Shown piece by piece: positions 1 through 64,000 of a stretch of 64,000 nt of DNA. A program made the translations under genes and the position numbers. The first letter of the stretch is position 1; each line of letters opens with the position of its first letter. The notes beneath the pieces were generated by a model. That model was not told the DNA's origin. It did no database searches and was given only the letters and a program-made list of their open reading frames with translations. Source of the stretch: Caballeronia sp. dw_19 (lineage in GTDB: Bacteria > Pseudomonadota > Gammaproteobacteria > Burkholderiales > Burkholderiaceae); contig NZ_JAAVUQ010000002.1 of the NCBI RefSeq assembly GCF_018449515.1, forward strand, positions 124,001-188,000, written 5' to 3'.

Positions 1-1
1 G

Positions 2-139
2 ATGTATGTGCCAGGGCCGGCGTTTTACGCGCGTGATCCGGACGAATCGAGCATGCGGTTTTCGTTCGCGGCCGCGCCGGGAGAGGCTGAAGTATTCGAG
101 GGCGTGAGGCGGCTCAAGCTCGCACTGGCGAGCCGGTAG
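2..139 (+). CDS. PLP-dependent aminotransferase (MocR/LysN-like), C-terminal fragment
   Basis: Only the last 45 codons lie in the window; the gene begins upstream of base 1. The tail reads PGPAFYARDP, then MRFSFAAAPGE, then EGVRRL, ending at TAG 137-139. This pattern is the usual C-terminus of fold-type I aminotransferases, both of the 2-aminoadipate transaminase (LysN) kind and of MocR regulators that carry an aminotransferase domain. It is codirectional with the ALDH7-type dehydrogenase that follows. That fits a role in transaminating 2-aminoadipate in the same pathway, but this is inference. The N-terminus, which would show whether a GntR DNA-binding domain is present, is not visible. Confidence 0.65.
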   Translation: MYVPGPAFYARDPDESSMRFSFAAAPGEAEVFEGVRRLKLALASR

Positions 140-449
140 GAGTGCGCAAACCAGGACCAGGTTGCCGTATGGCTCTCCCAAGGCTCGCCAGATACGGTGA
201 AACGCGTTCTAATCGTATAACCTGAACGCAGATGGACGCTCGGCTGGTGTGTAGTTGGTTCCAGTTGGTTCCTCCAGCGCACCAAGTCGTGCCGATTAAT
301 CAATTGCAGCGGTTTTTTTAAGCCCTGAAACTCTGTTCCGACGAATGCATGCATTTACTCGCCGGAGCCGGTTCCAGAGCGGCGCTGACGGATCGTGGCC
401 CCGAGCCGCGCCGCAGTGCCCGGCAGCCACCCGACATAGAGAGGAAGTG
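140..449. other. Intergenic region upstream of the ALDH7 gene
   Basis: This 310-bp gap holds no convincing gene. An open frame continues upstream of the ALDH7 start to about 345 but has no ribosome-binding site there. Visible features are a perfect tandem 10-bp repeat (AGTTGGTTCC twice, 253-272) and a T-run near 311-319 (GGTTTTTTTAAG). The repeat could be an operator; MocR-type regulators often bind direct repeats. This is only a suggestion. Confidence 0.5.
253..272. repeat. Tandem 10-bp direct repeat AGTTGGTTCC x2
   Basis: Two exact, adjacent copies of AGTTGGTTCC lie between the aminotransferase end and the ALDH7 gene. One copy per helical turn is compatible with a regulator site. No experiment or homologue supports that here. 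Confidence 0.45.
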
Positions 450-1964
450 ATGAAACTGAACGATATTCTTGGTGCACTCGGTGTAGACCTCGACCAGTGG
501 AAGGGCGATGCCCTCACGGCGCGTTCGCCGCTCGACGGCGCGACGCTGGCTGGATTGGCCGTTGATACCCCCGCCGATGCCGCTCGCAAGATCGACGCTG
601 CCCACGCCGCTTTCCTCAAATGGCGCACCGTGCCCGCGCCCCAACGCGGCGAACTCGTGCGTGTTTTCGGTAATGTGCTGCGCGAACACAAAGCCGCGCT
701 CGGCAGCCTCGTCACGCTGGAAGCCGGCAAGGTCACGTCCGAAGGCCTGGGCGAAGTGCAGGAAATGATCGACATCTGCGACTTCGCCGTTGGCCTGTCG
801 CGCCAGCTCTACGGCCTGACGATCGCCTCGGAGCGTCCGGGTCATCGAATGATGGAAACATGGCATCCGCTGGGTGTGGTGGGTGTGATCTCCGCGTTCA
901 ACTTCCCGGTCGCGGTGTGGTCGTGGAATGCGGCGCTGGCGTTTGTCTGCGGTGACGCAGTAGTCTGGAAGCCATCGGAGAAAACGCCGTTGACGGCTAT
1001 CGCCTGTCACGCGCTGTTCGAAAAGGCGCTGCGCGAATTCGACAAGACCCATCCGGGTCTCGCGCCCGAAGGCCTGAGCCAGTTGCTGCTGGGCGCACGC
1101 GATGTCGGCCAGGTGCTGACCGAGTCGCCGAAGGTGCCGCTGGTCAGCGCGACCGGCAGCGTGCGCATGGGTATTGAAGTGGCGCAAGTGCTGGCAAAGC
1201 GGCTGGGGCGCAGCATCCTCGAACTGGGCGGCAACAACGCAATGATCGTGGCTCCCAGCGCCGACCTCGATCTGGTCGTGCGCGGCGTGACGTTCTCGGC
1301 AGTCGGGACGGCGGGACAGCGTTGCACGACGCTGCGTCGCCTGATCGTGCATACCAGCGTGGTCGACCAGTTGCTGCCGCGTCTGGAAAAAGCGTTTGGA
1401 TCGGTGAAAGTGGGCAGTCCGATCGAGTCGGATACGCTTGTCGGTCCGCTGATCGACCGTGCTGCGTTCGACGGCATGCAGAAGGCATTAGGCGATGCCC
1501 GCGAGCAAGGCGGCAATGTCAAGGGCGGCGAACGCGTGGAAGTAGGCGGTCACGCCGATGCTTACTACGTGCGTCCGGCATTCGTACGCATGCCTGCACA
1601 AACGGCTGTGGTCGAACGCGAGACCTTCGCGCCGATCCTCTACGTGATGACCTACGACGACTTCGCTGAAGCGTTGCAACTGCAAAACGGCGTGCCGCAG
1701 GGTTTGTCGTCGGCGATCTTCACGAACGACATTCGCGAAGCCGAGCAATTCATGTCGGCGGCAGGCAGCGATTGCGGCATTGTGAACGTGAACATCGGCA
1801 CGAGCGGCGCTGAGATTGGCGGCGCGTTCGGCGGTGAAAAAGAAACCGGCGGCGGCCGCGAATCGGGTTCCGATGCGTGGAAGGGTTATATGCGCCGCGC
1901 GACCAACACGATCAACTACAGCCGTGAATTGCCGCTTGCACAAGGCGTGAAGTTCGACGTTTGA
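450..1964 (+). CDS. amaB: ALDH7-family semialdehyde dehydrogenase (piperideine-6-carboxylate / 2-aminoadipate semialdehyde dehydrogenase)
   Basis: This 504-aa NAD(P)-dependent aldehyde dehydrogenase resembles the ALDH7 (antiquitin/AmaB) group, which oxidises 2-aminoadipate semialdehyde (Δ1-piperideine-6-carboxylate) to 2-aminoadipate in lysine and pipecolate breakdown. The general base Glu258 sits in LELGGNN and the nucleophile Cys292 in AGQRCTTLRR. The cofactor-domain stretch GVVGVISAFNFPVAVW is typical of ALDH7. The start at ATG 450 is chosen because AGAGGAAG lies just upstream; the frame is open to about 345 without such a site. The neighbours, an aminotransferase and FAD/2Fe-2S amine-oxidising genes, fit a pipecolate/lysine route. 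The exact substrate is inferred. Confidence 0.85.
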   Translation: MKLNDILGALGVDLDQWKGDALTARSPLDGATLAGLAVDTPADAARKIDAAHAAFLKWRTVPAPQRGELVRVFGNVLREHKAALGSLVTLEAGKVTSEGLGEVQEMIDICDFAVGLSRQLYGLTIASERPGHRMMETWHPLGVVGVISAFNFPVAVWSWNAALAFVCGDAVVWKPSEKTPLTAIACHALFEKALREFDKTHPGLAPEGLSQLLLGARDVGQVLTESPKVPLVSATGSVRMGIEVAQVLAKRLGRSILELGGNNAMIVAPSADLDLVVRGVTFSAVGTAGQRCTTLRRLIVHTSVVDQLLPRLEKAFGSVKVGSPIESDTLVGPLIDRAAFDGMQKALGDAREQGGNVKGGERVEVGGHADAYYVRPAFVRMPAQTAVVERETFAPILYVMTYDDFAEALQLQNGVPQGLSSAIFTNDIREAEQFMSAAGSDCGIVNVNIGTSGAEIGGAFGGEKETGGGRESGSDAWKGYMRRATNTINYSRELPLAQGVKFDV

Positions 1965-2122
1965 TCCGGACTTGAAGAAGCATCAAAAAGAGATTTAAAC
2001 CAGGCGTCCCACCCCGACGCCGACTCCTTTCATCCGCTTGCGCACGCCAACCGCGGCGTGCCTGAGCGGACGTCAGGCTTCCGCGGTCATCCCCGGTTGT
2101 TTCGCTCGAATCCGTCCTATGG

Positions 2123-2144
2123 CGCGCCTCTGCATGGAGGCGCG
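2123..2144. terminator. Hairpin between amaB and the ABC operon
   Basis: A perfect 8-bp GC-rich stem (CGCGCCTC / GAGGCGCG) closes a 6-base loop. No T-run follows, so it may be a weak terminator for amaB or a leader structure of the transporter mRNA. Confidence 0.35.
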
Positions 2145-2223
2145 TTCCGCCTGTCTACGCGTTGCTATTGCGTAAATATCCCGCGTTCGTTCAACTGTTT
2201 TTCGCTAGACCCTGGAGGCCACC

Positions 2224-3300
2224 GTGTCGTTTCTCATGCTGGACAAACTGACCAAAGCCTACGGCGACCTGAACGCCGTGAGCGACGTGAGCCTCTCGGT
2301 TGAAAAAGGCGAATTCGTCTCGCTGCTGGGGCCTTCGGGCTGCGGCAAGACCACGACGCTGCAAATGATCGCTGGTTTTATCGATGTAACGCGTGGGCGG
2401 ATTTCGCTCGATGGCAAGGACATTACGAACGTACGGCCGAACAAGCGCGGCCTGGGCGTGGTGTTCCAGAGCTATGCGCTGTTTCCGCATATGACGGTTG
2501 CGCAGAATGTTGGCTTCGGACTCGAAATGCGCGGCGTCGGCAAGGCCGAATGCGCGGAGCGGATTCGCGAGACGTTGGCGCTGGTACGGCTCGATGCACT
2601 CGCGGCGCGGTATCCGCGTGAACTGTCGGGTGGTCAGCGGCAACGGGTTGCCATTGCGCGTGCGTTGGTGATCAAGCCGCCGGTGCTGCTGCTCGATGAA
2701 CCCATGTCCAATCTCGACGCCAAGCTGCGCGAAGAGATGCAGTTCGAGTTGCGCGGCATTCAGCGCAAGGTCGGCACCACGACGGTAATGGTCACGCACG
2801 ATCAGTCGGAGGCGCTGTCCATCAGTGACCGCGTGGTCGTGATGGAAGCGGGGCGCGTGACGCAGGTCGACTCGCCGTATCGCGCGTATGAGCGGCCGGA
2901 GAATCGCTTTGTCTCGCAGTTCATCGGCAAGGCGAACATGCTGGAGGGGACCGTGACCGAGGCGTACCACGACGAAGTCCACGTGGATCTCGGACATCAA
3001 TTGACCGGTATTGCCTGCATTGAGGCTGGCACGGTGTGGCGCGAAGGCGATACGGTGACCCTTTGCATCCGTCCGGAAAAACTGCACTTGTGCGAGGTCG
3101 GAACGGGGCGCTTGTCGGCGACCGTTACCAGCCGCTTTTTCCTCGGCAGCCAATGGCTTTATCGCGTCGATACCGCCATTGGGGAAGTGCTCGTCTGCAG
3201 CCAGAACGAAGGCACCGAGCCAGTAGCCGAAGGCGCGATGGTCGGCATCGACTGGCATCGTGACGCCGTGCGCGTGATTCAGGAAGCCAGTCATGGCTAG
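2224..3300 (+). CDS. ABC transporter ATP-binding protein, PotA-like (polyamine/opine class)
   Basis: A 358-aa importer ATPase that should energise the two permeases encoded next to it. Walker A GPSGCGKTT lies at residues 36-44, the Q-loop near 82, the signature LSGGQRQR at 134-141, Walker B VLLLDEP at 154-160 and the switch His in VTHD. A TOBE-type C-terminal region follows from about residue 270. Translation starts at GTG 2224 behind TGGAGG. Its 3' end overlaps the next gene by 8 bp, so the two are probably translationally coupled. The class transports polyamines, opines or basic amino acids; the context favours an amino acid feeding the oxidase genes downstream. Confidence 0.9.
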   Translation: MSFLMLDKLTKAYGDLNAVSDVSLSVEKGEFVSLLGPSGCGKTTTLQMIAGFIDVTRGRISLDGKDITNVRPNKRGLGVVFQSYALFPHMTVAQNVGFGLEMRGVGKAECAERIRETLALVRLDALAARYPRELSGGQRQRVAIARALVIKPPVLLLDEPMSNLDAKLREEMQFELRGIQRKVGTTTVMVTHDQSEALSISDRVVVMEAGRVTQVDSPYRAYERPENRFVSQFIGKANMLEGTVTEAYHDEVHVDLGHQLTGIACIEAGTVWREGDTVTLCIRPEKLHLCEVGTGRLSATVTSRFFLGSQWLYRVDTAIGEVLVCSQNEGTEPVAEGAMVGIDWHRDAVRVIQEASHG

Positions 3301-4207
3301 TACCATCGACTCGACGAATTCGAAAGATCACGGTGCGCTGAAGAATGACCGCGCGCCGTGGCACGCCTTCGTGCCGCCCTGGCTGATGAGCTTGCCTGCG
3401 TTCATCCTCTTCGCGGTGCTCGTGCTGACGCCGCTCGCGATGACCGTTGTGCTGACGTTTTATCGCTTCGATCCGGCCAGTGGTCCGATCGCTGCGTTCC
3501 AGTTCGGCAACTATGTTGAAGTGCTGACGGACAGCTACTACCAGACCATTTTTGCGCGGACCTTCGGCATCGCGATCCTGACGACTTTGCTGTGCGTTGC
3601 GATTGGTGCGCCTGAAGCTTATGTGCTGTACCGCATGCGTGACCCGTGGCGCTCGATGTTCCTGCTCGTGATCCTCGCGCCGTTGCTCGTGTCAGTGGTG
3701 GTGCGCGCGTTTGGCTGGAGCATGTTGCTCAACACTGGCGGTATCGTGAATCAGTTCTTCGGCCTCTTCGGGCTGGGTCCGTACAAGCTGGAGTACACCA
3801 CCTTCGCGATAGTGATTGCGCTCGTTCACGTCATGCTGCCGTTCATGGTGATCCCCGTCTGGACCTCGCTGCAGAAGCTTGATCCGCAGGTTGAAAACGC
3901 GGCGCTCTCGCTGATGGCGTCGCCGTCAACCACGTTGCGGCGCATCGTGTTGCCGCAGATCGCGCCGGGCATTTTGTCGGGCAGCTTGATGGTGTTTGGT
4001 TTATCGGCGAGCGCGTTTGCGATTCCCGGCCTGCTCGGCGGCCGTCGGCTGAAAGTAGCGGCCACCGCTGTCTACGATGAATTCCTCGGTTCGCTCAACT
4101 GGCCGCTCGGCGCGACCATCGCGATCCTGTTGCTGATCGCGAACCTCGTGATCATGATCACGTACTACCGGGTTCTGGAGCGTCGTTACTCCAGAAGCCT
4201 CGGTTAA
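3293..4207 (+). CDS. ABC transporter permease, PotB-like
   Basis: A 304-aa inner-membrane permease of the binding-protein-dependent class. A hydrophobic segment near residues 30-55 is followed by about five more. The EAA loop that docks with the ATPase is seen as NAALSLMASPSTTLRR followed by PQIAPG. ATG 3293 overlaps the ATPase gene by 8 bp, and the second permease starts 13 bp after the stop, so ATPase, permease 1 and permease 2 form one operon. It should form the heterodimeric channel with the downstream permease. Confidence 0.9.
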   Translation: MASTIDSTNSKDHGALKNDRAPWHAFVPPWLMSLPAFILFAVLVLTPLAMTVVLTFYRFDPASGPIAAFQFGNYVEVLTDSYYQTIFARTFGIAILTTLLCVAIGAPEAYVLYRMRDPWRSMFLLVILAPLLVSVVVRAFGWSMLLNTGGIVNQFFGLFGLGPYKLEYTTFAIVIALVHVMLPFMVIPVWTSLQKLDPQVENAALSLMASPSTTLRRIVLPQIAPGILSGSLMVFGLSASAFAIPGLLGGRRLKVAATAVYDEFLGSLNWPLGATIAILLLIANLVIMITYYRVLERRYSRSLG

Positions 4208-4220
4208 GGAGAGCGCTGCG

Positions 4221-5015
4221 ATGCGAAAGAACGGCCTCGTTGCCCTGAGTTTCCACACGCTAGTGATCCTGTTCGTGCTGGCACCGCTCGTGATCATCGT
4301 GCTGGTTGCGTTCACGCCGGACCAGACGCTGACGCTGCCCACGCACGGCTTTTCGTTGCGCTGGTTCCGCGCGATTCTCGATTACCCGGATTTCATCTCG
4401 GCGTTTTTCAACAGCATCAAGCTGGCGTTTGCATCGGCTACGCTGTCGCTCGCGCTGGCCTTGCCGGCGGCGCTTGCTATCGGACGTGAACGTTTTCCGG
4501 GGCGCGAATTCCTCAATGGTTTGTTCCTCTCGCCGCTGGTGATTCCCAGTCTCGTGCTTGGCATTGCGTTCCTGCGTTTCTTCGCGATGATCGGCGCAAC
4601 CGGCACGTTCACGTGGCTCGTCGCGGCGCACATGATCATCATCACGCCGTTCGTGATGCGGCTGGTGCTGGCCTCGGTGAGCGGCATGGATCGAAGTATC
4701 GAGCATGCGGCGCAGTCTTTGGGAGCGGATCGATGGACGTCGTTTCGACGCATCACGCTGCCGATGATCCTGCCCGGCATCACGGGTGGCTGGCTGCTTG
4801 CGTTCATCAACAGCTTCGATGAACTAACCATGTCGATCTTCGTAACCTCGCCGCAGACCATTACGTTGCCGGTGCGCATGTACATGTACGCGACCGAATC
4901 GATCGACCCGATGATGGCGTCCGTATCCGCGCTCGTGATCTTCATTACGGCCGGTGCGATGATCGTGCTCGACCGCGCGTATGGACTGAACCGGATCCTG
5001 ATCGGTTCGCATTGA
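4221..5015 (+). CDS. ABC transporter permease, PotC-like
   Basis: A 264-aa inner-membrane permease with about six membrane segments, and the partner of the preceding permease. The EAA loop reads EHAAQSLGADRWTSF followed by ITLPMILPG. ATG 4221 is preceded by AAGGAGAG. The stop at 5013-5015 lies just before the 2Fe-2S protein gene, so transport and oxidation genes are probably cotranscribed. The matching periplasmic binding protein is likely the gene at 9170, now separated by the oxidase genes and a repeat element. Confidence 0.9.
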   Translation: MRKNGLVALSFHTLVILFVLAPLVIIVLVAFTPDQTLTLPTHGFSLRWFRAILDYPDFISAFFNSIKLAFASATLSLALALPAALAIGRERFPGREFLNGLFLSPLVIPSLVLGIAFLRFFAMIGATGTFTWLVAAHMIIITPFVMRLVLASVSGMDRSIEHAAQSLGADRWTSFRRITLPMILPGITGGWLLAFINSFDELTMSIFVTSPQTITLPVRMYMYATESIDPMMASVSALVIFITAGAMIVLDRAYGLNRILIGSH

Positions 5016-5047
5016 TTCGCACAGGCCCCACGACTTCACTCTACGCG

Positions 5048-5401
5048 ATGACAAATCTCCCCAGCGCAACATCCGCCGGCCAGCCGCACACCGCGGTCGG
5101 TGATGCGCCGCAATTCGTGCGTCTGACGGAAGCGCATCGCAAGCAGGTGACGTTGACGCTGGACGGCGTCGCCATCACGGCCCTGACCGGCGATACCGTA
5201 TTGAGCGCTGTCCTGCTGCACACACGGCGGGTGCGTGACACCGAGTTCAGCGCTGAACCACGCGCAGGATTCTGCCTGATGGGCGCATGTCAGGATTGCT
5301 GGGTACAACTGGAAGAGGGCACCCGGATTAGAGCATGCTCGACCTTCGTCAAGGACGGCATGCGTATCGTGACCCGGCCTGCAGGAGTGGTAAGAACGTG
5401 A
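5048..5401 (+). CDS. 2Fe-2S ferredoxin-like subunit of amine dehydrogenase (HcnA/OoxA-type)
   Basis: A small protein of 117 aa with a plant-type 2Fe-2S fold. Cys76, Cys81, Cys84 and Cys97 (GFCLMGACQDC, then RACSTF) are the probable cluster ligands. Proteins of this kind are the small subunit of heterotrimeric FAD enzymes such as hydrogen cyanide synthase (HcnABC), D-hydroxyproline dehydrogenase and opine oxidases. ATG 5048 is taken as start, but no clear ribosome-binding site precedes it. TTG 5012, which overlaps the permease stop, is an alternative and would give 129 aa. The stop overlaps the next start by 4 bp. Confidence 0.82.
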   Translation: MTNLPSATSAGQPHTAVGDAPQFVRLTEAHRKQVTLTLDGVAITALTGDTVLSAVLLHTRRVRDTEFSAEPRAGFCLMGACQDCWVQLEEGTRIRACSTFVKDGMRIVTRPAGVVRT

Positions 5402-6861
5402 GCGCGGTTATCGATAAAAACAGCATGCGCCGGGTCGTCATTGTCGGTGCGGGACCGGCTGGCGTGCGCGCGGCTGAGACGTTGGTGGCCGCGGGCATTG
5501 TGCCGGTTGTGATCGACGAAGCGCCGCGCGCCGGTGGGCAGATCTATCGGCAGCCGCCAGCGGATGCGGGTTTTGCCCGCAGCAAACGGTCGCTGTATGG
5601 CCTGGAAGCAGGCAAGGCCGACGCGGTGCACTCAACCATGGCTGCCCTGCTTTCAAAGCTCGACTATCGGCCTGACACGCTGGTGTGGGGATGCGGCGCC
5701 GCGCAACTCGATACGCTGCATGACGGACGCCAGCGCACGGTGCCTTATTCGCACTTGTTGATTGCGACCGGCGCGACAGATCGCGTGCTGCCGTTTCCGG
5801 GCTGGACGCTGCCGGGCGTCTACACCCTCGGCGCGGCGCAGATTGCGCTGAAATCGCAGGGCTGCGCGATCGGACGACGCGTGGTGTTCGCGGGAACCGG
5901 GCCGCTGCTTTACCTCGTGGCGTATCAATACGCGAAGGCGGGCGCGCAGGTGGAGGCGGTGCTCGACACCAATCCGTTCTCGCGCCAGTTCGCCGCGACG
6001 CCGCGTTTGTTGCGGCAGCCGTCCACCTTTGCGAAGGGGCTCTATTACGTCGGCTGGCTGGCGGCGCATGGGGTTCGTATCGAACGGGGCGTGACGCTTG
6101 TGCGCGCGACGGGCGATAAAGCGGTGCAGGCCATGACCTATCGCGATGGTGATGGCGAGCAAGAGTTGACCATTCCCTGCGATGCGGTTGGGTTTGGTTA
6201 TGGCCTGCGATCCGAAACGCAGCTTGCGGACCTGGCAGGTTGCCGCTTCCGCTTCGATCCGCTCAATCGCGCGTGGCTGCCGGAGCGCGATGCGGCTGGT
6301 CGCAGTTCGGTGCCGGGTGTTTATCTCGCCGGCGATGGCGCGGGTATCGCGGGCGCGGATGCTGCGGAACTGGCTGGCCGTCGTGCGGCGCTGGCGATGC
6401 TCGAAGACCTTGGGCATCGGGCCGTGAACGCTAACGTTCAGGCTCAGGTCGCGAAGCTGGACCGGCAACTGGCGAACATCGCCGAATTTCGTATTGGGCT
6501 GGAGCAGGCGTTTGCGCTGCCTTCCGATTGCGCGTCGTACTGGCCGGACGACATGACGGTGTGCCGTTGTGAGGAGATCGATGCCGGCGCGCTGCGCCGC
6601 TGCATTCGTGCGGGCGAAGCGAACGAGATCAATCGGCTGAAGGCGCTGACGCGCGTGGGCATGGGCCGTTGCCAAGGGCGCATGTGCGGCGCGGCGGCGG
6701 CGGAATTGCTGAGCGCGGAGACGGGCAGACCTATCGCTGATGCCGGACGTTTGCGCGGACAGGCTCCGATCAAACCCGTGCCTTTATCAATAGCGATGAT
6801 GGACGAAGCTCCCGAAGCGAATCATCTGGCCGCCATTGCGGAGCACGCCCGCGATGAATGA
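5398..6861 (+). CDS. FAD/NAD-binding subunit with BFD-like 2Fe-2S domain (HcnB/OoxA-type)
   Basis: A 487-aa flavoprotein. An N-terminal dinucleotide fold has the GAGPAG motif at residues 17-22, and a second nucleotide-binding fold (FAGTGPL) lies near residue 165. The C-terminal bacterioferredoxin-like cluster domain has Cys389 and Cys391 (CRC), then Cys425 and Cys430 (CQGRMC). This layout matches the α/B subunit of HcnABC-like amine dehydrogenases, which passes electrons from the substrate-oxidising subunit to the respiratory chain. GTG 5398 is preferred because GCAGGAG lies upstream and the 4-bp GTGA overlap with the preceding stop suggests coupling. The frame is open to 5335. Confidence 0.85.
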   Translation: MSAVIDKNSMRRVVIVGAGPAGVRAAETLVAAGIVPVVIDEAPRAGGQIYRQPPADAGFARSKRSLYGLEAGKADAVHSTMAALLSKLDYRPDTLVWGCGAAQLDTLHDGRQRTVPYSHLLIATGATDRVLPFPGWTLPGVYTLGAAQIALKSQGCAIGRRVVFAGTGPLLYLVAYQYAKAGAQVEAVLDTNPFSRQFAATPRLLRQPSTFAKGLYYVGWLAAHGVRIERGVTLVRATGDKAVQAMTYRDGDGEQELTIPCDAVGFGYGLRSETQLADLAGCRFRFDPLNRAWLPERDAAGRSSVPGVYLAGDGAGIAGADAAELAGRRAALAMLEDLGHRAVNANVQAQVAKLDRQLANIAEFRIGLEQAFALPSDCASYWPDDMTVCRCEEIDAGALRRCIRAGEANEINRLKALTRVGMGRCQGRMCGAAAAELLSAETGRPIADAGRLRGQAPIKPVPLSIAMMDEAPEANHLAAIAEHARDE

Positions 6862-7981
6862 GACTTTGCGGTTCGACGTGCTGGTGGTGGGCGGGGGTTT
6901 GGTGGGGTCATCGACGGCCTTGATGCTTGCAAAGCGCGGGCTGAAGGTGGGGCTGTTCGAGCGCCGTTATTGCGGCGCGCAGGCGAGCGGTGTGAACTAC
7001 GGTGGCGTACGCCGTCAGGGGCGGCCGGCCGAACAATTGCCGTTGGCGGTGCGTGCGCGATCGATCTGGGACCGGCTGCCGGAACTCGTGGGCACGGATG
7101 GAGAGTTCGTTGTTTCGGGGCATTTGCGGTTGGCTCGCAGCGAAGCGGATCTTGCGGCGCTTGAAGCGTACGCGCAGCTTGCCAACCCGTTTGGTCTCGA
7201 TTTGCAGTTGATGAGCGGACCTGCGTTCAGGCGTCGTTACCCGTGGCTTGGGGCCGCCGCGGTGGGTGGTTCATTGTGTCCTCGTGACGGTCATGCGAAT
7301 CCGCGCGTGGTGTCGCCTGCGTTCGCGCGCGCGGCGCGTGCAGCCGGTGCTGACGTCCGTGAGCAGACTGCGGTGACGAACATCGTGCGTGATGGGGAAC
7401 GGTTTGTTGTCGAGGCGCGGCATGACTCGGGTGCTGTGATCGAGGTTCAGAGTGACTGGCTGGTCAATGCGGCTGGCGCTTGGGGCAACACGGTGGCTGG
7501 GTACTTTGGCGAGACCATTCCGATGGAGCCGATCTATCCGAACATGTGGGTGACTGAGCCGCTGCCGTATTTCATCGATCACAATCTTGGGGTGTATGGC
7601 GGTGGCATTTATGCTCGTCAGGTGGCGCGCGGCAATGTGGTGATTGGCGGGGGGCGTGGGTTGGGGGATGGCGAGTATGCGCAGCCGCTCACGGAGACTA
7701 CGCGGACGGTCATGAGGGCTGCGTGCGCGCTTTTGCCGGCGTTGAAAGATGCGTTGCTGTTGCGGACCTGGACAGGGGTTGAAGGCCGTACGCCGGATGA
7801 CAATCCGGTGATTGGTTTTAGCCGGACTACGCCAAGATTGCTGCATGCGTTTGGATTTTCGGGTGGGGGGTTTTTGCTTGCGCCGGGGGTTGGGGAGGTG
7901 CTTTCCGATCTCATTGTTGAGGGGGGATCGGGGACGCCGATCGAGGCGTTTTCTATTGGGCGGTTTGATCGGGGGGGATAG
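6854..7981 (+). CDS. FAD-dependent amino acid oxidase/dehydrogenase subunit (HcnC/DadA-like)
   Basis: A 375-aa protein of the DAO/glycine-oxidase superfamily. The FAD-binding GGGLVG motif is at residues 13-18, a second FAD contact region reads WLVNAAGAWG, and the C-terminal region contains GRTPDDNPVIG. It is the likely catalytic subunit that oxidises a secondary or primary amine. With the two preceding genes it would form an HcnABC-type heterotrimer. The order next to amaB suggests pipecolate or a related cyclic amino acid. ATG 6854 overlaps the previous gene by 8 bp. The last 200 bp are strikingly G-rich on the coding strand and run into repeat element A a few bases after the stop. Confidence 0.83.
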   Translation: MNETLRFDVLVVGGGLVGSSTALMLAKRGLKVGLFERRYCGAQASGVNYGGVRRQGRPAEQLPLAVRARSIWDRLPELVGTDGEFVVSGHLRLARSEADLAALEAYAQLANPFGLDLQLMSGPAFRRRYPWLGAAAVGGSLCPRDGHANPRVVSPAFARAARAAGADVREQTAVTNIVRDGERFVVEARHDSGAVIEVQSDWLVNAAGAWGNTVAGYFGETIPMEPIYPNMWVTEPLPYFIDHNLGVYGGGIYARQVARGNVVIGGGRGLGDGEYAQPLTETTRTVMRAACALLPALKDALLLRTWTGVEGRTPDDNPVIGFSRTTPRLLHAFGFSGGGFLLAPGVGEVLSDLIVEGGSGTPIEAFSIGRFDRGG

Positions 7982-9122
7982 GTTTTTGGGGGGAGTGGTC
8001 AGGGATCAATGCCGGGTTGGTCGGTTTTGGGGTTAGCGGTCAGGGTTAATGCTGGGTTGGTGGTTTCGGTGTTAGTGGTCAGGGGTCTATGCCGGGGTGG
8101 TGCTTTCGGCCTTAGTGGTCTGCGAGAGTCGGATATTCTCTTTATCACTATTAGCCACTGTGCGTGGCGGCACGTCATTTCTTTGTCCAAAGCGACAAAG
8201 AAACGAAGCAAAGAAAGCGCTTTAACCGCTCTACCCTAAGTGTCCACAGCGTGCAGTTTTGATTCATAGGTGCCCCAAAAGCACGGTGCTCGCCAGAGCT
8301 ACCGATGTTTGAACCCCTCCTTCTCGCGAATCCTGACACGAACACGCTTCGCCCCGTACGCTCTCGGGCAAGCACCATTGCCAAGGGACCACCACGGCCT
8401 CACGCGTCTTTTCGGTTTCGTTTTTTGGTGCGTTGGCTACGTGGTCTGAACAGTTGCTTCCGCCGGCAACGGCATCTCGCGTATTGGTACTTCCGTGTTG
8501 GTACTTCATCTCTTGGCGGGTTGACTGCGTGGACCATACGCTTATTTTCGCCGACTACGGGCTCACGCATTTTCGCGACCTCGTTTCCAGCAGGGTTGGC
8601 GACGTGGTTCGAGGCGCGCACATATTTGGAGGGTGGTCGTCCGCGGATAGCGCGGGGTGCTCTTTGGGCAGGTTCAGTCACTGGTGGCGAAGCGTGTGGG
8701 TATCGGTGTTCGGAGAAGGAGGGGTTCACACATCCTCCGCTCTGGCGAGCACCGTGCTTTTGGGGCACCTATGAATGAAAACTGCACGCTGTGGACACTT
8801 AGGGTAGCGTGGTTGAAAGCGTTTTCTTTGCTTCGTTTCTTTGTCGCTTTGGACAAAGAAATGACGTGCCGCCACGCACAGTGGCTAATAGTGATAAAGA
8901 GAAAATCCGACTCACGCAGACCGCTAACACTGAAAGCAGCAACCCGGCACCAACCCCGACCGCTAACCCCGGAACCGACCACCCCAGCACCAACCCCGAC
9001 CGCTAACCCCAGAACCGACCACCCCGGCACTGACCCCGAGCACCCCGGCATAGCCCCCGAGCACCCTAGAATCCAACCCCGTCCCTCGAACAGAATATTT
9101 TCAAGAAGTGCGAACGAAATCA
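7982..9122. repeat. Composite inverted-repeat element, copy A (non-coding)
   Basis: About 1.1 kb of non-coding DNA between the HcnC-like gene and the binding-protein gene. The inverted arms are 8121-8299 and 8739-8920, nearly the same as those of copies B and C. Each arm holds a perfect 10-bp stem, TTTCTTTGTC-CAAAGC-GACAAAGAAA (8178-8203 on the left). Outside the arms are degenerate arrays with a period near 40 bp, G-rich on the left (about 7988-8120) and C-rich on the right (about 8921-9065). Inside the arms the two ends differ. The left end (sequence near 8325-8385) matches the right end of B and C, so copy A is inverted relative to them. The centre, about 8400-8620, is poorly conserved. 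No transposase is present, and reading frames across it are artefacts of the repeat. The outer limits are approximate. Confidence 0.85.
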
Positions 9123-9169
9123 CCCTCGAAACCACCCCTCAAACCACCCTGTCTAAAGGAGATCAATAA

Positions 9170-10222
9170 ATGAAAGCGTTTCATACAGTAGCCAGCGTGA
9201 GCATTACCGCCTTGTGCGCAGCAGCCCTCTCCACGTCAGCGCAAGCGGATACCAAAACCATCTACATCGGCATGAACGGCGGCCCGATGGAAAAGGCCTA
9301 CACCAGCGAGGTCCTACCCGAATTCGAAAAGGCCAACAACGTAAAAGTGGTAGTCGTACCCGGCACGTCCTCTGACATTCTCGCGAAACTGCTGGCGAAC
9401 AAAGCCAAACCACAAATCCACGTAGTGTTCCTCGACGATGGCGTGATGGCTCGCGCAGTCAGCATGGGCGTCTGCCAAAAACTCGACGATAGCCCCGAAC
9501 TCAAGCAACTCTACCCATTCGCGCGCATGAAGGACGACATCGGCGCGGGCGTACAACTCGGCATGACCGGCATCGCCTACAACACGAAACTCTTCACGGC
9601 AAACGGCTGGGCGCCCCCCACATCATGGCTCGATTTCGCCGACCCGAAATACAAGGACAAAGTGGTGTTCCAGTCCGCGTCGAGCAGCACGTTCGGCCTG
9701 CACGGTTTCCTGATGATCAACCGCCTCGAAGGCGGTTCGGAGAAGAACGTCGAACCCGGCTTCACGAAATGGCAAAGCACCGTGGGCAGGAACGTGATCG
9801 AGTACATCCCGAACTCGGCAAAAATCTCTGAGATGGTCCAGACCGGTCAAGCCGGCCTGTTCCCGCTCACGCCGACCGCAGTGGGTGACCTGCAGGCGAA
9901 GGGCATTCCCGTTGCCTATGTGAACCCGAAGGAAGGGCCGGTGCTGTTGCTCGTCGATGAATGCGTCGTTGCAAACAACCCCGATCCGGTACTCGCGCAA
10001 AAGCTTGCGGCATTCATGATCTCGGCGTCGGCACAAAGCAAGGCAGCAAGCGCCGGCCGCCAGATCCCGACGAACCGCCAGGCGAAGATGCCCGATTCGA
10101 TGCAGCAGCAACTGGGTAACCTCGACGACCTGGTGAAGAAGGTCAACGTGGTGGACTGGGATGTGATCAACGCAAATCGCCCGCAATGGGACGCGCGCTG
10201 GAATCGTCAGGTCGAACGGTAA
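9170..10222 (+). CDS. Periplasmic substrate-binding protein, PotD-like
   Basis: A 350-aa exported binding protein of the spermidine/putrescine/iron class. A Sec signal peptide covers residues 1-26, with cleavage expected after AQA. The mature start (DTKTIYIGMNGGPME) and the VPGTSSDILAKL stretch are typical. A strong site (AAAGGAGA) precedes ATG 9170. It is the probable receptor for the ATPase and permeases at 2.2-5.0 kb, because no other orphan binding protein of this class lies nearby. It is separated from them by the oxidase genes and repeat A and may have its own promoter in 9065-9160. A strong terminator follows. Confidence 0.87.
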   Translation: MKAFHTVASVSITALCAAALSTSAQADTKTIYIGMNGGPMEKAYTSEVLPEFEKANNVKVVVVPGTSSDILAKLLANKAKPQIHVVFLDDGVMARAVSMGVCQKLDDSPELKQLYPFARMKDDIGAGVQLGMTGIAYNTKLFTANGWAPPTSWLDFADPKYKDKVVFQSASSSTFGLHGFLMINRLEGGSEKNVEPGFTKWQSTVGRNVIEYIPNSAKISEMVQTGQAGLFPLTPTAVGDLQAKGIPVAYVNPKEGPVLLLVDECVVANNPDPVLAQKLAAFMISASAQSKAASAGRQIPTNRQAKMPDSMQQQLGNLDDLVKKVNVVDWDVINANRPQWDARWNRQVER

Positions 10223-10238
10223 TCTGAAGCGGAATTAG

Positions 10239-10276
10239 AACGGGCGTTGTCAGGGAGTGCCCTGACAACGCCCGTT
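10239..10276. terminator. Strong hairpin terminator
   Basis: A perfect 17-bp stem (10239-10255 paired with 10260-10276) closes the tetraloop AGTG. The stem core is GGGCGTTGTCAGGG, followed by a short T-run on the + strand and preceded by A-rich sequence. It lies between convergent genes, the + strand binding protein and the - strand amino-acid transporter operon, so it probably stops transcription in both directions. Confidence 0.85.
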
Positions 10277-10315
10277 TCCGTATACGCGTTCATCAAACGT
10301 ATAAAGGGCGCCTTC

Positions 10316-11152
10316 TTACCCCTGCGAATTGATGATGACCTTCGACACCGCATGCTCCTGCAAGCCCCATTTCTTCAGGATCTTTGCGTAGGTGCCGTCA
10401 GCGATCAGCTTGCCGAATGCCTGGCTCAGCGCATCAGTTAAAGCCGGGCTGTTCTTTGCCATGCCAATCGCCGAGTATTGCGACAGGAACGGCTGGCCGA
10501 TCGGCGCGTACGCATCTTTCTCCAGGGTGTTCTGATACGGCAGCGTTTCACCGCCTTGCACGGCAGCATCAATCCGTCCCTGACGCAACTGCAGGCGGGC
10601 ATCGGCTGAACCATCCGTCCCCACCACTTGCACGGCCGGCTTTCCCGCCTTGACGCAGTGCTCGTCGCTCCACGTCTTGATGTCGTCGGGCCACGACGTG
10701 CGGCGGCTCGCGCCCACGTGCTTGCCGCACACTGATTCGATCGATGTGAAGTCGCCACCGCGCGCCTTCAGCGTGTAAAACTGCGGCCCGGACTTGATGT
10801 AGTCAAGAAAGTTGATGGCCTCGCGGCGCGTCGGCAAGTCGGTCATGCCCGACAGGATCACGTCCACGCGATGCGTGGTCAGCGCGCTCATCATCTGGTC
10901 GAAGTTGGTCTCTTCCCACTTCAGTTTCACCCCCATCTTCGCGGCCAGCGCGACACCGAGATCGACGTCGAAGCCGGTCAGTTCATCGGTTGCCGGATCC
11001 TTGTATTCGAACGGCGGATAGTTCGGCACGATAGCGGCCGTGAGCGTGCCGTTGCCCGCCACGGGCGTCTGGGCGTGAGCCAGCGATGCAACAAGTGAAA
11101 CCGCGCCAAACGCGAGGCTGACAAGGGTTCGCCGGAACAAGGAATCGATCAT
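10316..11152 (-). CDS. Amino-acid ABC transporter periplasmic binding protein (SBP_bac_3 family)
   Basis: A 278-aa exported receptor with a Sec signal peptide at residues 1-27 (cleavage after AHA). The SBP_bac_3 hallmarks are PPFEYKD, TGFDVDLGVALAAKMG and NFDQMMSAL, and the C-terminal LIADGTYAKILKKWG is typical of polar amino-acid receptors. It is the last gene of a - strand set that runs lyase, permease, ATPase, receptor, with a 74-bp gap to the ATPase gene. The ligand cannot be read from the sequence. The linked argininosuccinate-lyase paralogue suggests an amino acid bearing an N-succinyl-like group, but this is speculative. Confidence 0.9.
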   Translation of the reverse strand: MIDSLFRRTLVSLAFGAVSLVASLAHAQTPVAGNGTLTAAIVPNYPPFEYKDPATDELTGFDVDLGVALAAKMGVKLKWEETNFDQMMSALTTHRVDVILSGMTDLPTRREAINFLDYIKSGPQFYTLKARGGDFTSIESVCGKHVGASRRTSWPDDIKTWSDEHCVKAGKPAVQVVGTDGSADARLQLRQGRIDAAVQGGETLPYQNTLEKDAYAPIGQPFLSQYSAIGMAKNSPALTDALSQAFGKLIADGTYAKILKKWGLQEHAVSKVIINSQG

Positions 11153-11226
11153 GAAAAGTGCCTGAACAAAGGTTGACGGAAAATTGAAAAGCAGCTTTAA
11201 AAGCCGTGGTCACGCGCGCCGTAACG

Positions 11227-11991
11227 CTAGGAAAGCACGGCCGAAATGAACTCTTGTGTACGCGGTTGTTGCGGTCGCGACAGCACCTGTTCCGGCGTGC
11301 CGCTTTCGACTACCTTGCCCTGGTCCATGAAGACCACGCGGTTCGCCACTTCGCGCGCGAAGCCGAGTTCGTGCGTGACGACGATCATCGTCATGCCGCT
11401 CTTGGCCAGGTCGCGCATCACGCTCAGTACTTCGCCAACCAGTTCGGGGTCGAGGGCGGAGGTGGGTTCGTCGAAGAGCATGAGTTGAGGATGCATGGCA
11501 AGCGCCCGTGCAATGGCGACACGTTGCTGCTGGCCGCCGGACAATTCGACCGGAAACGCATCGCACTTGTGACCAAGCCCGACCCGCGTAAGCAACGCGC
11601 GCGCTTCTTCAACGGCCTCGGACTTTTTCTTCTTCAGCACCTGGACCGGTCCTTCGATCACATTTTCCAGCGCCGTCATATGCGGAAAAAGATTGAAGCG
11701 CTGGAACACCATGCCGGTCGCAAGACGTTGCCGCGCCATCTGCTTTTCAGACAGCGGATAAAGCTTGTTCTCGACGCGCCGGTATCCCACCAGTTCACCG
11801 TTCACCCACAGCGCGCCGCCGGTAATGGTTTCGAGTTGGTTGATACAGCGCAGGAAGGTGCTTTTGCCCGAGCCGGATGGCCCGATGATGCACAGCACTT
11901 CGCCCTTCGCGACGTCGAGATGGATGCCGTGCAGCGCCTGGAACTCGCCATAGGACTTGCGCAGGTCGACCGCTTTGACTAGTGGGTTCAT
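11227..11991 (-). CDS. Amino-acid ABC transporter ATP-binding protein, GlnQ/HisP-like
   Basis: A 254-aa ATPase of the polar amino-acid uptake class. Walker [10 protein letters not shown] lies at residues 37-45, the signature is LSGGQQQR, Walker B is LMLFDEP followed by TSALDPE, and the switch His is in VVTHELGFA. It lacks the C-terminal regulatory domain seen in MetN-type proteins. It lies 28 bp downstream of the permease gene in the same operon and should act with it at the inner membrane. Confidence 0.92.
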
Positions 11992-12019
11992 GGTTGCCTG
12001 AGTTCGCGTTCAAGTGGAT

Positions 12020-12904
12020 TTACTGTTTCGCGGAAGGGCGGCCCGCCCCTCGCGCAAAGCGCAGTTCGACCCGCGACTGCAGCAAGGAAAGAACCGTGAC
12101 GATGACCAGATACCAGACGCCGGCGACCATCAGCAATTCGATCACACGAGCATTCGCATAGTAGATGTTCTCGGCGTTATGCAGCATTTCCGCGTACTGG
12201 ATCACGCTTGCCAATGAGGTCAGCTTCACCATGCCGATCAGTTCGTTGCCAATAGGCGGCACGATCACGCGCATGGCCTGCGGCAGGATCACGCGGCGCA
12301 GCGCCTGGAGTCTCGGCATGCCGATCGACTTCGCGGCTTCGTACTGGCCCGTGTCCACCGAGAGCAACCCCGCGCGCACGACTTCCGATGTGTAGGCACC
12401 CTGATTAATTCCGAGTCCGAGCAGGGCGGCGAGGAATGGCGTCATGATGTCGACCGTGCGAAATTCGAACAGGCCGGGAATGCCCATGACCGGAAACACC
12501 AGCGCGAGGTTGAACCACAGCAACAATTGCAGGATTACCGGCGTGCCGCGAAACAGCCACACGTAGCCATGCGCGACCGCGCGCATCACCGGATTGGTCG
12601 AGAGCCGCATGATAGCCACGATCACCCCAAGCACGATGCCCAGCGCCATCGCGAGGATCGTCATGACGATGGTATTGCCGAGGCCCTTGAGGATCGACTT
12701 GGCCGTGAGGAAACGCCCGACGACGGTCCAGTCGATCTGCCCGCGCGCGAACGCCACGACGATATAGACCACGATCGCGAGGATCACCACCGAGGCGAGA
12801 TAACGCCCGTAATAGCGCCGCGGTACGTGCTTGAAGTGCGAGATATCGGTGAAGGTGTCGGCGTTGCCGGACGCCGATGCACGGTCGTTCGATGCGCTCA
12901 GCAT
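12020..12904 (-). CDS. Amino-acid ABC transporter permease, HisM/GlnP family
   Basis: A 294-aa inner-membrane permease. A longer cytoplasmic N-terminus (about 45 residues) precedes the first membrane segment (SVVILAIVVYIVVAF). The EAA loop is seen as EAAKSIGMPRLQALR followed by VILPQAMR. The start at 12904 is chosen because AAAGGA lies 6 bases upstream and it overlaps the lyase stop by 7 bp; upstream in-frame codons lie inside the lyase gene. A single permease gene implies a homodimeric channel. Confidence 0.9.
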   Translation of the reverse strand: MLSASNDRASASGNADTFTDISHFKHVPRRYYGRYLASVVILAIVVYIVVAFARGQIDWTVVGRFLTAKSILKGLGNTIVMTILAMALGIVLGVIVAIMRLSTNPVMRAVAHGYVWLFRGTPVILQLLLWFNLALVFPVMGIPGLFEFRTVDIMTPFLAALLGLGINQGAYTSEVVRAGLLSVDTGQYEAAKSIGMPRLQALRRVILPQAMRVIVPPIGNELIGMVKLTSLASVIQYAEMLHNAENIYYANARVIELLMVAGVWYLVIVTVLSLLQSRVELRFARGAGRPSAKQ

Positions 12905-14331
12905 GAAGGTCCTTTGTAGTAAGCCGCCCATGCGACCTGTTCTTCAATAGCGCTGCGCAGGCGCGCGATCTGTTCGGCCACGCGTGCCGGCGCCGTGCCG
13001 CCATAACCGCTGCGCGCCGCGACGGCGGCGTCCAGCGTGACGTGATCGAGGACGCCGGGTTCAAGTCTCGCATCCACCCCGGCAAGCGTTGCCACCGACA
13101 CGTCGCCCAGTTCAATGCCCTGCTGTTCGCAGGCCCGCACCAGCGCGCCGGTGATCTCGTGCGCTTCGCTGAACGGCACGCCGCGCAGCGCGAGCCAGTC
13201 GGCGACTTCGGTAGCGAGCGTAAACCCGAGCGGCGCCTGACGCCGCATTTCATCCACGTTCACATGCATGGTGCGGATCATACCGGCCATTGCAGGCAGT
13301 ACAAGTTCGAGCGTGTCGATACTATCGAACGCGGCGATCTTGTCTTCCGCGAGATCACGGTTATAGGCAAGCGGCAGCGACTTGAGCGTGGCGAGCAAGC
13401 CGCTCAGGTTGCCGATCAATCGGCCCGCCTTGCCACGTGTCAGCTCCGCTATATCCGAGTTTTTCTTCTGCGGCATGATCGAGCTGCCGGTTGCATAAGC
13501 ATCGTCGAGTTCGACCCAGCGAAACTGCCGCGAGGTCCACAGGATCACTTCTTCCGAAAGCCGCGACAGGTTGACCGCCAGCATGCTCGTGATGAACGTG
13601 AATTCGGCAACGTGGTCGCGGGAAGCGACGGCGTCGATGGAGTTCTCGCACGGGCCGTCGTAGCCGAGTTCCTGCGCGGACAGATCGGCCCGCAAGCAGA
13701 TCGCGGAACCCGCCAGCGCCGCCGCGCCCAGTGGCGAACGTGCGCTGCGCCGGTCCCAGTCCACGAGCCTGTCGACATCGCGATAAATCGACTGCGCGTG
13801 CGCAAGCAACTGATGCGCGAACACGATCGGCTGTGCCGGTTGCAAATGCGTGAAGCCGGCGGTGACGGTTTGTACGTGGGCCTCGGCCTGTTCAACCAGT
13901 GCGTGCTGCAATTCGATCACGGCCAGCGCCAGCTTGCGAGCCTTGTCACGCAGATATAAACGCAGGTCGTTCGCCGCCTGATCGTTGCGCGAACGGCCCG
14001 CGCGCAGCTTCCCGCCGATCGCTTTGAGCCGCTGCGTCAGTTCGCGTTCGAGGAAGGTGTGGACGTCTTCGTCGGCAAGGATAGGGGCGAGGTCGCCCGC
14101 AACGAACTCGGTCTCTATTTGCTGCATCGCGTCGAGCAGTTGTTGAAGTTCGTCGGCGCTCAGGATCCCGGCTCGCTTCAGTTCGTTTGCATGGGCGCGC
14201 GAACCGGCGAGATCGTAGGGCGCAAGGCGGAAGAAGCTGGGGTCCGAACGGGACAGGTTTTCCAGCGCCAGCGACGGCCCTGACTTGAAGCGGCCGCCCC
14301 AGAGGCGTTCGGTTGTATCGGTAGTGTTCAT
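12898..14331 (-). CDS. Argininosuccinate lyase family protein (ArgH paralogue)
   Basis: A 477-aa member of the fumarase/aspartase superfamily, with full ArgH length. The N-terminal WGGRF motif, the RAGRSRNDQ motif and the catalytic serine loop GSSIMPQKKN are all present, so it should be active as a fumarate-releasing C-N lyase. It is the first gene of an amino-acid ABC transporter operon and is divergent from a LysR gene. That context is unusual for arginine biosynthesis and suggests a catabolic lyase acting on an imported N-succinyl amino compound. Ordinary ArgH function cannot be excluded from sequence alone. It overlaps the permease by 7 bp. Confidence 0.85.
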   Translation of the reverse strand: MNTTDTTERLWGGRFKSGPSLALENLSRSDPSFFRLAPYDLAGSRAHANELKRAGILSADELQQLLDAMQQIETEFVAGDLAPILADEDVHTFLERELTQRLKAIGGKLRAGRSRNDQAANDLRLYLRDKARKLALAVIELQHALVEQAEAHVQTVTAGFTHLQPAQPIVFAHQLLAHAQSIYRDVDRLVDWDRRSARSPLGAAALAGSAICLRADLSAQELGYDGPCENSIDAVASRDHVAEFTFITSMLAVNLSRLSEEVILWTSRQFRWVELDDAYATGSSIMPQKKNSDIAELTRGKAGRLIGNLSGLLATLKSLPLAYNRDLAEDKIAAFDSIDTLELVLPAMAGMIRTMHVNVDEMRRQAPLGFTLATEVADWLALRGVPFSEAHEITGALVRACEQQGIELGDVSVATLAGVDARLEPGVLDHVTLDAAVAARSGYGGTAPARVAEQIARLRSAIEEQVAWAAYYKGPSC

Positions 14332-14371
14332 GCGTTTGCCCGGAAGTGTTTCAGAACGAACCTTAGCTTAC

Positions 14372-14417
14372 GCAAAGAAATTTTTTGCTTGTAGAGAGAA
14401 TTAAATTCGCCTTAAAT
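14372..14417. promoter_or_regulatory. AT-rich dyads in the argH-like/LysR divergent promoter
   Basis: The 135-bp region between the divergent lyase and LysR genes holds two dyads. GCAAA-N7-TTTGC lies at 14372-14388, and the imperfect palindrome ATTAAATTCGCCTTAAAT at 14400-14417. LysR-type regulators usually bind such dyads (T-N11-A form) between themselves and their target, so these are candidate operator sites. Confidence 0.45.
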
Positions 14418-14466
14418 CAAATTTTTCTCAGCATCTTTCGTTTTTCCACGTTCATAAGACTTGCCC

Positions 14467-15345
14467 ATGCGCCATCGGCTGCCCCCACTCAATCCCCTGC
14501 GTGCGTTCGAAGCCACCGCGCGCCACGGGACGGTTGCAAGCGCGGCCGAGGAACTCAACGTCACGGCAAGCGCGGTCAGCCATCAGGTGCGTGTGCTGGA
14601 GAGCACCCTTGGTGTGGCGTTGTTTATTCGCTCGAAGGCACGGGTGAAACTGACGCCTGCCGGCGAAGCGCTGCTGCAGCCAGTCAAAAACGCGTTCGAC
14701 ATGATCGCGACAGCAGTCGTCAGGCTGGATTCGCCCGTCATTGCGGGAGACCTGGTGGTATCGGCGCCGATGTTGTTCACTTCACGATGGCTCGCGCGGC
14801 ACATTGGCGACTTCCTCGAGCAATTCCCCGCAGTCAACTTAAAACTGATCCCGTCCAACGACGACAAGGAAATCTATTCATCCGACGTCGATCTGTGTGT
14901 CCGATACGGCGAGGGCCGCTGGCGTGATCGCGATGTCAAGCTGATCATGCATCCGGTGTTGTTCCCCGTCGTGAGTCCAGCGCTCATGAACGGGCCACGT
15001 GCCCTTCGCACCGTGCAGGACCTGGCCAACCGGACCTTGTTCTGCGAGCACGCCGGGTCGTGGATGCGATGGCTGGCAGAGGCGTCGGCGGACAAGCTTG
15101 AAGGTTTGCGCATTCTTGAAATTGGCATTGCGCATGTGGGTATCGAAGCCGCTGTGCGAGGACAAGGCGTAGCATTGGGCGATAGCTTTTCCGTCCGAGA
15201 CGATCTCGCCGATGGCACGCTCGTTCGTCCCTTTCGTATCACCGTGCCGGGCAAGCATGCGTATTACTGGGTGCGTCGGCACGAGTTGAAGGAGGCGCCG
15301 CTGGTGGCGGCGTTTGTGTCATGGGTGGACTCGAAATTAGCGTGA
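14467..15345 (+). CDS. LysR-type transcriptional regulator (GcvA-like)
   Basis: A 292-aa regulator. The N-terminal helix-turn-helix (PLNPLRAFEATARHG, then AAEELNVTASAVSHQVR) is of the GcvA/AmpR group, and the effector domain follows from about residue 90. It is divergent from the lyase/ABC transporter operon and probably controls it in response to the imported compound. ATG 14467 is used; TTG 14461 two codons upstream is also possible. No clear ribosome-binding site separates the two. Confidence 0.88.
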   Translation: MRHRLPPLNPLRAFEATARHGTVASAAEELNVTASAVSHQVRVLESTLGVALFIRSKARVKLTPAGEALLQPVKNAFDMIATAVVRLDSPVIAGDLVVSAPMLFTSRWLARHIGDFLEQFPAVNLKLIPSNDDKEIYSSDVDLCVRYGEGRWRDRDVKLIMHPVLFPVVSPALMNGPRALRTVQDLANRTLFCEHAGSWMRWLAEASADKLEGLRILEIGIAHVGIEAAVRGQGVALGDSFSVRDDLADGTLVRPFRITVPGKHAYYWVRRHELKEAPLVAAFVSWVDSKLA

Positions 15346-15665
15346 AGCGTTCTATTTTTATCGGGTATGAAAAGCAGGCCGAATGCGCGAAAACGTTTGC
15401 CGCTGGAAAATCTGCGACAGCTTCCACTTCCTGACATTTCTGCCATTTTGGCGCCATGTAGGCGTTGGTACCCTCCCGTTAAGATCGGGGCGTGAGTTGC
15501 CTATCAGCTCTCTATCAGCTCTATCAGCTATTAGTTGTCTGAAAGGCTGCACGGCTTCGGGCCGCAATCAATCCGGCTCGCTGTGTGCAAACAAACCTAT
15601 GCTGAACGGCGTCGTTGCATTCCAGCGGTTCATTTTTCTTTCCTGCTTTTTTCGAGCGCGTCTCA
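15346..15665. other. Intergenic region upstream of the RND operon, with triple TATCAGCT repeat
   Basis: This 320-bp gap has no supported gene. Three copies of TATCAGCT lie at 15502-15509, 15513-15520 and 15522-15529, starting 11 and 9 bp apart. They could be an operator array or a slippage product. An in-frame extension of the RND gene back to 15615 lacks RND homology in its first 17 residues and was not used. Confidence 0.5.
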
Positions 15666-18600
15666 ATGTGGATTGTCAACGTTGCGCTGAAGCGGCCCTA
15701 CACGTTTATCGTGATGGCCATCCTGATCCTGTTGGCGACGCCGTTTGCGCTCCTGACAACCCCGGTCGACGTCCTGCCGGAAATCAACATTCCTGTCGTC
15801 AGCATTATCTGGACGTACACGGGCCTGTCAGCCGAGGACGTGGCCGACCGAATAACGCAGGTCAATGAGCGCAGCCTGACCACCACCGTCAACGACATCG
15901 AACACATCGAGTCGCAGTCGCTGCCGGGCATCGCCATCCTGAAGGTGTTCCTGCAACCTACCGCGAACATCCAGACGGCCATTGCTCAAACGGTGGCCGT
16001 GGAACAGGCGCAGTTGAAGCAGATGCCGCCGGGCGCCACGCCGCCGCTCGTGATCAGTTATTCGGCCTCCAGTATCCCGGTGATCCAGTTGGGCTTGTCC
16101 AGCCCCACGCTCTCCGAGCAGGACCTGAACGACACCGCCCTGAACTTCCTGCGGCCGCAACTGGTGACCATTCCCGGTGCGGCCGTGCCGTATCCGTATG
16201 GCGGTAAAAGCCGCCTGGTGTCGGTCGACCTGGATACCCGCGCGCTGCTGGCGAAAGGCCTGACGCCGTCGGACGTGGTGAACGCCTTCAATACGCAGAA
16301 CCTGATCTTGCCCACCGGCACGGCCAAGATCGGGATGAAGGAGTACACGATCAACATGAATGGTTCGCCGGCCACTATCGCCGCGCTGAACGACATTCCG
16401 GTACGCACGCTCAATGGTGCAACCACTTACCTGAGAGAGGTCGCCCATGTGCGTGACGGCTTCTCTCCGCAAACGAATATCGTGCGCCAGGACGGACACC
16501 GCGGTGTGCTGATCTCGGTGCTCAAGAACGGTAGTGCGTCGACGCTGTCCATTGTCAATTCCCTCTATGCGCTGTTACCGGACGCGCGGGCTTCGCTGCC
16601 GCAGGATCTGAAAATCACGCCGCTTTTCGATCAATCGGTGTTTGTCAAGGCGGCCGTGCAGGGCGTGATTCGCGAAGCGCTGATCGCTGCCGCACTGACC
16701 GCCGCGATGATCCTGCTGTTCCTCGGCAACTGGCGCAGCACCTGCATCATCGCGGTCTCCATTCCGCTGTCGATCCTCTCGTCCTTGCTGGTGCTGCACG
16801 CGCTCGGCCAGACCATCAACATCATGACGCTGGGCGGGCTCGCGCTCGCAGTGGGTATCCTGGTTGACGATGCAACGGTGACCATCGAGAACATCGAGCG
16901 GCACTTGCACATGGGCACGGACCTGCACGAGGCAATTCTGGAAGGGGCGGGTGAAATCGCGGTTCCCGCACTGGTCTCCACGCTGTGTATTTGTATCGTT
17001 TTCGTGCCGATGTTCTTCCTGACGGGCGTGGCGAAATTCCTGTTCGTGCCGCTCGCCGAAGCCGTGGTGTTCGCGATGCTCGCGTCGTACATCTTGTCGC
17101 GTACGCTCGTGCCAACACTCGCGATGCTGCTGATGGGCCACGCGCACAAGCCGAAGAGCGGATCGAGGCCGAATGTGTTCATGCGGCTGTATCACCGTTT
17201 CGACGCCGGGTTCGAGCGCATGCGCGCCACTTACATCGTGATCCTGAGTACGTTGCTTGTGCGGCGCCGGGTGTTCGCTGCGGCGTTCCTGGGCTTTTGC
17301 GTGCTGTCGGTAGGATTGGTATTCGCGCTGGGAGAGGACTTCTTCCCCACCGTCGACTCCGGCGACATTCGCCTGCATATGCGTGCGCCGACCGGCACGC
17401 GGATCGAGGAAACCGCGCGGCTCGCGGACGATGTGGAAAGAGTGGTGCGGGAGATCGTGCCGGCCGATCAGCTCGTCACGGTCCTCGATAACCTCGGCTT
17501 GCCGTATAGCGGCATCAACTTGTCATACAGCAACGCGGGCACGATCGGCACCCTCGACGGTGAGATTCAGGTTGCGCTGACGGCGGATCACGACCCCACG
17601 CAGAAATTCGTGGACAAGTTGCGCGCCGAGCTGCCGAAGCGTTTTCCGGGCGTCGAATTTTTCTTCCAGCCCGCGGACATCGTTACGCAGATTCTTAACT
17701 TTGGTTTGCCGGCCGCGGTCGACGTACAGATTTCCGGTGCGGATCAGCAAGGTAACTTCCAGGTCGCGGCGAAGCTGATGAAGGCGATCCGCCAGATTCC
17801 GGGCACGGTCGATACCCACATCCAGCAGAAGCTCGACGAACCCGCGCTCAACCTGCAAATGGATCGTACCCGGCTTCAGCAGCTCAACCTGACGGCGAAC
17901 AACGTCGCGCAGAACGTGCTGGTCTCGCTGTCGGGCAGCTCGCAAACCGCCCCGGGTTTCTGGTTCAACAACAAGAATGGCGTGGAGTATTCGGTCGCGG
18001 TGCAGACGCCTCAGTATCAGGTTTCATCAATCGACGAACTCTTGCGCACGCCCGTTTCCGGCAGCGCCACGGGACCCACGCAACTGCTCGGCAACCTCGT
18101 GCAGGTCACGCCGCAAAACCAGTTCGCGGTGGTGTCGCGCTATAACATCCGCCCGGTCATCGACGTGTTCGTGAGCGTGGAAGGACGCGACCTCGGCAGT
18201 ATCGCGAGGCAGGTCGACAAGCTCGTGAATCAGGCCCGTGCCACCTTGCCGCGCGGCAGCCAGATCGTCGTGCGCGGCCAGGTCGCGACCATGCGCTCGT
18301 CGTTCTTTGGCCTGGGTATCGGCGTGGCGATGGCAATCGTGCTGGTGTACCTGCTGATCGTGGTGAATTTCCAGTCGTGGATCGACCCGCTGATCATTGT
18401 CAGCGCGTTGCCGGCGGCGCTGGCCGGCATCGTCTGGATGCTGTTCCTCACCGGCACGCACCTGAGCGTTCCGGCGCTCACCGGCGCCATCATGACAATG
18501 GGCGTCGCGACCGCGAACAGTATTTTGATGGTGTCCTTCGCGCGTCAGCGGCTGCAGGCCGGCGCACCGCCGCTGACCGCGGCGCTGGAAGCTGGCGCGA

Positions 18601-18905
18601 GCCGTATCCGGCCGGTGCTGATGACGGCCTTCGCCATGATCATCGGTATGATTCCGATGGCGCTTGGTCTCGGCGAAGGCGCCGAACAAAACGCGCCGCT
18701 CGGCCGCGCGGTGATCGGCGGATTGCTCTTCGCTACTGTTTCCACACTCTTTTTCGTGCCGCTCGTGTTTGCGGGTATTCACAGCCGGCTGGCCCGGCGG
18801 CATGATCGTTCGGCAGGTGACCAGGACGATCATGGCGGCGGTTCAGGCAGCAACCCAGGCCACGGCGGCCCTGACCATGGCGCCGGCGAGCATGCTCCAA
18901 GTTAA
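15666..18905 (+). CDS. RND efflux transporter, inner-membrane pump (HAE1/AcrB family)
   Basis: A 1079-aa proton-driven pump of the usual length for this superfamily. It starts MWIVNVALKRPYTF, followed directly by membrane segment 1; ATG 15666 is chosen on this basis. The proton-relay acidic pair is in GILVDDATV within TM4. Two periplasmic halves, each followed by a membrane bundle, are visible, the second bundle starting near residue 880. The C-terminal 40 residues are Gly/His/Asp-rich, which is unusual and could be a metal-rich tail. The adaptor gene follows 15 bp later. The substrate is unknown; drugs or solvents are typical. Confidence 0.93.
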   Translation: MWIVNVALKRPYTFIVMAILILLATPFALLTTPVDVLPEINIPVVSIIWTYTGLSAEDVADRITQVNERSLTTTVNDIEHIESQSLPGIAILKVFLQPTANIQTAIAQTVAVEQAQLKQMPPGATPPLVISYSASSIPVIQLGLSSPTLSEQDLNDTALNFLRPQLVTIPGAAVPYPYGGKSRLVSVDLDTRALLAKGLTPSDVVNAFNTQNLILPTGTAKIGMKEYTINMNGSPATIAALNDIPVRTLNGATTYLREVAHVRDGFSPQTNIVRQDGHRGVLISVLKNGSASTLSIVNSLYALLPDARASLPQDLKITPLFDQSVFVKAAVQGVIREALIAAALTAAMILLFLGNWRSTCIIAVSIPLSILSSLLVLHALGQTINIMTLGGLALAVGILVDDATVTIENIERHLHMGTDLHEAILEGAGEIAVPALVSTLCICIVFVPMFFLTGVAKFLFVPLAEAVVFAMLASYILSRTLVPTLAMLLMGHAHKPKSGSRPNVFMRLYHRFDAGFERMRATYIVILSTLLVRRRVFAAAFLGFCVLSVGLVFALGEDFFPTVDSGDIRLHMRAPTGTRIEETARLADDVERVVREIVPADQLVTVLDNLGLPYSGINLSYSNAGTIGTLDGEIQVALTADHDPTQKFVDKLRAELPKRFPGVEFFFQPADIVTQILNFGLPAAVDVQISGADQQGNFQVAAKLMKAIRQIPGTVDTHIQQKLDEPALNLQMDRTRLQQLNLTANNVAQNVLVSLSGSSQTAPGFWFNNKNGVEYSVAVQTPQYQVSSIDELLRTPVSGSATGPTQLLGNLVQVTPQNQFAVVSRYNIRPVIDVFVSVEGRDLGSIARQVDKLVNQARATLPRGSQIVVRGQVATMRSSFFGLGIGVAMAIVLVYLLIVVNFQSWIDPLIIVSALPAALAGIVWMLFLTGTHLSVPALTGAIMTMGVATANSILMVSFARQRLQAGAPPLTAALEAGASRIRPVLMTAFAMIIGMIPMALGLGEGAEQNAPLGRAVIGGLLFATVSTLFFVPLVFAGIHSRLARRHDRSAGDQDDHGGGSGSNPGHGGPDHGAGEHAPS

Positions 18906-18920
18906 ATATGGCTGACTGAT

Positions 18921-20147
18921 ATGACAGAAAAAACTCATGCTTCGCTAGCGATTCCCGCCAGGGAGACCGAGGACGGCCACGCGTTGCCGCCTCGAGGCCG
19001 TGAATGGAAACGGGCGAAGATTGCCATCATCGTGGTGCTGGTCCTGCTCGTGCTGGGCGCCGGCCGCACGGTGGTGTCGGACGTGATGCAAAGCCGCTCG
19101 GTGGCCGCGACCTCGCAGCAAAACGCAAAGGTCTACGTGAACGTCGTCTTGCCCAAGCAGGCGGCGGGCGGCGGCAACACCTTGCTGCCGGGCACCTTGC
19201 GCGGCTACGTGGAGTCGCCTATCTACGCACGCGCCACGGGTTATCTGCTGCACTGGTACGCGGATATTGGCACGCGGGTGAAGCAAGGCCAGTTGCTCGC
19301 CGATCTCGATACGCCTGAGATCGACCAGGAACTGAAGCAGGCCGTTGCGCAACGCGACCAGAGCTCGTCCAGTCTCGTGCTCGCTAAAAGTTCGTTCGAG
19401 CGCTGGCAGCAACTGCGCCAGCGCGATGCGGTTTCTCAACAGGAACTCGACGAGCGTCAGAGCACGTATAACCAGGACGTCGCGAATCTCGCGGCCGCCA
19501 ATGCGAACGTGCAGCGCCTGATGCAGCTCGAATCGTTCAAGCGCATCGTGGCTCCGTTCACAGGCGTGGTGACGCAGCGCAATGTGGACGTGGGTGACCT
19601 GATCGACGCTGGCAGCGGCGCCCCCCGCGCACTCTTCGCGATGGCGCAGTCGGACCCGCTGCGGGTCTATGTGCAGCTTCCGCAGGCTTATGCTCAGAAC
19701 GTGACGCAAGGGCAGGATGTCATCGTCACGCAGGCGGAGTTGCCGGGCCAGCAGTTCCACGGATCAATTGCCCATATCTCCGGCGCAATCGATGTCCCCA
19801 CCCGTTCGCTGCAGATCGAAGTGCGCCTGCCTAATCCCGATAACAAGCTGCGCCCGGGTGCGTACGTCCAGGTGGCGCTGCCGGCTACCGTGCGGGCGCC
19901 CTTGCTGGTGCCGGGCAATGCGCTGCTGTTCCGCTCCGAAGGGCCGCGGGTTGCGGTGGTCGACCAGAACGGCAATGTCGATCTGCACAAGATCGTGATT
20001 GCGCAGGACCTGGGGCAGTCGCTGGAAATTGAAAGCGGCATTGAAGCGACCGACAAGATCATCATCAATCCGAGCGATTCCATTGCGGACGGCGATCATG
20101 TCCTGATCGCCCCGCAGCAGCCCGCCAAGAAGAAGGGGACGTCGTGA
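18921..20147 (+). CDS. RND efflux periplasmic adaptor (membrane fusion protein)
   Basis: A 408-aa adaptor. One N-terminal membrane anchor lies at about residues 32-50 (IAIIVVLVLLVLGAG). It is followed by a biotinyl-lipoyl half-motif (GYLLHWYADIGTRVKQGQLL), a coiled-coil hairpin at about 130-200, the second lipoyl half (IVAPFTGVVTQRNVDVGDL) and a β-barrel domain. It links the pump to the outer-membrane channel. The gene lies after the pump gene rather than before it, which is the less common order. Its stop overlaps the next start by 4 bp. Confidence 0.92.
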   Translation: MTEKTHASLAIPARETEDGHALPPRGREWKRAKIAIIVVLVLLVLGAGRTVVSDVMQSRSVAATSQQNAKVYVNVVLPKQAAGGGNTLLPGTLRGYVESPIYARATGYLLHWYADIGTRVKQGQLLADLDTPEIDQELKQAVAQRDQSSSSLVLAKSSFERWQQLRQRDAVSQQELDERQSTYNQDVANLAAANANVQRLMQLESFKRIVAPFTGVVTQRNVDVGDLIDAGSGAPRALFAMAQSDPLRVYVQLPQAYAQNVTQGQDVIVTQAELPGQQFHGSIAHISGAIDVPTRSLQIEVRLPNPDNKLRPGAYVQVALPATVRAPLLVPGNALLFRSEGPRVAVVDQNGNVDLHKIVIAQDLGQSLEIESGIEATDKIIINPSDSIADGDHVLIAPQQPAKKKGTS

Positions 20148-21676
20148 AGCGCGCGCGCCAGTGGCCGGCTCAGTGGCCGATTCTGCCGGCACGGCTCGAG
20201 GCCCTCAAGATGCTGACCCTGATGACCACCACGACCGTGATGGCATCCGGAGCGGTTCTGCTGTCCGCCTGCACGGTCGGGCCGGACTACAAACAGCCTC
20301 ACGCCGATACTCCGCCCGCGTGGCACACCGACTCGTACTGGCGTCTCGCCGAGCCGTCGCACGCGCCGCTGGTGCCGGAATGGTGGGCCAGTTTCGGCGA
20401 TGAATCGTTGAATGGATTCGAGCAGCAAGCGCTCGCGCAGAACCAGACACTCGCCGCCGCGAGCGCGCATTACGCGCAGGCGCGGGCGACTCTCGCGAAC
20501 AACAAGGCGCAGCTGGTGCCTGAGGTGGACCTTGGCGCCACCGGCTCGCGTGCCCGGATATCGCAGAACCGGCCGCTGACGAACTACGCCACGCCGACCC
20601 AGTCGACGGTGCAGAACAACATCAGTGTCGGTCCGACCATTGACTACGACACCGACCTGTTTGGCCGGATTCGCCGCGAAGTCGAGGGCGCGAGGGCGTC
20701 CGCCGAACAATCGCGCGACGATCTTGCCAACGCGCGGCTCGTGCTGACCACGGACCTGGCCAGCGATTATTTTTCGATGCGCGAACTCGATGCCGAGATC
20801 GACGTGCTGAACCGCTCCGTCATCCTGCAGCAGAAGGCGCTGGATTACGTGACCACCGAGCATGACCTGGGTTCGGTGTCCGGGCTCGACGTGTTGCAGC
20901 AGAAATCCGAACTCGACTCTACGCGCGTCCAGGCTCGCCTGCTGCTCAACCAGCGCGCCCAGTTCGAGCATGCAATCGCTGCGCTGATCGGCATTCCCGC
21001 ACCGCAATTCGCGATTGCGCCGAAGGTGATCACTACGTCCGTCCCCGCGATACCGCTCGGACTGCCAAGTGATCTGCTGCAGCGGCGTCCCGACATTGCG
21101 TCGGCGGAACGCGCAATGGCCGCGGCGAACGCGCAGATCGGCGTGGCGAAAGCCGCGTTTTTCCCGAGCCTTTCACTGATGCCGGGTATCGGCTGGGAAA
21201 GCACGCAGTTCGCCAGCCTGCTGAGCGCACCGACGCTGATGTGGACGCTTGGCGCCACGCTCGGACAAGTTGTCTTCGATGGCGGTCGACGCGCCGCCAA
21301 TGTCGACTTTGCGAGCGCCGGTTATCAGGCGGCGGAGGCGAACTATCGCCAGACGGTGCTCAATGCGTTCCAGCAAGTGCAGGACGGCGTGACCGGGTTG
21401 TCGGTGCTCGATGCGGCATCGAAGGAGTCGCAGGAGGCCGTCACTGACGCGCAGCGTTTGCTTTCGCTCGCCAACGATCGTTATTCGGGCGGCCTGGTCG
21501 CCTTCCTCGATGTGATCACCGCCCAGCAGTCACTGCTCACAAGTGAGCGTCAGGATGTGCAGATTCATGGCCAGCAATGGACGACGTCGGTGTCGCTGGT
21601 GAAGGCGCTGGGGGGCGGCTGGGACGTCAACGCGGCAGCTCCGGAGAAAACGGCGGCAGCCAGCCCGCCAAACTGA
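20144..21676 (+). CDS. RND efflux outer-membrane factor, NodT family lipoprotein
   Basis: A 510-aa TolC-like channel. A lipobox (LLSAC, Cys43) is followed by TVGPDYKQP, the hallmark start of mature NodT-family proteins, and two internal repeats of the outer-membrane efflux domain follow. GTG 20144 is supported by AAGGGGA upstream and a 4-bp overlap with the adaptor gene. ATG 20210 would give a more typical signal peptide length and remains possible. It completes a tripartite efflux system with the two preceding genes. Confidence 0.9.
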   Translation: MKRARQWPAQWPILPARLEALKMLTLMTTTTVMASGAVLLSACTVGPDYKQPHADTPPAWHTDSYWRLAEPSHAPLVPEWWASFGDESLNGFEQQALAQNQTLAAASAHYAQARATLANNKAQLVPEVDLGATGSRARISQNRPLTNYATPTQSTVQNNISVGPTIDYDTDLFGRIRREVEGARASAEQSRDDLANARLVLTTDLASDYFSMRELDAEIDVLNRSVILQQKALDYVTTEHDLGSVSGLDVLQQKSELDSTRVQARLLLNQRAQFEHAIAALIGIPAPQFAIAPKVITTSVPAIPLGLPSDLLQRRPDIASAERAMAAANAQIGVAKAAFFPSLSLMPGIGWESTQFASLLSAPTLMWTLGATLGQVVFDGGRRAANVDFASAGYQAAEANYRQTVLNAFQQVQDGVTGLSVLDAASKESQEAVTDAQRLLSLANDRYSGGLVAFLDVITAQQSLLTSERQDVQIHGQQWTTSVSLVKALGGGWDVNAAAPEKTAAASPPN

Positions 21677-21784
21677 CGAATGCGGATTAATGCGCGAGTG
21701 ACGTGAACGCGCCCGGGCGCTGCTGGCCCGGGTCGTGCAGACCGGGTTTCGCCACTCGCCGCAGGGGGAGACACAACGGTTTCC

Positions 21785-21790
21785 TATAAT
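21785..21790 (+). promoter_or_regulatory. Candidate -10 box for the two-component operon
   Basis: A consensus TATAAT lies 26 bp before the response regulator start, in a 140-bp gap after the efflux operon. No clear -35 box is seen, which would fit an activator-dependent promoter. Confidence 0.5.
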
Positions 21791-21816
21791 GGGAATACGT
21801 ACATAAGAAGGCGCGC

Positions 21817-22503
21817 ATGAAACTGCTCATCGTGGAAGACGAACACAAGGTGGTTGACTATCTGCGCTCCGGCTTGACAGAGCAGGGGTGGATAGTCGAC
21901 GTGGCCCTTGACGGCGAGGAAGGTACGCATCTCGCGATCGAATTCGACTACGACGTGATCGTGCTCGACGTGATGCTGCCCAAACGCGATGGCTTCAGCG
22001 TGCTGAAGGCGCTGCGCGCGCATAAGGCGACCCCCGTCATCATGCTGACCGCGCGCGACCAGATCAACGACCGCGTACGGGGCCTGCGTGAAGGCGCCGA
22101 CGACTACCTGACCAAGCCGTTCTCCTTTCTGGAGCTGGTTGAGCGGCTGCACGCACTGGCGCGGCGCACCCGCGTGCAGGAGTCGACGCTGATCTCGCTG
22201 GGCGACCTGTATGTCGATCTGATCGGCCGGCGCGCCACGCGTGATGGCATACGGCTGGACCTGACGGCCAAGGAATTTCAGTTGCTGAGCGTGCTGGCGC
22301 GCCGGCAAGGCGATATTCTGTCGAAGACAGCGATCACCGAACTGGTCTGGGACGTGAATTTCGACAGCCATACCAATGTGGTGGAAACCGCGATCAAGCG
22401 CCTGCGGGCCAAGCTGGACGGCCCATTCCCAACCAAGCTGCTGCACACGGTGCGCGGCATGGGCTATGTGCTGGAGGTCCGCGAAGAAGCGGGAACATCA
22501 TGA
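21817..22503 (+). CDS. OmpR/CusR-type response regulator
   Basis: A 228-aa regulator with a receiver domain (acidic pocket EDE, phospho-acceptor Asp51 in VLDVMLPKRDG, conserved Lys in TKPFSF) and a C-terminal winged helix ending LLHTVRGMGYVLE. It belongs to the heavy-metal-type OmpR subgroup (CusR/IrlR). It overlaps the kinase gene by 4 bp and follows the efflux operon in the same direction, so it probably controls that pump. Confidence 0.93.
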   Translation: MKLLIVEDEHKVVDYLRSGLTEQGWIVDVALDGEEGTHLAIEFDYDVIVLDVMLPKRDGFSVLKALRAHKATPVIMLTARDQINDRVRGLREGADDYLTKPFSFLELVERLHALARRTRVQESTLISLGDLYVDLIGRRATRDGIRLDLTAKEFQLLSVLARRQGDILSKTAITELVWDVNFDSHTNVVETAIKRLRAKLDGPFPTKLLHTVRGMGYVLEVREEAGTS

Positions 22504-23960
22504 ATCGATCTATCGCCCGGCGTCTGGCCTTCATGTTCGCGGCCGTCGCGCTGTTTGTTTTCACGCTGGTCGGAACCGGGCTGTTCCTGGTGTTGCGCAC
22601 GCAACTCGAAGTGCATTTGCGCGAGTCGCTCGATGACCGCACGCAGATCGCGCGGATCATCGTTTATCACGCCGTCACGCCTGAAAAATGGAAAATGGCG
22701 CGTGAAAAGCTCACCGACATGACGCCGCGCGACGGCGTCACGCTGTATTCGGTGCGGAGCGCAGATTCGTCGTACCAGTTCGGCCAGCCGGTCACCGGAC
22801 AGGTCATGAAAACCTGGGCGGGTGGTTATGCACGGGTGCGAACCGGATCCGGCAGCGAAAACGACATGCTGACCAGCACCGTCGAACTCCCCGCTTATGC
22901 CCAGCGGCCGGCCGTGATGCTGCAGGTCGCGGCCGGTTATTCGGCGAACGCGCGGACCATGCGCGCATTCGGCTTTGCGCTCGCCGCGTTGTCCGCCCTG
23001 GGCAGTCTCGGGGTGCTGCTGCTGAGTTACTCGGTTACCCGGATCGGGCTTGCGCCGCTCACGCGGCTGACCCGGGACGCGTCGGCGGTGAGCCCGAACA
23101 ATCGCTCGCAGCGGCTGAATACGCGCTCGCTGCCGCTGGAACTCAACGATCTCGCCAATTCATTCAACGGGGCGCTTGAGCGTCTTGACGGCGCTTACGG
23201 GCGGCTCGAGTCGTTCAATGCCGATGTCGCGCACGAGTTGCGCACGCCCGTCACCATCCTGATCGGGCAGACCGAAGTGGCGCTGACCCGCAACCGTTCC
23301 GTCGACGACCTGCGTCACACGCTGCAGTCGAATCTGGAAGAGTTCGAGCGCATGCGGGCGATCATCAACGACATGCTGTTCCTCGCGCGAGCCGATCAGG
23401 GCGAACGCGCGACGGGGCTGGTCGATACATCGCTTGCCGCGGAAGTTGCCCATACGCTGGAGTTTTTGGAGATTCCGCTGGAGGAAGCGCAGGTGCGCGC
23501 GGTCTACACGGGTGACGCGCTCGTGCGTGTGAACAAGTCGCTGTTCGGCCGCGCGTGTATCAATCTCCTGATGAACGCGATCCAGCATTGCGCGCAAGGA
23601 TCGACCATCAAGGTTTCCATCACGCGTGAAGGCGACCAGGTCCGCGTGGCCGTCGCCAATCCGGGGGAGCCTATTGAGCCCGCCGTGCTCGATCATTTGT
23701 TCGACCGGTTTTATCGCGCCGAGGTCTCGCGAACGAACAGCCGCGAGAACCACGGGCTGGGCCTGGCGATCGTCAAGGCAACGGCGGAAATGCATGGCGG
23801 CAAGGTTTCTGTTACCAGCGCCGGGGGCATTAATACCTTTGCGTTCTCGGTCGCCGCGTCGCGCAGCGAGCAGGAGAGTGCGCCTGGAACGCTGGTAGCC
23901 AATGCGCCCGCCGATGCGTCGTCCGGTGTCCCGATGCAGCCCGCCTCGGCAAGTCACTGA
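22500..23960 (+). CDS. Sensor histidine kinase (heavy-metal-type)
   Basis: A 486-aa inner-membrane kinase. Membrane segments lie at about residues 11-31 and 158-180 around a periplasmic sensor domain, followed by a HAMP domain, the phospho-acceptor His245 in DVAHELRTPVT and the ATP-binding boxes ending HGLGLAIVKA. It is translationally coupled to the response regulator (ATGA overlap). The signal is not evident; adjacency to an RND pump suggests a toxic compound or metal. Confidence 0.92.
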   Translation: MNRSIARRLAFMFAAVALFVFTLVGTGLFLVLRTQLEVHLRESLDDRTQIARIIVYHAVTPEKWKMAREKLTDMTPRDGVTLYSVRSADSSYQFGQPVTGQVMKTWAGGYARVRTGSGSENDMLTSTVELPAYAQRPAVMLQVAAGYSANARTMRAFGFALAALSALGSLGVLLLSYSVTRIGLAPLTRLTRDASAVSPNNRSQRLNTRSLPLELNDLANSFNGALERLDGAYGRLESFNADVAHELRTPVTILIGQTEVALTRNRSVDDLRHTLQSNLEEFERMRAIINDMLFLARADQGERATGLVDTSLAAEVAHTLEFLEIPLEEAQVRAVYTGDALVRVNKSLFGRACINLLMNAIQHCAQGSTIKVSITREGDQVRVAVANPGEPIEPAVLDHLFDRFYRAEVSRTNSRENHGLGLAIVKATAEMHGGKVSVTSAGGINTFAFSVAASRSEQESAPGTLVANAPADASSGVPMQPASASH

Positions 23961-24090
23961 GACTGGGGCAGGTATCAAAAGCTTGCCCGGCGCCCAGCGC
24001 GCCGGGGAGCGGCCCTTTCGGGCAATCATCCCTTCATTCGTTTTTCTGCCTGACCAGACGCGGTGTCTCCTAGCGCATTCAAAAGATAGG

Positions 24091-24102
24091 TTGTCGTACA
24101 AC
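24091..24102. promoter_or_regulatory. FadR-type GntR operator candidate, site 1
   Basis: TTGTCGTACAAC is a palindrome that fits the FadR-subfamily GntR consensus TNGTNNNACNA. Regulators of sugar-acid and aldarate genes commonly belong to this subfamily. No such regulator gene lies in the window. Confidence 0.5.
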
Positions 24103-24297
24103 ATGGCCGATGATATTCACGCCCCTGTCCGCTACCACGCTGCTTTCAAATCGATCTGATCCCGCTACGGTTCAAATCGTGGGAATGACTATCTGTAAGG
24201 GTTGGGGCGCTATCCGTTCGACCTTTGCCGGGAGGCCGAAGGCACCGTGATTAGGGGTTTACGGTGATAGAAAGCGCGCCCCGTCACAGTTATGTTC

Positions 24298-24308
24298 TCA
24301 TACGACAA
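24298..24308. promoter_or_regulatory. FadR-type GntR operator candidate, site 2
   Basis: TCATACGACAA (reverse complement TTGTCGTATGA) repeats the TTGTCGTA half of site 1, 207 bp away and 118 bp before the binding-protein start. It is a weaker palindrome. Two related sites in one leader support a shared regulator. Confidence 0.4.
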
Positions 24309-24425
24309 CATACATCGATAAATGCGCCGCCACGCTGACCTTTGGCTGCGGTCCATTTGTGTCGCGTGGCGGCATCGGCTTTGATCGATCCGCAATAAAA
24401 TCCATACAAAGAGCGAGGAGACGAA

Positions 24426-25631
24426 ATGACTATGTCCGGCCGTTTGTCGGCGAAGCTGGGGGTGCTGCGCATGGCGTTGAGCGCCGTGGCCGCGGTCACC
24501 ACAGTCACCGCGGTGTCGATTGTCACCGCACCTGCCGCGCACGCGGCGGACCCGGTGTCGATCAACATCGTGGACGTGGCGGGCAATCTGCAACTGACGC
24601 AGAAGGCGTTCGAGGCCTTCAAGGCGAAGTACCCGCAACTCGTCTCCAACATCACGTTCACCAATGCACCCGCGCCGCAGTTGCCCGGCAAGATCAAGGC
24701 GATGCAGGCAGCCGGCCGCTCGGACATCGACCTCGTGCTGACCGGTACGGACGCGCTTGCCGCGGGTATCGAACAAAAGCTCTGGATGAAACTGCTGCCG
24801 GATCAGGCCACCGCGTTCCCCGGCGTACTCGATAAATACGCGCGAGGTCCGCGCAAGATGCAGGACCTCGCGCAAGGCTACGGGATAGAAGTGACGTACA
24901 TGCCGGCGGGTCCGTTGATCGAATACAACCCCGCCAAAGTGACCGATCCGCCGAAAACGCCTGCCCAATTGCTCGCGTGGTGCAAGGCGCATCCGGACAA
25001 GCTGATCTATGCACGCCCGGCTAATTCCGGTCCCGGCCGCACCTTCCTGATGGGCTTGCCGTATGTGCTCGGCGACAAGAACCCGCAAGACCCGATCAAT
25101 GGCTGGGACAAGACCTGGGCCTTTCTCAAGCAACTGAACGATTGCATTCCTTACTACCCGGGCGGTACGTCGGCGGTGATGAAGGAACTGGGCGAAGGCT
25201 CGCGCGACATGACGGTGACGGTCACCGGCTGGGACATCAACCCGCGCGCGCTTGGCCTCGTGCCGGCCGAATACAAGGTCCAGGCCTTCGACAACATGAC
25301 GTGGGTCGACGACGCCCATTACATGGTGATCCCGAACGGCGTGCCGAAGGAAAAGCTCGACGTGCTCTACAAGATGATGAACTTCATGCTTGAACCCGCA
25401 CAGCAGGCAATGACCTTCGACGACGGTTATTTCTATCCGGGTCCGGCAGTGAAGGGCGTGACGATCGATCAAGCCCCGGCGAAGAGCCAGGACGTGATCA
25501 AGAAGTACGGCCGGCCGGAATACGCGAAGCTGCTCGCCGATCGTCCGCATGTGGTGCCGCTGAGCGCCACCGCGATGGTCGCCGCGTTCCAGAAGTGGGA
25601 CCGCGAGATCGGGTCGCAGAAGTCGAAGTAG
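24426..25631 (+). CDS. ABC transporter periplasmic binding protein (SBP_bac_1-like)
   Basis: A 401-aa exported receptor. The signal peptide is long (about 41 residues, cleavage after AHA), and the mature part starts ADPVSINIVDVAG. A GAGGAGA site precedes ATG 24426. It is the first gene of an operon with an ATPase, two permeases and galactarate dehydratase. From that context it probably binds an aldarate or other sugar acid; the fold alone does not show this. A structured 98-bp spacer follows and may set a higher dose of this subunit. Confidence 0.87.
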   Translation: MTMSGRLSAKLGVLRMALSAVAAVTTVTAVSIVTAPAAHAADPVSINIVDVAGNLQLTQKAFEAFKAKYPQLVSNITFTNAPAPQLPGKIKAMQAAGRSDIDLVLTGTDALAAGIEQKLWMKLLPDQATAFPGVLDKYARGPRKMQDLAQGYGIEVTYMPAGPLIEYNPAKVTDPPKTPAQLLAWCKAHPDKLIYARPANSGPGRTFLMGLPYVLGDKNPQDPINGWDKTWAFLKQLNDCIPYYPGGTSAVMKELGEGSRDMTVTVTGWDINPRALGLVPAEYKVQAFDNMTWVDDAHYMVIPNGVPKEKLDVLYKMMNFMLEPAQQAMTFDDGYFYPGPAVKGVTIDQAPAKSQDVIKKYGRPEYAKLLADRPHVVPLSATAMVAAFQKWDREIGSQKSK

Positions 25632-25648
25632 CGGAGTAGTTTTTACGG

Positions 25649-25702
25649 CCGTGCGATGCCTTGATCATTGCTTCAAGCGATTAAGTCAAGTTCGTCGCAC
25701 GG
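25649..25702 (+). promoter_or_regulatory. Nested hairpin in the spacer between receptor and ATPase genes
   Basis: An outer 8-bp stem (CCGTGCGA 25649-25656 with TCGCACGG 25695-25702) encloses a second short stem (CTTGA / TCAAG). Such structures after a binding-protein gene often protect the upstream message or reduce read-through. That role is inferred here. Confidence 0.45.
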
Positions 25703-25729
25703 TGTCGTTCTTAGCCTCAGGAACCTGCC

Positions 25730-26809
25730 ATGAAGCATCAGTTTGATGAGTTGCGTCTTGATTCGGTCAGCCGCAGTTTCATGAACGCCGAAGGTCAGGC
25801 GGTCGCGGCGCTCCGTGGTCTTGCCTTGAACATCCAGCGCGGCGAATTCATCGCGTTGCTCGGGCCGTCCGGATGCGGCAAGTCCACCGCGCTCAATTGC
25901 ATCGCCGGCTTGCAACCGCTGACCGGCGGACGGATCTGGCTCGACGACCAGCGTATCGACGTCCTGCCGCCGGAAAAACGCGGCTTCGGCATGGTGTTCC
26001 AGAACTACGCGCTGTTCCCGCATATGTCCGTGCTCGACAACGTCGGTTTCGGTCTCAAGATGCGCGGCGTCGCGAAGAGCGAAGCTGCCCGTCGCGCGTA
26101 TGAAGCGCTGCAGATGGTGCAGCTTGTCGGTCAGGAGAAGAAGCTGCCGGGGCAGTTGTCCGGTGGCCAGCAGCAGCGTGTTGCCATTGCGCGGGCGATC
26201 GTGATCGAACCGGCGCTCGTGCTGATGGACGAACCGCTGTCGAATCTCGATACCAAGTTGCGCATTGAAATGCGTGCGGAGATCCGGCGCATTCACAGTC
26301 AGCTCGGCCGCGCAACGATCTACGTGACCCACGACCAGGACGAAGCATTATCGATGGCCGACCGCATTGTCGTGATGCGGGAGGGCACCGTGCAGCAGGT
26401 TGCGTCGCCGAAGGAAATCTATGAACGGCCCGGCAACCTGCATGTCGCGCGCTTCATGGGGTATCGGAACGTGGCGCAATTTACGCTCGAAGGCATGCAG
26501 GGTGAAGGCGTGGCCGTAAGCTCGGACGGCGTGCGGCTGATCGGCATGCCGATGGCCGGTTTCGACAGCAAGCGCGTGAGCGTCGCGATGCGTCCCGAAG
26601 ACCTGGAGCGCGCCGCGCCCGGCGCCGAGAATGCGTTCAATGCAGAGGTGCTGACGGTGGAATACGGCGGCCACGATTCGCTGATTCGCGTGAAGGCCGC
26701 GTTCGGCAATCTGTGGGCGCGCGTGACGGGTGACGTGGCGGTGGGCGAACCCATTTGCCTGCGCGTTCCGCCAGCGCGCACACTGGTGTACGACGGGGAA
26801 ACGCCATGA
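25730..26809 (+). CDS. ABC transporter ATP-binding protein (PotA/UgpC-like)
   Basis: A 359-aa importer ATPase. Walker A GPSGCGKST is near residue 45, the signature is LSGGQQQR, Walker B is LVLMDEP followed by LSNLDTKLR, and the switch His is in VTHDQDEA. A TOBE-like C-terminal domain follows from about 285. Its stop overlaps the first permease start (ATGA). It should energise the two permeases that follow. Confidence 0.9.
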   Translation: MKHQFDELRLDSVSRSFMNAEGQAVAALRGLALNIQRGEFIALLGPSGCGKSTALNCIAGLQPLTGGRIWLDDQRIDVLPPEKRGFGMVFQNYALFPHMSVLDNVGFGLKMRGVAKSEAARRAYEALQMVQLVGQEKKLPGQLSGGQQQRVAIARAIVIEPALVLMDEPLSNLDTKLRIEMRAEIRRIHSQLGRATIYVTHDQDEALSMADRIVVMREGTVQQVASPKEIYERPGNLHVARFMGYRNVAQFTLEGMQGEGVAVSSDGVRLIGMPMAGFDSKRVSVAMRPEDLERAAPGAENAFNAEVLTVEYGGHDSLIRVKAAFGNLWARVTGDVAVGEPICLRVPPARTLVYDGETP

Positions 26810-27687
26810 ACTCGCCAACCGTTCCGCTTCCTTCAACGGTCCCACGCGACGCCAAGGCGTGGCTGGTTTCTCCCGCGCTGATCTTCATCCTCGCGCTGTT
26901 CGTTTATCCGTTCGTGTACGGCCTCGTGCTGTCGTTCCAGCCGATGAACGGCGGCTCCGCGTTCGCCAACTACATCGCCTTTTTCACCGATACCGCGATG
27001 TGGCCCACGATCATCGTGACCTTGAAGCTCGCGGTGCCGGCGACGATCATCAACGTGGGCCTGTCGGTTCCGGTCGCATTTGCTTTGCGCCGGAATTCGC
27101 CGTATCAGAAGTTCGTGACCACGTTGCTGGTGATTCCGGTGACATTGGGCACGGTGCTGATCGCCGATGGCATGCTGACCTATTTCGGCCCGAACGGCTG
27201 GTTCTCGCAGGCGGTGCATGGACTGCATTTATATAGCGATGAAGTGCGTCTCACGCATAACTATTGGGGCGTGTTGATATCGCTGATCGTGTCGGGTTTT
27301 CCGTTTGCTTTTCTGCTGACGCTCTCATATGTGACCGGCATCGACCCGACGCTTGCGCGCGCTGCGGCAACCCTGGGGGCAAGTCCCTGGGAGCAGTTTC
27401 GACAGATCTACCTGCCGCTGCTGATGCCCGGGCTGACCATGGCTGCGTGTTTGTCGTTCGTGCAGGCGTTCTCGGTGTTTCCATCGGCAGTGCTGCTCGG
27501 TGCTCCGGCCGGACCCACGCGGGTGATCTCGATCGCCGCCGCCGAAGCCGCGTTCGAAAGCTACGATTATTCCCTCGCCTCCGCGATAGCGATGGTGATG
27601 GGCTTTGTGCAGTTGCTGGTGGTGGCAGGCATGCTGAGCGCGCGCCGCTTCTTCTACACGGGTCCGGTGACCGGAGGTAAAGGCTGA
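26806..27687 (+). CDS. ABC transporter permease 1
   Basis: A 293-aa inner-membrane permease. The first membrane segment is near residues 23-45 (PALIFILALFVYPFVYG), and the EAA loop reads RAAATLGASPWEQF followed by IYLPLLMPG. ATG 26806 overlaps the ATPase stop by 4 bp and is preferred over the open frame upstream, which lies inside the ATPase gene. It pairs with the following permease. Confidence 0.9.
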   Translation: MNSPTVPLPSTVPRDAKAWLVSPALIFILALFVYPFVYGLVLSFQPMNGGSAFANYIAFFTDTAMWPTIIVTLKLAVPATIINVGLSVPVAFALRRNSPYQKFVTTLLVIPVTLGTVLIADGMLTYFGPNGWFSQAVHGLHLYSDEVRLTHNYWGVLISLIVSGFPFAFLLTLSYVTGIDPTLARAAATLGASPWEQFRQIYLPLLMPGLTMAACLSFVQAFSVFPSAVLLGAPAGPTRVISIAAAEAAFESYDYSLASAIAMVMGFVQLLVVAGMLSARRFFYTGPVTGGKG

Positions 27688-28622
27688 TGGCAACCGATAA
27701 TCATGCACCTGCCTGGACCGCTTCCACTCATGCCTCGGCTCCTCGCGACAGCCGCAACGACGGTGCGCAACCGGCCAAGCCGATGAAACCGCGCTTAAGC
27801 CTTGGGGACCGGCTCTGGAAGATGTTCGTCTGGGGCGCGATGGCATTCTTCCTGTTCAATGTCCTGTTGCTGATTGCAACCGTTGCCGTCAACTCCGTCG
27901 CGACGCGCTGGTTCGGCACGTTGTTGCCGCCGGGATTCACGCTGCACTGGTATGCGCAGGCATGGAGCGACTTCCAGCTTGCGAGCGTGTTGTGGGTGAC
28001 GATCGAGGTGGTTGGCGCAGTGGTGATCCTGTCGATCGCACTGGGCGTGCCGGCCGCATATGCGCTTGCCCGCGTGCAATTTCGAGGCAAGCGTTTCGCC
28101 ATGCTGGTGTTCCTGCTGCCGCTGATGGTCCCGCCCGTCACCTACGGCATTCCGATGGCAACCGTCATGTACAAGGTCGGTCTTGCCGGAACATTGAGCG
28201 GCGTGATCCTGGCGAACATGGTGCCCGCGCTGCCGTTCGTCATTCTCGTGATGACGCCGTTCATTGAACAGATCGATCCGAATCTTGAAGCAGCCGCACG
28301 TATCTTCGGGGCGAACACGGCGAAGTATTTCCGCTATGTACTGCTGCCGCTGCTGATGCCGGGCATGTTGGCTGCGGGCTTGCTGGTGCTCGTTCGCACT
28401 ATCGGCATGTTCGAACTGACGTTCTTTACCGCCGGGCCGACCACGCAGACGCTGGTGGTCGCGCTGTACTACGCGGTCTTTTCGACGGGTGTGCGTGCGC
28501 CTCAATCCATCGATGCAATGGCGATGATCTACATGGCGATCACCCTGGTATGGGTACTGATCGCGCTGCAGTTCGTCAGCCCGACGCAACTCGTTTCACG
28601 CGTCAAGGAACAGCGGCAGTGA
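27687..28622 (+). CDS. ABC transporter permease 2
   Basis: A 311-aa inner-membrane permease with a polar N-terminal extension of about 45 residues before the first membrane segment. The EAA loop reads EAAARIFGANTAKYF followed by VLLPLLMPG. Its ATG shares one base with the previous stop (TGATG), so translation is coupled. It lies 42 bp ahead of the dehydratase gene in the same operon. Confidence 0.9.
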   Translation: MATDNHAPAWTASTHASAPRDSRNDGAQPAKPMKPRLSLGDRLWKMFVWGAMAFFLFNVLLLIATVAVNSVATRWFGTLLPPGFTLHWYAQAWSDFQLASVLWVTIEVVGAVVILSIALGVPAAYALARVQFRGKRFAMLVFLLPLMVPPVTYGIPMATVMYKVGLAGTLSGVILANMVPALPFVILVMTPFIEQIDPNLEAAARIFGANTAKYFRYVLLPLLMPGMLAAGLLVLVRTIGMFELTFFTAGPTTQTLVVALYYAVFSTGVRAPQSIDAMAMIYMAITLVWVLIALQFVSPTQLVSRVKEQRQ

Positions 28623-28664
28623 TGGGCGAGTAGTCGCGAGTAGTCACCTTAAGGTTCGATTGAA

Positions 28665-30218
28665 ATGGAACAGTCTCCTCTCTACATTCGGGTTCATCCT
28701 CAGGACAATGTGGCGATCGTCGTCAACGACGGCGGCTTGCCTGAAGGCGCTGTGTTCGCCGATGGTCTCGTGTTGCGCGAGCGTGTACCGCAAGGCCATA
28801 AAGTGGCGCTCGCCGATCTGGCCGAGAGCGAAGCCGTGGTGCGCTATAACGTGGTGATCGGGTACGCATTGAAGGACTTGCCCAAAGGAAGCTGGATCAA
28901 CGAACACGTGATCCGGATGCCGGAGCCGCCGGGTCTGGAGGACCTTCCGATCGCCACGCGAGCGGCGCCCGAGATGCCGGCGCTGGAAGGGTTCACGTTC
29001 GAGGGGTATCGAAACGCCGACGGGTCGGTGGGGTCGCGCAACATCCTCGCGATCACCACGACCGTGCAATGTGTGTCGGGCGTGGTCGAGCATGCGGTCG
29101 CGCGGATCAAGGCTGAGTTGCTGCCGCGGTATCCGAACGTCGATGATGTTGTCGGGCTCGAACATACCTACGGTTGCGGTGTTGCTATCGATGCCCCCGA
29201 TGCCATGGTTCCTGTTCGCACCGTGCGCAACATCAGCCTGAATCCGAACTTTGGCGGCGAAGTGATGATCGTGAGCCTCGGGTGCGAAAAGCTGCAGCCC
29301 GAGCGCTTGATGCCCGTCGGCACAATTCCGATTGCGACGGCAGGGGACGATTCGAATGGCGATGTTGTCGTGCTGCAGGACAACGCGCACGTTGGTTTCC
29401 AGTCGATGATCGATTCCATCATGCGTACTGCTACGCGTCATCTCGAACGGCTGAACCAGCGGCGGCGCGAAACGTGTCCTGCCTCTGACCTCGTGATCGG
29501 CGTGCAGTGCGGCGGCAGCTATGCGTTCTCCGGACTTACGGCGAATCCCGCGGTAGGCTTCGCCACCGATCTGCTGGTGCGTGCGGGCGCGACGGTGATG
29601 TTTTCCGAAGTGACTGAAGTCCGCGACGGCGTCGACCAATTGACGAGCCGCGCCGCCAACGCCGAGGTTGCGCAGGCGATCATCCGCGAGATGCAGTGGT
29701 ACGACACATATCTGAAGCGTGGCGGCGCGGACCGCAGCGCGAACACGACGCCGGGAAACAAGAAAGGCGGGTTGTCGAATATTGTCGAGAAGGCGATGGG
29801 TTCGATCATCAAGTCCGGCAACTCGGCTATCTCGGGCGTGCTGTCGCCCGGCGAGAAGGTGAAGCAGAAGGGCCTGATCTTCGCGGCAACGCCCGCGAGC
29901 GATTTCATCTGCGGCACGCTGCAGGTCGCCGCGGGTATCAATCTGCATGTGTTCACCACGGGGCGAGGCACGCCGTATAGTCTGGCAGAGGTACCTGTCA
30001 TCAAGGTCGCGACACGCTCCGATCTGGCACGCCGCTGGCATGACTTGATGGATGTCGATGCGGGTCGCATTGCAACCGGCGACGCGACGATTGAAGACGT
30101 AGGTTGGGAGCTGTTCCGCTTGATGCTGGACGTGGCGAGCGGGCGCAAGGAGACATGTGCCGAGCATTTGAAACTGCATAACGCGCTTACTTTGTTTAAT
30201 CCGGCGCCGGTAACGTGA
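28665..30218 (+). CDS. garD: Galactarate dehydratase (UxaA/GarD family)
   Basis: A 517-aa enzyme expected to dehydrate galactarate (mucate) to 5-dehydro-4-deoxyglucarate. It has the GarD layout: an N-terminal SAF-type domain (about residues 1-90) and the large altronate/galactarate dehydratase domain with [20 protein letters not shown] and [14 protein letters not shown]. Length and motifs match GarD better than altronate dehydratase, though other aldarates are possible. It is the last gene behind an ABC importer, pointing to uptake and use of an aldarate. The later pathway enzymes are not in the window. A strong terminator follows. Confidence 0.85.
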
Positions 30219-30258
30219 TCGGCAGGCTATTGAAAATAGCTGCGGAGTTGCTTACATG

Positions 30259-30296
30259 ACCGCTGCCAGCCGATGAATATATCGGCTGGCAGCGGT
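30259..30296. terminator. Strong hairpin terminator after garD
   Basis: A perfect 16-bp stem (ACCGCTGCCAGCCGAT at 30259-30274 with its complement at 30281-30296) closes the loop GAATAT. A pyrimidine-rich run (GGTCTCTTTCTCCC) follows. It separates the garD operon from the convergent LysR gene. Confidence 0.85.
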
Positions 30297-30389
30297 GGTC
30301 TCTTTCTCCCTCGCTTTACCCATTCTTCGTTTCATTTCCTCAGAAGTAATCACACTGGTGTTTCGATACCCGTTGCATCGGCCTTTGAA

Positions 30390-31262
30390 CTACAACTGTT
30401 TCGTATAACTGATAAATTCACGTACAGCAGGCGCACGCTCATGCTGGCGAAATGCCATAGCGACTTCCGATACGATCGGTTTTCCAGTAATCGCCTTATA
30501 AACCACGCCTGGAAGTGAAACACAATCGCTGAGCGTGCGCGGCACTACCGCGACATTTCCCCCTAGCGAGACACAAGCCAGTACTGCGGCCAACGGTCCT
30601 GGCCTCTGGCCCAACTGCGGTTGAAAACGCCCCCTGCGCCCGACCTCAAACGTCCCGAAGTCCTGCTCAGGCAACGCAAAAACACAGTCACGCAATTGGG
30701 CGGGAGAAATGCTTGCCGATTCCGCCAGCAGTGAGTCTGCAGGAATGGCCAGAATGAAATGATCGCGATACAGCGTGATCGCCTGGATTCCCTCTGGATA
30801 ATGCATGGGCGGCCTGACATACGCGACGTCGATAAGACCTTCAGCAAGCATGGCCGGCACCCGGTCCATCGCAAGTTCGCTAAGGACTATCTCTATGCGG
30901 GGGTTGTCACGGCGAAATCCCCTAATGGTGTTTTGAAGCACACCCGCAAATGCCGCCGACGCGACGTATCCCACCTCGATCCGGCCCAGCTCTCCGCGCT
31001 CGGCAAGCGCGGCAAGTTCCTGCCCGCGTGACAAGTGGGCAAGGGCGGCCAGCGCTTCGGGCAAGTAAGCCTCTCCTGCCGCAGTCAACGCAACGCTGCG
31101 TTTGGTCCGATGAAACAGACGCACGTTCAATAGCCGCTCGGTTTCCTGAATCTGCTTGGTGAGCGAGGGCGGTGCAATGTCCAGTTCCTCAGCCGCGCGG
31201 GCGAAGTGGAGGTGCCTGGCAACACAAACGAAGCATCGGATATGACGAAGTTCGAGTTTCAC
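30390..31262 (-). CDS. LysR-type transcriptional regulator
   Basis: A 290-aa regulator with an N-terminal helix-turn-helix (LRHIRCFVCVARHLHF, then AAEELDIAPPSLTKQIQ) close to the CatR/BenM-like group, and a C-terminal effector domain. It starts at GTG 31262. It is divergent from the MFS exporter gene, with a short AT-rich promoter between them, so it probably controls that gene and perhaps the amidase behind it. Confidence 0.88.
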   Translation of the reverse strand: MKLELRHIRCFVCVARHLHFARAAEELDIAPPSLTKQIQETERLLNVRLFHRTKRSVALTAAGEAYLPEALAALAHLSRGQELAALAERGELGRIEVGYVASAAFAGVLQNTIRGFRRDNPRIEIVLSELAMDRVPAMLAEGLIDVAYVRPPMHYPEGIQAITLYRDHFILAIPADSLLAESASISPAQLRDCVFALPEQDFGTFEVGRRGRFQPQLGQRPGPLAAVLACVSLGGNVAVVPRTLSDCVSLPGVVYKAITGKPIVSEVAMAFRQHERAPAVREFISYTKQL

Positions 31263-31330
31263 TGTATTAACATTTTCGTGAATAATTCTGTGATCTTACG
31301 TTAGTGACGGTTAATACGGTTATAGATAGT

Positions 31331-33001
31331 ATGACCACCATCAATTTCCTCCCGGTGGTGGTTTCCATGTTTCGAAGAAGTCCGCTCATAAATCATGAGC
31401 AGCCTCCAGATGGTCCTTCGCCTGCGGACAACGAGCGTTCACAGGACACGGATTCCAGCCCGGCGTCGAGCAGGCGGGCAGCGCGATTCGTTTTGGGCAC
31501 CGCCTCGGCAACCTGCGCGCTGATCGTTCTCGATACCAACGTGGTCGCCGTTTCCCTGCCGTCGATCGCTCGATCGTTCCACGTGGGTTTTGCTGACGTC
31601 GAATGGGTCGTGAGTGCGTACATGGTCGCCTTTGCATCGTGCTTGCTGGCCGCCGGCGGCATAGCCGATCGCTTCGGCCGAAAGAAACTGATGATGATCG
31701 GCCTGGGTGTCTTCTGCCTGGCATCGCTCGGATGCGGGCTTGCACCTACCGCGCTTTTCCTGAATCTCGCTCGTGCGGTAAAAGGCGTGGGCGCGTCAAT
31801 GTTGCTGACTGCTGCGCTCGCCGTGATAGCCAATACCTTCCAGGACGGACCCGATCGCGCGCGCGCCTGGGCCGTATGGGGCATGTGCATGGGGCTGGCG
31901 ACCACGGTCGCGCCGTTAGTCGGCGGCGTGATTACGCAGTGGTTCGGGTGGCGGTGGATCTTCCTCCTGAACTTGCCTGTCTGCTCGGTGCTCGCCTGGT
32001 GCGTGCACCGCTCTATCCGCGAGTCACGCAACCCCCAAGCCGGGGCAATCGACGTAATGGGGAGCCTGTTGTTCGGCGTCTCTTTGGCACTTGGCATCTG
32101 GGCGCTGATCGGAACACAAACAGACGGTTGGCAAAGTCTGCCCACAATAGCCCGGTTCTCAGGATGCGCAGGATTACTTATCGCATTTCTGAAGCTGGAA
32201 AAGAACCGCCGTCACGCGATGATCGACTTGTCGCTGTTTCGTCAGGCGCGTTTTGTTGCCGCGGTGCTTAGCATGTTCGGCTATGCAGCCTGTGCTCAGG
32301 TCATGATGACGTTCCTGCCGCTGTATCTGCAGAACGCATTCGGATGGCCGGCCGTTAGCGCGGGCATCGGCATGCTTCCGTTTGCCACTGCCATGATCGC
32401 GGGTCCCTACATAGGGGCGTGGCTTGCGGGCCGGTTTTCCAGTGTCACGCTGCTGACCGTTGGGCTTGGCCTGATCGGCGCAGGGAATTTATTGACCGCG
32501 TCAGTAGCAATGGATCAAAGGTACTGGCTGGTCGCACTCGGCATGATCGTCACGGGTTGTGGTGCCGGCATACTGAACGGTGATACGCAGAAGGCGATCA
32601 TGGCGTGCGTTCCGCCTAATCGAACCGGCATGGCTTCCGGCATCAGTACGACCACGCGGTTTACCGCGATCGTCACGTCAGTAGGGGTGCTTGGCGCCGT
32701 GCTTGCATCGCGGACTCAGACGGCACTCGACTTAGCCTTGGTTAATGCTCCCGCGGTAAAGCATTCGCTTGGTGCCGACTTCATGTCCAGATTGCTAGCC
32801 GGCGACGCGGTTCACGCGACCGAGCATTTAGCACCAGCCGCAAAGGTGTTCCTGGCAGCTGCGGCCCCGGCAAGTTTCGCTAGTGGCTTCGCCTCGGCGC
32901 TGTACGTTGCGGGCGTGCTCGCCCTGGTCATTGCTGCGATTGTATGGAGTTTGGCTGGCCGGCGCATGCGTCCTGCGACGCAACCGCTTGGAGGTAGATG
33001 A
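31331..33001 (+). CDS. MFS transporter, DHA2 family (14 TM, EmrB/QacA-like)
   Basis: A transporter of about 556 aa. Motif A is seen as GGIADRFGRKKLM between TM2 and TM3, and the motif C region is RAVKGVGASMLL and onwards. The early LDTNVVAVSLPSIARSF segment (TM1) is the DHA2 signature. About 14 hydrophobic segments fit drug:proton antiporters. The start is uncertain: GTG 31304, ATG 31331 and ATG 31367 are all in frame and none has a strong ribosome-binding site. A divergent LysR gene probably regulates it. Confidence 0.85.
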   Translation: MTTINFLPVVVSMFRRSPLINHEQPPDGPSPADNERSQDTDSSPASSRRAARFVLGTASATCALIVLDTNVVAVSLPSIARSFHVGFADVEWVVSAYMVAFASCLLAAGGIADRFGRKKLMMIGLGVFCLASLGCGLAPTALFLNLARAVKGVGASMLLTAALAVIANTFQDGPDRARAWAVWGMCMGLATTVAPLVGGVITQWFGWRWIFLLNLPVCSVLAWCVHRSIRESRNPQAGAIDVMGSLLFGVSLALGIWALIGTQTDGWQSLPTIARFSGCAGLLIAFLKLEKNRRHAMIDLSLFRQARFVAAVLSMFGYAACAQVMMTFLPLYLQNAFGWPAVSAGIGMLPFATAMIAGPYIGAWLAGRFSSVTLLTVGLGLIGAGNLLTASVAMDQRYWLVALGMIVTGCGAGILNGDTQKAIMACVPPNRTGMASGISTTTRFTAIVTSVGVLGAVLASRTQTALDLALVNAPAVKHSLGADFMSRLLAGDAVHATEHLAPAAKVFLAAAAPASFASGFASALYVAGVLALVIAAIVWSLAGRRMRPATQPLGGR

Positions 33002-33115
33002 GCAAATACTTACCCCTCTTGCCATTATTGTCTCAGGTCAAGTGACTGGCATACTAAGGCATTAGCGCGCTTAGGCCACGGAACACGCGGAACACACACC
33101 GGGATTATTCACGAG

Positions 33116-34471
33116 ATGACTGAACCAGCAAACGCATTTACCCTGCTCGACATCCGCCGTGCTGTCGAGAGCGGGGTTCTGACAATCCAGCAAAGCATTG
33201 AAGCCGCCGATAAGGCCGCCCGGCAAACCCAACCGTGGTTGCACGCATTCAGTTATCTGCCGGACGCGCCGGTGGTCAATCAAGCCGACATAGGCTTGCC
33301 GCTCGCGGGTGTTCCCATCGGCATAAAGGATCTCATCGACACGGCGGACATGCCAACCGAGTACAACTCGCCGGCGTACGCGGGCCGCACGCCCGACACT
33401 GATGCGGTACTTGTGGCGCGCTTGCGGCAAGCAGGCGGAACCATCGTAGGAAAGACGGTGACAACAGAGTTCGCCTGGCGCCACCCGGGTCCAACGGTCA
33501 ATCCATGGAATGAAAAGCATACGCCCGGCGGCTCGTCCAGCGGCTCCGCCGCGGCTGTGTCAGCGGGGATTGTTCCTCTTGCATTCGGGACGCAGACGTT
33601 TGGTTCCGTTATTCGCCCCGCGGCGTATTGCGGTGTCGTGGGGTTCAAGCCGACCTATGGGAGCATTGCCAGAACCGGTGTGTTGCCGCTGGCGCCATCG
33701 CTGGATCACGTCGGAATGTTCACTGCCAACGTCGCGGATGCGGCGTACGCCTTTAAAGTCGTAGCGGGTTCCGACGATCAGGACTTTCACTATTCTCACG
33801 TATGCAGCAAGAACAAAAGCCAGGGCAACGACGGCAGTGCGGTCATCCGTATCGGCATGCTGCGCAGGCAAGTCGGCACTGCGATGGAACCCGCTCAGGA
33901 CAACGCGCTGGCGCGACTGGCGGCACAACTGAAAGCCGATGGAGCGGACGTCGTCACGGTCGACTTGCCGGCGGAACTGGAGGACATGGGGGCGCTGGTA
34001 TGGGCGATATTGGCGGTCGAAGCGGCGCTGGTGCATGGCGCGCTTCTGGACCGGTCGCCCGGCCTCATCAGTTCGGTCATGACGTCGTTGATCAACGAGG
34101 GCCGCGGCGTATCGAGTGTCGACTATGCGCGAGCGAGGGCTGCGCAGGTGCGGCTGGCCCATCTCTTTGACCGCTGGTTGCTGGAAGACATGCGTCTGGA
34201 TGTACTTCTCGTCGCGCCGGCCCCAGGGGAAGCGCCTGTCGGACTCGCCTATACCGGCGACGCTTCGATGTGCGCTCCATGGACATTCCTGGGCGTTCCC
34301 GCCATCAGTCTACCGATCGCCCTCGGGGCCGCCGGTCTTCCGCTCGGCGCTCAACTGATCGGCGCGGCGCAACACGACGAGCGTTTGCTCGCGGTTGCAG
34401 AGTGGGTGGAAGCGCGAGCGGGCTGGAAGGCTGTAAAGCTGCAGGCAAAAGGCGGTCCGGACAGCGCCTGA
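33116..34471 (+). CDS. Amidase signature family hydrolase
   Basis: A 451-aa amidase. The Ser-cisSer-Lys triad can be placed: Lys71 in GIKDLID, the cis-Ser in GGSSSGSAAAV (residues 138-148) and nucleophile Ser164 in GTQTFGSVIRPA. The last motif has Phe where the usual GGS-I-R-I-P form has Gly, a small deviation that may affect substrate choice. It follows the MFS gene by 114 bp in the same direction. The substrate is unknown; the family includes nicotinamide, indoleacetamide and allophanate hydrolases. Confidence 0.88.
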   Translation: MTEPANAFTLLDIRRAVESGVLTIQQSIEAADKAARQTQPWLHAFSYLPDAPVVNQADIGLPLAGVPIGIKDLIDTADMPTEYNSPAYAGRTPDTDAVLVARLRQAGGTIVGKTVTTEFAWRHPGPTVNPWNEKHTPGGSSSGSAAAVSAGIVPLAFGTQTFGSVIRPAAYCGVVGFKPTYGSIARTGVLPLAPSLDHVGMFTANVADAAYAFKVVAGSDDQDFHYSHVCSKNKSQGNDGSAVIRIGMLRRQVGTAMEPAQDNALARLAAQLKADGADVVTVDLPAELEDMGALVWAILAVEAALVHGALLDRSPGLISSVMTSLINEGRGVSSVDYARARAAQVRLAHLFDRWLLEDMRLDVLLVAPAPGEAPVGLAYTGDASMCAPWTFLGVPAISLPIALGAAGLPLGAQLIGAAQHDERLLAVAEWVEARAGWKAVKLQAKGGPDSA

Positions 34472-34706
34472 CTGTTTAGAGTCCGGCCGCGTGCAGGGCG
34501 TATGACGGATCAAGTCGACTCTCGTGCTCTCGCCCAAATCCGTGCATCTGCATCGTGCACGTTGTGAACGCCGGACGCACGACACGTTCTACGGATAAGA
34601 CCAGGAAACCGTAGAATGCGAAGGCATTCGGACAAAACATCCGTGACTGTACGCAGCCGTTCGTTGCGCAGCAACACGGGAGGTCCTCCATGTCGGGAGC
34701 AGTCCT

Positions 34707-36167
34707 GTGAAAGATCCGCTGGTTCTTGGCTTCGTGTTGGTCATGGTGGACGTCGTGCTCTGGCGCGCAGCGTTTCCACGCAACGACACCATCCGCTTGC
34801 TGCTCAGACTGGTGATTTTCGCGCTGCTGAGCGCGCTATTGTTCGGATCGACGCTGAGTCCTTTCACGCCGGCGCCGTGGCCTGAATCTGCGGGCCGTCA
34901 TCTTGCGGCCCAGATTCTCGAGGTTTCGTGGTGGCTGATCGGCGCGCGTCTTCTTACGTTGTCGCTGGACGCAGCGTTCCGATCGCGCCATTGGCACAGG
35001 GAGCGCCTTTTCCAGGACGTGCTGGGTGCGCTGGTTTTTCTTGCAGCCGTCGTCGCCTCGCTTGCATTCGTGCTGGGGCTGCCGGTCACCGGACTGGTCG
35101 CCACCTCCGGTGCACTGGCAATCGTGCTGGGTCTCGCCATACAAAGCACGCTTAGCGATGTGTTCGCCGGGATCGTGCTGAACACAACCGAGCCGTATCA
35201 CATTGGGGACTGGGTCTCGGTTGATGGCGTGGAGGGCAAGGTGCTGGAGATGAACTGGCGTGCGACGCACCTGCTCACGTCCCAGGGCAATGTCGTCATC
35301 GTCCCCAACAGTGTGGCGGCCAAGGCGAAAATCACCAACAGCAGCCGTCCCGTTGCGCTTCACGGCGTGTCCATCGCGCTGCAGATTTCACCGGAAGAAC
35401 GTCCGGCCACCGTCCTTGGCGCGTTGGAGCGTGCGGTCCTGGGAAGTAGTCTGGTGTTGCAAACGCCGGCGCCCTATACGCTTATCAAGAACGCCTCGAT
35501 CAACTCGATTGAATACGCAGTCACGGTTTATATCGATGACATGGGCAAGTCCGTGGTCGTGACGAACCAGCTTTACGACCTGTGCCATCGTCATCTCGCC
35601 GCTGCGGGAATCGAACTCCGGCCATTGAGCGTTCCAAGGCCACCACGCCAGGACGGCGCCGACAGCCGGCAACGGCTCCTGTCACATGTCGATCTCTTCC
35701 GTGCCTTGCAGGGTGAAGAAATCGAAGCGCTGTCGAGGAGATTGTCCCGTCACGAATACGAAGCAAATCAGATGGTCGTCAAGTCGGACGAGGTGACGGA
35801 CTACCTGACGATCGTGCAGTCGGGTGTCATGTCGGTGATGGTGACGGGACCCTCCGGTCCGGTCGAATCCGCGCGGCTGGGACCTGGTGACTCCATCGGC
35901 GAAGCGGGCGTGCTGGCAGGTTTGCCGGTTCAAGCGCAAGTCACGGCTTTGACGCGGGCTGTAGTCTATCGGCTGGACAAGGCGGACCTGACGCCCTTGT
36001 TAAAGAGCCGGCCGGAAATAGGTCAGCAGATGTGCCACCTGCTTTCGCAACGGCAAGACTCTCTGCGCAAGCTGAACGCCGAGATACCCGTGCTGGTGGA
36101 CACCGAACGCACGCTGCTGGACTGGCTGCGCGATGGCATGCAGAAGCTACATGAACTGACCACTTAG
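34707..36167 (+). CDS. MscS-like channel with C-terminal cyclic-nucleotide-binding domain
   Basis: A 486-aa inner-membrane protein. About four N-terminal membrane segments (residues 5-150) are followed by the MscS pore helix and β-domain (ALAIVLGLAIQSTLSDVFAG, then GDWVSVDGVEGKV). From about residue 330 a CRP-type domain is seen (LGPGDSIGEAGVLAG, then VTALTRAVVYRLD). This matches the bCNG subgroup of MscS homologues, which may be gated by cyclic nucleotides rather than tension. GTG 34707 is preferred because GGGAG precedes it; the ATG at 34690 opens only a 6-codon frame (to TGA 34708-34710) that overlaps this start. Confidence 0.88.
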   Translation: MKDPLVLGFVLVMVDVVLWRAAFPRNDTIRLLLRLVIFALLSALLFGSTLSPFTPAPWPESAGRHLAAQILEVSWWLIGARLLTLSLDAAFRSRHWHRERLFQDVLGALVFLAAVVASLAFVLGLPVTGLVATSGALAIVLGLAIQSTLSDVFAGIVLNTTEPYHIGDWVSVDGVEGKVLEMNWRATHLLTSQGNVVIVPNSVAAKAKITNSSRPVALHGVSIALQISPEERPATVLGALERAVLGSSLVLQTPAPYTLIKNASINSIEYAVTVYIDDMGKSVVVTNQLYDLCHRHLAAAGIELRPLSVPRPPRQDGADSRQRLLSHVDLFRALQGEEIEALSRRLSRHEYEANQMVVKSDEVTDYLTIVQSGVMSVMVTGPSGPVESARLGPGDSIGEAGVLAGLPVQAQVTALTRAVVYRLDKADLTPLLKSRPEIGQQMCHLLSQRQDSLRKLNAEIPVLVDTERTLLDWLRDGMQKLHELTT

Positions 36168-36579
36168 CGAATCCGCGAAGCGAGCCGTAGAACAGGGTTC
36201 CATCGGTATGCGTGCAACTCTTGGCGGCATAAAACCATCTTTAAGCTGTCACGCAGCGGACTTAAAAAGAGGGCCTTATGTGTCGATACAAGCATTAATA
36301 AAGTCATCACTATAAAAACGTCTGGTTTACTGATTGGTTCGAAAAGCGTATTAGTCGTGAGGGCGAGGCTGATTTTCCGCTAGCCTGAGCGCCTGCCTAC
36401 CAGGTTGCTTACATTGCGCCGCTCGCCTATTTTTCTAACGAAACACATCAAGAATTTCGATGGGTCGAATCGAAATTTTTCAATCTTTCCTTCGTGTCCG
36501 TGCCGTAAGATCTGCCAACTGAATCGCTTGGCGCAGTGACCCGTTTTTTCATCCATCACCCTTCGGAATCGAGCGTGCG
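36168..36579. other. AT-richer intergenic region before the large regulator
   Basis: This 412-bp gap has no supported gene on either strand. It is more AT-rich than its surroundings. The stretch around 36240-36330 (several A-tracts and TATAAA at 36311-36316) could hold a promoter. No clear hairpin or known motif was seen. Confidence 0.45.
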
Positions 36580-39462
36580 ATGGTCCGGATCGGGCAACTT
36601 CTCATCTCCCTCGAAAGCAGGGAAATCCAGCTTAACAGCGAGTCGCTGCGCATTGGCAGCCGCGCATTCGACATTCTCGAGCTGTTGATCCGCGCGCAGG
36701 GAACGCTGGTCTCGAAGGACGAGATCATGCGTCGCGTATGGCCCGACACGGTGGTCGAGGAAAACAATCTGCAGGTTCATATTGCTGCTTTGCGCAAGGC
36801 GCTCGGCGCGGATCGCGATTTGATCAAGACGGTGCCAGGCCGCGGTTATCGGCTGATGCCGGCGCATGAAGAGCCGCCCTCGCAGCGTGAAGATGCCGCA
36901 GTTTTGTTGCCATGCACTTCGACCGTGCTTACTGCCGGCGTATCGGCTTTGATCGGGCGGCAACAACTGGTTGCGCAAGTGCTGGACGCACTGAATGCCG
37001 CGCGGGTCTTCACGCTGGTTGGCGCGGGCGGTATCGGCAAGACGCGGGTTGCGCTGGAGGTTGCCGCTCAGTCCGCCATGCGTTTTCCAGACGGCGTGGT
37101 GTTCGTGCCGCTTGCTTCGGTGTCGAATGCGCGTTTCGCGCTGGAAGCACTCGCCGGTGCACTTGGTATGAAGTTGCCTGCCGGGCGCTTGTCGCCCGAT
37201 CTGATCGGAGCGGAAACAGCCGGCCGCCGCATGCTGATCGTGCTGGACAATTGCGAACATGTGATCGACGCGGCTGCGGAGATAGCGCGCGCCATGACGG
37301 CCGCGAACCCCGCGTTATGTGTGCTGGCGACCAGCCGCGAGGCACTTCGCATTCAGGACGAGGTGCTGTATCACGTGCCGTCGCTCGATGTGCCCCAGGA
37401 TGCAAGCCTTAGCGACGAGATCCTTCAGACAAGTGCGGTGCAGCTATTCCTTGCCCGCGCCCGCACGATCGATCCGTGCTTTTCTTCTGATGAACGCAGC
37501 ATCTTTCTCACCGGCCTTGTATGCCGCCGGCTCGACGGCATACCGCTTGCGATCGAACTCGCGGCGGCGCGCGCGGCCGTGCTTGGCATTGAAGTGCTGG
37601 CCGACCATCTCGATGAGCGCTTTCGCATCCTGACGGGCGGCTTCAGGGGCGTGTTGCCGCGCCATCAGACGTTGAAGGCCATGCTCGACTGGAGCTATCG
37701 TCTTCTCGACGATACCGAGCGCACGTTGCTGCGTTGGCTTGGTGTATTCCTCAACGGATTTTCCTTCGATGCAGCCTGTCACATGGTGGCCGCCCACGGT
37801 TTTTCGCAAACCGAGATCCTCGATGCACTTGGGGGCCTGGTCTCCAAGTCGCTCGTGATTCACGATAGCGGGGCCGTGCCTTCGCGCTATCGCCTGCTTG
37901 CAACCACGCGGGCCTACGCGTTGCAGCAACTCGAAGACAACGGCGAGCGCAAGGCTGCCGCGCTGGCGCACGCGACCTGGGTGCGTACAGTATTCGATCG
38001 TGCTCCGTACCACCGCACAGAACGTCCTCCCGGCGAATGGCTGTCCGAGTTCCGCCAGGAAGTGGGCAACCTGCGTACCGCGCTTGACTGGGCATTTTCT
38101 CCCGGTGGGGACCGGTCGGTGGGCATCGAACTCTCTGCGATGGCGGTGCCGTTTCTCTTCGATGTCTCGCTCGTGGACGAGTGTTGCGAGCGGGCTCGCA
38201 TGGCTATCGACGCCGCCAGCCATGCCGATACCGCGAGCGTGTCCGTCAACACGAAGCTGCGGCTCCTGGCAGCCTATGCAGCGGGACTGGTGTACACGGA
38301 GGGGCCGACAGCGGCGCTCCGCGATGTCTGGTCCGAGGTGCTGTCGCTCGCTGTGGCTGCGAGCGACACCGAGTTCGAATCCCGCGCCCTGTGGGGTTTG
38401 TGGAACGCCTACCAGTACGGCGGCGAAGCACGGGCGGCGCTGTTGCTCGCGCGCCGCTTCGGCGCGCTTGCACAGCAGTCCGGGAACCGGACTCAGTGTG
38501 TCATCGGCTGCCGGATCGAAGGCATTGCGCTGCACTATGCGGGCGAGCCGTCCGCTGCCCGCGAGCAGCTCGAGGCAATGCTGAACGCGTACGTGCATGG
38601 CTGGCATCGCTGGAACACGGTCGGCTTTCGGGTCGATCACGGTATTGTCGCGCGCGCTACGCTTGCGCGGGTGTCATGGGTTCAGGGCGAAACGCAAGAA
38701 GCGTTGAGGCTCGCACACCATGCGCTCGATGCCGCGCTTGAATACGAGCACGACATGGTGACATGTTATGTCCTCGTCGAGGCGTTCATACCGGTCGCAT
38801 TGCTGACGTTTGACCAAGCCGTTGCCGAGGCTGGTATCGCGATGTTGAGAACCCGCGCGTCGCACGCGGGGTTCGCGATCTGGGCGACTTGCTGCGACTG
38901 CTATGAGGAATACCTGCAATCGATGTCCGGCGAAGGCCAGTGCCGGTTGCCACAGTTCCGCGCGTCGCTCGACGCATTGCGCAAGAGCGGCTTTCTTGCA
39001 CCGCTGACGCTGCTGCTTGCGCAGTTCGCACGGGCTTCGCTGGCTGCCGGCCGACGTGACGACGCGACGGCCGCGATCAACGAAGCGTTTCGTCATTGCG
39101 AGGAAACGGGCGAACGCTGGTACTACCCGGAACTGTGCAGGGTGAGGGGTGAGATCGCGCTCGCTGCGCACCAGACGACGGACGCCGAATCGTGGTTCGT
39201 CTCCGCACTCGATCATGCGGTGCGCCAAGGTGCCGGCGAACTCGAACGCCATGCCGCCGCAAGCCTCGGTGAACTTCAAAAAAGGCTGGGCAAGGCAAGC
39301 GAAATGCAGTTGCCGCATCCGTTATCTGACGTACCTATGCCTGAGCACAGCGATGGCATTGCTGCGCCCGGCTATATCGTCCCGCCGCTGAACGGCTCCC
39401 CCGCGTCGTCCTCCGAACGCGACCTTGCTGCGCGTCCACGCACGAGCGGCTCGATCCTTTAA
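36580..39462 (+). CDS. Winged-helix / NTPase (STAND-like) transcriptional regulator
   Basis: A 960-aa regulator. Residues 8-95 form an OmpR-type winged helix (FDILELLIRAQGTLVSKDEI, ending LIKTVPGRGYRLMP). It is followed by an AAA/STAND NTPase with Walker A GAGGIGKT at 148-155 and a Walker B-like LIVLDNCEH near 220, then a long helical C-terminal part that looks TPR-like (about 480-920). Proteins of this layout act as ligand-sensing activators. It precedes six codirectional metabolic genes and is their likely regulator. There is no receiver domain, so phosphorylation is not expected. Confidence 0.85.
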   Translation: MVRIGQLLISLESREIQLNSESLRIGSRAFDILELLIRAQGTLVSKDEIMRRVWPDTVVEENNLQVHIAALRKALGADRDLIKTVPGRGYRLMPAHEEPPSQREDAAVLLPCTSTVLTAGVSALIGRQQLVAQVLDALNAARVFTLVGAGGIGKTRVALEVAAQSAMRFPDGVVFVPLASVSNARFALEALAGALGMKLPAGRLSPDLIGAETAGRRMLIVLDNCEHVIDAAAEIARAMTAANPALCVLATSREALRIQDEVLYHVPSLDVPQDASLSDEILQTSAVQLFLARARTIDPCFSSDERSIFLTGLVCRRLDGIPLAIELAAARAAVLGIEVLADHLDERFRILTGGFRGVLPRHQTLKAMLDWSYRLLDDTERTLLRWLGVFLNGFSFDAACHMVAAHGFSQTEILDALGGLVSKSLVIHDSGAVPSRYRLLATTRAYALQQLEDNGERKAAALAHATWVRTVFDRAPYHRTERPPGEWLSEFRQEVGNLRTALDWAFSPGGDRSVGIELSAMAVPFLFDVSLVDECCERARMAIDAASHADTASVSVNTKLRLLAAYAAGLVYTEGPTAALRDVWSEVLSLAVAASDTEFESRALWGLWNAYQYGGEARAALLLARRFGALAQQSGNRTQCVIGCRIEGIALHYAGEPSAAREQLEAMLNAYVHGWHRWNTVGFRVDHGIVARATLARVSWVQGETQEALRLAHHALDAALEYEHDMVTCYVLVEAFIPVALLTFDQAVAEAGIAMLRTRASHAGFAIWATCCDCYEEYLQSMSGEGQCRLPQFRASLDALRKSGFLAPLTLLLAQFARASLAAGRRDDATAAINEAFRHCEETGERWYYPELCRVRGEIALAAHQTTDAESWFVSALDHAVRQGAGELERHAAASLGELQKRLGKASEMQLPHPLSDVPMPEHSDGIAAPGYIVPPLNGSPASSSERDLAARPRTSGSIL

Positions 39463-39479
39463 GACGCGATCCTTTAAGA
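39452..39479. repeat. Direct repeat CGATCCTTTAAGA x2 at the regulator's 3' end
   Basis: Two exact 13-bp copies with a 15-bp period span the stop codon of the large regulator (39452-39464 and 39467-39479). A third partial form (GACTTTAAGACTTC) follows. The cause may be slippage; a site function is not evident. Confidence 0.5.
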
Positions 39480-39657
39480 AGGATTCAGGTCGTCCTCAGG
39501 ACTTTAAGACTTCTTCTCTGTAGCCTCGAACCGGAATCGAGATGCGGCTCATGTGCGTCATGTACGCCTCATGCCTGCCATCCCGGTTACCGACATTTCC
39601 CACGGTGGCGTGCGTCGCCGTCCCGATTCAGTCTGAGGCCAGACCAAGGAGCATTCC

Positions 39658-40296
39658 ATGCCGCATGAATTACTCACCCCCGACACCTGTGCTCTCGCGT
39701 TGATCGACTATCAGCCGCAGATGTTCTTCGGCACGCATTCGCACGATCGTACGACCATCGTGCATAACGTCCAGGTCCTCGCGAAAACCGCCAAGCTGTT
39801 CAAGGTTCCCACGATCCTCACGACGATCGCCGCACAGACTTTCAGCGGCGAGTTCATCCCGGAACCCCAGGCCGTCTTTCCCGAACAAAAACCGATCGAC
39901 CGTACCTCGATGAATTCCTGGGAAGACGTGAACTTCCGCAACGCCATTGAAGCGACCGGGCGCAAGAAGATCGTAATCGCCGGCTTGTGGACCGAAGTCT
40001 GCGTGACGTTTCCGACCGTGCAGATGCTGGCCGCTGGCTACGAGATCTACGTCCCGACCGACGCTTGCGGCGACATCACGGAAGAAGCACATGAGCGTGC
40101 CGTGCAACGCATCATCCAGGCAGGCGCTGTACCCATGACCTCATTGCAATTCATGTGCGAGCTGCAACGTGACTGGGCTCGCGGCGAGACTTACGACGGC
40201 TGCATGGATATCTTCAAGGCCCATAGCGCTTACGGAATCGGCGTGCGTTACGCGAAGCAGATCCTCGGCGAGCACGCAAGCGAAGCGGGCGGCTAA
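39658..40296 (+). CDS. Isochorismatase-like cysteine hydrolase (YcaC-type)
   Basis: A 212-aa cytosolic hydrolase. The family triad can be seen: Asp17 in LIDYQPQM, a downstream Lys, and the nucleophile Cys in IAGLWTEVCVTF. It resembles YcaC-type proteins rather than the N-acyl or pyrazinamidase groups. AAGGAG precedes ATG 39658. It opens the metabolic part of the 39.7-45.8 kb cluster behind the large regulator. Family members cleave amide- or vinyl-ether-type bonds; the substrate here is unknown. Confidence 0.87.
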   Translation: MPHELLTPDTCALALIDYQPQMFFGTHSHDRTTIVHNVQVLAKTAKLFKVPTILTTIAAQTFSGEFIPEPQAVFPEQKPIDRTSMNSWEDVNFRNAIEATGRKKIVIAGLWTEVCVTFPTVQMLAAGYEIYVPTDACGDITEEAHERAVQRIIQAGAVPMTSLQFMCELQRDWARGETYDGCMDIFKAHSAYGIGVRYAKQILGEHASEAGG

Positions 40297-40427
40297 AGGC
40301 AGGAAGCCGAAGCACATCGAAGAAGCACATCGAACCAGCACGTCAACACGCGGCCGCGATCGGTGATTCCCACTTTCCGGTGTAACCCGTTCGCCGCCGT
40401 TGCGCACTCTAAAGCATGAGGACGACG

Positions 40428-42305
40428 ATGACAGCGCCAACTCCTGCCGCCGCGTCCGCGGATGCCATCTTTTTCAACGGGAAGATCGCTACCCAGGATG
40501 ACAAGCGATCTTTCGCGACGGCACTCGCGGTCAAGGACGGAAAAATTCTCGCCACCGGCACCGACGCTCACGCGATGCAATTTGCCCACGCCGGCACTCA
40601 ACGCGTCGACCTGAAAGGGCGCACGGTAATTCCGGGGCTTAACGACTCACATCTGCACGTGATACGAGGCGGCCTGAACTTCAATATGGAATTGCGCTGG
40701 GACGGCGTGCCGTCGCTTGGCGATGCGCTCGACATGTTGCGCCGGCAAGTGGCGCGCACGCCGGCGCCGCAGTGGGTACGCGTGATCGGTGGCTGGAACG
40801 AACTGCAGTTCGCCGAACGCCGCGGTCCGACGCTGGACGAGATCAACGCCATTGCGCCAGACACGCCGGTGTTCATCCTGCATCTCTATGACAGCGCATT
40901 GCTGAATGCGGCGGCGCTGCGTGCAGTGGGATATACCAAGGACACGGCTGACCCGCCGGGCGGCGAGATCCAGCGCGACAAGCGCGGCAATCCAACCGGC
41001 ATGTTGATAGCGCGCCCCAACGCGGGTTTGCTGTACGCGACGCTGGCGAAGGGACCCAAGCTTGCCTACGACGACCAGGTGAATTCGACGCGGCATTTCA
41101 TGCGCGAACTCAACCGTCTCGGCGTCACAAGCGCAATCGATGCGGGCGGTGGATATCAGGCCTATCCCGACGACTATGCCGTGATCATGGCGCTGGCTAA
41201 ACGCGGCGAGCTGACCCTGCGCATTGCCTATAACCTCTTCACGCAGAACGCGAAGAAGGAGATCGAGGACTTCGCGCGCTGGGTGAAGATGACCAAGCCA
41301 GGTGAAGGCGATGACTTCCTGCGGATGAACGGCGCAGGTGAAATGCTGGTCTTTTCCGCGGCCGATTTCGAGGACTTTCTCGAGCCGCGTCCTGATTTGC
41401 CGGAGACGCTTGAAGCGGAACTGGAAGCCGTCGTTCGGTTGCTCGTGCAGAACCGCTGGCCGTTCCGTCTGCACGCGACGTACGACGAGTCCGTCGACCG
41501 CTTTCTGAACGTGTTCGAACGTGTCAACCAGGACACGCCGTTCAACGGCCTGCGCTGGTTCTTCGACCATTGCGAAACCATTTCACAGCGCAATATCGAC
41601 CGTATCGCGGCGCTTGGCGGCGGCATTGCCATCCAGCACCGCATGGCGTTTCAGGGCGAGTATTTTGTCCATCGCTATGGGGCGCAGGCGGCCGCCAGAA
41701 CGCCACCGATCCAGCAGATGCTGGCAGCAGGCCTGCCTGTAGGCGCAGGTACCGACGCCACGCGCGTGGCAAGTTTCAATCCGTTTGTTTCGCTGTACTG
41801 GATGGTGTCGGGCTGCACGGTCGGTGGCATGCAGATGTATGCACCGCAGGACCGCCTGGACCGTATGGAAGCGCTGCGCCGCTACACGGTTGGCAGTAGC
41901 TGGTTCTCGGGCGAAGAAGACCGCAAGGGCGCTCTTGTGCCCGGACAGTTCGCGGACTTCGCAGCGCTCACCGACGACTATTTCACGGTCGATGAAACGC
42001 GCATCAAGTACCTGTCGTCGGTGCTGACCGTGGTCAATGGCAAGGTGGTCCATGCGGACGCGGAGTTCAGCGCGCTCGGACCGCCGCCGTTGCCGGTCAG
42101 TCCGTCGTGGTCGCCGGTAGCGGAGTTCGGCGGCTATAGCCGATACCAGCCCGGCACGATCGTCCAGCAGGCGTGCGCCGACGGTTGCGCCAACCTGTGC
42201 GGCATTCATGCTCATGGTCACATGTGGGCATGGCGCAAACAGGTGCCGGTCAGCGATCCAAACGGCTTCTGGGGTGCGCTCGGCTGCAGTTGTTTCGCGT
42301 TCTGA
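40428..42305 (+). CDS. Metal-dependent amidohydrolase (YtcJ-like)
   Basis: A hydrolase of about 625 aa in the amidohydrolase/urease superfamily, subgroup YtcJ. The metal-binding HxH is His75/His77 in NDSHLHV; later ligands are probable in FDHCE and GAGTDATR. ATG 40428 is preferred over ATG 40416 because GAGGA lies 5-6 bases before it. It is codirectional with the YcaC-like gene upstream and the HD gene downstream, in an apparent catabolic operon. Its C-terminus is Cys/His-rich (CADGCANLCGIHAHGH), which is unusual for the family and may bind a metal. Confidence 0.87.
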   Translation: MTAPTPAAASADAIFFNGKIATQDDKRSFATALAVKDGKILATGTDAHAMQFAHAGTQRVDLKGRTVIPGLNDSHLHVIRGGLNFNMELRWDGVPSLGDALDMLRRQVARTPAPQWVRVIGGWNELQFAERRGPTLDEINAIAPDTPVFILHLYDSALLNAAALRAVGYTKDTADPPGGEIQRDKRGNPTGMLIARPNAGLLYATLAKGPKLAYDDQVNSTRHFMRELNRLGVTSAIDAGGGYQAYPDDYAVIMALAKRGELTLRIAYNLFTQNAKKEIEDFARWVKMTKPGEGDDFLRMNGAGEMLVFSAADFEDFLEPRPDLPETLEAELEAVVRLLVQNRWPFRLHATYDESVDRFLNVFERVNQDTPFNGLRWFFDHCETISQRNIDRIAALGGGIAIQHRMAFQGEYFVHRYGAQAAARTPPIQQMLAAGLPVGAGTDATRVASFNPFVSLYWMVSGCTVGGMQMYAPQDRLDRMEALRRYTVGSSWFSGEEDRKGALVPGQFADFAALTDDYFTVDETRIKYLSSVLTVVNGKVVHADAEFSALGPPPLPVSPSWSPVAEFGGYSRYQPGTIVQQACADGCANLCGIHAHGHMWAWRKQVPVSDPNGFWGALGCSCFAF

Positions 42306-42390
42306 TGCGTCAAGGCGGATTAAGGACGATTCAGGTTGCTTGAGGGCGCATGAGGAGACGTATCGTGCAGGCCGGGGCAAGGAGAGGGCG

Positions 42391-43038
42391 ATGACGATGA
42401 CAAAGCGCATCGCGGGAATCACGATTCCAGACAGCGAGATGGCGTGTGCGGCGGCTGCCGCCGCGCGCGCGATTGAGCCGGATATCCTCTATCGCCATTC
42501 ATCGCGGGTGTTCCTGTTCGCGTCGCTGATCGGCGTTCGCAGGCAACTCCTCTTCAATGCCGAGTTGCTGTACGTCGCCGCGCTTTTCCATGACATGGGC
42601 CTGACCACGCTCTACCGCGACTCCCAGATGCGCTTCGAAGTAGACGGTGCGAACGCGGTCAGGAAATTTCTTGGTGGCTATGGCGTGCCCGAAGATGCCA
42701 TAGCCGACGTCTGGAATGCCATCGCCTTGCACACCACGTTCGGCATCTGTTCGCACGTGTCCGAGTTGACCGGACTGGTTGCAGCCGGGGTCGAAACCGA
42801 TCTGCTCGGCATGCATTTCGATGAAGTCGGCCGCGTGGAGCGCAACGCGGTGCTGGTCGAATATCCGCGTGGCGCGGGCTTCAAGGAACAGATCATCGAT
42901 GTGTTCGCACAGGCGATGGCGAACCGTCCCGCAACAACATTCGGGACGGTCTACGCCGACGTGCTTGAGCGCTGCGATCCCAATTATCGGCGCATGAATT
43001 TCTGCGGCTTGATCCTGGGCTCCGAATGGAAAGAGTAG
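42391..43038 (+). CDS. HD-domain hydrolase (cyanamide-hydratase/Ddi2-like)
   Basis: A 215-aa protein with an HD-type metal site: His36 in YRHSSRV, His67-Asp68 in LFHDMGL, and a further His114 in IALHTT. Spacing and size resemble the HD-type cyanamide hydratases, which convert cyanamide to urea, although substrate specificity cannot be read off. GGAGAGG precedes ATG 42391; the frame extends upstream without a good start. It lies between the amidohydrolase and the XapX gene. Together with the YcaC-like hydrolase it suggests breakdown of a nitrogen-rich small compound. Confidence 0.82.
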   Translation: MTMTKRIAGITIPDSEMACAAAAAARAIEPDILYRHSSRVFLFASLIGVRRQLLFNAELLYVAALFHDMGLTTLYRDSQMRFEVDGANAVRKFLGGYGVPEDAIADVWNAIALHTTFGICSHVSELTGLVAAGVETDLLGMHFDEVGRVERNAVLVEYPRGAGFKEQIIDVFAQAMANRPATTFGTVYADVLERCDPNYRRMNFCGLILGSEWKE

Positions 43039-43087
43039 CGTTCCCCGCTTTATTGGCTTGGGTAGCTTTTGGAAAAGAGGCTTGACG

Positions 43088-43330
43088 ATGCCCTATCTTA
43101 TTTCGCTTGCGGCAGGCTTCGTGGTCGGCCTGCTGTATTGCCTGGTGCGTGTGCAATCACCCGCACCGCCGTTGATCGCGCTCGTAGGATTGCTGGGGAT
43201 CGTGCTAGGGGAACATACGATACCGATGGTGCGCGCGCACCTGTTCCCGGACAGTGTTCAGGTCCAGCAACTGGAGACGCCCGCATCCGCGAAACCGGCG
43301 CCGGGCGCTGACGCGGGACGCACCAAGTGA
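43088..43330 (+). CDS. XapX-type small membrane protein (DUF1427)
   Basis: An 80-aa protein with two hydrophobic helices (LISLAAGFVVGLLYCLV and PLIALVGLLGIVLGE) separated by RVQSPAPP, the hallmark of the XapX/DUF1427 family, then a polar tail. The function of the family is unknown. It sits 49 bp after the HD gene. ATG 43088 is used because the family begins at this point; the frame is open back to 43058. Confidence 0.85.
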   Translation: MPYLISLAAGFVVGLLYCLVRVQSPAPPLIALVGLLGIVLGEHTIPMVRAHLFPDSVQVQQLETPASAKPAPGADAGRTK

Positions 43331-43400
43331 ATTAAAAAGCACTCAGCTTTTTAGCGCTGTCTTATCTCCCTTTATACCGAATAGAAACAGGAGCCTTTTC

Positions 43401-44336
43401 ATGTCGCGCATTCCCGTCTCTCGGCTTGCCGCCGCAGTCGCCTTTGCCTGCGTGTTGCTCGGCACGGCGAGCGCGCCCGGTGTTGCCCAGGCCGCAGCCG
43501 AACTCAAGCCCGCGTCGGCGAGCACGAACGTATCCGTCGGTCCTCAGTACGATACGACTCACGTGTATGTGTCCAACGAAGATATCGATGCATTCGTCAA
43601 CAGCTTCCTGGCGACCTTCGGCGGCAAGGCATCACCGCGTGCGGTCTTCACCGTGACGCCGACGCCAAGCAAGACCGCGTCGCAATACGTGCAGACCCCC
43701 GTCGGCATGTTGTCCGTGTTTGCGTTCCAGACGCCGATCCCCTATCCGTTCGGCGACGAGCGTACCGGCTATCTCGTGACCGATATGGACCAGGCCGTGC
43801 ACGCGGCCCGTGCCGCGGGTGCGGATGTGACCGTCGAGCCATTCGACGACCCGATCGGCAAGGACGCGCTGATCCGCTGGCCCGGCGGCTTGAACATGCA
43901 GTTGTACTGGCATACGAAAGCGCCGTCGTACGGGCCGCTTGAATCGGTGCCGGACAATCGCGTGTACATGTCCCGTTTTGCCGTCGATGGTTTCGTGCGC
44001 CGGTTCGTGCGGTTCTCGCAAGGCAAGGTGGTCTCCGACGACCGGCATGCGGACGCCGGTGTCATCGGTCGTCCGGGCGAGACCATGCGCTGCATCCGGA
44101 TTGAATCGGGCTTCGGCAAGATGGTGGTGTTCGTCACCGACGGCAAGCTCCCGTATCCGTTCGGGCGCGAGACGACCGGCTACCAGGTGACCGACCTCGC
44201 GGCGACGCTGGTGAAGGCCGAGGCGGCGGGCGCCAAGGTGTTGTTTGCGCCGTACCAGACCGGCAAGGGCAAGACGTCGATTGTCGAATTCCCGGGGGGG
44301 TATATCGCCGAGATCCACGACACAGCCGCTCAATGA
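43401..44336 (+). CDS. Exported VOC (glyoxalase-like) protein
   Basis: A 311-aa protein with a Sec signal peptide (about residues 1-33, ending VAQAAAE) and two vicinal-oxygen-chelate-like modules. The first covers about residues 50-175 (THVYVSNEDIDAFVNSF), the second about 190-305 (ending VEFPGGYIAEIHD). Periplasmic VOC proteins are uncommon; most are cytosolic. GAAACAGGAG precedes ATG 43401, and the stop overlaps the porin gene by 4 bp. It could be a binding or ring-cleaving protein for the compound taken up by the porin; this is inference. Confidence 0.78.
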   Translation: MSRIPVSRLAAAVAFACVLLGTASAPGVAQAAAELKPASASTNVSVGPQYDTTHVYVSNEDIDAFVNSFLATFGGKASPRAVFTVTPTPSKTASQYVQTPVGMLSVFAFQTPIPYPFGDERTGYLVTDMDQAVHAARAAGADVTVEPFDDPIGKDALIRWPGGLNMQLYWHTKAPSYGPLESVPDNRVYMSRFAVDGFVRRFVRFSQGKVVSDDRHADAGVIGRPGETMRCIRIESGFGKMVVFVTDGKLPYPFGRETTGYQVTDLAATLVKAEAAGAKVLFAPYQTGKGKTSIVEFPGGYIAEIHDTAAQ

Positions 44337-45814
44337 TCCAGACGCGACGTTCGCGGTGTTCGGGCCGTTCGCGGCGATTAATGGCGCTTTCCGGCTTCAC
44401 GCTGGCGGTGAGTACGAGCGTCGCGGCAATGGACGCTCGCGCTGCATCGGATGCCGGCGATGCACAGCCGCCTGCGTCTGCGCCAGTGACGACTTGCGAC
44501 GTTAAACGCCCCGCCGTCTTGTTCAATCGATGGCAAGAGGACTGGTCGGTGCTCGCGAATCCGTGCGTGCCGCGCGAGCCGCTGGATGGCCTCAAGTACA
44601 TGCCGCTGGTTGGCGATCCGGCGTCGTACCTGTCGCTCGGTGCGAACCTGCGCGAGCGGCTGGAGGTGAACAACGCCGCGTTGTTCGGGGTGGGTGGGAA
44701 CCACGGCGATACGTACCTGCTGCAACGCGCCGAAGTACACGCCGACATTCACCTCGGCGACCACTTGCAGATCTTCACGCAGATCGAAGATGCTCAGCCG
44801 TACGGCAAGGATTCGGTGACACCGGTCGACAAGAACCCGCTTGATCTTGAGCAGGCGTTCATCACCTACGTCGGAGCGCTGGGTGGCGGCACGTTCAAGT
44901 TCAGGCTCGGGCGTCAGGAGATGGCGTTCGACTTGCAGCGTTTCATTTCGGTCCGTGACGGCCCGAACGTCCGGCAGGCATTCGATGGGCTCTGGACCGA
45001 CTGGGAGATCCAGCGCTGGCGTTTCATTGCCTATGCCACGCAGCCGGTGCAGAACCGGGACGTCAGCAACTTCGATGACGTCTCGAACCGGCACCTGACC
45101 TTCAGCGGCGTGCGTTTCGAGCGTCAGGGCGTGGGACCGGGCGACCTGTCGGGATACTACTCGCGCTATAACCGCGACAACGCGCACTTTATTGATGCGA
45201 CGGGCGATGAGCATCGTGATGTGTTCGACCTGCGTTACACCGGCAAGGCTGGACGGGTGGACTGGGATGTCGAGACCATGCTGCAAAGCGGGCACGTCGG
45301 CAACGACACCATTGGTGCGTGGGCGCTCGGGTCGCTGGCCGGTTATACCTTCAGCGATGTCCCCGGGACGCCGCGTGCGGGCATTCAGATCGATGCGGCG
45401 TCCGGTGACCGTCATCCGGGTGATGGCCGGATTGGGACGTTCAATCCGTTGTTCCCGAATGGATACTATTTCACGCTTGCCGGTTATACCGGTTACAGCA
45501 ATCTGATTCACGTCAAGCCGAGTATCACGTTGAAGCCGGCTAGCAATTTGTCTTTGCTGGCAGCTGTCGGATTTCAGTGGCGCGCGACCACGGCCGATGC
45601 TGTGTATGCGCAAGGTTCCGTGCCGGTGCCGGGGACGGCTGGTCATGGGAGCTTGTGGACGGGCATGTATGTGCAGTTGCGCGCGGACTGGACTATTGCG
45701 GCGAATCTGATCGGCTCGGTCGAGGCGGTGCATTTTCAGGTCGGCGATGCGATCCGCGAGGTGGGTGGCAGTAATGCCGATTATATTGGGGTGGAGATTA
45801 AATATGGGTGGTAG
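44333..45814 (+). CDS. Alginate-export-type outer-membrane β-barrel protein
   Basis: A 493-aa protein with an N-terminal signal region (residues 1-38), a plug-like start (SYLSLGANLRERLEV) and repeated amphipathic strands to a C-terminal aromatic (KYGW). This fits the alginate-export (AlgE-like) porin family. Proteobacterial members next to catabolic genes usually act as substrate-specific outer-membrane channels, not in alginate export. It is the last gene of the operon that starts at 39658. Repeat element B begins about 20 bp after its stop. Confidence 0.83.
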   Translation: MIQTRRSRCSGRSRRLMALSGFTLAVSTSVAAMDARAASDAGDAQPPASAPVTTCDVKRPAVLFNRWQEDWSVLANPCVPREPLDGLKYMPLVGDPASYLSLGANLRERLEVNNAALFGVGGNHGDTYLLQRAEVHADIHLGDHLQIFTQIEDAQPYGKDSVTPVDKNPLDLEQAFITYVGALGGGTFKFRLGRQEMAFDLQRFISVRDGPNVRQAFDGLWTDWEIQRWRFIAYATQPVQNRDVSNFDDVSNRHLTFSGVRFERQGVGPGDLSGYYSRYNRDNAHFIDATGDEHRDVFDLRYTGKAGRVDWDVETMLQSGHVGNDTIGAWALGSLAGYTFSDVPGTPRAGIQIDAASGDRHPGDGRIGTFNPLFPNGYYFTLAGYTGYSNLIHVKPSITLKPASNLSLLAAVGFQWRATTADAVYAQGSVPVPGTAGHGSLWTGMYVQLRADWTIAANLIGSVEAVHFQVGDAIREVGGSNADYIGVEIKYGW

Positions 45815-45831
45815 GGGTGGGGGATTGCGAG

Positions 45832-47020
45832 GGTTTTGGGTTAGTGGTTGGTCAGTGCTGGGGTGGTCGGTGCTGGGGTTAGCGGTCGGTCGGGTTCATT
45901 GCCGGGTTGGTCGGTTCTGGGGTTAGTGGTCGGGGTTAGTGCTGGGTTGGTGCTTTCGGCCGTGGTGGTCTGCGAGAGTCGGATTTTCTCTTTATCACTA
46001 TTAGCCACTGTGCGTGGCGGCACGTCATTTCTTTGTCCAAAGCGACAAAGAAACGAAGCAAAGAAAGCGCTTTCAAACACGCTACCCTAAGTGTCCACAG
46101 CGTGCAGTTTTGATTCATAGGTGCCCCAAAAGCACGGTGCTCGCCAGAGCGGAGGATGTTTGAAACCCTCCTTCTCCGAACACGGATACCCACACGCTTC
46201 GCCACCAGTGATTGAACCTGCCCAAGGTTCACCCCGCGCTATCCGCGGACGACCTCCCGCCGAATTTGTACGCATTACGAACCTCGTAACCAACCTTCCT
46301 GGAAACGAGGCTGCGAAGATACATGAGGCCTTACCCACGAAAATAACTGCGCCGACCAAGCAACTGACCCACGAAGAACCGCAGAAGCAAATACGCGTGA
46401 GGCCTGCCGGTCCCATAGCAATTCGTGCTTGCGCGAGAGCACGGGTGGCGAAGCGTGTTCATGTATGTATGCACGACGAACCTCGTAGCCAACCCGCCAG
46501 GAAACGAGGCCGCGAAGATATCCTGGGCCTTAGCCCACGAAAATAAGGGCGCTGACCAAGCAGCTAACCTACGAAGAACTGGAGAAGCAGATACACGTGA
46601 GGCCGTGTGGGTTCCTTAGCAATAGTGCTTGCCCGAGAGCGTACGGGGCGAAGCGTGTTCGTGTCAGGATTCGCGAGAAGGAGGGGTTCACACATCCGTG
46701 GCTCTGGCGAGCACCGTGCTTTTGGGGCACCTATGAATAGAAACTGCACGCTGTGGACACTTAGGGTAGTGTGTTTTAAAAGCGTTTTCTTTGCTTCGTT
46801 TCTTTGTCGCTTTGGACAAAGAAATGACGTGCCGCCACGCACAGTGGCTAATAGTGATAAAGAGAAAATCCGACTCTCGCAGACCACTAACGCTGAAAGC
46901 AGCAACCCGGCATAGACCCTGACCGCTAACCCCAGAACCGACCACCCCGGCATCAACCCCAACCGCTAACCCCAAGAACCTGGCCCCCCAAAACCCACCC
47001 CCAATCGCGAGCGAAAACCA
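45832..47020. repeat. Composite inverted-repeat element, copy B (non-coding)
   Basis: About 1.2 kb between convergent genes (porin, + strand; LysR, - strand). The arms are 45971-46150 and 46701-46883 in inverted orientation. G-rich and C-rich outer arrays with a period near 40 bp lie at about 45832-45970 and 46884-46990. The left end carries the type II inner sequence (ACGGATACCCACACGCTTCG near 46183), the right end type I (CGGGGCGAAGCGTGTTCGTG near 46646). It shares CGCGAGCGAAAACCA at its right limit (47006-47020) with copy C. It is longer than A and C because its centre holds a 199-bp tandem duplication. No protein gene is supported. Confidence 0.85.
46278..46670. repeat. 199-bp tandem duplication inside element B
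   Basis: Two diverged copies start at 46278 and 46477 with a period of 199 bp. Both begin CGAACCTCGTA, share GGAAACGAGGC and the CCCACGAAAATAA region, and end in a GAGAGC.ACGG.GCGAAGCGTGTTC stretch. Copies A and C have only one such segment. Confidence 0.75.
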
Positions 47021-47026
47021 ATCCCG

Positions 47027-47935
47027 TCATATGCGCGCTATGAATCGATCGATCAGATCAGGCTGATCCAATTGCTCGACCCACCAGCGCAGCGCTCGCC
47101 CGGTTTCATCGTCGCGCCATGCAAGATAACAATCGGTGACTTCTCGCATGCCCGTCACGCGCTTAGGCACGAGCTTACCCTCGGCGATCGGTTTCGCAGC
47201 AAGACACTCCGGGATGGTACCCACCGCCAAACCCTCGCACTGTGCGGCGAGCTTGGCGCTAAGCGTGGGCAGCGCAATGCATTCCTGCGTGGTCCCGGTC
47301 GCGACCGAACGCGGCCTCAACTCCCGAGAGGTATCGCTGATCACAGCGCCGCGATAACGCATGACGGTATCTATTCCAAGCGGCTCAGGCAGGTCCGCAA
47401 GCGGGTGATCAGGCGCGACCACGAACACATGCCGCAGCGACCCAACCGGGCGTGCCACGAGATGCGGAAGATGCGGCGGCTCGCCGGCCGCGCCGACCAC
47501 AAGATCCGCGCGCCGCGTAACCAGCGCGTCCCACGTGCCACCGAGCACTTCTCTCGACAGACGCAGCCGCGTATCCATTTTCAGGTCATAGAACGCGTGG
47601 ACATAGGGCCAGAAAGCATCGAGCGGAAGGATCTCGTCGATACAGATTCGCAGCTCCGCCTCCCAGCCTTCCTGAATGCGTTGCGCCCGCTGTTCCAGTT
47701 GTTCGGCTGCGAGCAACAGCCGCCTGCCATCCTCGACCACGACACGTCCCGCATGCGTGAGCCTCGCGCGCCTGCCAGTGCGATCGAACAACGCAACGTC
47801 GAGATCGCTTTCGAGCTTCTGGACGAGATAACTCAGGGACGAGGGCACCCGGTGCAGCAATTCGGCCGCTTCAGCAAACGTGCCGGTGCGATCGATTGCG
47901 TCCAGCGCTTCGAGGACTTCGAATGACAGCTTCAT
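47027..47935 (-). CDS. LysR-type transcriptional regulator
   Basis: A 302-aa regulator. The helix-turn-helix lies at residues 1-60 (MKLSFEVLEALDAIDRTGTF, then AAELLHRVPSSLSYLVQ), followed by an effector domain with the usual WPYVHAFYD stretch. ATG 47935 is chosen because GGAAAG lies upstream and the family starts here; the frame continues to 47977. Its upstream neighbour on the same strand is the flavin monooxygenase, 545 bp away, so it may be a separate unit. Repeat B lies directly behind its stop. Confidence 0.88.
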   Translation of the reverse strand: MKLSFEVLEALDAIDRTGTFAEAAELLHRVPSSLSYLVQKLESDLDVALFDRTGRRARLTHAGRVVVEDGRRLLLAAEQLEQRAQRIQEGWEAELRICIDEILPLDAFWPYVHAFYDLKMDTRLRLSREVLGGTWDALVTRRADLVVGAAGEPPHLPHLVARPVGSLRHVFVVAPDHPLADLPEPLGIDTVMRYRGAVISDTSRELRPRSVATGTTQECIALPTLSAKLAAQCEGLAVGTIPECLAAKPIAEGKLVPKRVTGMREVTDCYLAWRDDETGRALRWWVEQLDQPDLIDRFIARI

Positions 47936-48480
47936 TTCAGCTTTCCATTTTGTAATCTGACCGAGGATGCGCTTCACGCGTTGTCTGGCGTGTCTGGTGT
48001 GTCGATGTGAACCGATCGTGTATCGACTGTGTATGTAACCGGAATGGGGCCTCTTGTGCGGTGCGTTTCAGATCAATTCAGGCCGCGTCCGTGCCCGAAG
48101 CGCGTTATTTCGCGAACACGGTATGCCGAAGCCGATAGTCGCGCCAGCGCCAGGCGTGTGTTCGAAGTGGGTGAGTCGTATTATCGCGGCTGTGTCCAGT
48201 TCGTCAATAAAGTCCACGAACCGGCTGGACGTTGAAGCGCCCGGAAATCGGCCAGAAAGAAACGCATGCAGACGTCACAGGGGACGTTGCCACGCAGACC
48301 GCTTGAACTGCGGATAAGGGGCCGCAGTTCAAGCGCGTGGCATTGGAGGCTATCTATGGAGGACGGTGTGGACCGTGTCGTGAAGCGAGTCTGACGTCGG
48401 CAGCAGTGGTCCGCATTGAGGGTGGAAGAATGCTCGTTGATGAACGAGATCCTTGTTAGTGGTAAAGAGAACGCCGGCTG
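47936..48480. other. 545-bp intergenic region with a long hairpin
   Basis: No supported gene is seen here; the short open frames lack ribosome-binding sites and recognisable sequence. The region holds the upstream area of the LysR gene and, further right, a strong inverted repeat at 48289-48341. Its length and structure leave room for a small RNA, but nothing shows one directly. Confidence 0.5.
48289..48341. terminator. Long hairpin downstream of the flavin monooxygenase gene
   Basis: A 14-bp perfect stem (CGCTTGAACTGCGG 48300-48313 with its complement 48322-48335) closes an 8-base loop. After a 5-base bulge on one side, an outer 6-bp stem (GCCACG / CGTGGC) extends it. No T-run follows on either strand. 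It lies about 140 bp after the monooxygenase stop (- strand) and may act as a terminator or a stabilising structure. Confidence 0.5.
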
Positions 48481-49890
48481 TCACTCATGTGATGTAACGA
48501 ATGATCCGGCCGCTTCGCCACGCTTGAACGCCTCGATGTCCCTATACCTCGCACCGGGATGCCCTGCCGGCAACAAGCGTCCCTTGCCGAACAGTTTTTC
48601 GCGCAGCGTGCCGGGCGTATATTCCTTGCGATAAACGCCGCGCCGTTGCAACTCCGGCACCAGATAATTGACGACGTCTTCGAAGGTCTCGTGAGCGACC
48701 GCATACGCAAGATTAAAGCCGTCGACGCCGGTTTCTTCCACCCAGGTTTGCAGAATATCCGCAACGGTTGCCGCCGAACCCACGAAGACCGGCCCCATGC
48801 CGCCGATACCACCCCATGCCGCGAGTTCATCGATGGTCCAGGACTTCGCACCGCCCGCCAGATGTTCGATGGCGGAGACAATAGCGTTGGTTTCCACTTT
48901 CCTGACCAGATCAGTCGGCGCGTACTGACCGAAATCAACGCCCGTCCAACCCGACATGAACACGAGCGAGCCATCGTACGAGGTGTAACGGCGGTACTCC
49001 TCGAACTTTGCTTGCGCCTTGGCATCCGTCTCATCCACGATGACCGTGACCAGGTTGTAGATCAGCAATCCGCCCGGTTCACGTCCCGCTTGCGCAGCTT
49101 GTTCGCGGACATCAGCAACATAAGCCTTCAACACTTCTTTTGTGGGCGCAGCGACGAATACGCATTCGGCGTGCTGGGCGGCGAACGCCTTGCCCGCACC
49201 CGACGCACCGGCCTGATAGAGCACAGGTGTGCGTTGAGGTGAGGGTTCGCAAAGATGGTAGCCGGGCACGTCGAAGTATTTGCCGTGATGACCTATCTCA
49301 TGGACCTTCTCGGGATGCGTAAAGACCCGGTTGTGACGGTCGCGTACCACGGCATCTTCTTCCCAGCTTCCCTCGAAAAGTTTGTACAGCACTTCAATAT
49401 ATTCCGCTGCCACTTCGTAACGATTCGCGTGTTTTCGCAAGCCGCCTTCGCTGATATTCTTCGCGCCGCTTTCCAGATACGACGTCACGATATTCCATCC
49501 TACACGGCCTTTAGTGTGGTGGTCTGCCGTTGAAAGGCGGCGAGCGAAGGTGTACGGATGCTCGAAGGTCGTCGACGCCGTGATGCCTATGCCCAGATGC
49601 TCGGTCACCATCGCGATAGGCGCTGCAAGCTGCAGCGGATCGTTGACGGGGATCTGCGCGGCCTGATGGATCGCGTGATAGTTACTGCCCTTATAGACGT
49701 CGTAATAACCGATCACGTCGGCTATGAAGATGCCGTCGAAGAAACCCTTTTCGAGAATTTTTGCGAGATCCGTCCAGTACTCGAGGTCCTTGTATTGCGA
49801 TGAGCGGTCGCGTGGATGCGACCACAGGCCCGGCGACTGATGGCCGACGCAGTTCATCTCGAACGCATTGAAATGGATGGTTTTGCTCAT
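48481..49890 (-). CDS. Flavin-dependent monooxygenase, NtaA/SnaA/DszA family
   Basis: A 469-aa bacterial luciferase-like enzyme that uses FMNH2 supplied by a separate reductase. Family hallmarks are HFNAFEMNCVGHQSPGLW at the N-terminus, FDGIFIADVIGYYDVY, TASTTFEHPYTFARRLSTAD, GRVGWNIVTSYLESGAKN and PVLYQAGASGAGK. Members oxidise nitrilotriacetate, dibenzothiophene sulfone and similar compounds. No flavin reductase gene is in the window. It is divergent from an MFS transporter and ABC genes, with a 256-bp promoter region between, suggesting uptake and oxidation of an organic N or S source. Confidence 0.88.
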   Translation of the reverse strand: MSKTIHFNAFEMNCVGHQSPGLWSHPRDRSSQYKDLEYWTDLAKILEKGFFDGIFIADVIGYYDVYKGSNYHAIHQAAQIPVNDPLQLAAPIAMVTEHLGIGITASTTFEHPYTFARRLSTADHHTKGRVGWNIVTSYLESGAKNISEGGLRKHANRYEVAAEYIEVLYKLFEGSWEEDAVVRDRHNRVFTHPEKVHEIGHHGKYFDVPGYHLCEPSPQRTPVLYQAGASGAGKAFAAQHAECVFVAAPTKEVLKAYVADVREQAAQAGREPGGLLIYNLVTVIVDETDAKAQAKFEEYRRYTSYDGSLVFMSGWTGVDFGQYAPTDLVRKVETNAIVSAIEHLAGGAKSWTIDELAAWGGIGGMGPVFVGSAATVADILQTWVEETGVDGFNLAYAVAHETFEDVVNYLVPELQRRGVYRKEYTPGTLREKLFGKGRLLPAGHPGARYRDIEAFKRGEAAGSFVTSHE

Positions 49891-50146
49891 GGAGGCCGGC
49901 TTCTCGATTTTCGCTTTAACAACCGGACAATCTAGTCCCCGAATAGACGGTGCGCTCTAACGATTTCAGCTTTGCATATGCGCATGGCTGTGAAGGCAAG
50001 CGCTTCAATCCAGCGCATGCGGGCGACCATGAAGGCTTGCCATCACGCGGTTCATATCGAAAGAAAAACTCATTCTTTGCGTGACGCGATAGCTATCCGT
50101 ATAAAGCTTCTTTGCCCTGCAACCCGCAAGCCCAAGGAGCCGTATC

Positions 50147-51595
50147 TTGAGCACAGTCGACATTGAAACCGTCCTGCCTGCATCATTGCCGATCGGATCG
50201 GCCAGCGACGTATCGCGCCTGATCAACACGAGCGTCGCTAAGAACAATCACGCGCGCGTGATTGTCTTGCTCGCGCTAGGCGGCGTTTTTCTAGACGCTT
50301 ACGATCTCACGACACTGTCATATGGCATTCAGGACGTCACGCGTGAATTCAATCTGACCCCTGCGTTAAGCGGCTTTGTCAGCTCGTCGATCATGATCGG
50401 CACGATTCTCGGTAGCCTCGCCGGCGGATGGCTCACCGACAAGATCGGTCGTTACCAGGTCTTCATGGCCGACATGCTGTTCTTCGTTGTCGCGGCCATT
50501 GCGGCCGGCCTCGCACCGAATGTCTGGGTGCTGATAGCGGCGAGATTCGTGATGGGACTCGGTGTAGGGATCGACCTTCCCGTGGCGATGGCGTTTCTCT
50601 CGGAGTTTTCGAAATTCAATGGACGCGGCAATAAAGCGTCGCGGCTCGCAGCGTGGTGCCCGATGTGGTACGCGGCGTCATCGGTGTGTTTCCTGATCGT
50701 GTTCGCGCTGTACTTCTTCTTGCCGGCTCAGCATGCCGACTGGCTCTGGCGAGCGTCGCTGATCTTCGGGGCCGTACCGGCGCTGATCATCATCATGGTG
50801 CGCAGCAAGTTCATGAACGAGTCGCCACTGTGGGCCGCGAATCAGGGCAATCTGAAAGAAGCGGTGCGAATCTTGCGGGAGTCGTATGGCATTCACGCGC
50901 ATGCCGTGGACGACACACAAGAGCAGAAAGCGTCGAAGCAGCCACCGGTCAAATTTCGCGTGCTGTTCCAGCGGCCTTATCTGCAGCGAACGCTCGTTGC
51001 CAGTGTGATGAATCTCTGCATCCCGTTCGAATATACGGCGATCGCCTTCTTCCTGCCGTCCATCCTGTCGCAATTCCTGGGTGCTGGCGTGTTTGAAACG
51101 ATCGCGGCATCGCTAGGGCTTAACGTGCTGTTTGCTTTGACAGGTGGTTTGCTCGGCATGCGGCTAGCTTATAAATTCCCCTCGCGTCACGTGGCAATCG
51201 CGGGCTTTGCATTGCAGTTCGTTTCGTTGATTGCGCTCGCGTTGATCGGACATCCGCAGGCGGCGCTAGGTATTGGTGTTGCCGTGCTGATGTTGGGGAC
51301 GTGGTTGTTCGCTGAAGGTTTCGGCCCGGGCGCGCAGATGATGATCTACCCGGCCTTGTCTTATCCGACTTCCATTCGCGGCACCGGGGTGGGTTTCGGG
51401 CGATCGCTCGCTGGCATTGGAAGTGCGCTCGCGTTGTTCGTCTTGCCGATCCTCAAGGCCCGGTTTGGCACCGATATGTTCTGGATCGTTGCGTTGGCCG
51501 CCGTGATTCCAATCGCATTCCTGGTGCTGATCCGCTACGAGCCGACCGAGCATGATATTGACGACGAAGACGCGCCCACCCCGGCAAAAACGTGA
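50147..51595 (+). CDS. MFS transporter (metabolite:H+ / sugar-porter type)
   Basis: A 482-aa transporter with 12 predicted membrane segments. Motif A is GGWLTDKIGRYQVF after TM2, and GVFLDAYDLTTLSYG marks TM1. It starts at TTG 50147, well supported by AAGGAG seven bases upstream; no ATG is placed as well. The stop overlaps the next ABC gene by 4 bp. It is divergent from the flavin monooxygenase and probably brings in its substrate. Confidence 0.88.
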   Translation: MSTVDIETVLPASLPIGSASDVSRLINTSVAKNNHARVIVLLALGGVFLDAYDLTTLSYGIQDVTREFNLTPALSGFVSSSIMIGTILGSLAGGWLTDKIGRYQVFMADMLFFVVAAIAAGLAPNVWVLIAARFVMGLGVGIDLPVAMAFLSEFSKFNGRGNKASRLAAWCPMWYAASSVCFLIVFALYFFLPAQHADWLWRASLIFGAVPALIIIMVRSKFMNESPLWAANQGNLKEAVRILRESYGIHAHAVDDTQEQKASKQPPVKFRVLFQRPYLQRTLVASVMNLCIPFEYTAIAFFLPSILSQFLGAGVFETIAASLGLNVLFALTGGLLGMRLAYKFPSRHVAIAGFALQFVSLIALALIGHPQAALGIGVAVLMLGTWLFAEGFGPGAQMMIYPALSYPTSIRGTGVGFGRSLAGIGSALALFVLPILKARFGTDMFWIVALAAVIPIAFLVLIRYEPTEHDIDDEDAPTPAKT

Positions 51596-53076
51596 CAGCC
51601 GGCCTGCCCGTGATAGTCGCGAGGTCGGTGTCGAAACGCTTCGGTCCGACTGTCGCGCTCGATCGATTCGATCTCTCAGTTGCTGCGGGCGAGATCGTGG
51701 CGCTAATGGGCGCCAACGGGGCGGGCAAGTCCACGATCGTCAAGATACTAAGCGGTGTTTATCCCGGCGATGGCGGGTCTCTTGAACTGCATGGCAAGCC
51801 GTACGCGCCGGCCTCACCGCAAGAAGCGAAGGCGCTGGGTGTAGCAACAATGCATCAGTCGATCGCTGATACGGTCGTGCCCACCCTCTCGGTCGCGGAC
51901 AACCTCCTGCTTGATCGTTTCAACAATGCGGCCACGCCATGGTTTATCAGGCCCGCGGCGTGGCTTGAAGAGGCCCGTTCCATTGCTGAGTTGGTTGGCC
52001 TTGACGTTGACCTGCGTGCGCCGCTGTTCACGCTGCCGCTTGCAACGAGGCAGCTCGTCACGCTGGCCCGGGCGCTGGCCGTCAAGCCTGCAGTCCTCAT
52101 ACTCGATGAACCGACGGCAAGCCTCTCGGCCACCGAAGCCGAACGTCTTTTTACCGCACTCGACATGTTGCGCAAGCGCGGTGTCGCGATGCTGCTGGTT
52201 TCGCATCGACTCGGTGATCTCAAGCGAATGGCTGACAGGGTTGTGATTGTCCGCGACGGCCGGCTGGTAGCCAATCTGAAAACGCCGATCGATTTCGACG
52301 ATGCCACTGAAACGATGATTGGCCGCGCATTGCCGAAGACGCGTGAACGAAAAGCGGTGCGTTCGACGGCGAATCAGGGGCTTCAGGTCCGGGGCTTGAA
52401 ATTGTTCCCAAGCGCCGATAGCCCGGCACTCGACTTCGACGCTGCTCGTGGCGAGATCGTCGCGTTTGCGGGTCCCTTGGGAGGTGGCAAGTCGCGGTTA
52501 GCCCGGACGTTGTTTGGTATCGAGCGAGTGGTTGCCGGCACGATGACACTCGATGGCCAGCCGTGGCAGCCGCGCTCTGCCGCCGAGGCTATCCGCCGTG
52601 GCGTCTTCCTTGTAGGCGAGGACCGCTGGAGTTCGTCGCTCTTTCCGGACAGCGTGCCCTTCGCCTCGATTGAAGGCACATTGAGTTTTCCGTTTCTGTC
52701 GAACTGGTTCAGGGGCGGGTGGATCAACAGGTCGCGCGAACGTCGCGAGGCTGCGTCCGCCATCGAGCGTTTCTCCATTCGATGCAACGGCCCGGCAGAT
52801 CGGGTGGTCAACCTCTCCGGCGGCAATCAGCAAAAGGTGGTACTTGCGCGCTCGCATGCAGAACCCGCCCGCATGCTGTTGCTTGACGAGCCGTTTCAGG
52901 GTGTCGACGCCGGCGCTCGCGCGGACATTGCCGATGTGTTGCGAGCGAATGCGGCTGGGCGGGTGACGCTGGTGTTCGTCAGCGCTATCGAGGAGGCGTT
53001 CGAGGTCGCAGACCGTGTGCTGCGCTTCGATCGTTCGATCATCGGAACAAACATTGAAGATCTTGCCGGAGCCTGA
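51592..53076 (+). CDS. Sugar-type ABC transporter ATP-binding protein, two NBDs (RbsA-like)
   Basis: A 494-aa protein with tandem ATPase domains. Domain 1 has Walker A GANGAGKST (40-48) and Walker B LILDEPTAS, but the usual LSxGQ signature is replaced by LPLATRQLV. Domain 2 has GPLGGGKSR near 293 and an intact LSGGNQQKV signature, followed by LLLDEPFQG. One weak and one strong site is a known trait of this family. GTG 51592 overlaps the MFS stop by 4 bp, and the permease gene begins 3 bp after its stop. Confidence 0.88.
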   Translation: MTAGLPVIVARSVSKRFGPTVALDRFDLSVAAGEIVALMGANGAGKSTIVKILSGVYPGDGGSLELHGKPYAPASPQEAKALGVATMHQSIADTVVPTLSVADNLLLDRFNNAATPWFIRPAAWLEEARSIAELVGLDVDLRAPLFTLPLATRQLVTLARALAVKPAVLILDEPTASLSATEAERLFTALDMLRKRGVAMLLVSHRLGDLKRMADRVVIVRDGRLVANLKTPIDFDDATETMIGRALPKTRERKAVRSTANQGLQVRGLKLFPSADSPALDFDAARGEIVAFAGPLGGGKSRLARTLFGIERVVAGTMTLDGQPWQPRSAAEAIRRGVFLVGEDRWSSSLFPDSVPFASIEGTLSFPFLSNWFRGGWINRSRERREAASAIERFSIRCNGPADRVVNLSGGNQQKVVLARSHAEPARMLLLDEPFQGVDAGARADIADVLRANAAGRVTLVFVSAIEEAFEVADRVLRFDRSIIGTNIEDLAGA

Positions 53077-53079
53077 CGC

Positions 53080-54120
53080 ATGAAACCTGGCGCTTCTACC
53101 GAAGTAAGCTCCGTTGTTCGAACGGAGTTCAGACATACCAGCATCAGGACGAAGCTGGAACGCAGCGGCATCTTGTTGCTGCTCGTCGCGATGGGTGCGG
53201 TATTTACATGGCGTGAGCCGGCATTCTTGAGCGTGGACAATCTGTTCAGCATCTTGCAGGCTGCATCGATTGTCGCGCTTCTGGCCGTGGGGGTCAGCAT
53301 TACACTGGCGGTGGGCGGCTTCGATTTGTCGGTCGGCAGCACGGCTGCAACGGCGCAGATGGCCGCGAGCTACGTGCTCGTTGTGTGGCATGGCAATGCG
53401 CTCGCAGCGGTCGCGGCGTGCCTTGTGTTGGGTGTCGGTGCGGGACTTTTCAATGGCTTGCTGATCACGCGTCTTCGCGTCCCGGACCAGCTCGCGACGC
53501 TCGGAACCTTGTTCCTGCTAGCGGGACTGCAGTTGATTCCGACGGGTGGGCGCTCGCTCGCGACTGGCACGATCTTGCCGGATGGCACGGAGGCCACGGG
53601 ATCGTTTCCGGCGGCCTTCCTGGCATTGGGCCGGGCTCGCTGGCTGGATGTCGTGCCGGTGCCGGTCATCGTGCTCGCGGTGGTGACGCTGGTCGCGGTG
53701 CTCGTGATGGAATTTACACGATGGGGGCGTGTGCTCTATGCGACCGGCGGGAACGAGACGGCTGCGCGGCTGGCGGGTGCGCCGACGGCGCGTTATCGTG
53801 TGGCGGCGTATGTCGCGTCGGGTGTGATTGCTTCGCTGGGCGGCGCGCTGATTGCCGCACGCGTTGGGCGGGGTGATGTTGGCGCCGGTAATTCGCTGCT
53901 TCTGGATGCGGTTGCCGCCGCGCTTATTGGTTATGCGGTGTGGGGGGCTAAGCGTCCTAATGTATTGGGTTCGGCCGTCGGTGCGGTGTTTGTTGGCGTG
54001 TTGCTCAACGGATTGACCATGCTCAATGCGCCTTATTACATGCAGGATTTTATAAAGGGCGCGTTGCTCGTTGGGGCGCTTGCTTTTACGTTTAGCATTG
54101 GTCGGCGAGGGGGGAGGTGA
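53080..54120 (+). CDS. Sugar-type ABC transporter permease, RbsC-like
   Basis: A 346-aa inner-membrane permease with about 8-10 membrane segments. The RbsC hallmark region reads GGFDLSVGSTAATAQ, and a later one RLAGAPTARYRVAAYVASG. It lies 3 bp behind its ATPase gene. No periplasmic receptor gene of this class is found in the window, which is unusual, and element C begins directly after the stop. It could be an orphan pair using a distant receptor, or the receptor gene may have been lost. The substrate is unknown. Confidence 0.88.
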   Translation: MKPGASTEVSSVVRTEFRHTSIRTKLERSGILLLLVAMGAVFTWREPAFLSVDNLFSILQAASIVALLAVGVSITLAVGGFDLSVGSTAATAQMAASYVLVVWHGNALAAVAACLVLGVGAGLFNGLLITRLRVPDQLATLGTLFLLAGLQLIPTGGRSLATGTILPDGTEATGSFPAAFLALGRARWLDVVPVPVIVLAVVTLVAVLVMEFTRWGRVLYATGGNETAARLAGAPTARYRVAAYVASGVIASLGGALIAARVGRGDVGAGNSLLLDAVAAALIGYAVWGAKRPNVLGSAVGAVFVGVLLNGLTMLNAPYYMQDFIKGALLVGALAFTFSIGRRGGR

Positions 54121-54121
54121 A

Positions 54122-55244
54122 TTGGTTTTTTTGCGTGGAGGAATTGTTGATTAGGAATGCTGGGGTGTTGGGTTAGTGGTCGGGGGATATGCCGGGTTGG
54201 TCGGTTCTGGGGTTAGTGGTCGGGGTTGATGCCGGGTTGCTGCTTTCGGCCGTGGTGGTCTGCGAGAGTCGGATATTCTCTTTATCACTATTAGCCACTG
54301 TGCGTGGCGGCACGTCATTTCTTTGTCCAAAGCGACAAAGAAACGAAGCAAAGAAAGCGCTTTAACCGCTCTACCCTAAGTGTCCACAGCGTGCAGTTTT
54401 GATTCATAGGTGCCCCAAAAGCACGGTGCTCGCCAGAGCGGAGGATGTGTGAACCCCTCCTTCTCCGAACACGGATACCCACACGCTTCGCCACCAGTGA
54501 TTGAACCTGCCCAAGGAGCACCCCGCGCTATCCGCGGACAACCGAGCTCCGAATTTTTACGCGCCTCGAACCATGTCGCCAACCCTGCTGGAAACGAGGC
54601 CGCAAAGATGCGGACGGCCTTAACCGACGAAAATAGCTGTACAGAACGCGCAGCCGATTCACAAAAACTGAAGCAGTAAACACAAACACGCATCAAGCTG
54701 TGACCTATGAATACGGTCGCACAGACCAAGTAGCTAACCTGTCAAAAAACCGCAGCCGTAAATATCTGTAAGGCCGTGCGGGTTCATTGGCAATTGTGCT
54801 TGCCCGAGAGCGTACGGGGCGAAGCGTGTTCGTGTCAGGATTCGCGAGAAGGAGGGGTTCACACATCCGTGGCTCTGGCGAGCACCGTGCTTTTGGGGCA
54901 CCTATGAATAGAAACTGCACGCTGTGGACACTTAGGGTAGTGTGGTTGAAAGCGCTTTCTTTGCTTCGTTTCTTTGTCGCTTTGGACAAAGAAATGACGT
55001 GCCGCCACGCACAGTGGCTAACAGTGATCAAGAGAAAATCCGACTCTCGCAGACCACTAAGGCCGAAAGCAGCAACCCAGCATTGACCCAGAATCGCTAA
55101 CCCCAGAACCGATCACCCCGGCATCAACCCCGACCGCTAACCCCAGAACCGACCACCCCGGCATAGACCCCGCCCGCCCCAAACCTAGCAACTCACCACC
55201 GCCCCAACCCCAAAAAACCGTCCACCGGCGCGAGCGAAAACCAC
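54122..55244. repeat. Composite inverted-repeat element, copy C (non-coding)
   Basis: About 1.1 kb between convergent genes (RbsC-like, + strand; aldo/keto reductase, - strand). The arms are 54261-54439 and 54872-55053, inverted to each other and almost the same as those of A and B. Outer arrays lie at about 54150-54260 (G-rich) and 55054-55190 (C-rich, two clear 40-bp units). Its orientation is as in B: type II inner sequence at the left end, type I at the right. The limits may be marked by TTGGTTTT at 54122 and CGAAAACCA at 55235-55243, which are complementary. No protein gene is supported inside it. Confidence 0.85.
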
Positions 55245-55248
55245 ATCC

Positions 55249-56208
55249 TCAAATCACCGCCGCCGCAATGCGCTGTCTCATCAATTGATCCGGATAACTA
55301 CCGAATCCCGCACGCACATTGTCCCACATGTACTCCGGCCGCCCGGTGCCGGGAATCACGCAGGTCACCGCCGGATGCGCGAGCACAAACTTGAGCAGCA
55401 ATTGCGCCCAGGTCGCGCACCCGATCTCCTTGCTCCACTCGGGCACCGGCTGTCCCTTCAGTTTGCCCAGCAAACCGCCGCCGCCGAACGGCTGATTCAC
55501 GATCACGCCAATCCCGCGTTCCCTCGCAAGCGGCAGCAAGCGTTCTTCAGCGGCGCGGTCATCAGCAGCGTAGTTGATCTGGACAAAGTCGAGTGTCTCC
55601 GAGCGCATCACGGCTTCCACGTCGGCAAACGCGCCCGACGTGTAATGCGTAACGCCGAGATAGCGAATCCGGCCCTGCGCTTTCCATTCACGCAGCGTAG
55701 CCAACTGCGTGCGCCAGTCGAGCAGATTGTGAACCTGCATCAGATCGATGCGCGGTTGCTGAAGACGCCGCATCGACTCTTCCATTTGTGCGATACCCGC
55801 TTCACGGCCTTCGGTCCATACCTTGGTCGCGACAAATGCACTGCCATGCCCGCCGATGCGCGTCAGCACCGCCCCGGCAACTGCCTCCGAAGACCCATAC
55901 ATCGGCGATGAATCGATGACTGAGCCGCCGTTGTCGAACAGGATGCGCAGCACCTCGGCGAGCGGGGCTTGCGCTTGTAGATTGTCGCCGACATCGAAGG
56001 TGCGCCAGGTACCGCAACCGACCACCGGCAGCGCTTCGCCCGTGGACGGGATAGGGCGCGTGTTCATGTGCGGCAGCGGCACGCCGGTGGCGGGCGGCGT
56101 TCGCGCGAAGCTCGCAGGCACGCATAAAGGCAGGCTCAAAGGCAGCAGCGCGCTGCCGGCGGCAAGGAGGAGGTGCCGACGGCGGGCGTCGGCGGAAGTG
56201 GGGCGCAT
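55249..56208 (-). CDS. Exported aldo/keto reductase with Tat signal
   Basis: A 319-aa protein. The N-terminus has a twin-arginine-type signal (ARRRHLLLAAGSALL, cleavage expected after SFA near residue 35). The (β/α)8 aldo/keto reductase domain follows, with the catalytic set visible as IDSSPMY (Asp, Tyr), TKVW (Lys) and MQVHN (His). NADPH enzymes exported in folded form through Tat are uncommon, so a periplasmic role is notable. It stands alone on the - strand; element C touches its 3' end. Confidence 0.85.
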   Translation of the reverse strand: MRPTSADARRRHLLLAAGSALLPLSLPLCVPASFARTPPATGVPLPHMNTRPIPSTGEALPVVGCGTWRTFDVGDNLQAQAPLAEVLRILFDNGGSVIDSSPMYGSSEAVAGAVLTRIGGHGSAFVATKVWTEGREAGIAQMEESMRRLQQPRIDLMQVHNLLDWRTQLATLREWKAQGRIRYLGVTHYTSGAFADVEAVMRSETLDFVQINYAADDRAAEERLLPLARERGIGVIVNQPFGGGGLLGKLKGQPVPEWSKEIGCATWAQLLLKFVLAHPAVTCVIPGTGRPEYMWDNVRAGFGSYPDQLMRQRIAAAVI

Positions 56209-56294
56209 GGGCAGTCTCGCCGTGACGGATCAGACCACAGGATAGGCGAAGTCACGAAGGTGCGTGGTGAGCACACCACTCGGCGATCATGCCC

Positions 56295-59216
56295 TCAAGG
56301 CTCTTGAGCAGCACCTGCCAGGCGCGGCGCGAGGGTGGTCAGCAAGAGCTCGTCCAGCGGCATCGGCCGGGCGAAGTGATACCCCTGCGCCTGCGCAGCA
56401 CCCATCTCCCGCAGCTCCGCGAGCGTGGCGGCGTCTTCCACGCCTTCCGCCACGAGCGTCAGGTCCAGCGACTCCGCCATCCGCACGATTGCCCGCACGA
56501 TTGCGCGGCTGCGCGGGCTGGTAGTCAGTTCGAAGATAAACGACCGGTCGATTTTCAGACCGCTGAAGCGGTACTGATGCACATAACTCAGCGACGAAAA
56601 TCCAGCGCCGAAGTCATCGAGCACCACCGACATGCCGTGATCGGCGAGACGTTGCATTGAGCGCCTGGCCAGATTGGGCTCGGCAACCAGCGCGCCTTCC
56701 GTGAGTTCGAGGCAGATCCGCGACGGCGCGACGCCGTGGCGCGCGAGCAGGGCAAGGACGTCGTCGGCGAAGTCCGGGCGCGTCATGCTGTAGCTCGAAC
56801 AGTTCACATGCACCGGCGGCCAGTCGGCGTGTTGCGGCTTCGCGAGGATCACCGCGACGCGCGTGAGCATGTAGAGATCGAGCCGCCCGATCAGGCGCAA
56901 GCCTTCCATTGCCGGCAGGAATTCGCCCGGCGTGATGACGCGGCCATCGGGTTGGCGCCATCGGATCAACGCTTCCAGCGCTACGAGCTGGCCGCTCTTC
57001 ACGCAAACAATAGGCTGAAAATACGGCACCAGTTCGTCGTCGCGCTTGAGCGCATTGCGCAACGCCCCTTCGCGTGCGACCTGATCGGACACTTCGCAGC
57101 GCAGCGCATGGTTGAACACGACGAAGCTATCGCGGCCGCCATTCTTCACGCGATACATGGCGGTATCGGCATCGCGCAGCAGATCGGCCGGCTCGCTGTG
57201 AAACTGGCTGTCGGGACTGACAATACCAATGCTGCACGACGAGAACACTACGTGGTCATCGATATGAAACGGCAGGTCGAACGCCGCCAGGATCCGTTCC
57301 GCAATCGCTACGGCAGTATCCAGCGGCGCACCCGGCGACAGCACCGCGAACTCGTCGCCGCCGAGGCGCGCGAGCAGGTCGTCGTCGCGCAGGCAGCTGC
57401 GCAAGCGGGCCGCTGCCTGCACCAGCAGCAGGTCGCCGAAATGATGGCCAAGACTGTCGTTCACCACCTTGAAACGGTCGAGGTCGATAAACATCACGGC
57501 CAGTTGCTCACCTTCGCCATGATGATCGAGCCACGCCTCCCCCAGCCGCTGCAGCAAGTGACTGCGGTTCGGCAGTCCGGTCAGCGCGTCGTGCGAGTTT
57601 TCGTATTGCAGCCGGGCGTTGGCGAGATCAAGCTCGCGCGTGCGGTTCTTCACGCGCTCTTCGAGCTCATGGTTGGCCGCATGGAGGGCTTCGGCGGCGC
57701 TGCGTCGCGAGAGGGCGGTATCGATATGGCGCGAGACGAACGTCAGCAGTTCCTGGTCGCGCAGCGAATAATGCACGCGCGTGGAATAGCTTTGCACGGC
57801 GAGCACGCCGCGCACGATGTCGCCGTCGAACAGCGGAATGCCCAGCCACGAACGCAGCTTGATGCCCTCGGCCGAGCGTTCTATTTCATTGCTGTCAATG
57901 AGCCGCATGGCTTCAGCGAGGTCGATCAGGCAGGGGCGGCGTTGCCTGATCACATACTCGGTCAGGCCGCGCCGGTTACGTCGTGGCGTGGGATGGTCGT
58001 TCAGCAGTTCATCGACATGATAGGGGAAGGACACGGTCGCAGTCGACCTGTCCACCAGCGCGATGAAGAAGTTTCGCGCATACAACAACTCGCCGACAAT
58101 CCCGTGCAGGCTCTGGAAAAACGCCATCATGTCGCCGTGCCGGCTCGACAATTCGGCGATCTGGAACAACGCCCCTTGCAAGTGTTCAGCGCGTTTGCGT
58201 TCTGCGATCTCCTGCCTCAACGCATGGTTTAATTCGGATAACTCAGCAGTCCGGCGCGATACCGTTTCTTCCAGATCGTTGCGATGCAGGATCCGGTCGA
58301 GCGCCATCGCCACGTGCCGGGCGACGACCAGGAAAAGCGCGCGGTCCTCCACGCTGTAGATTCGGGCGACGTCGTACACCTGCATGGCGATCATGCCGAA
58401 GACTTCATCGGAGGCGTTCTTGAGCGGCGCGCCCATCCAGAATTCGGGGCGATCTCCCACGCAAAAGAAGCGGCCTTCCTGCTCGGCGGCGCGGATTCCG
58501 GCGGCGTCGATCAGAAGCGGCTGGCCTGAACTCAGCACTTGGCCCGTGAGCGACAGGCGTGATGGATCGAGCGTGTCGTAGGTCGCGCATTCAAGCGCGC
58601 AGGTATCGATCACATCGACGTAATACGGGTAGGTGATCCCGCCGCTCGACGAGTCGTAAAGTGCGAGATAGAAATTTTCCGCGTCGATCAGCGTGGCGAG
58701 TTGGCGGTGCACGCCGAGCAGGAACGCCGATCGTTCGCGCATGGAGCTCGCGAGATAGGCGATTTCATAGAGTACGCGCTGGGTGTTTTGCGCGCGTGCC
58801 AGCGCGTCGGTCTGCAGGGCTTCACCCAGGCTGCGGGCAAGGGTGCACAGCGTGGGACTTCCCGCATGGCTGGCAGGCGCGAGCAGCCAGCCGAGGATGT
58901 TTTCGCCGCTGCCCGTTGGCCAGAGACACAGACGCCGGGCCGTGCAAAAGGCGTGGAAGGTATCGGCCGTGAGAAGGCTGGGCCACTCTTGCGCGGCATC
59001 GCCCTGGTCCGCGAGATGCAGGTTTTCGTCAACCTGATACCACGCCCAGTCGATGGTATCGACTCGAGCGCGGGCAGTGCGCAACAGTACATCGACCGAG
59101 CTGTCCGAGCGGGGCCACCGCGCCGGGTCAACGATCGCGCGAGCGACGTCCGCGGCGGAGTCGTCGCTACTGTCGTCGGCCATCGGCGTGGCAGGGTTCG
59201 CGGGAAAGACGGTCAT
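56295..59216 (-). CDS. GAF-GAF-GGDEF-EAL cyclic-di-GMP protein
   Basis: A 973-aa cytosolic signalling protein. It has GAF-like domains at about residues 140-300 and 350-500, each followed by a coiled coil, then a GGDEF domain with an intact GGDEF motif near 619 and an EAL domain with EALIRW near 746, ELTEG and DDFGAGFSS. Both catalytic motifs are intact, so it may make or break cyclic di-GMP under GAF control. ATG 59216 is chosen because CGGAG lies upstream; the frame continues to a TTG at 59255. There are no membrane segments. Confidence 0.9.
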   Translation of the reverse strand: MTVFPANPATPMADDSSDDSAADVARAIVDPARWPRSDSSVDVLLRTARARVDTIDWAWYQVDENLHLADQGDAAQEWPSLLTADTFHAFCTARRLCLWPTGSGENILGWLLAPASHAGSPTLCTLARSLGEALQTDALARAQNTQRVLYEIAYLASSMRERSAFLLGVHRQLATLIDAENFYLALYDSSSGGITYPYYVDVIDTCALECATYDTLDPSRLSLTGQVLSSGQPLLIDAAGIRAAEQEGRFFCVGDRPEFWMGAPLKNASDEVFGMIAMQVYDVARIYSVEDRALFLVVARHVAMALDRILHRNDLEETVSRRTAELSELNHALRQEIAERKRAEHLQGALFQIAELSSRHGDMMAFFQSLHGIVGELLYARNFFIALVDRSTATVSFPYHVDELLNDHPTPRRNRRGLTEYVIRQRRPCLIDLAEAMRLIDSNEIERSAEGIKLRSWLGIPLFDGDIVRGVLAVQSYSTRVHYSLRDQELLTFVSRHIDTALSRRSAAEALHAANHELEERVKNRTRELDLANARLQYENSHDALTGLPNRSHLLQRLGEAWLDHHGEGEQLAVMFIDLDRFKVVNDSLGHHFGDLLLVQAAARLRSCLRDDDLLARLGGDEFAVLSPGAPLDTAVAIAERILAAFDLPFHIDDHVVFSSCSIGIVSPDSQFHSEPADLLRDADTAMYRVKNGGRDSFVVFNHALRCEVSDQVAREGALRNALKRDDELVPYFQPIVCVKSGQLVALEALIRWRQPDGRVITPGEFLPAMEGLRLIGRLDLYMLTRVAVILAKPQHADWPPVHVNCSSYSMTRPDFADDVLALLARHGVAPSRICLELTEGALVAEPNLARRSMQRLADHGMSVVLDDFGAGFSSLSYVHQYRFSGLKIDRSFIFELTTSPRSRAIVRAIVRMAESLDLTLVAEGVEDAATLAELREMGAAQAQGYHFARPMPLDELLLTTLAPRLAGAAQEP

Positions 59217-59459
59217 CGGCGCTCCGAGCCGAAGGTTGCCCGGCTCCTGATTCAATCTCGTTCGATGTCGATGTTATCTACTCTTCATCCGGACACTGGA
59301 AGGATTGAAAACGCCCGCTCCTTCGTTTGTGCGCACACGCACCTGATTACTATAACGGCACTACAACTTGAGGCTTGAGGGTTTTCGTAAGGATCAACCG
59401 GTCCTGTTCCTTGCTTTGCTCCCAGGTGAGCGTTCAATACGGCGCATTGCAAGTACGCG

Positions 59460-60698
59460 TCATGCGCCCGACGAACCGCAGACCGTCGCAGGACGGGACG
59501 TCAATGAGCGCCGCTCCACCGCTACGGAAACACCCAGCAGCACGATTCCGCCGCAGGCGAGCAGCGCACCGGTCCAGCCCGTGGCCTCCAGTCCGAAACC
59601 CATCGCGACCACTACGCCGCCTGCCCACGCCCCCAGCGCATTCGCAATGTTGAAGGCCGAATGATTGAGCGCGGCCGCGACGGTCTGGGCATCGCCGGCC
59701 ACGTCCATCAGGCGCGTCTGCACGGCGGGGACCACGGCTATGCCGAGTCCCATCGCGAACAGGTTGAGCGTGGCGGTCCATTCGTTGGCCGAAGAATAAG
59801 CGAAAGCGGCCAGCGCGGCGGCGTTCCAGATCAGCATGCCGAAGATGGTCCAGAGCCGCGATTTGTCGGCCAGGACGCCGCCAATCAGGCTGCCTGCCGT
59901 CATGCCGACCCCCAGCGCGCCCAGCAACAGCGGCACGCGCCAGGGCGCCACGTGGGTCACGTTCAGCAGCGTTGGCGTGATGTAGGTGTACACCGCAAAC
60001 AGTCCGCCGAAGCCGACCGCGATCACTGACAGCGTCAGCCAGACTTGCAGGCGCCTGAACACGCCAAGCTCCCGGCGCGGCGTAGCGCCGCCCGCGTGAA
60101 TGGGCGGCAGAAAGATGCGCACGCCAATCATCGTAAGAATGCCGAGCATGCCGACAAGCAAGAAATCCGCGCGCCAGCCAAGCCATTGACCAAGCCAGGT
60201 CGCGAGCGGCACGCCGAAAATATTGGCAATCGTCAGGCCCAGCATCACGCGTCCGACTGCCCGCGCGCGCCGCTCGGGCGGTACGAGCGAGGCGGCCGTC
60301 AACGCCGCTACACCGAAATACGCGCCATGCGGCACGCCGGAAATAAAGCGCGCGATCAGCAGCAGCGGGTAATTCGGTGCGAGCGCGCTGAGCAGGTTGC
60401 CGAACGCGAACATCAGCATCAGGCCGATCAACATGGCGCGGCGCGGGAGCTTCGCGAAGAAAATAGTGATGAGCGGTGCGCCGATCACCACGCCCAATGC
60501 ATACGCGCTGATGATGTGGCCCGTGGTGGGCAGCGACGTACCGAGACCGTTCGCGATGATCGGCAGGATGGTCATGGACGCGAACTCACCCGTGCCGATC
60601 GCCAGGCCCCCGACGGCGAGTGCGAGTTCGGCGGGACCCGCGCCATAGGGCGGGATCACGCGCGTGAGCGGGTCGTTGGGGACATCGATAATGGACAT
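59460..60698 (-). CDS. MFS transporter, DHA1 family (AraJ/YdhP-like)
   Basis: A 412-aa exporter with 12 predicted membrane segments. The AraJ-type start (LALAVGGLAIGTGEFASMTILP) and the motif A region (APLITIFFAKLPRRAML) are clear. ATG 60698 is chosen by family alignment; no good ribosome-binding site is seen and the frame is open to 60767. Such proteins export sugars or drugs. It lies behind the GlxA-type regulator on the same strand, 122 bp away. Confidence 0.87.
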   Translation of the reverse strand: MSIIDVPNDPLTRVIPPYGAGPAELALAVGGLAIGTGEFASMTILPIIANGLGTSLPTTGHIISAYALGVVIGAPLITIFFAKLPRRAMLIGLMLMFAFGNLLSALAPNYPLLLIARFISGVPHGAYFGVAALTAASLVPPERRARAVGRVMLGLTIANIFGVPLATWLGQWLGWRADFLLVGMLGILTMIGVRIFLPPIHAGGATPRRELGVFRRLQVWLTLSVIAVGFGGLFAVYTYITPTLLNVTHVAPWRVPLLLGALGVGMTAGSLIGGVLADKSRLWTIFGMLIWNAAALAAFAYSSANEWTATLNLFAMGLGIAVVPAVQTRLMDVAGDAQTVAAALNHSAFNIANALGAWAGGVVVAMGFGLEATGWTGALLACGGIVLLGVSVAVERRSLTSRPATVCGSSGA

Positions 60699-60820
60699 TG
60701 AGGAAAAATTGTGAGTGGTGAGCGAAGCGCAATGCAGCATTATCGCGAAAGAATAAATCTTCCGCATCCGCGAAGGTGCGAACGGCCGTGCGGATGGACG
60801 ACGCTGCGCTGCCGTAGGCG

Positions 60821-61846
60821 CTAGCCCTGCGTGAACTTCGCCGGGCGTGACTCGTGTGCGTCCTCGCCGTCGCCGCCGGCGGAGAAGCGCTCACGGTAAG
60901 CCTGCGGTGTGACACCCATTGAACGCAGGAAGCTGCGACGCATGGTCTCCTCCGATCCAAACCCGCAGCGCGCGGCCACGCGTTTGACCGGAAATGAGGT
61001 ATCGCCAAGCAGGCGACGTGCAGCTTCCAGACGTAACTGATCGATGGCGCGTGCCGGCGTGATCCCCGTTTGCGCCCGATAGTGGCGCACGAAGCTGCGC
61101 TCGCTCATGCCCGTGCGTTCGGCCAGCGTCGCGATCGACAGGTCGGCTGCCATGTTTTCGGCTATCCACGCGTGCAGGTCGCCGAAGCGGTCGCCGGTTT
61201 TTTGCAATGACAACGTCGTGCTGAACTGCGCCTGGCCGCCCGGCCGCTTGAGGAACACCACCAGTTCGCGTGCTACATCGAGCGCGAGCGCGCTCCCGAG
61301 ATCGTCCTCGATCAATGCAAGCGCGAGATCGATGCCGGCTGTCACACCCGCCGATGTCCAGACCGCGCCGTCGCGGATAAAAATGGGCGCAGGGTCCACG
61401 CGGACAGTCGGATAACGCTGCCCGAGATCCTCGCAATGCGCCCAGTGCGTGACCGCACGGCGCTCATCGAGCAAGCCGGCGGCCGCCAGCAAAAACGCGC
61501 CCGTGCATACCGACGCAACGCGCCGGCACTGTGCCGCGCGGTCCCTGACCCAGGCCACCTGCGCGGGATCTTTCGATGCCGCATGCACGCCGCGTCCGCC
61601 CGCGACGATCAGCGTGTCTGTCGTTTGTTGAGCGGTGGGCAAGGGCTGGGCGAGCAGGCCGAGACCCGCGGTGCTTTGAACCTCCCCCGCGGCGGTAGCG
61701 ACAACGCGCGCACTGTAGGGTGCGCCGGCTCCGCGTGCCAGCGAGAGTTCGTTGGCGGAGGTGAAAGCCTGGAGCGGTCCGGCGACGTCGAGCAACTGGA
61801 CGTCTGCAAACGCGAGGATGTCGATACGGCGCGCAACGTTGTTCAT
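60821..61846 (-). CDS. GlxA-family regulator (DJ-1/PfpI domain + AraC HTH)
   Basis: A 341-aa regulator. The N-terminal DJ-1/PfpI-like domain (residues 5-170) keeps a Cys in VASVCTGAFLLAAAGLL. The C-terminal AraC-type domain (about 225-325) has WIAENMAADLSIATLAERTG and RLLGDTSFPVKRVAARCGFG. ATG 61846 fits the family; the frame is open to 61933. It is divergent from a DJ-1-family enzyme gene (isonitrile hydratase type) whose fold it shares, suggesting that it senses the same or a related compound and controls that gene. Confidence 0.9.
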   Translation of the reverse strand: MNNVARRIDILAFADVQLLDVAGPLQAFTSANELSLARGAGAPYSARVVATAAGEVQSTAGLGLLAQPLPTAQQTTDTLIVAGGRGVHAASKDPAQVAWVRDRAAQCRRVASVCTGAFLLAAAGLLDERRAVTHWAHCEDLGQRYPTVRVDPAPIFIRDGAVWTSAGVTAGIDLALALIEDDLGSALALDVARELVVFLKRPGGQAQFSTTLSLQKTGDRFGDLHAWIAENMAADLSIATLAERTGMSERSFVRHYRAQTGITPARAIDQLRLEAARRLLGDTSFPVKRVAARCGFGSEETMRRSFLRSMGVTPQAYRERFSAGGDGEDAHESRPAKFTQG

Positions 61847-61949
61847 GGTTTGAAACCGGGTTGGCGTGAAACGAGGGTTAATTGACAATTTCGCCAAATC
61901 GTAGCGAGGTATTGTGAGTGCGTCTACTTCCATTTAAAGGTTCATCGCC

Positions 61950-62633
61950 ATGGCGTTGCATATTGGTTTCCTCGTCTTTCCGCGCGTTCAGCAACTCGAC
62001 CTGACCGGTCCGCATGACGTGTTCGCGTCGGTGCCGGACGCGACTGTCCACCTGATTGGAAAAACCCTTGATCCGGTCAACGCGAACAGTGGTCTCGTGC
62101 TGACGCCTACTATTACGTACGCTGACTGCCCTGCGCTCGATGTCTTGTGCGTGCCGGGTGGAGTGGGTGTCGGCAAGTTGATGGAGGACGACATCACGCT
62201 CGATTTCATCAGGCGGCAGGCGGCGCAGGCCCGCTTCGTCACGTCGGTGTGTACCGGTGCGCTGGTCCTGGGAGCGGCCGGTTTGCTGCGCGGACGGCGC
62301 GCGACCACGCACTGGGCGGCTCATCATTTCCTGGAGAGCTTCGGCGCCATTCCCGTGAAAGAGCGCGTTGTCCAGGATGGCAATCTGATGACGGGCGGTG
62401 GGGTGACAGCGGGCATCGATTTTGCGTTGACGCTTCTCATCGGCTTGATCGGCGAAACCGAGGCTCAGGCAATTCAGCTTCAACTGGAATATGCGCCCGC
62501 GCCGCCTTTTAATTCAGGTACGCCTGACACAGCGCCGAAGGCGGTGGTGGATCTTGTGTGGAGTCGCGGCGAAGTGGAGCGTGCTCAGCGCACTGCAATC
62601 GTTGAACGCGCAGCGGCGCGATTGAATGGGTAG
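61950..62633 (+). CDS. inhA: Isonitrile hydratase (DJ-1/PfpI superfamily, InhA-type)
   Basis: A 227-aa enzyme that is expected to hydrate isonitriles to N-substituted formamides. The residues known to be needed in Pseudomonas InhA fall at the same numbers here: Asp17 (QQLDLTGP), Cys101 and Thr102 (SVCTGALVLG). Other conserved parts are VPGGVGVG and TTHWAAHHFLE. It is divergent from a GlxA-type regulator with a shared 103-bp promoter region. The assignment depends on the numbered residues; related DJ-1 proteins with other roles exist. Confidence 0.85.
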   Translation: MALHIGFLVFPRVQQLDLTGPHDVFASVPDATVHLIGKTLDPVNANSGLVLTPTITYADCPALDVLCVPGGVGVGKLMEDDITLDFIRRQAAQARFVTSVCTGALVLGAAGLLRGRRATTHWAAHHFLESFGAIPVKERVVQDGNLMTGGGVTAGIDFALTLLIGLIGETEAQAIQLQLEYAPAPPFNSGTPDTAPKAVVDLVWSRGEVERAQRTAIVERAAARLNG

Positions 62634-62702
62634 CAGGCCCGGCATAGTACCGATGGGGGTAACTCGGTTCGACGGGCATGCTTTTGACAGGAGGCGGATG
62701 CC

Positions 62703-62999
62703 ATGCCACGCGTACAGGTTGCTTCAATCACGGTTCTCGCCTCGCTCGGCATAGTGCTGGGCGCGACGCCCGGCGCATTTGCCCAGGGCGCCGATGCAAC
62801 GCCGGCCGAGCCATCACCGGCGTCGCCCACACCCAGGCAGGCACAGAAAGCGCAACGCAAAGCCGATAGAGAAGCGGCATGGGCGAAGAATTCGGCGGAA
62901 CTGAGTAAGCTGGAAAAGAACGGCTATAACCCGGCCGATGATCGTAGCGACTACCCGGATAACTTGCGCCGCGCGCAGAACAAAGCGAACGGGCAATGA
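62703..62999 (+). CDS. Small exported protein, DUF4148-like
   Basis: A 98-aa protein. It has a Sec signal peptide (residues 1-28, ending AFAQ), a Pro/Ala-rich linker and a charged C-terminal part (AELSKLEKNGYNP followed by DYPDNLRRAQNKA). This pattern is typical of DUF4148 proteins, which are abundant in Burkholderiaceae and of unknown function. A strong site (CAGGAGG) precedes ATG 62703. Confidence 0.8.
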   Translation: MPRVQVASITVLASLGIVLGATPGAFAQGADATPAEPSPASPTPRQAQKAQRKADREAAWAKNSAELSKLEKNGYNPADDRSDYPDNLRRAQNKANGQ

Positions 63000-63081
63000 G
63001 TCCGGCAGGGTTACAGCTTTATGCTGTCGTTGTTCCAGGCATGCCCATGCCGCGTAAGTAACGACGCCTTGGAAGACGACC

Positions 63082-63237
63082 ATGTCGAAATTTCACTTTG
63101 CGCGGGTGGTCTTTGCATCCGCGACCATTTCTATCGCTTTCCCGAGCGCGGCTTTTGCCCAGACCGTTGCTACCGGGTCTACCGCGCAACCGGCGCTGCT
63201 AACACGAAGACGCCCACGAGCCCGGACGACTGATTGA
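63082..63237 (+). CDS. Very short exported peptide, possibly frameshifted
   Basis: A 51-codon frame with a clear signal peptide (MSKFHFARVVFASATISIAF, ending SAAFAQ). The mature part ends abnormally as LLTRRRPRARTTD. One base shift at the GGCGCTGCTAAC stretch (about 63191-63203) would instead give the more natural tail AANTKTPTSPDD, ending at TGA 63231-63233. It may be a recent frameshift, a sequencing error, or a real short peptide. Similar small secreted proteins are common in the genus. Confidence 0.45.
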   Translation: MSKFHFARVVFASATISIAFPSAAFAQTVATGSTAQPALLTRRRPRARTTD

Positions 63238-63331
63238 CTACGTCATTGACGCTTGCGTTTCTCCGCTCAGAATTGCCCGCCCAGAAAGCAGATCGGAAGG
63301 GAACGGAAGTTGCGAGCGCCGCCGTTGGCTA

Positions 63332-63348
63332 GGCAGCAGCCTGCTGCC
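63332..63348. terminator. Short hairpin before the lipoprotein gene
   Basis: GGCAGCA and TGCTGCC pair around a 3-base loop in the 139-bp gap between the short exported peptide and the lipoprotein gene. There is no T-run. The rest of the gap holds nothing recognisable. Confidence 0.3.
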
Positions 63349-63376
63349 CGCACTACCTAACCAATGGTCATCGTGA

Positions 63377-64000
63377 ATGAGACGAAAAGCCCTGCTGTCC
63401 GCTGTATTGTGTGTTTGCGTTGCCGCGAGTGGCTGCACCACTATCGGTGCAAACCGTCTCAAGGCCGATCAGGTTGATTACGCGAGAGCGCTGGGTGAAG
63501 CCAAGAAGCGCGAAATACTCGCAGCTATAGTAGGCATCCGGTTTGCCGATTCGCCTGCGTTCCTGAGCGTCAGCCAGATCATTGCCGCTTATACCTTCGA
63601 TGCCACCGCCGGTTCCACCCTCAGCGCCGGCGACACCACGCAGAATTTCGCCGCCGCCAACGGCAGCGTTTCATACTCCAACCATCCCACGTTCACGTTC
63701 ACGCCGACCACGGGGCAGGCGTTCGCGACAGCTTATATTCGCCCGCTTGCGCCCGCGCTGGTGTTGCCGCTCGCCGAGAGCGCGATCCCCATCGACTTGC
63801 TGTTGCGCATCACCGCGCAGTCGATAGGAGGCATGCAGAACGCGAACGCGCTGGGCGGCCCGAATGGGAACGGCAGCGTTGAATTCTTCGAACTGATCCA
63901 GGCGTTGCGACGCCTTCAACTAGCGGGGCAACTCAACGTGGAGTCGCGCGACGAGGATCATGGCGGGCGCGTCTACTTCACGCTTGGCGCGACCACGAGC
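63377..64000 (+). CDS. Putative lipoprotein, N-terminal part (runs off the window)
   Basis: 208 codons are visible and no stop is reached. The signal peptide ends in a lipobox (VAASGC, Cys20) followed by TTIGANRLKADQVDYARA. The next region is rich in Thr, Ala and Ser with regular hydrophobic stretches and includes SIGGMQNANALGGPNG. I do not recognise a family. The lipobox predicts attachment to the outer or inner membrane facing the periplasm. No good ribosome-binding site is seen before ATG 63377. Confidence 0.7.
   Translation, partial: MRRKALLSAVLCVCVAASGCTTIGANRLKADQVDYARALGEAKKREILAAIVGIRFADSPAFLSVSQIIAAYTFDATAGSTLSAGDTTQNFAAANGSVSYSNHPTFTFTPTTGQAFATAYIRPLAPALVLPLAESAIPIDLLLRITAQSIGGMQNANALGGPNGNGSVEFFELIQALRRLQLAGQLNVESRDEDHGGRVYFTLGATTS

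Follow-up and report, generated by a model that had tools for sequence, protein, structure and literature searches.

A high-copy palindromic repeat of Caballeronia flanked by a two-sided, strand-asymmetric mutation footprint: a candidate natural chromosome-break site

A 1.1-kb intergenic repeat of Caballeronia carries a strand-asymmetric mutational footprint in the genes on both of its sides. Across 54 two-armed copies in the source genome, the strand that runs inwards, to the element, carries an excess of G and T over 1-2 kb on either side, whatever the direction of the genes. On balance, we consider that the element is an interrupted palindrome that probably acts as a chronic chromosome-break site, breakage being read here from sequence. 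The footprint is the most informative feature of the element and goes beyond what an earlier, sequence-only reading of the same DNA had described. The window, that is, the whole stretch of DNA analysed, comprises 64 kb (G000:C67:124001-188000) of the 9.06-Mb, 153-contig genome of Caballeronia sp. dw_19 (G000).

The sequence-only reading had placed the same 1.1-kb element at three places in the window, each with two inverted 180-bp arms nearly identical between copies, and blastn with the arm at 8121-8299 bore out both points (95-100% identity). Copy 1 spans 7982-9119 (delimited by sequence and blastn), copy 2 45832-47020 and copy 3 54122-55244, none with an assigned strand. The query arm is 100% identical to the left arm of copy 3 (54261-54439, + strand) and 97% identical to that of copy 2 (45971-46150, + strand), and it matches the inverted partners at 8739-8918, 54872-55051 and 46701-46881 (all on the - strand) at 95-96%, with E values from 2e-79 to 3e-91. 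From the outside inwards, the layout consists of an end motif, TTTTCGYTCGCRC, a G/T-rich array of ~40-bp units, the 180-bp arm and then a centre in which blocks X and Y enclose a variable middle, followed by the mirror image. In copy 1, the left outer array of G/T-rich ~40-bp units (7984-8120, +; repeat family D2, spacing 40 and 40) is followed by the left arm (8121-8299, +), the centre with block Y on the left and block X on the right (8300-8738), the inverted right arm (8739-8918, -; blastn 96.1%), a right outer array that is C/A-rich on the + strand (8919-9107, -; repeat families D3 and D4, spacing 39-40) and a right end motif of type B, TTTCGTTCGCAC read inwards (9108-9119, -); on the left, the end of this copy has no recognisable motif of the kind. 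Mechanical repeat finding recovered inverted repeats of 222 and 105 nt in copy 1 and direct repeats ~40 bp apart outside its arms, as expected from the earlier description of outer arrays with a period near 40 bp. The right end of copy 3 carries a type A motif, TTTTCGCTCGCGCCGGTGGACGG read inwards (55218-55240, -). The motif TTTTCGYTCGCRC lies just past a stop codon in many (uncounted) of the 70 ends listed, and some ends are without it.

Copy 1 lies between genes for a FAD-dependent oxidoreductase (6836-7981, +) and a solute-binding protein (9170-10222, +). The other two copies lie between convergent genes. Copy 2 has an alginate-export-domain gene (44333-45814, +) on its left and one for a LysR-family regulator (47027-47977, -) on its right; copy 3 is flanked by a transport permease gene (53080-54120, +) and, on the other side, by one for an aldo/keto reductase (55249-56208, -). 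Gene names are by Pfam. At 7930-7981, the end of the oxidoreductase frame beside copy 1 differs from that in six element-less relatives, and in Burkholderia sp. S171 (G302) the frame at this site seems to continue into the outer array.

Using a 29-bp arm core with at most two mismatches tolerated, we found 175 arm cores in the dw_19 genome (85 forward and 90 reverse; 0 with a reversed control), and the earlier expectation that three copies in one window imply a high genome-wide number thus held. At least 10 contig ends fall inside element sequence, so the real copy number is probably higher than 175. Searching other Burkholderiaceae with the arm, as had been proposed, gave a match in 11 of 398 genomes of the family, dw_19 included, and all 11 are among the 58 genomes of the genus Caballeronia. 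S171 holds 78 cores, C. sordidicola S170 (G361) 56, Caballeronia sp. SBC1 (G250) 53, and the remaining bearers, among them C. sordidicola PAMC 26633 (G381) and C. udeis LMG 27134 (G337), hold 2 to 11. A diverged sister arm type is present with 40-67 cores each in G203, G047, G312 and G009 and with a single core in G342; the core search did not detect it in the remaining 53 Caballeronia genomes. At five sister-family loci of G047 (L374-L378), arm cores are doubled in tandem: two forward cores stand 70-91 bp from each other, and four of these loci have two reverse cores as well.

For quantitative analysis we took 63 dw_19 sites (60 loci plus the three in the window), a part of all copies drawn from 100 of the 175 arms. 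Fifty-five of them are two-armed, and 54 were used once L085, an arm of which is split by an insertion, had been set aside. This insertion is ~1.3 kb long (L085:2777-4898) and possibly an IS; the coordinates of the two arm parts overlap by 4 bp, which would fit a target duplication. The eight single-arm loci were kept out of all averages; seven were looked at separately, and the eighth, L104, lies at a contig end. In the 54 copies, the arms are 347-630 bp apart (410-450 bp in 44 of them), and the left and right arms of a copy are 95% identical on average. The centre had been called variable; its middle is indeed less conserved, but it is bounded by the two conserved blocks X and Y, which stand in the order XY in 26 copies, YX in 24 and otherwise in 4. 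Frequent flipping of the centre was considered and rejected: orientation is approximately random across copies, yet it agrees in five of six comparisons at shared sites. No predicted gene overlaps the arm-to-arm part of any of the 54 copies. Consistent with the claims that the element is non-coding and lacks a transposase, the four ORFs over the centres of copies 1 and 2 have no Pfam match at E 0.01, and no transposase domain among them; Rfam gave 0 matches above the gathering score in the whole 64-kb window. The description "unnamed" thus holds as far as Rfam, Pfam and the open-licence literature searched, the extent of the comparison. At L073, the outer array to the left of the arm at 3578 contains, no more than 200 bp from it, at least six near-identical 18-bp units, TGGGTTAGTGGTCGGTTC, which suggests a recent tandem expansion.

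The footprint is strongest close to the arms. Averaged over the 54 copies, the inward-strand GC skew is 0.17 at 200-400 bp outside the arm and has dropped to approximately 0 near 2 kb, with the TA skew behaving likewise and G+C remaining nearly constant. The maximum lies 75-125 bp outside the arm, and the skew fades inside the first 50 bp of the arm. G+T content was higher near the element than far from it in 94 of 105 flanks (p=7e-23; 3 of the 108 flanks had no far sequence), and the signal was missing in 11. Each of the three elements in the window coincides with one of its three strongest skew flips, the top one peaking at 8250 in copy 1. There, the left footprint extends over approximately 6600-7981 on the + strand (GC skew 0.278 and AT skew -0.279 at 7001-8000) and the right one over approximately 9120-10200 on the - strand (-0.133 and 0.239 at 9001-10000). 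Copy 2, with the third peak at 46250, has a left footprint at approximately 44800-45831 (+; 0.219 and -0.217 at 45001-46000) and a weak right one at 47021-48000 (-; -0.083 and 0.054 at 47001-48000, with an inward-strand G+T of 0.52). Copy 3 has footprints at approximately 53000-54121 on the left (+; 0.173 and -0.294 at 53001-54000), a flank that was also polarised, and at approximately 55245-56200 on the right (-; -0.201 and 0.178 at 55001-56000).

The same signature was found in relatives. In 1.6 Mb of SBC1, the top three skew flips are elements, and an element-like match was found at 9 of 25 skew peaks (25 of 30 peaks being examined) compared with 8 of 200 random places. The nine two-armed elements of this SBC1 stretch rank in the top 7.6% of positions by skew flip and three of them in the top 0.1%; the strongest non-element peak is a repetitive coding region. 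A strong skew flip at L220:300-1100 has nothing to do with the element: it falls within a long stretch of coding sequence with GGTCACGGCAACGACGGC-type repeats. The skew recurs in eight other genomes in 35 of 38 measurable flanks (10 of 48 flanks had no near or far sequence, and two of the genomes contributed one locus each), and in the sister family in 37 of 40 flanks from three genomes. The seven single-arm loci retain some excess (G+T 0.541 near and 0.518 far), implying either that this is a relic or that the palindrome is not needed.

Gene context bears on a reading in which the element is a transcription end or mRNA-processing unit, such as a large BIME-like bidirectional terminator, and the skew arises from transcription-associated mutation of the flanking coding strands. 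According to a home-made codon-usage gene finder, which was also used to define element-free gene ends, 23 of the 54 copies lie between convergent genes, compared with 28 of 294 background gene pairs; this over-representation hints at the 3'-end processing unit suggested earlier, but 31 copies are non-convergent, 25 tandem and 6 divergent (background, 229 and 37). Element-free convergent gene ends in SBC1 are themselves mildly G/T-rich (0.547 in 180 convergent pairs; 0.520 in 300 sampled tandem pairs), as such a reading would have it, and the nine SBC1 elements exceed them, with 0.62-0.64 in their first 600 bp. At third codon positions of genes pointing to the element, G+T decreases from 0.70 at 200-400 bp to 0.50 at 3.2 kb. 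Genes transcribed away from it show the same inward-strand excess beyond 200 bp (0.625 at 200-400 bp and 0.48 at 3.2 kb), and only 0.545 within the first 200 bp (112 positions). Since, in addition, the excess of new G/T changes at the two polarised sites described below is confined to element-carrying lineages, we regard a terminator origin of the skew as very unlikely.

To follow the direction of base changes, we compared dw_19 with SBC1, in which 37 of the 54 sites had no map position in the 1.6 Mb of contig C3 and 12 were counted as arm-less (among them L077, which has a 1203-bp gap of other DNA). At these 12 sites, differences within 1 kb lean to G/T in dw_19 (985 versus 542), and at 2.2-3.1 kb they are closer to even (685 versus 601). 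Changes were polarised at the sites of copies 1 and 3 (sites 1 and 3) using G371 and G342 as outgroup, on a one-gene tree with support of 96 for the ingroup and 100 for the outgroup pair and with the ingroup unresolved; site 3 was polarised in its left gene only, and S170 has no usable left gene at site 1. Element bearers have accumulated 163 changes to G/T and 58 to C/A, compared with 95 and 141 in non-bearers (Fisher p=4e-13, a value that is indicative, as two sites were polarised and bearers are not independent if they share ancestry). Summed over both sites, the bearers show 86 C>T against 25 T>C, 48 C>G against 4 G>C and 24 A>G against 28 G>A; the corresponding counts in non-bearers are 46 and 44, 31 and 19, and 16 and 74. 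The spectrum of the bearers is thus cytosine-specific and strand-specific, its excess consisting of C>T and C>G. Such changes are expected from uracil and abasic sites in single-stranded DNA. The unpolarised counts between dw_19 and SBC1 also contain an A>G excess (154 versus 79), which may come from G>A on the SBC1 side. A deaminase-like sequence context was looked for and rejected: within 1 kb at the arm-less SBC1 sites, C>T affected 96 of 715 cytosines after A, 71 of 932 after C, 139 of 1850 after G and 77 of 1054 after T, that is, C after A was changed more often and no TC or CC preference was seen. A comparison of SBC1 with SBC2, meant as a test of recent mutation, yielded 1 mismatch in 30 kb, too few to inform.

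The polarised changes also weigh on the idea that the element inserts where strand composition already flips and causes nothing. Convergent gene ends do flip weakly anyway, and element-less relatives are somewhat G/T-rich at site 1 (left flank, 0.576-0.610), where the bearer S171 (0.603 and 0.542) is not above the non-bearer SBC1 (0.610 and 0.543). At site 3, bearers are above non-bearers (0.605-0.632 in the three former, 0.568-0.577 in the five latter). Yet derived changes at the very same two sites run in different directions, mostly to G/T in bearers and mostly to C/A in non-bearers, and non-bearers drift back, as expected once the element is lost. It is therefore very unlikely that insertion preference accounts for the footprint.

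Copies of the family evolve in concert within each genome, in the manner that gene conversion would give. Sampled arms are 97% identical on average within dw_19 (28 arms from 14 elements) and 95% within S170 (13 arms), but 85% identical between the two, even though both have elements at sites 1 and 3. When copies were ranked by similarity across species, in six comparisons of five regions each (30 region comparisons), the same-site copy ranked 31.5 in the median, out of 54 copies, and reached the top five once. Outer arrays deviate in part, with same-site ranks of 2, 6, 6 and 6 in 4 of 12 comparisons. Outer end types, moreover, are paired within the element. Both ends could be typed in 25 elements, of which 10 are AA, 13 BB and 2 mixed; in the remaining 29 of the 54, at least one end escaped typing. 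Taken together, the better ranks of the arrays and the paired end types suggest that homogenisation is weaker outwards, and it seems to fade towards the outer ends of the element.

Relatives were also inspected for empty sites, a check suggested by the sequence-only reading, and arm-less sites were indeed found, some with remnants. The site 1 element is present in dw_19, S171 and S170 and absent in PAMC 26633, G366, SBC1, C. udeis LMG 27134, G371 and G342; in G009, G047 and G312 the site holds a relative with only one arm or with same-direction arm pieces. All six element-less versions of site 1 retain a GTGCGAAC-like end motif, and the SBC1 counterpart of L102 reads as the scar of an internal deletion with the outer arrays remaining. 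These remnants indicate that losses occur and that such sites represent loss rather than gain; no clean gain was recognised at the element-less sites of relatives. Likewise, reading by eye at 11 arm-less SBC1 sites aligned to dw_19 gave no clear target-site duplication, at most a candidate TAAG at L088, with ends eroded or remnants present at the 11 sites.

These observations can be set against an explanation in which a homing or transposition nuclease encoded elsewhere cuts the element or its ends, and breaks and conversions follow from this cutting rather than from palindrome fragility. The inverted outer ends TTTTCGYTCGCRC, of a single type in nearly all doubly typed elements, would suit a nuclease target, as would the intergenic placement and the difference in sites between species. 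Such a history fits poorly with the 11 arm-less sites, which show no clear target-site duplication and some of which, by their remnants, are losses, and we consider a dedicated nuclease rather unlikely. By the same evidence, the earlier suggestion of a non-autonomous mobile element stands in part: element-free sites exist in relatives, and terminal inverted repeats, a hallmark of MITEs, are of the same type at both ends in 23 of 25 doubly typed elements, but a clean target-site duplication was not recognised. The element is possibly of this kind.

The break model that we favour starts from hairpins, which the inverted arms would form at replication or when the DNA is single-stranded and which a structure-specific nuclease would cut; in E. 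coli, the enzyme of this kind is SbcCD. Both break ends would then be resected 5' to 3' by RecBCD-type enzymes, leaving 3' single-stranded tails, of the + strand to the left of the element and of the - strand to its right. The footprint affects the same strands; it is two-sided and has the polarity of 3' tails, as a natural break hotspot should. Cytosines in the tails would suffer damage and give C>T through replication over uracil and C>G through synthesis past abasic sites. Recombinational repair, partly from other copies, would homogenise arms, arrays and centres genome-wide, and internal deletion would now and then remove an element. The model leaves the insertion and spread of the element unexplained. 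As for the machinery, RecB was found in dw_19 at 824 bits, over its cut-off, and an SbcC-like protein is encoded by a 1150-codon open frame that scores below the curated family cut-off, as in 13 of 14 control genomes. The E. coli Chi sequence occurs in the outer arrays twice in inward and never in outward orientation, although this consensus may not be the genus's own Chi. The E. coli palindrome discussed below is interrupted by 24 bp, far less than the distance between the arms here, and hairpin formation may be inefficient as a result. The residual excess at single-arm loci, the low value in the first 200 bp of genes pointing away, the 11 flanks lacking the signal, the A>G excess of the unpolarised counts and the more frequent C>T after A likewise speak against the model. 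Owing to the composition of site 1 and the wider range of arm spacing, we give slightly less weight to breakage than we otherwise would.

The two-sidedness of the footprint also helps to judge whether the element is a replication-fork barrier, at which forks stall and the exposed lagging-strand template mutates without regular double-strand breaks. The lagging template of an approaching fork is the inward-running strand, so the polarity fits, and G-rich arrays and hairpins could conceivably stall forks. However, each site is normally replicated from one side, and yet inward G+T exceeds 0.52 on both sides of 31 of the 54 copies, on one side of 20 and on neither side of 3, with a left-right correlation of 0.05 (30% of far windows likewise exceed 0.52 G+T, the baseline for this count). 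A fork barrier is thus unlikely.

Chronic breakage invites a broader proposal, which we put forward tentatively and at somewhat less than even chances: that these elements may form a genome-wide set of hotspots for recombination, in which a palindromic repeat, either selfish or tolerated, would break regularly, drive its own gene conversion, keep its copies alike and exert C>T and C>G pressure over 1-2 kb. If so, they would constitute a natural bacterial parallel to meiotic break hotspots, and many natural loci in a dozen genomes would record the long-term mutational outcome of bacterial double-strand breaks, opening resection length, strand polarity and the base changes of repair to study without engineered nucleases. 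An intergenic repeat would then steer the mutation and base composition of adjoining genes, and compositional flips could reveal former break sites that are now lost.

Among known systems, the repeat itself belongs to the large interspersed palindromic repeats, a known kind. What appears to be new is the mutation footprint, two-sided and lineage-specific, at a repeat that occurs naturally and in many copies in a bacterium: none of the open-licence papers listed in the searches deals, judged by title and abstract start, with this element or with a bacterial footprint of this kind. Like BIMEs and REPs, the element is intergenic, palindromic and high in copy number. REPs, however, measure 20-40 bp according to PMC3733652, whereas here 180-bp arms sit in a 1.1-kb unit; with arms of this size and spacing in place of alternating 20-40-bp palindromes, the earlier suggestion of a very large BIME-like structure was not sustained. 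With MITEs it shares a non-coding, intergenic nature and inverted ends without a transposase, and it differs from them in its nested array-arm-centre layout and in the lack of a clean target-site duplication recognised at the 11 arm-less sites.

The closest experimental system is an interrupted palindrome in E. coli, for which PMC3315005 reports DNA degradation and hairpin formation, with SbcCD and RecA protecting against the resulting rearrangement. Both have inverted arms around a spacer; breakage is reported there, whereas our case is built on genome sequence. According to the same account, that palindrome, on which SbcCD, RecBCD and RecA act, was engineered at one site, measures 246 bp and is interrupted by 24 bp, whereas the Caballeronia element is natural and high in copy number, with 347-630 bp between its arms and an evolutionary footprint. 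Mutation hotspots at engineered E. coli breaks are cited in PMC3809393. In yeast, inverted repeats raise mutation on both sides, as far as 8 kb away (PMC3681665), and the fragile repeats described there resemble the present element in raising mutation on both sides over kilobases; that work concerns reporter genes in a eukaryote and a polymerase zeta-dependent process reaching up to 8 kb, and ours a natural bacterial repeat with a reach of ~1-2 kb. For human meiotic breaks, PMC7615360 states the same strand geometry, with strand-asymmetric C>G and A>G changes that span more than 10 kb and are ascribed to break-induced replication. The strand-asymmetric C>G changes are common to the human hotspots and the Caballeronia element. 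The human breaks, by contrast, are programmed by SPO11/PRDM9, their asymmetry extends over more than 10 kb and includes A>G, and they involve no repeat element, whereas the bacterial footprint surrounds a palindromic repeat and spans 1-2 kb.
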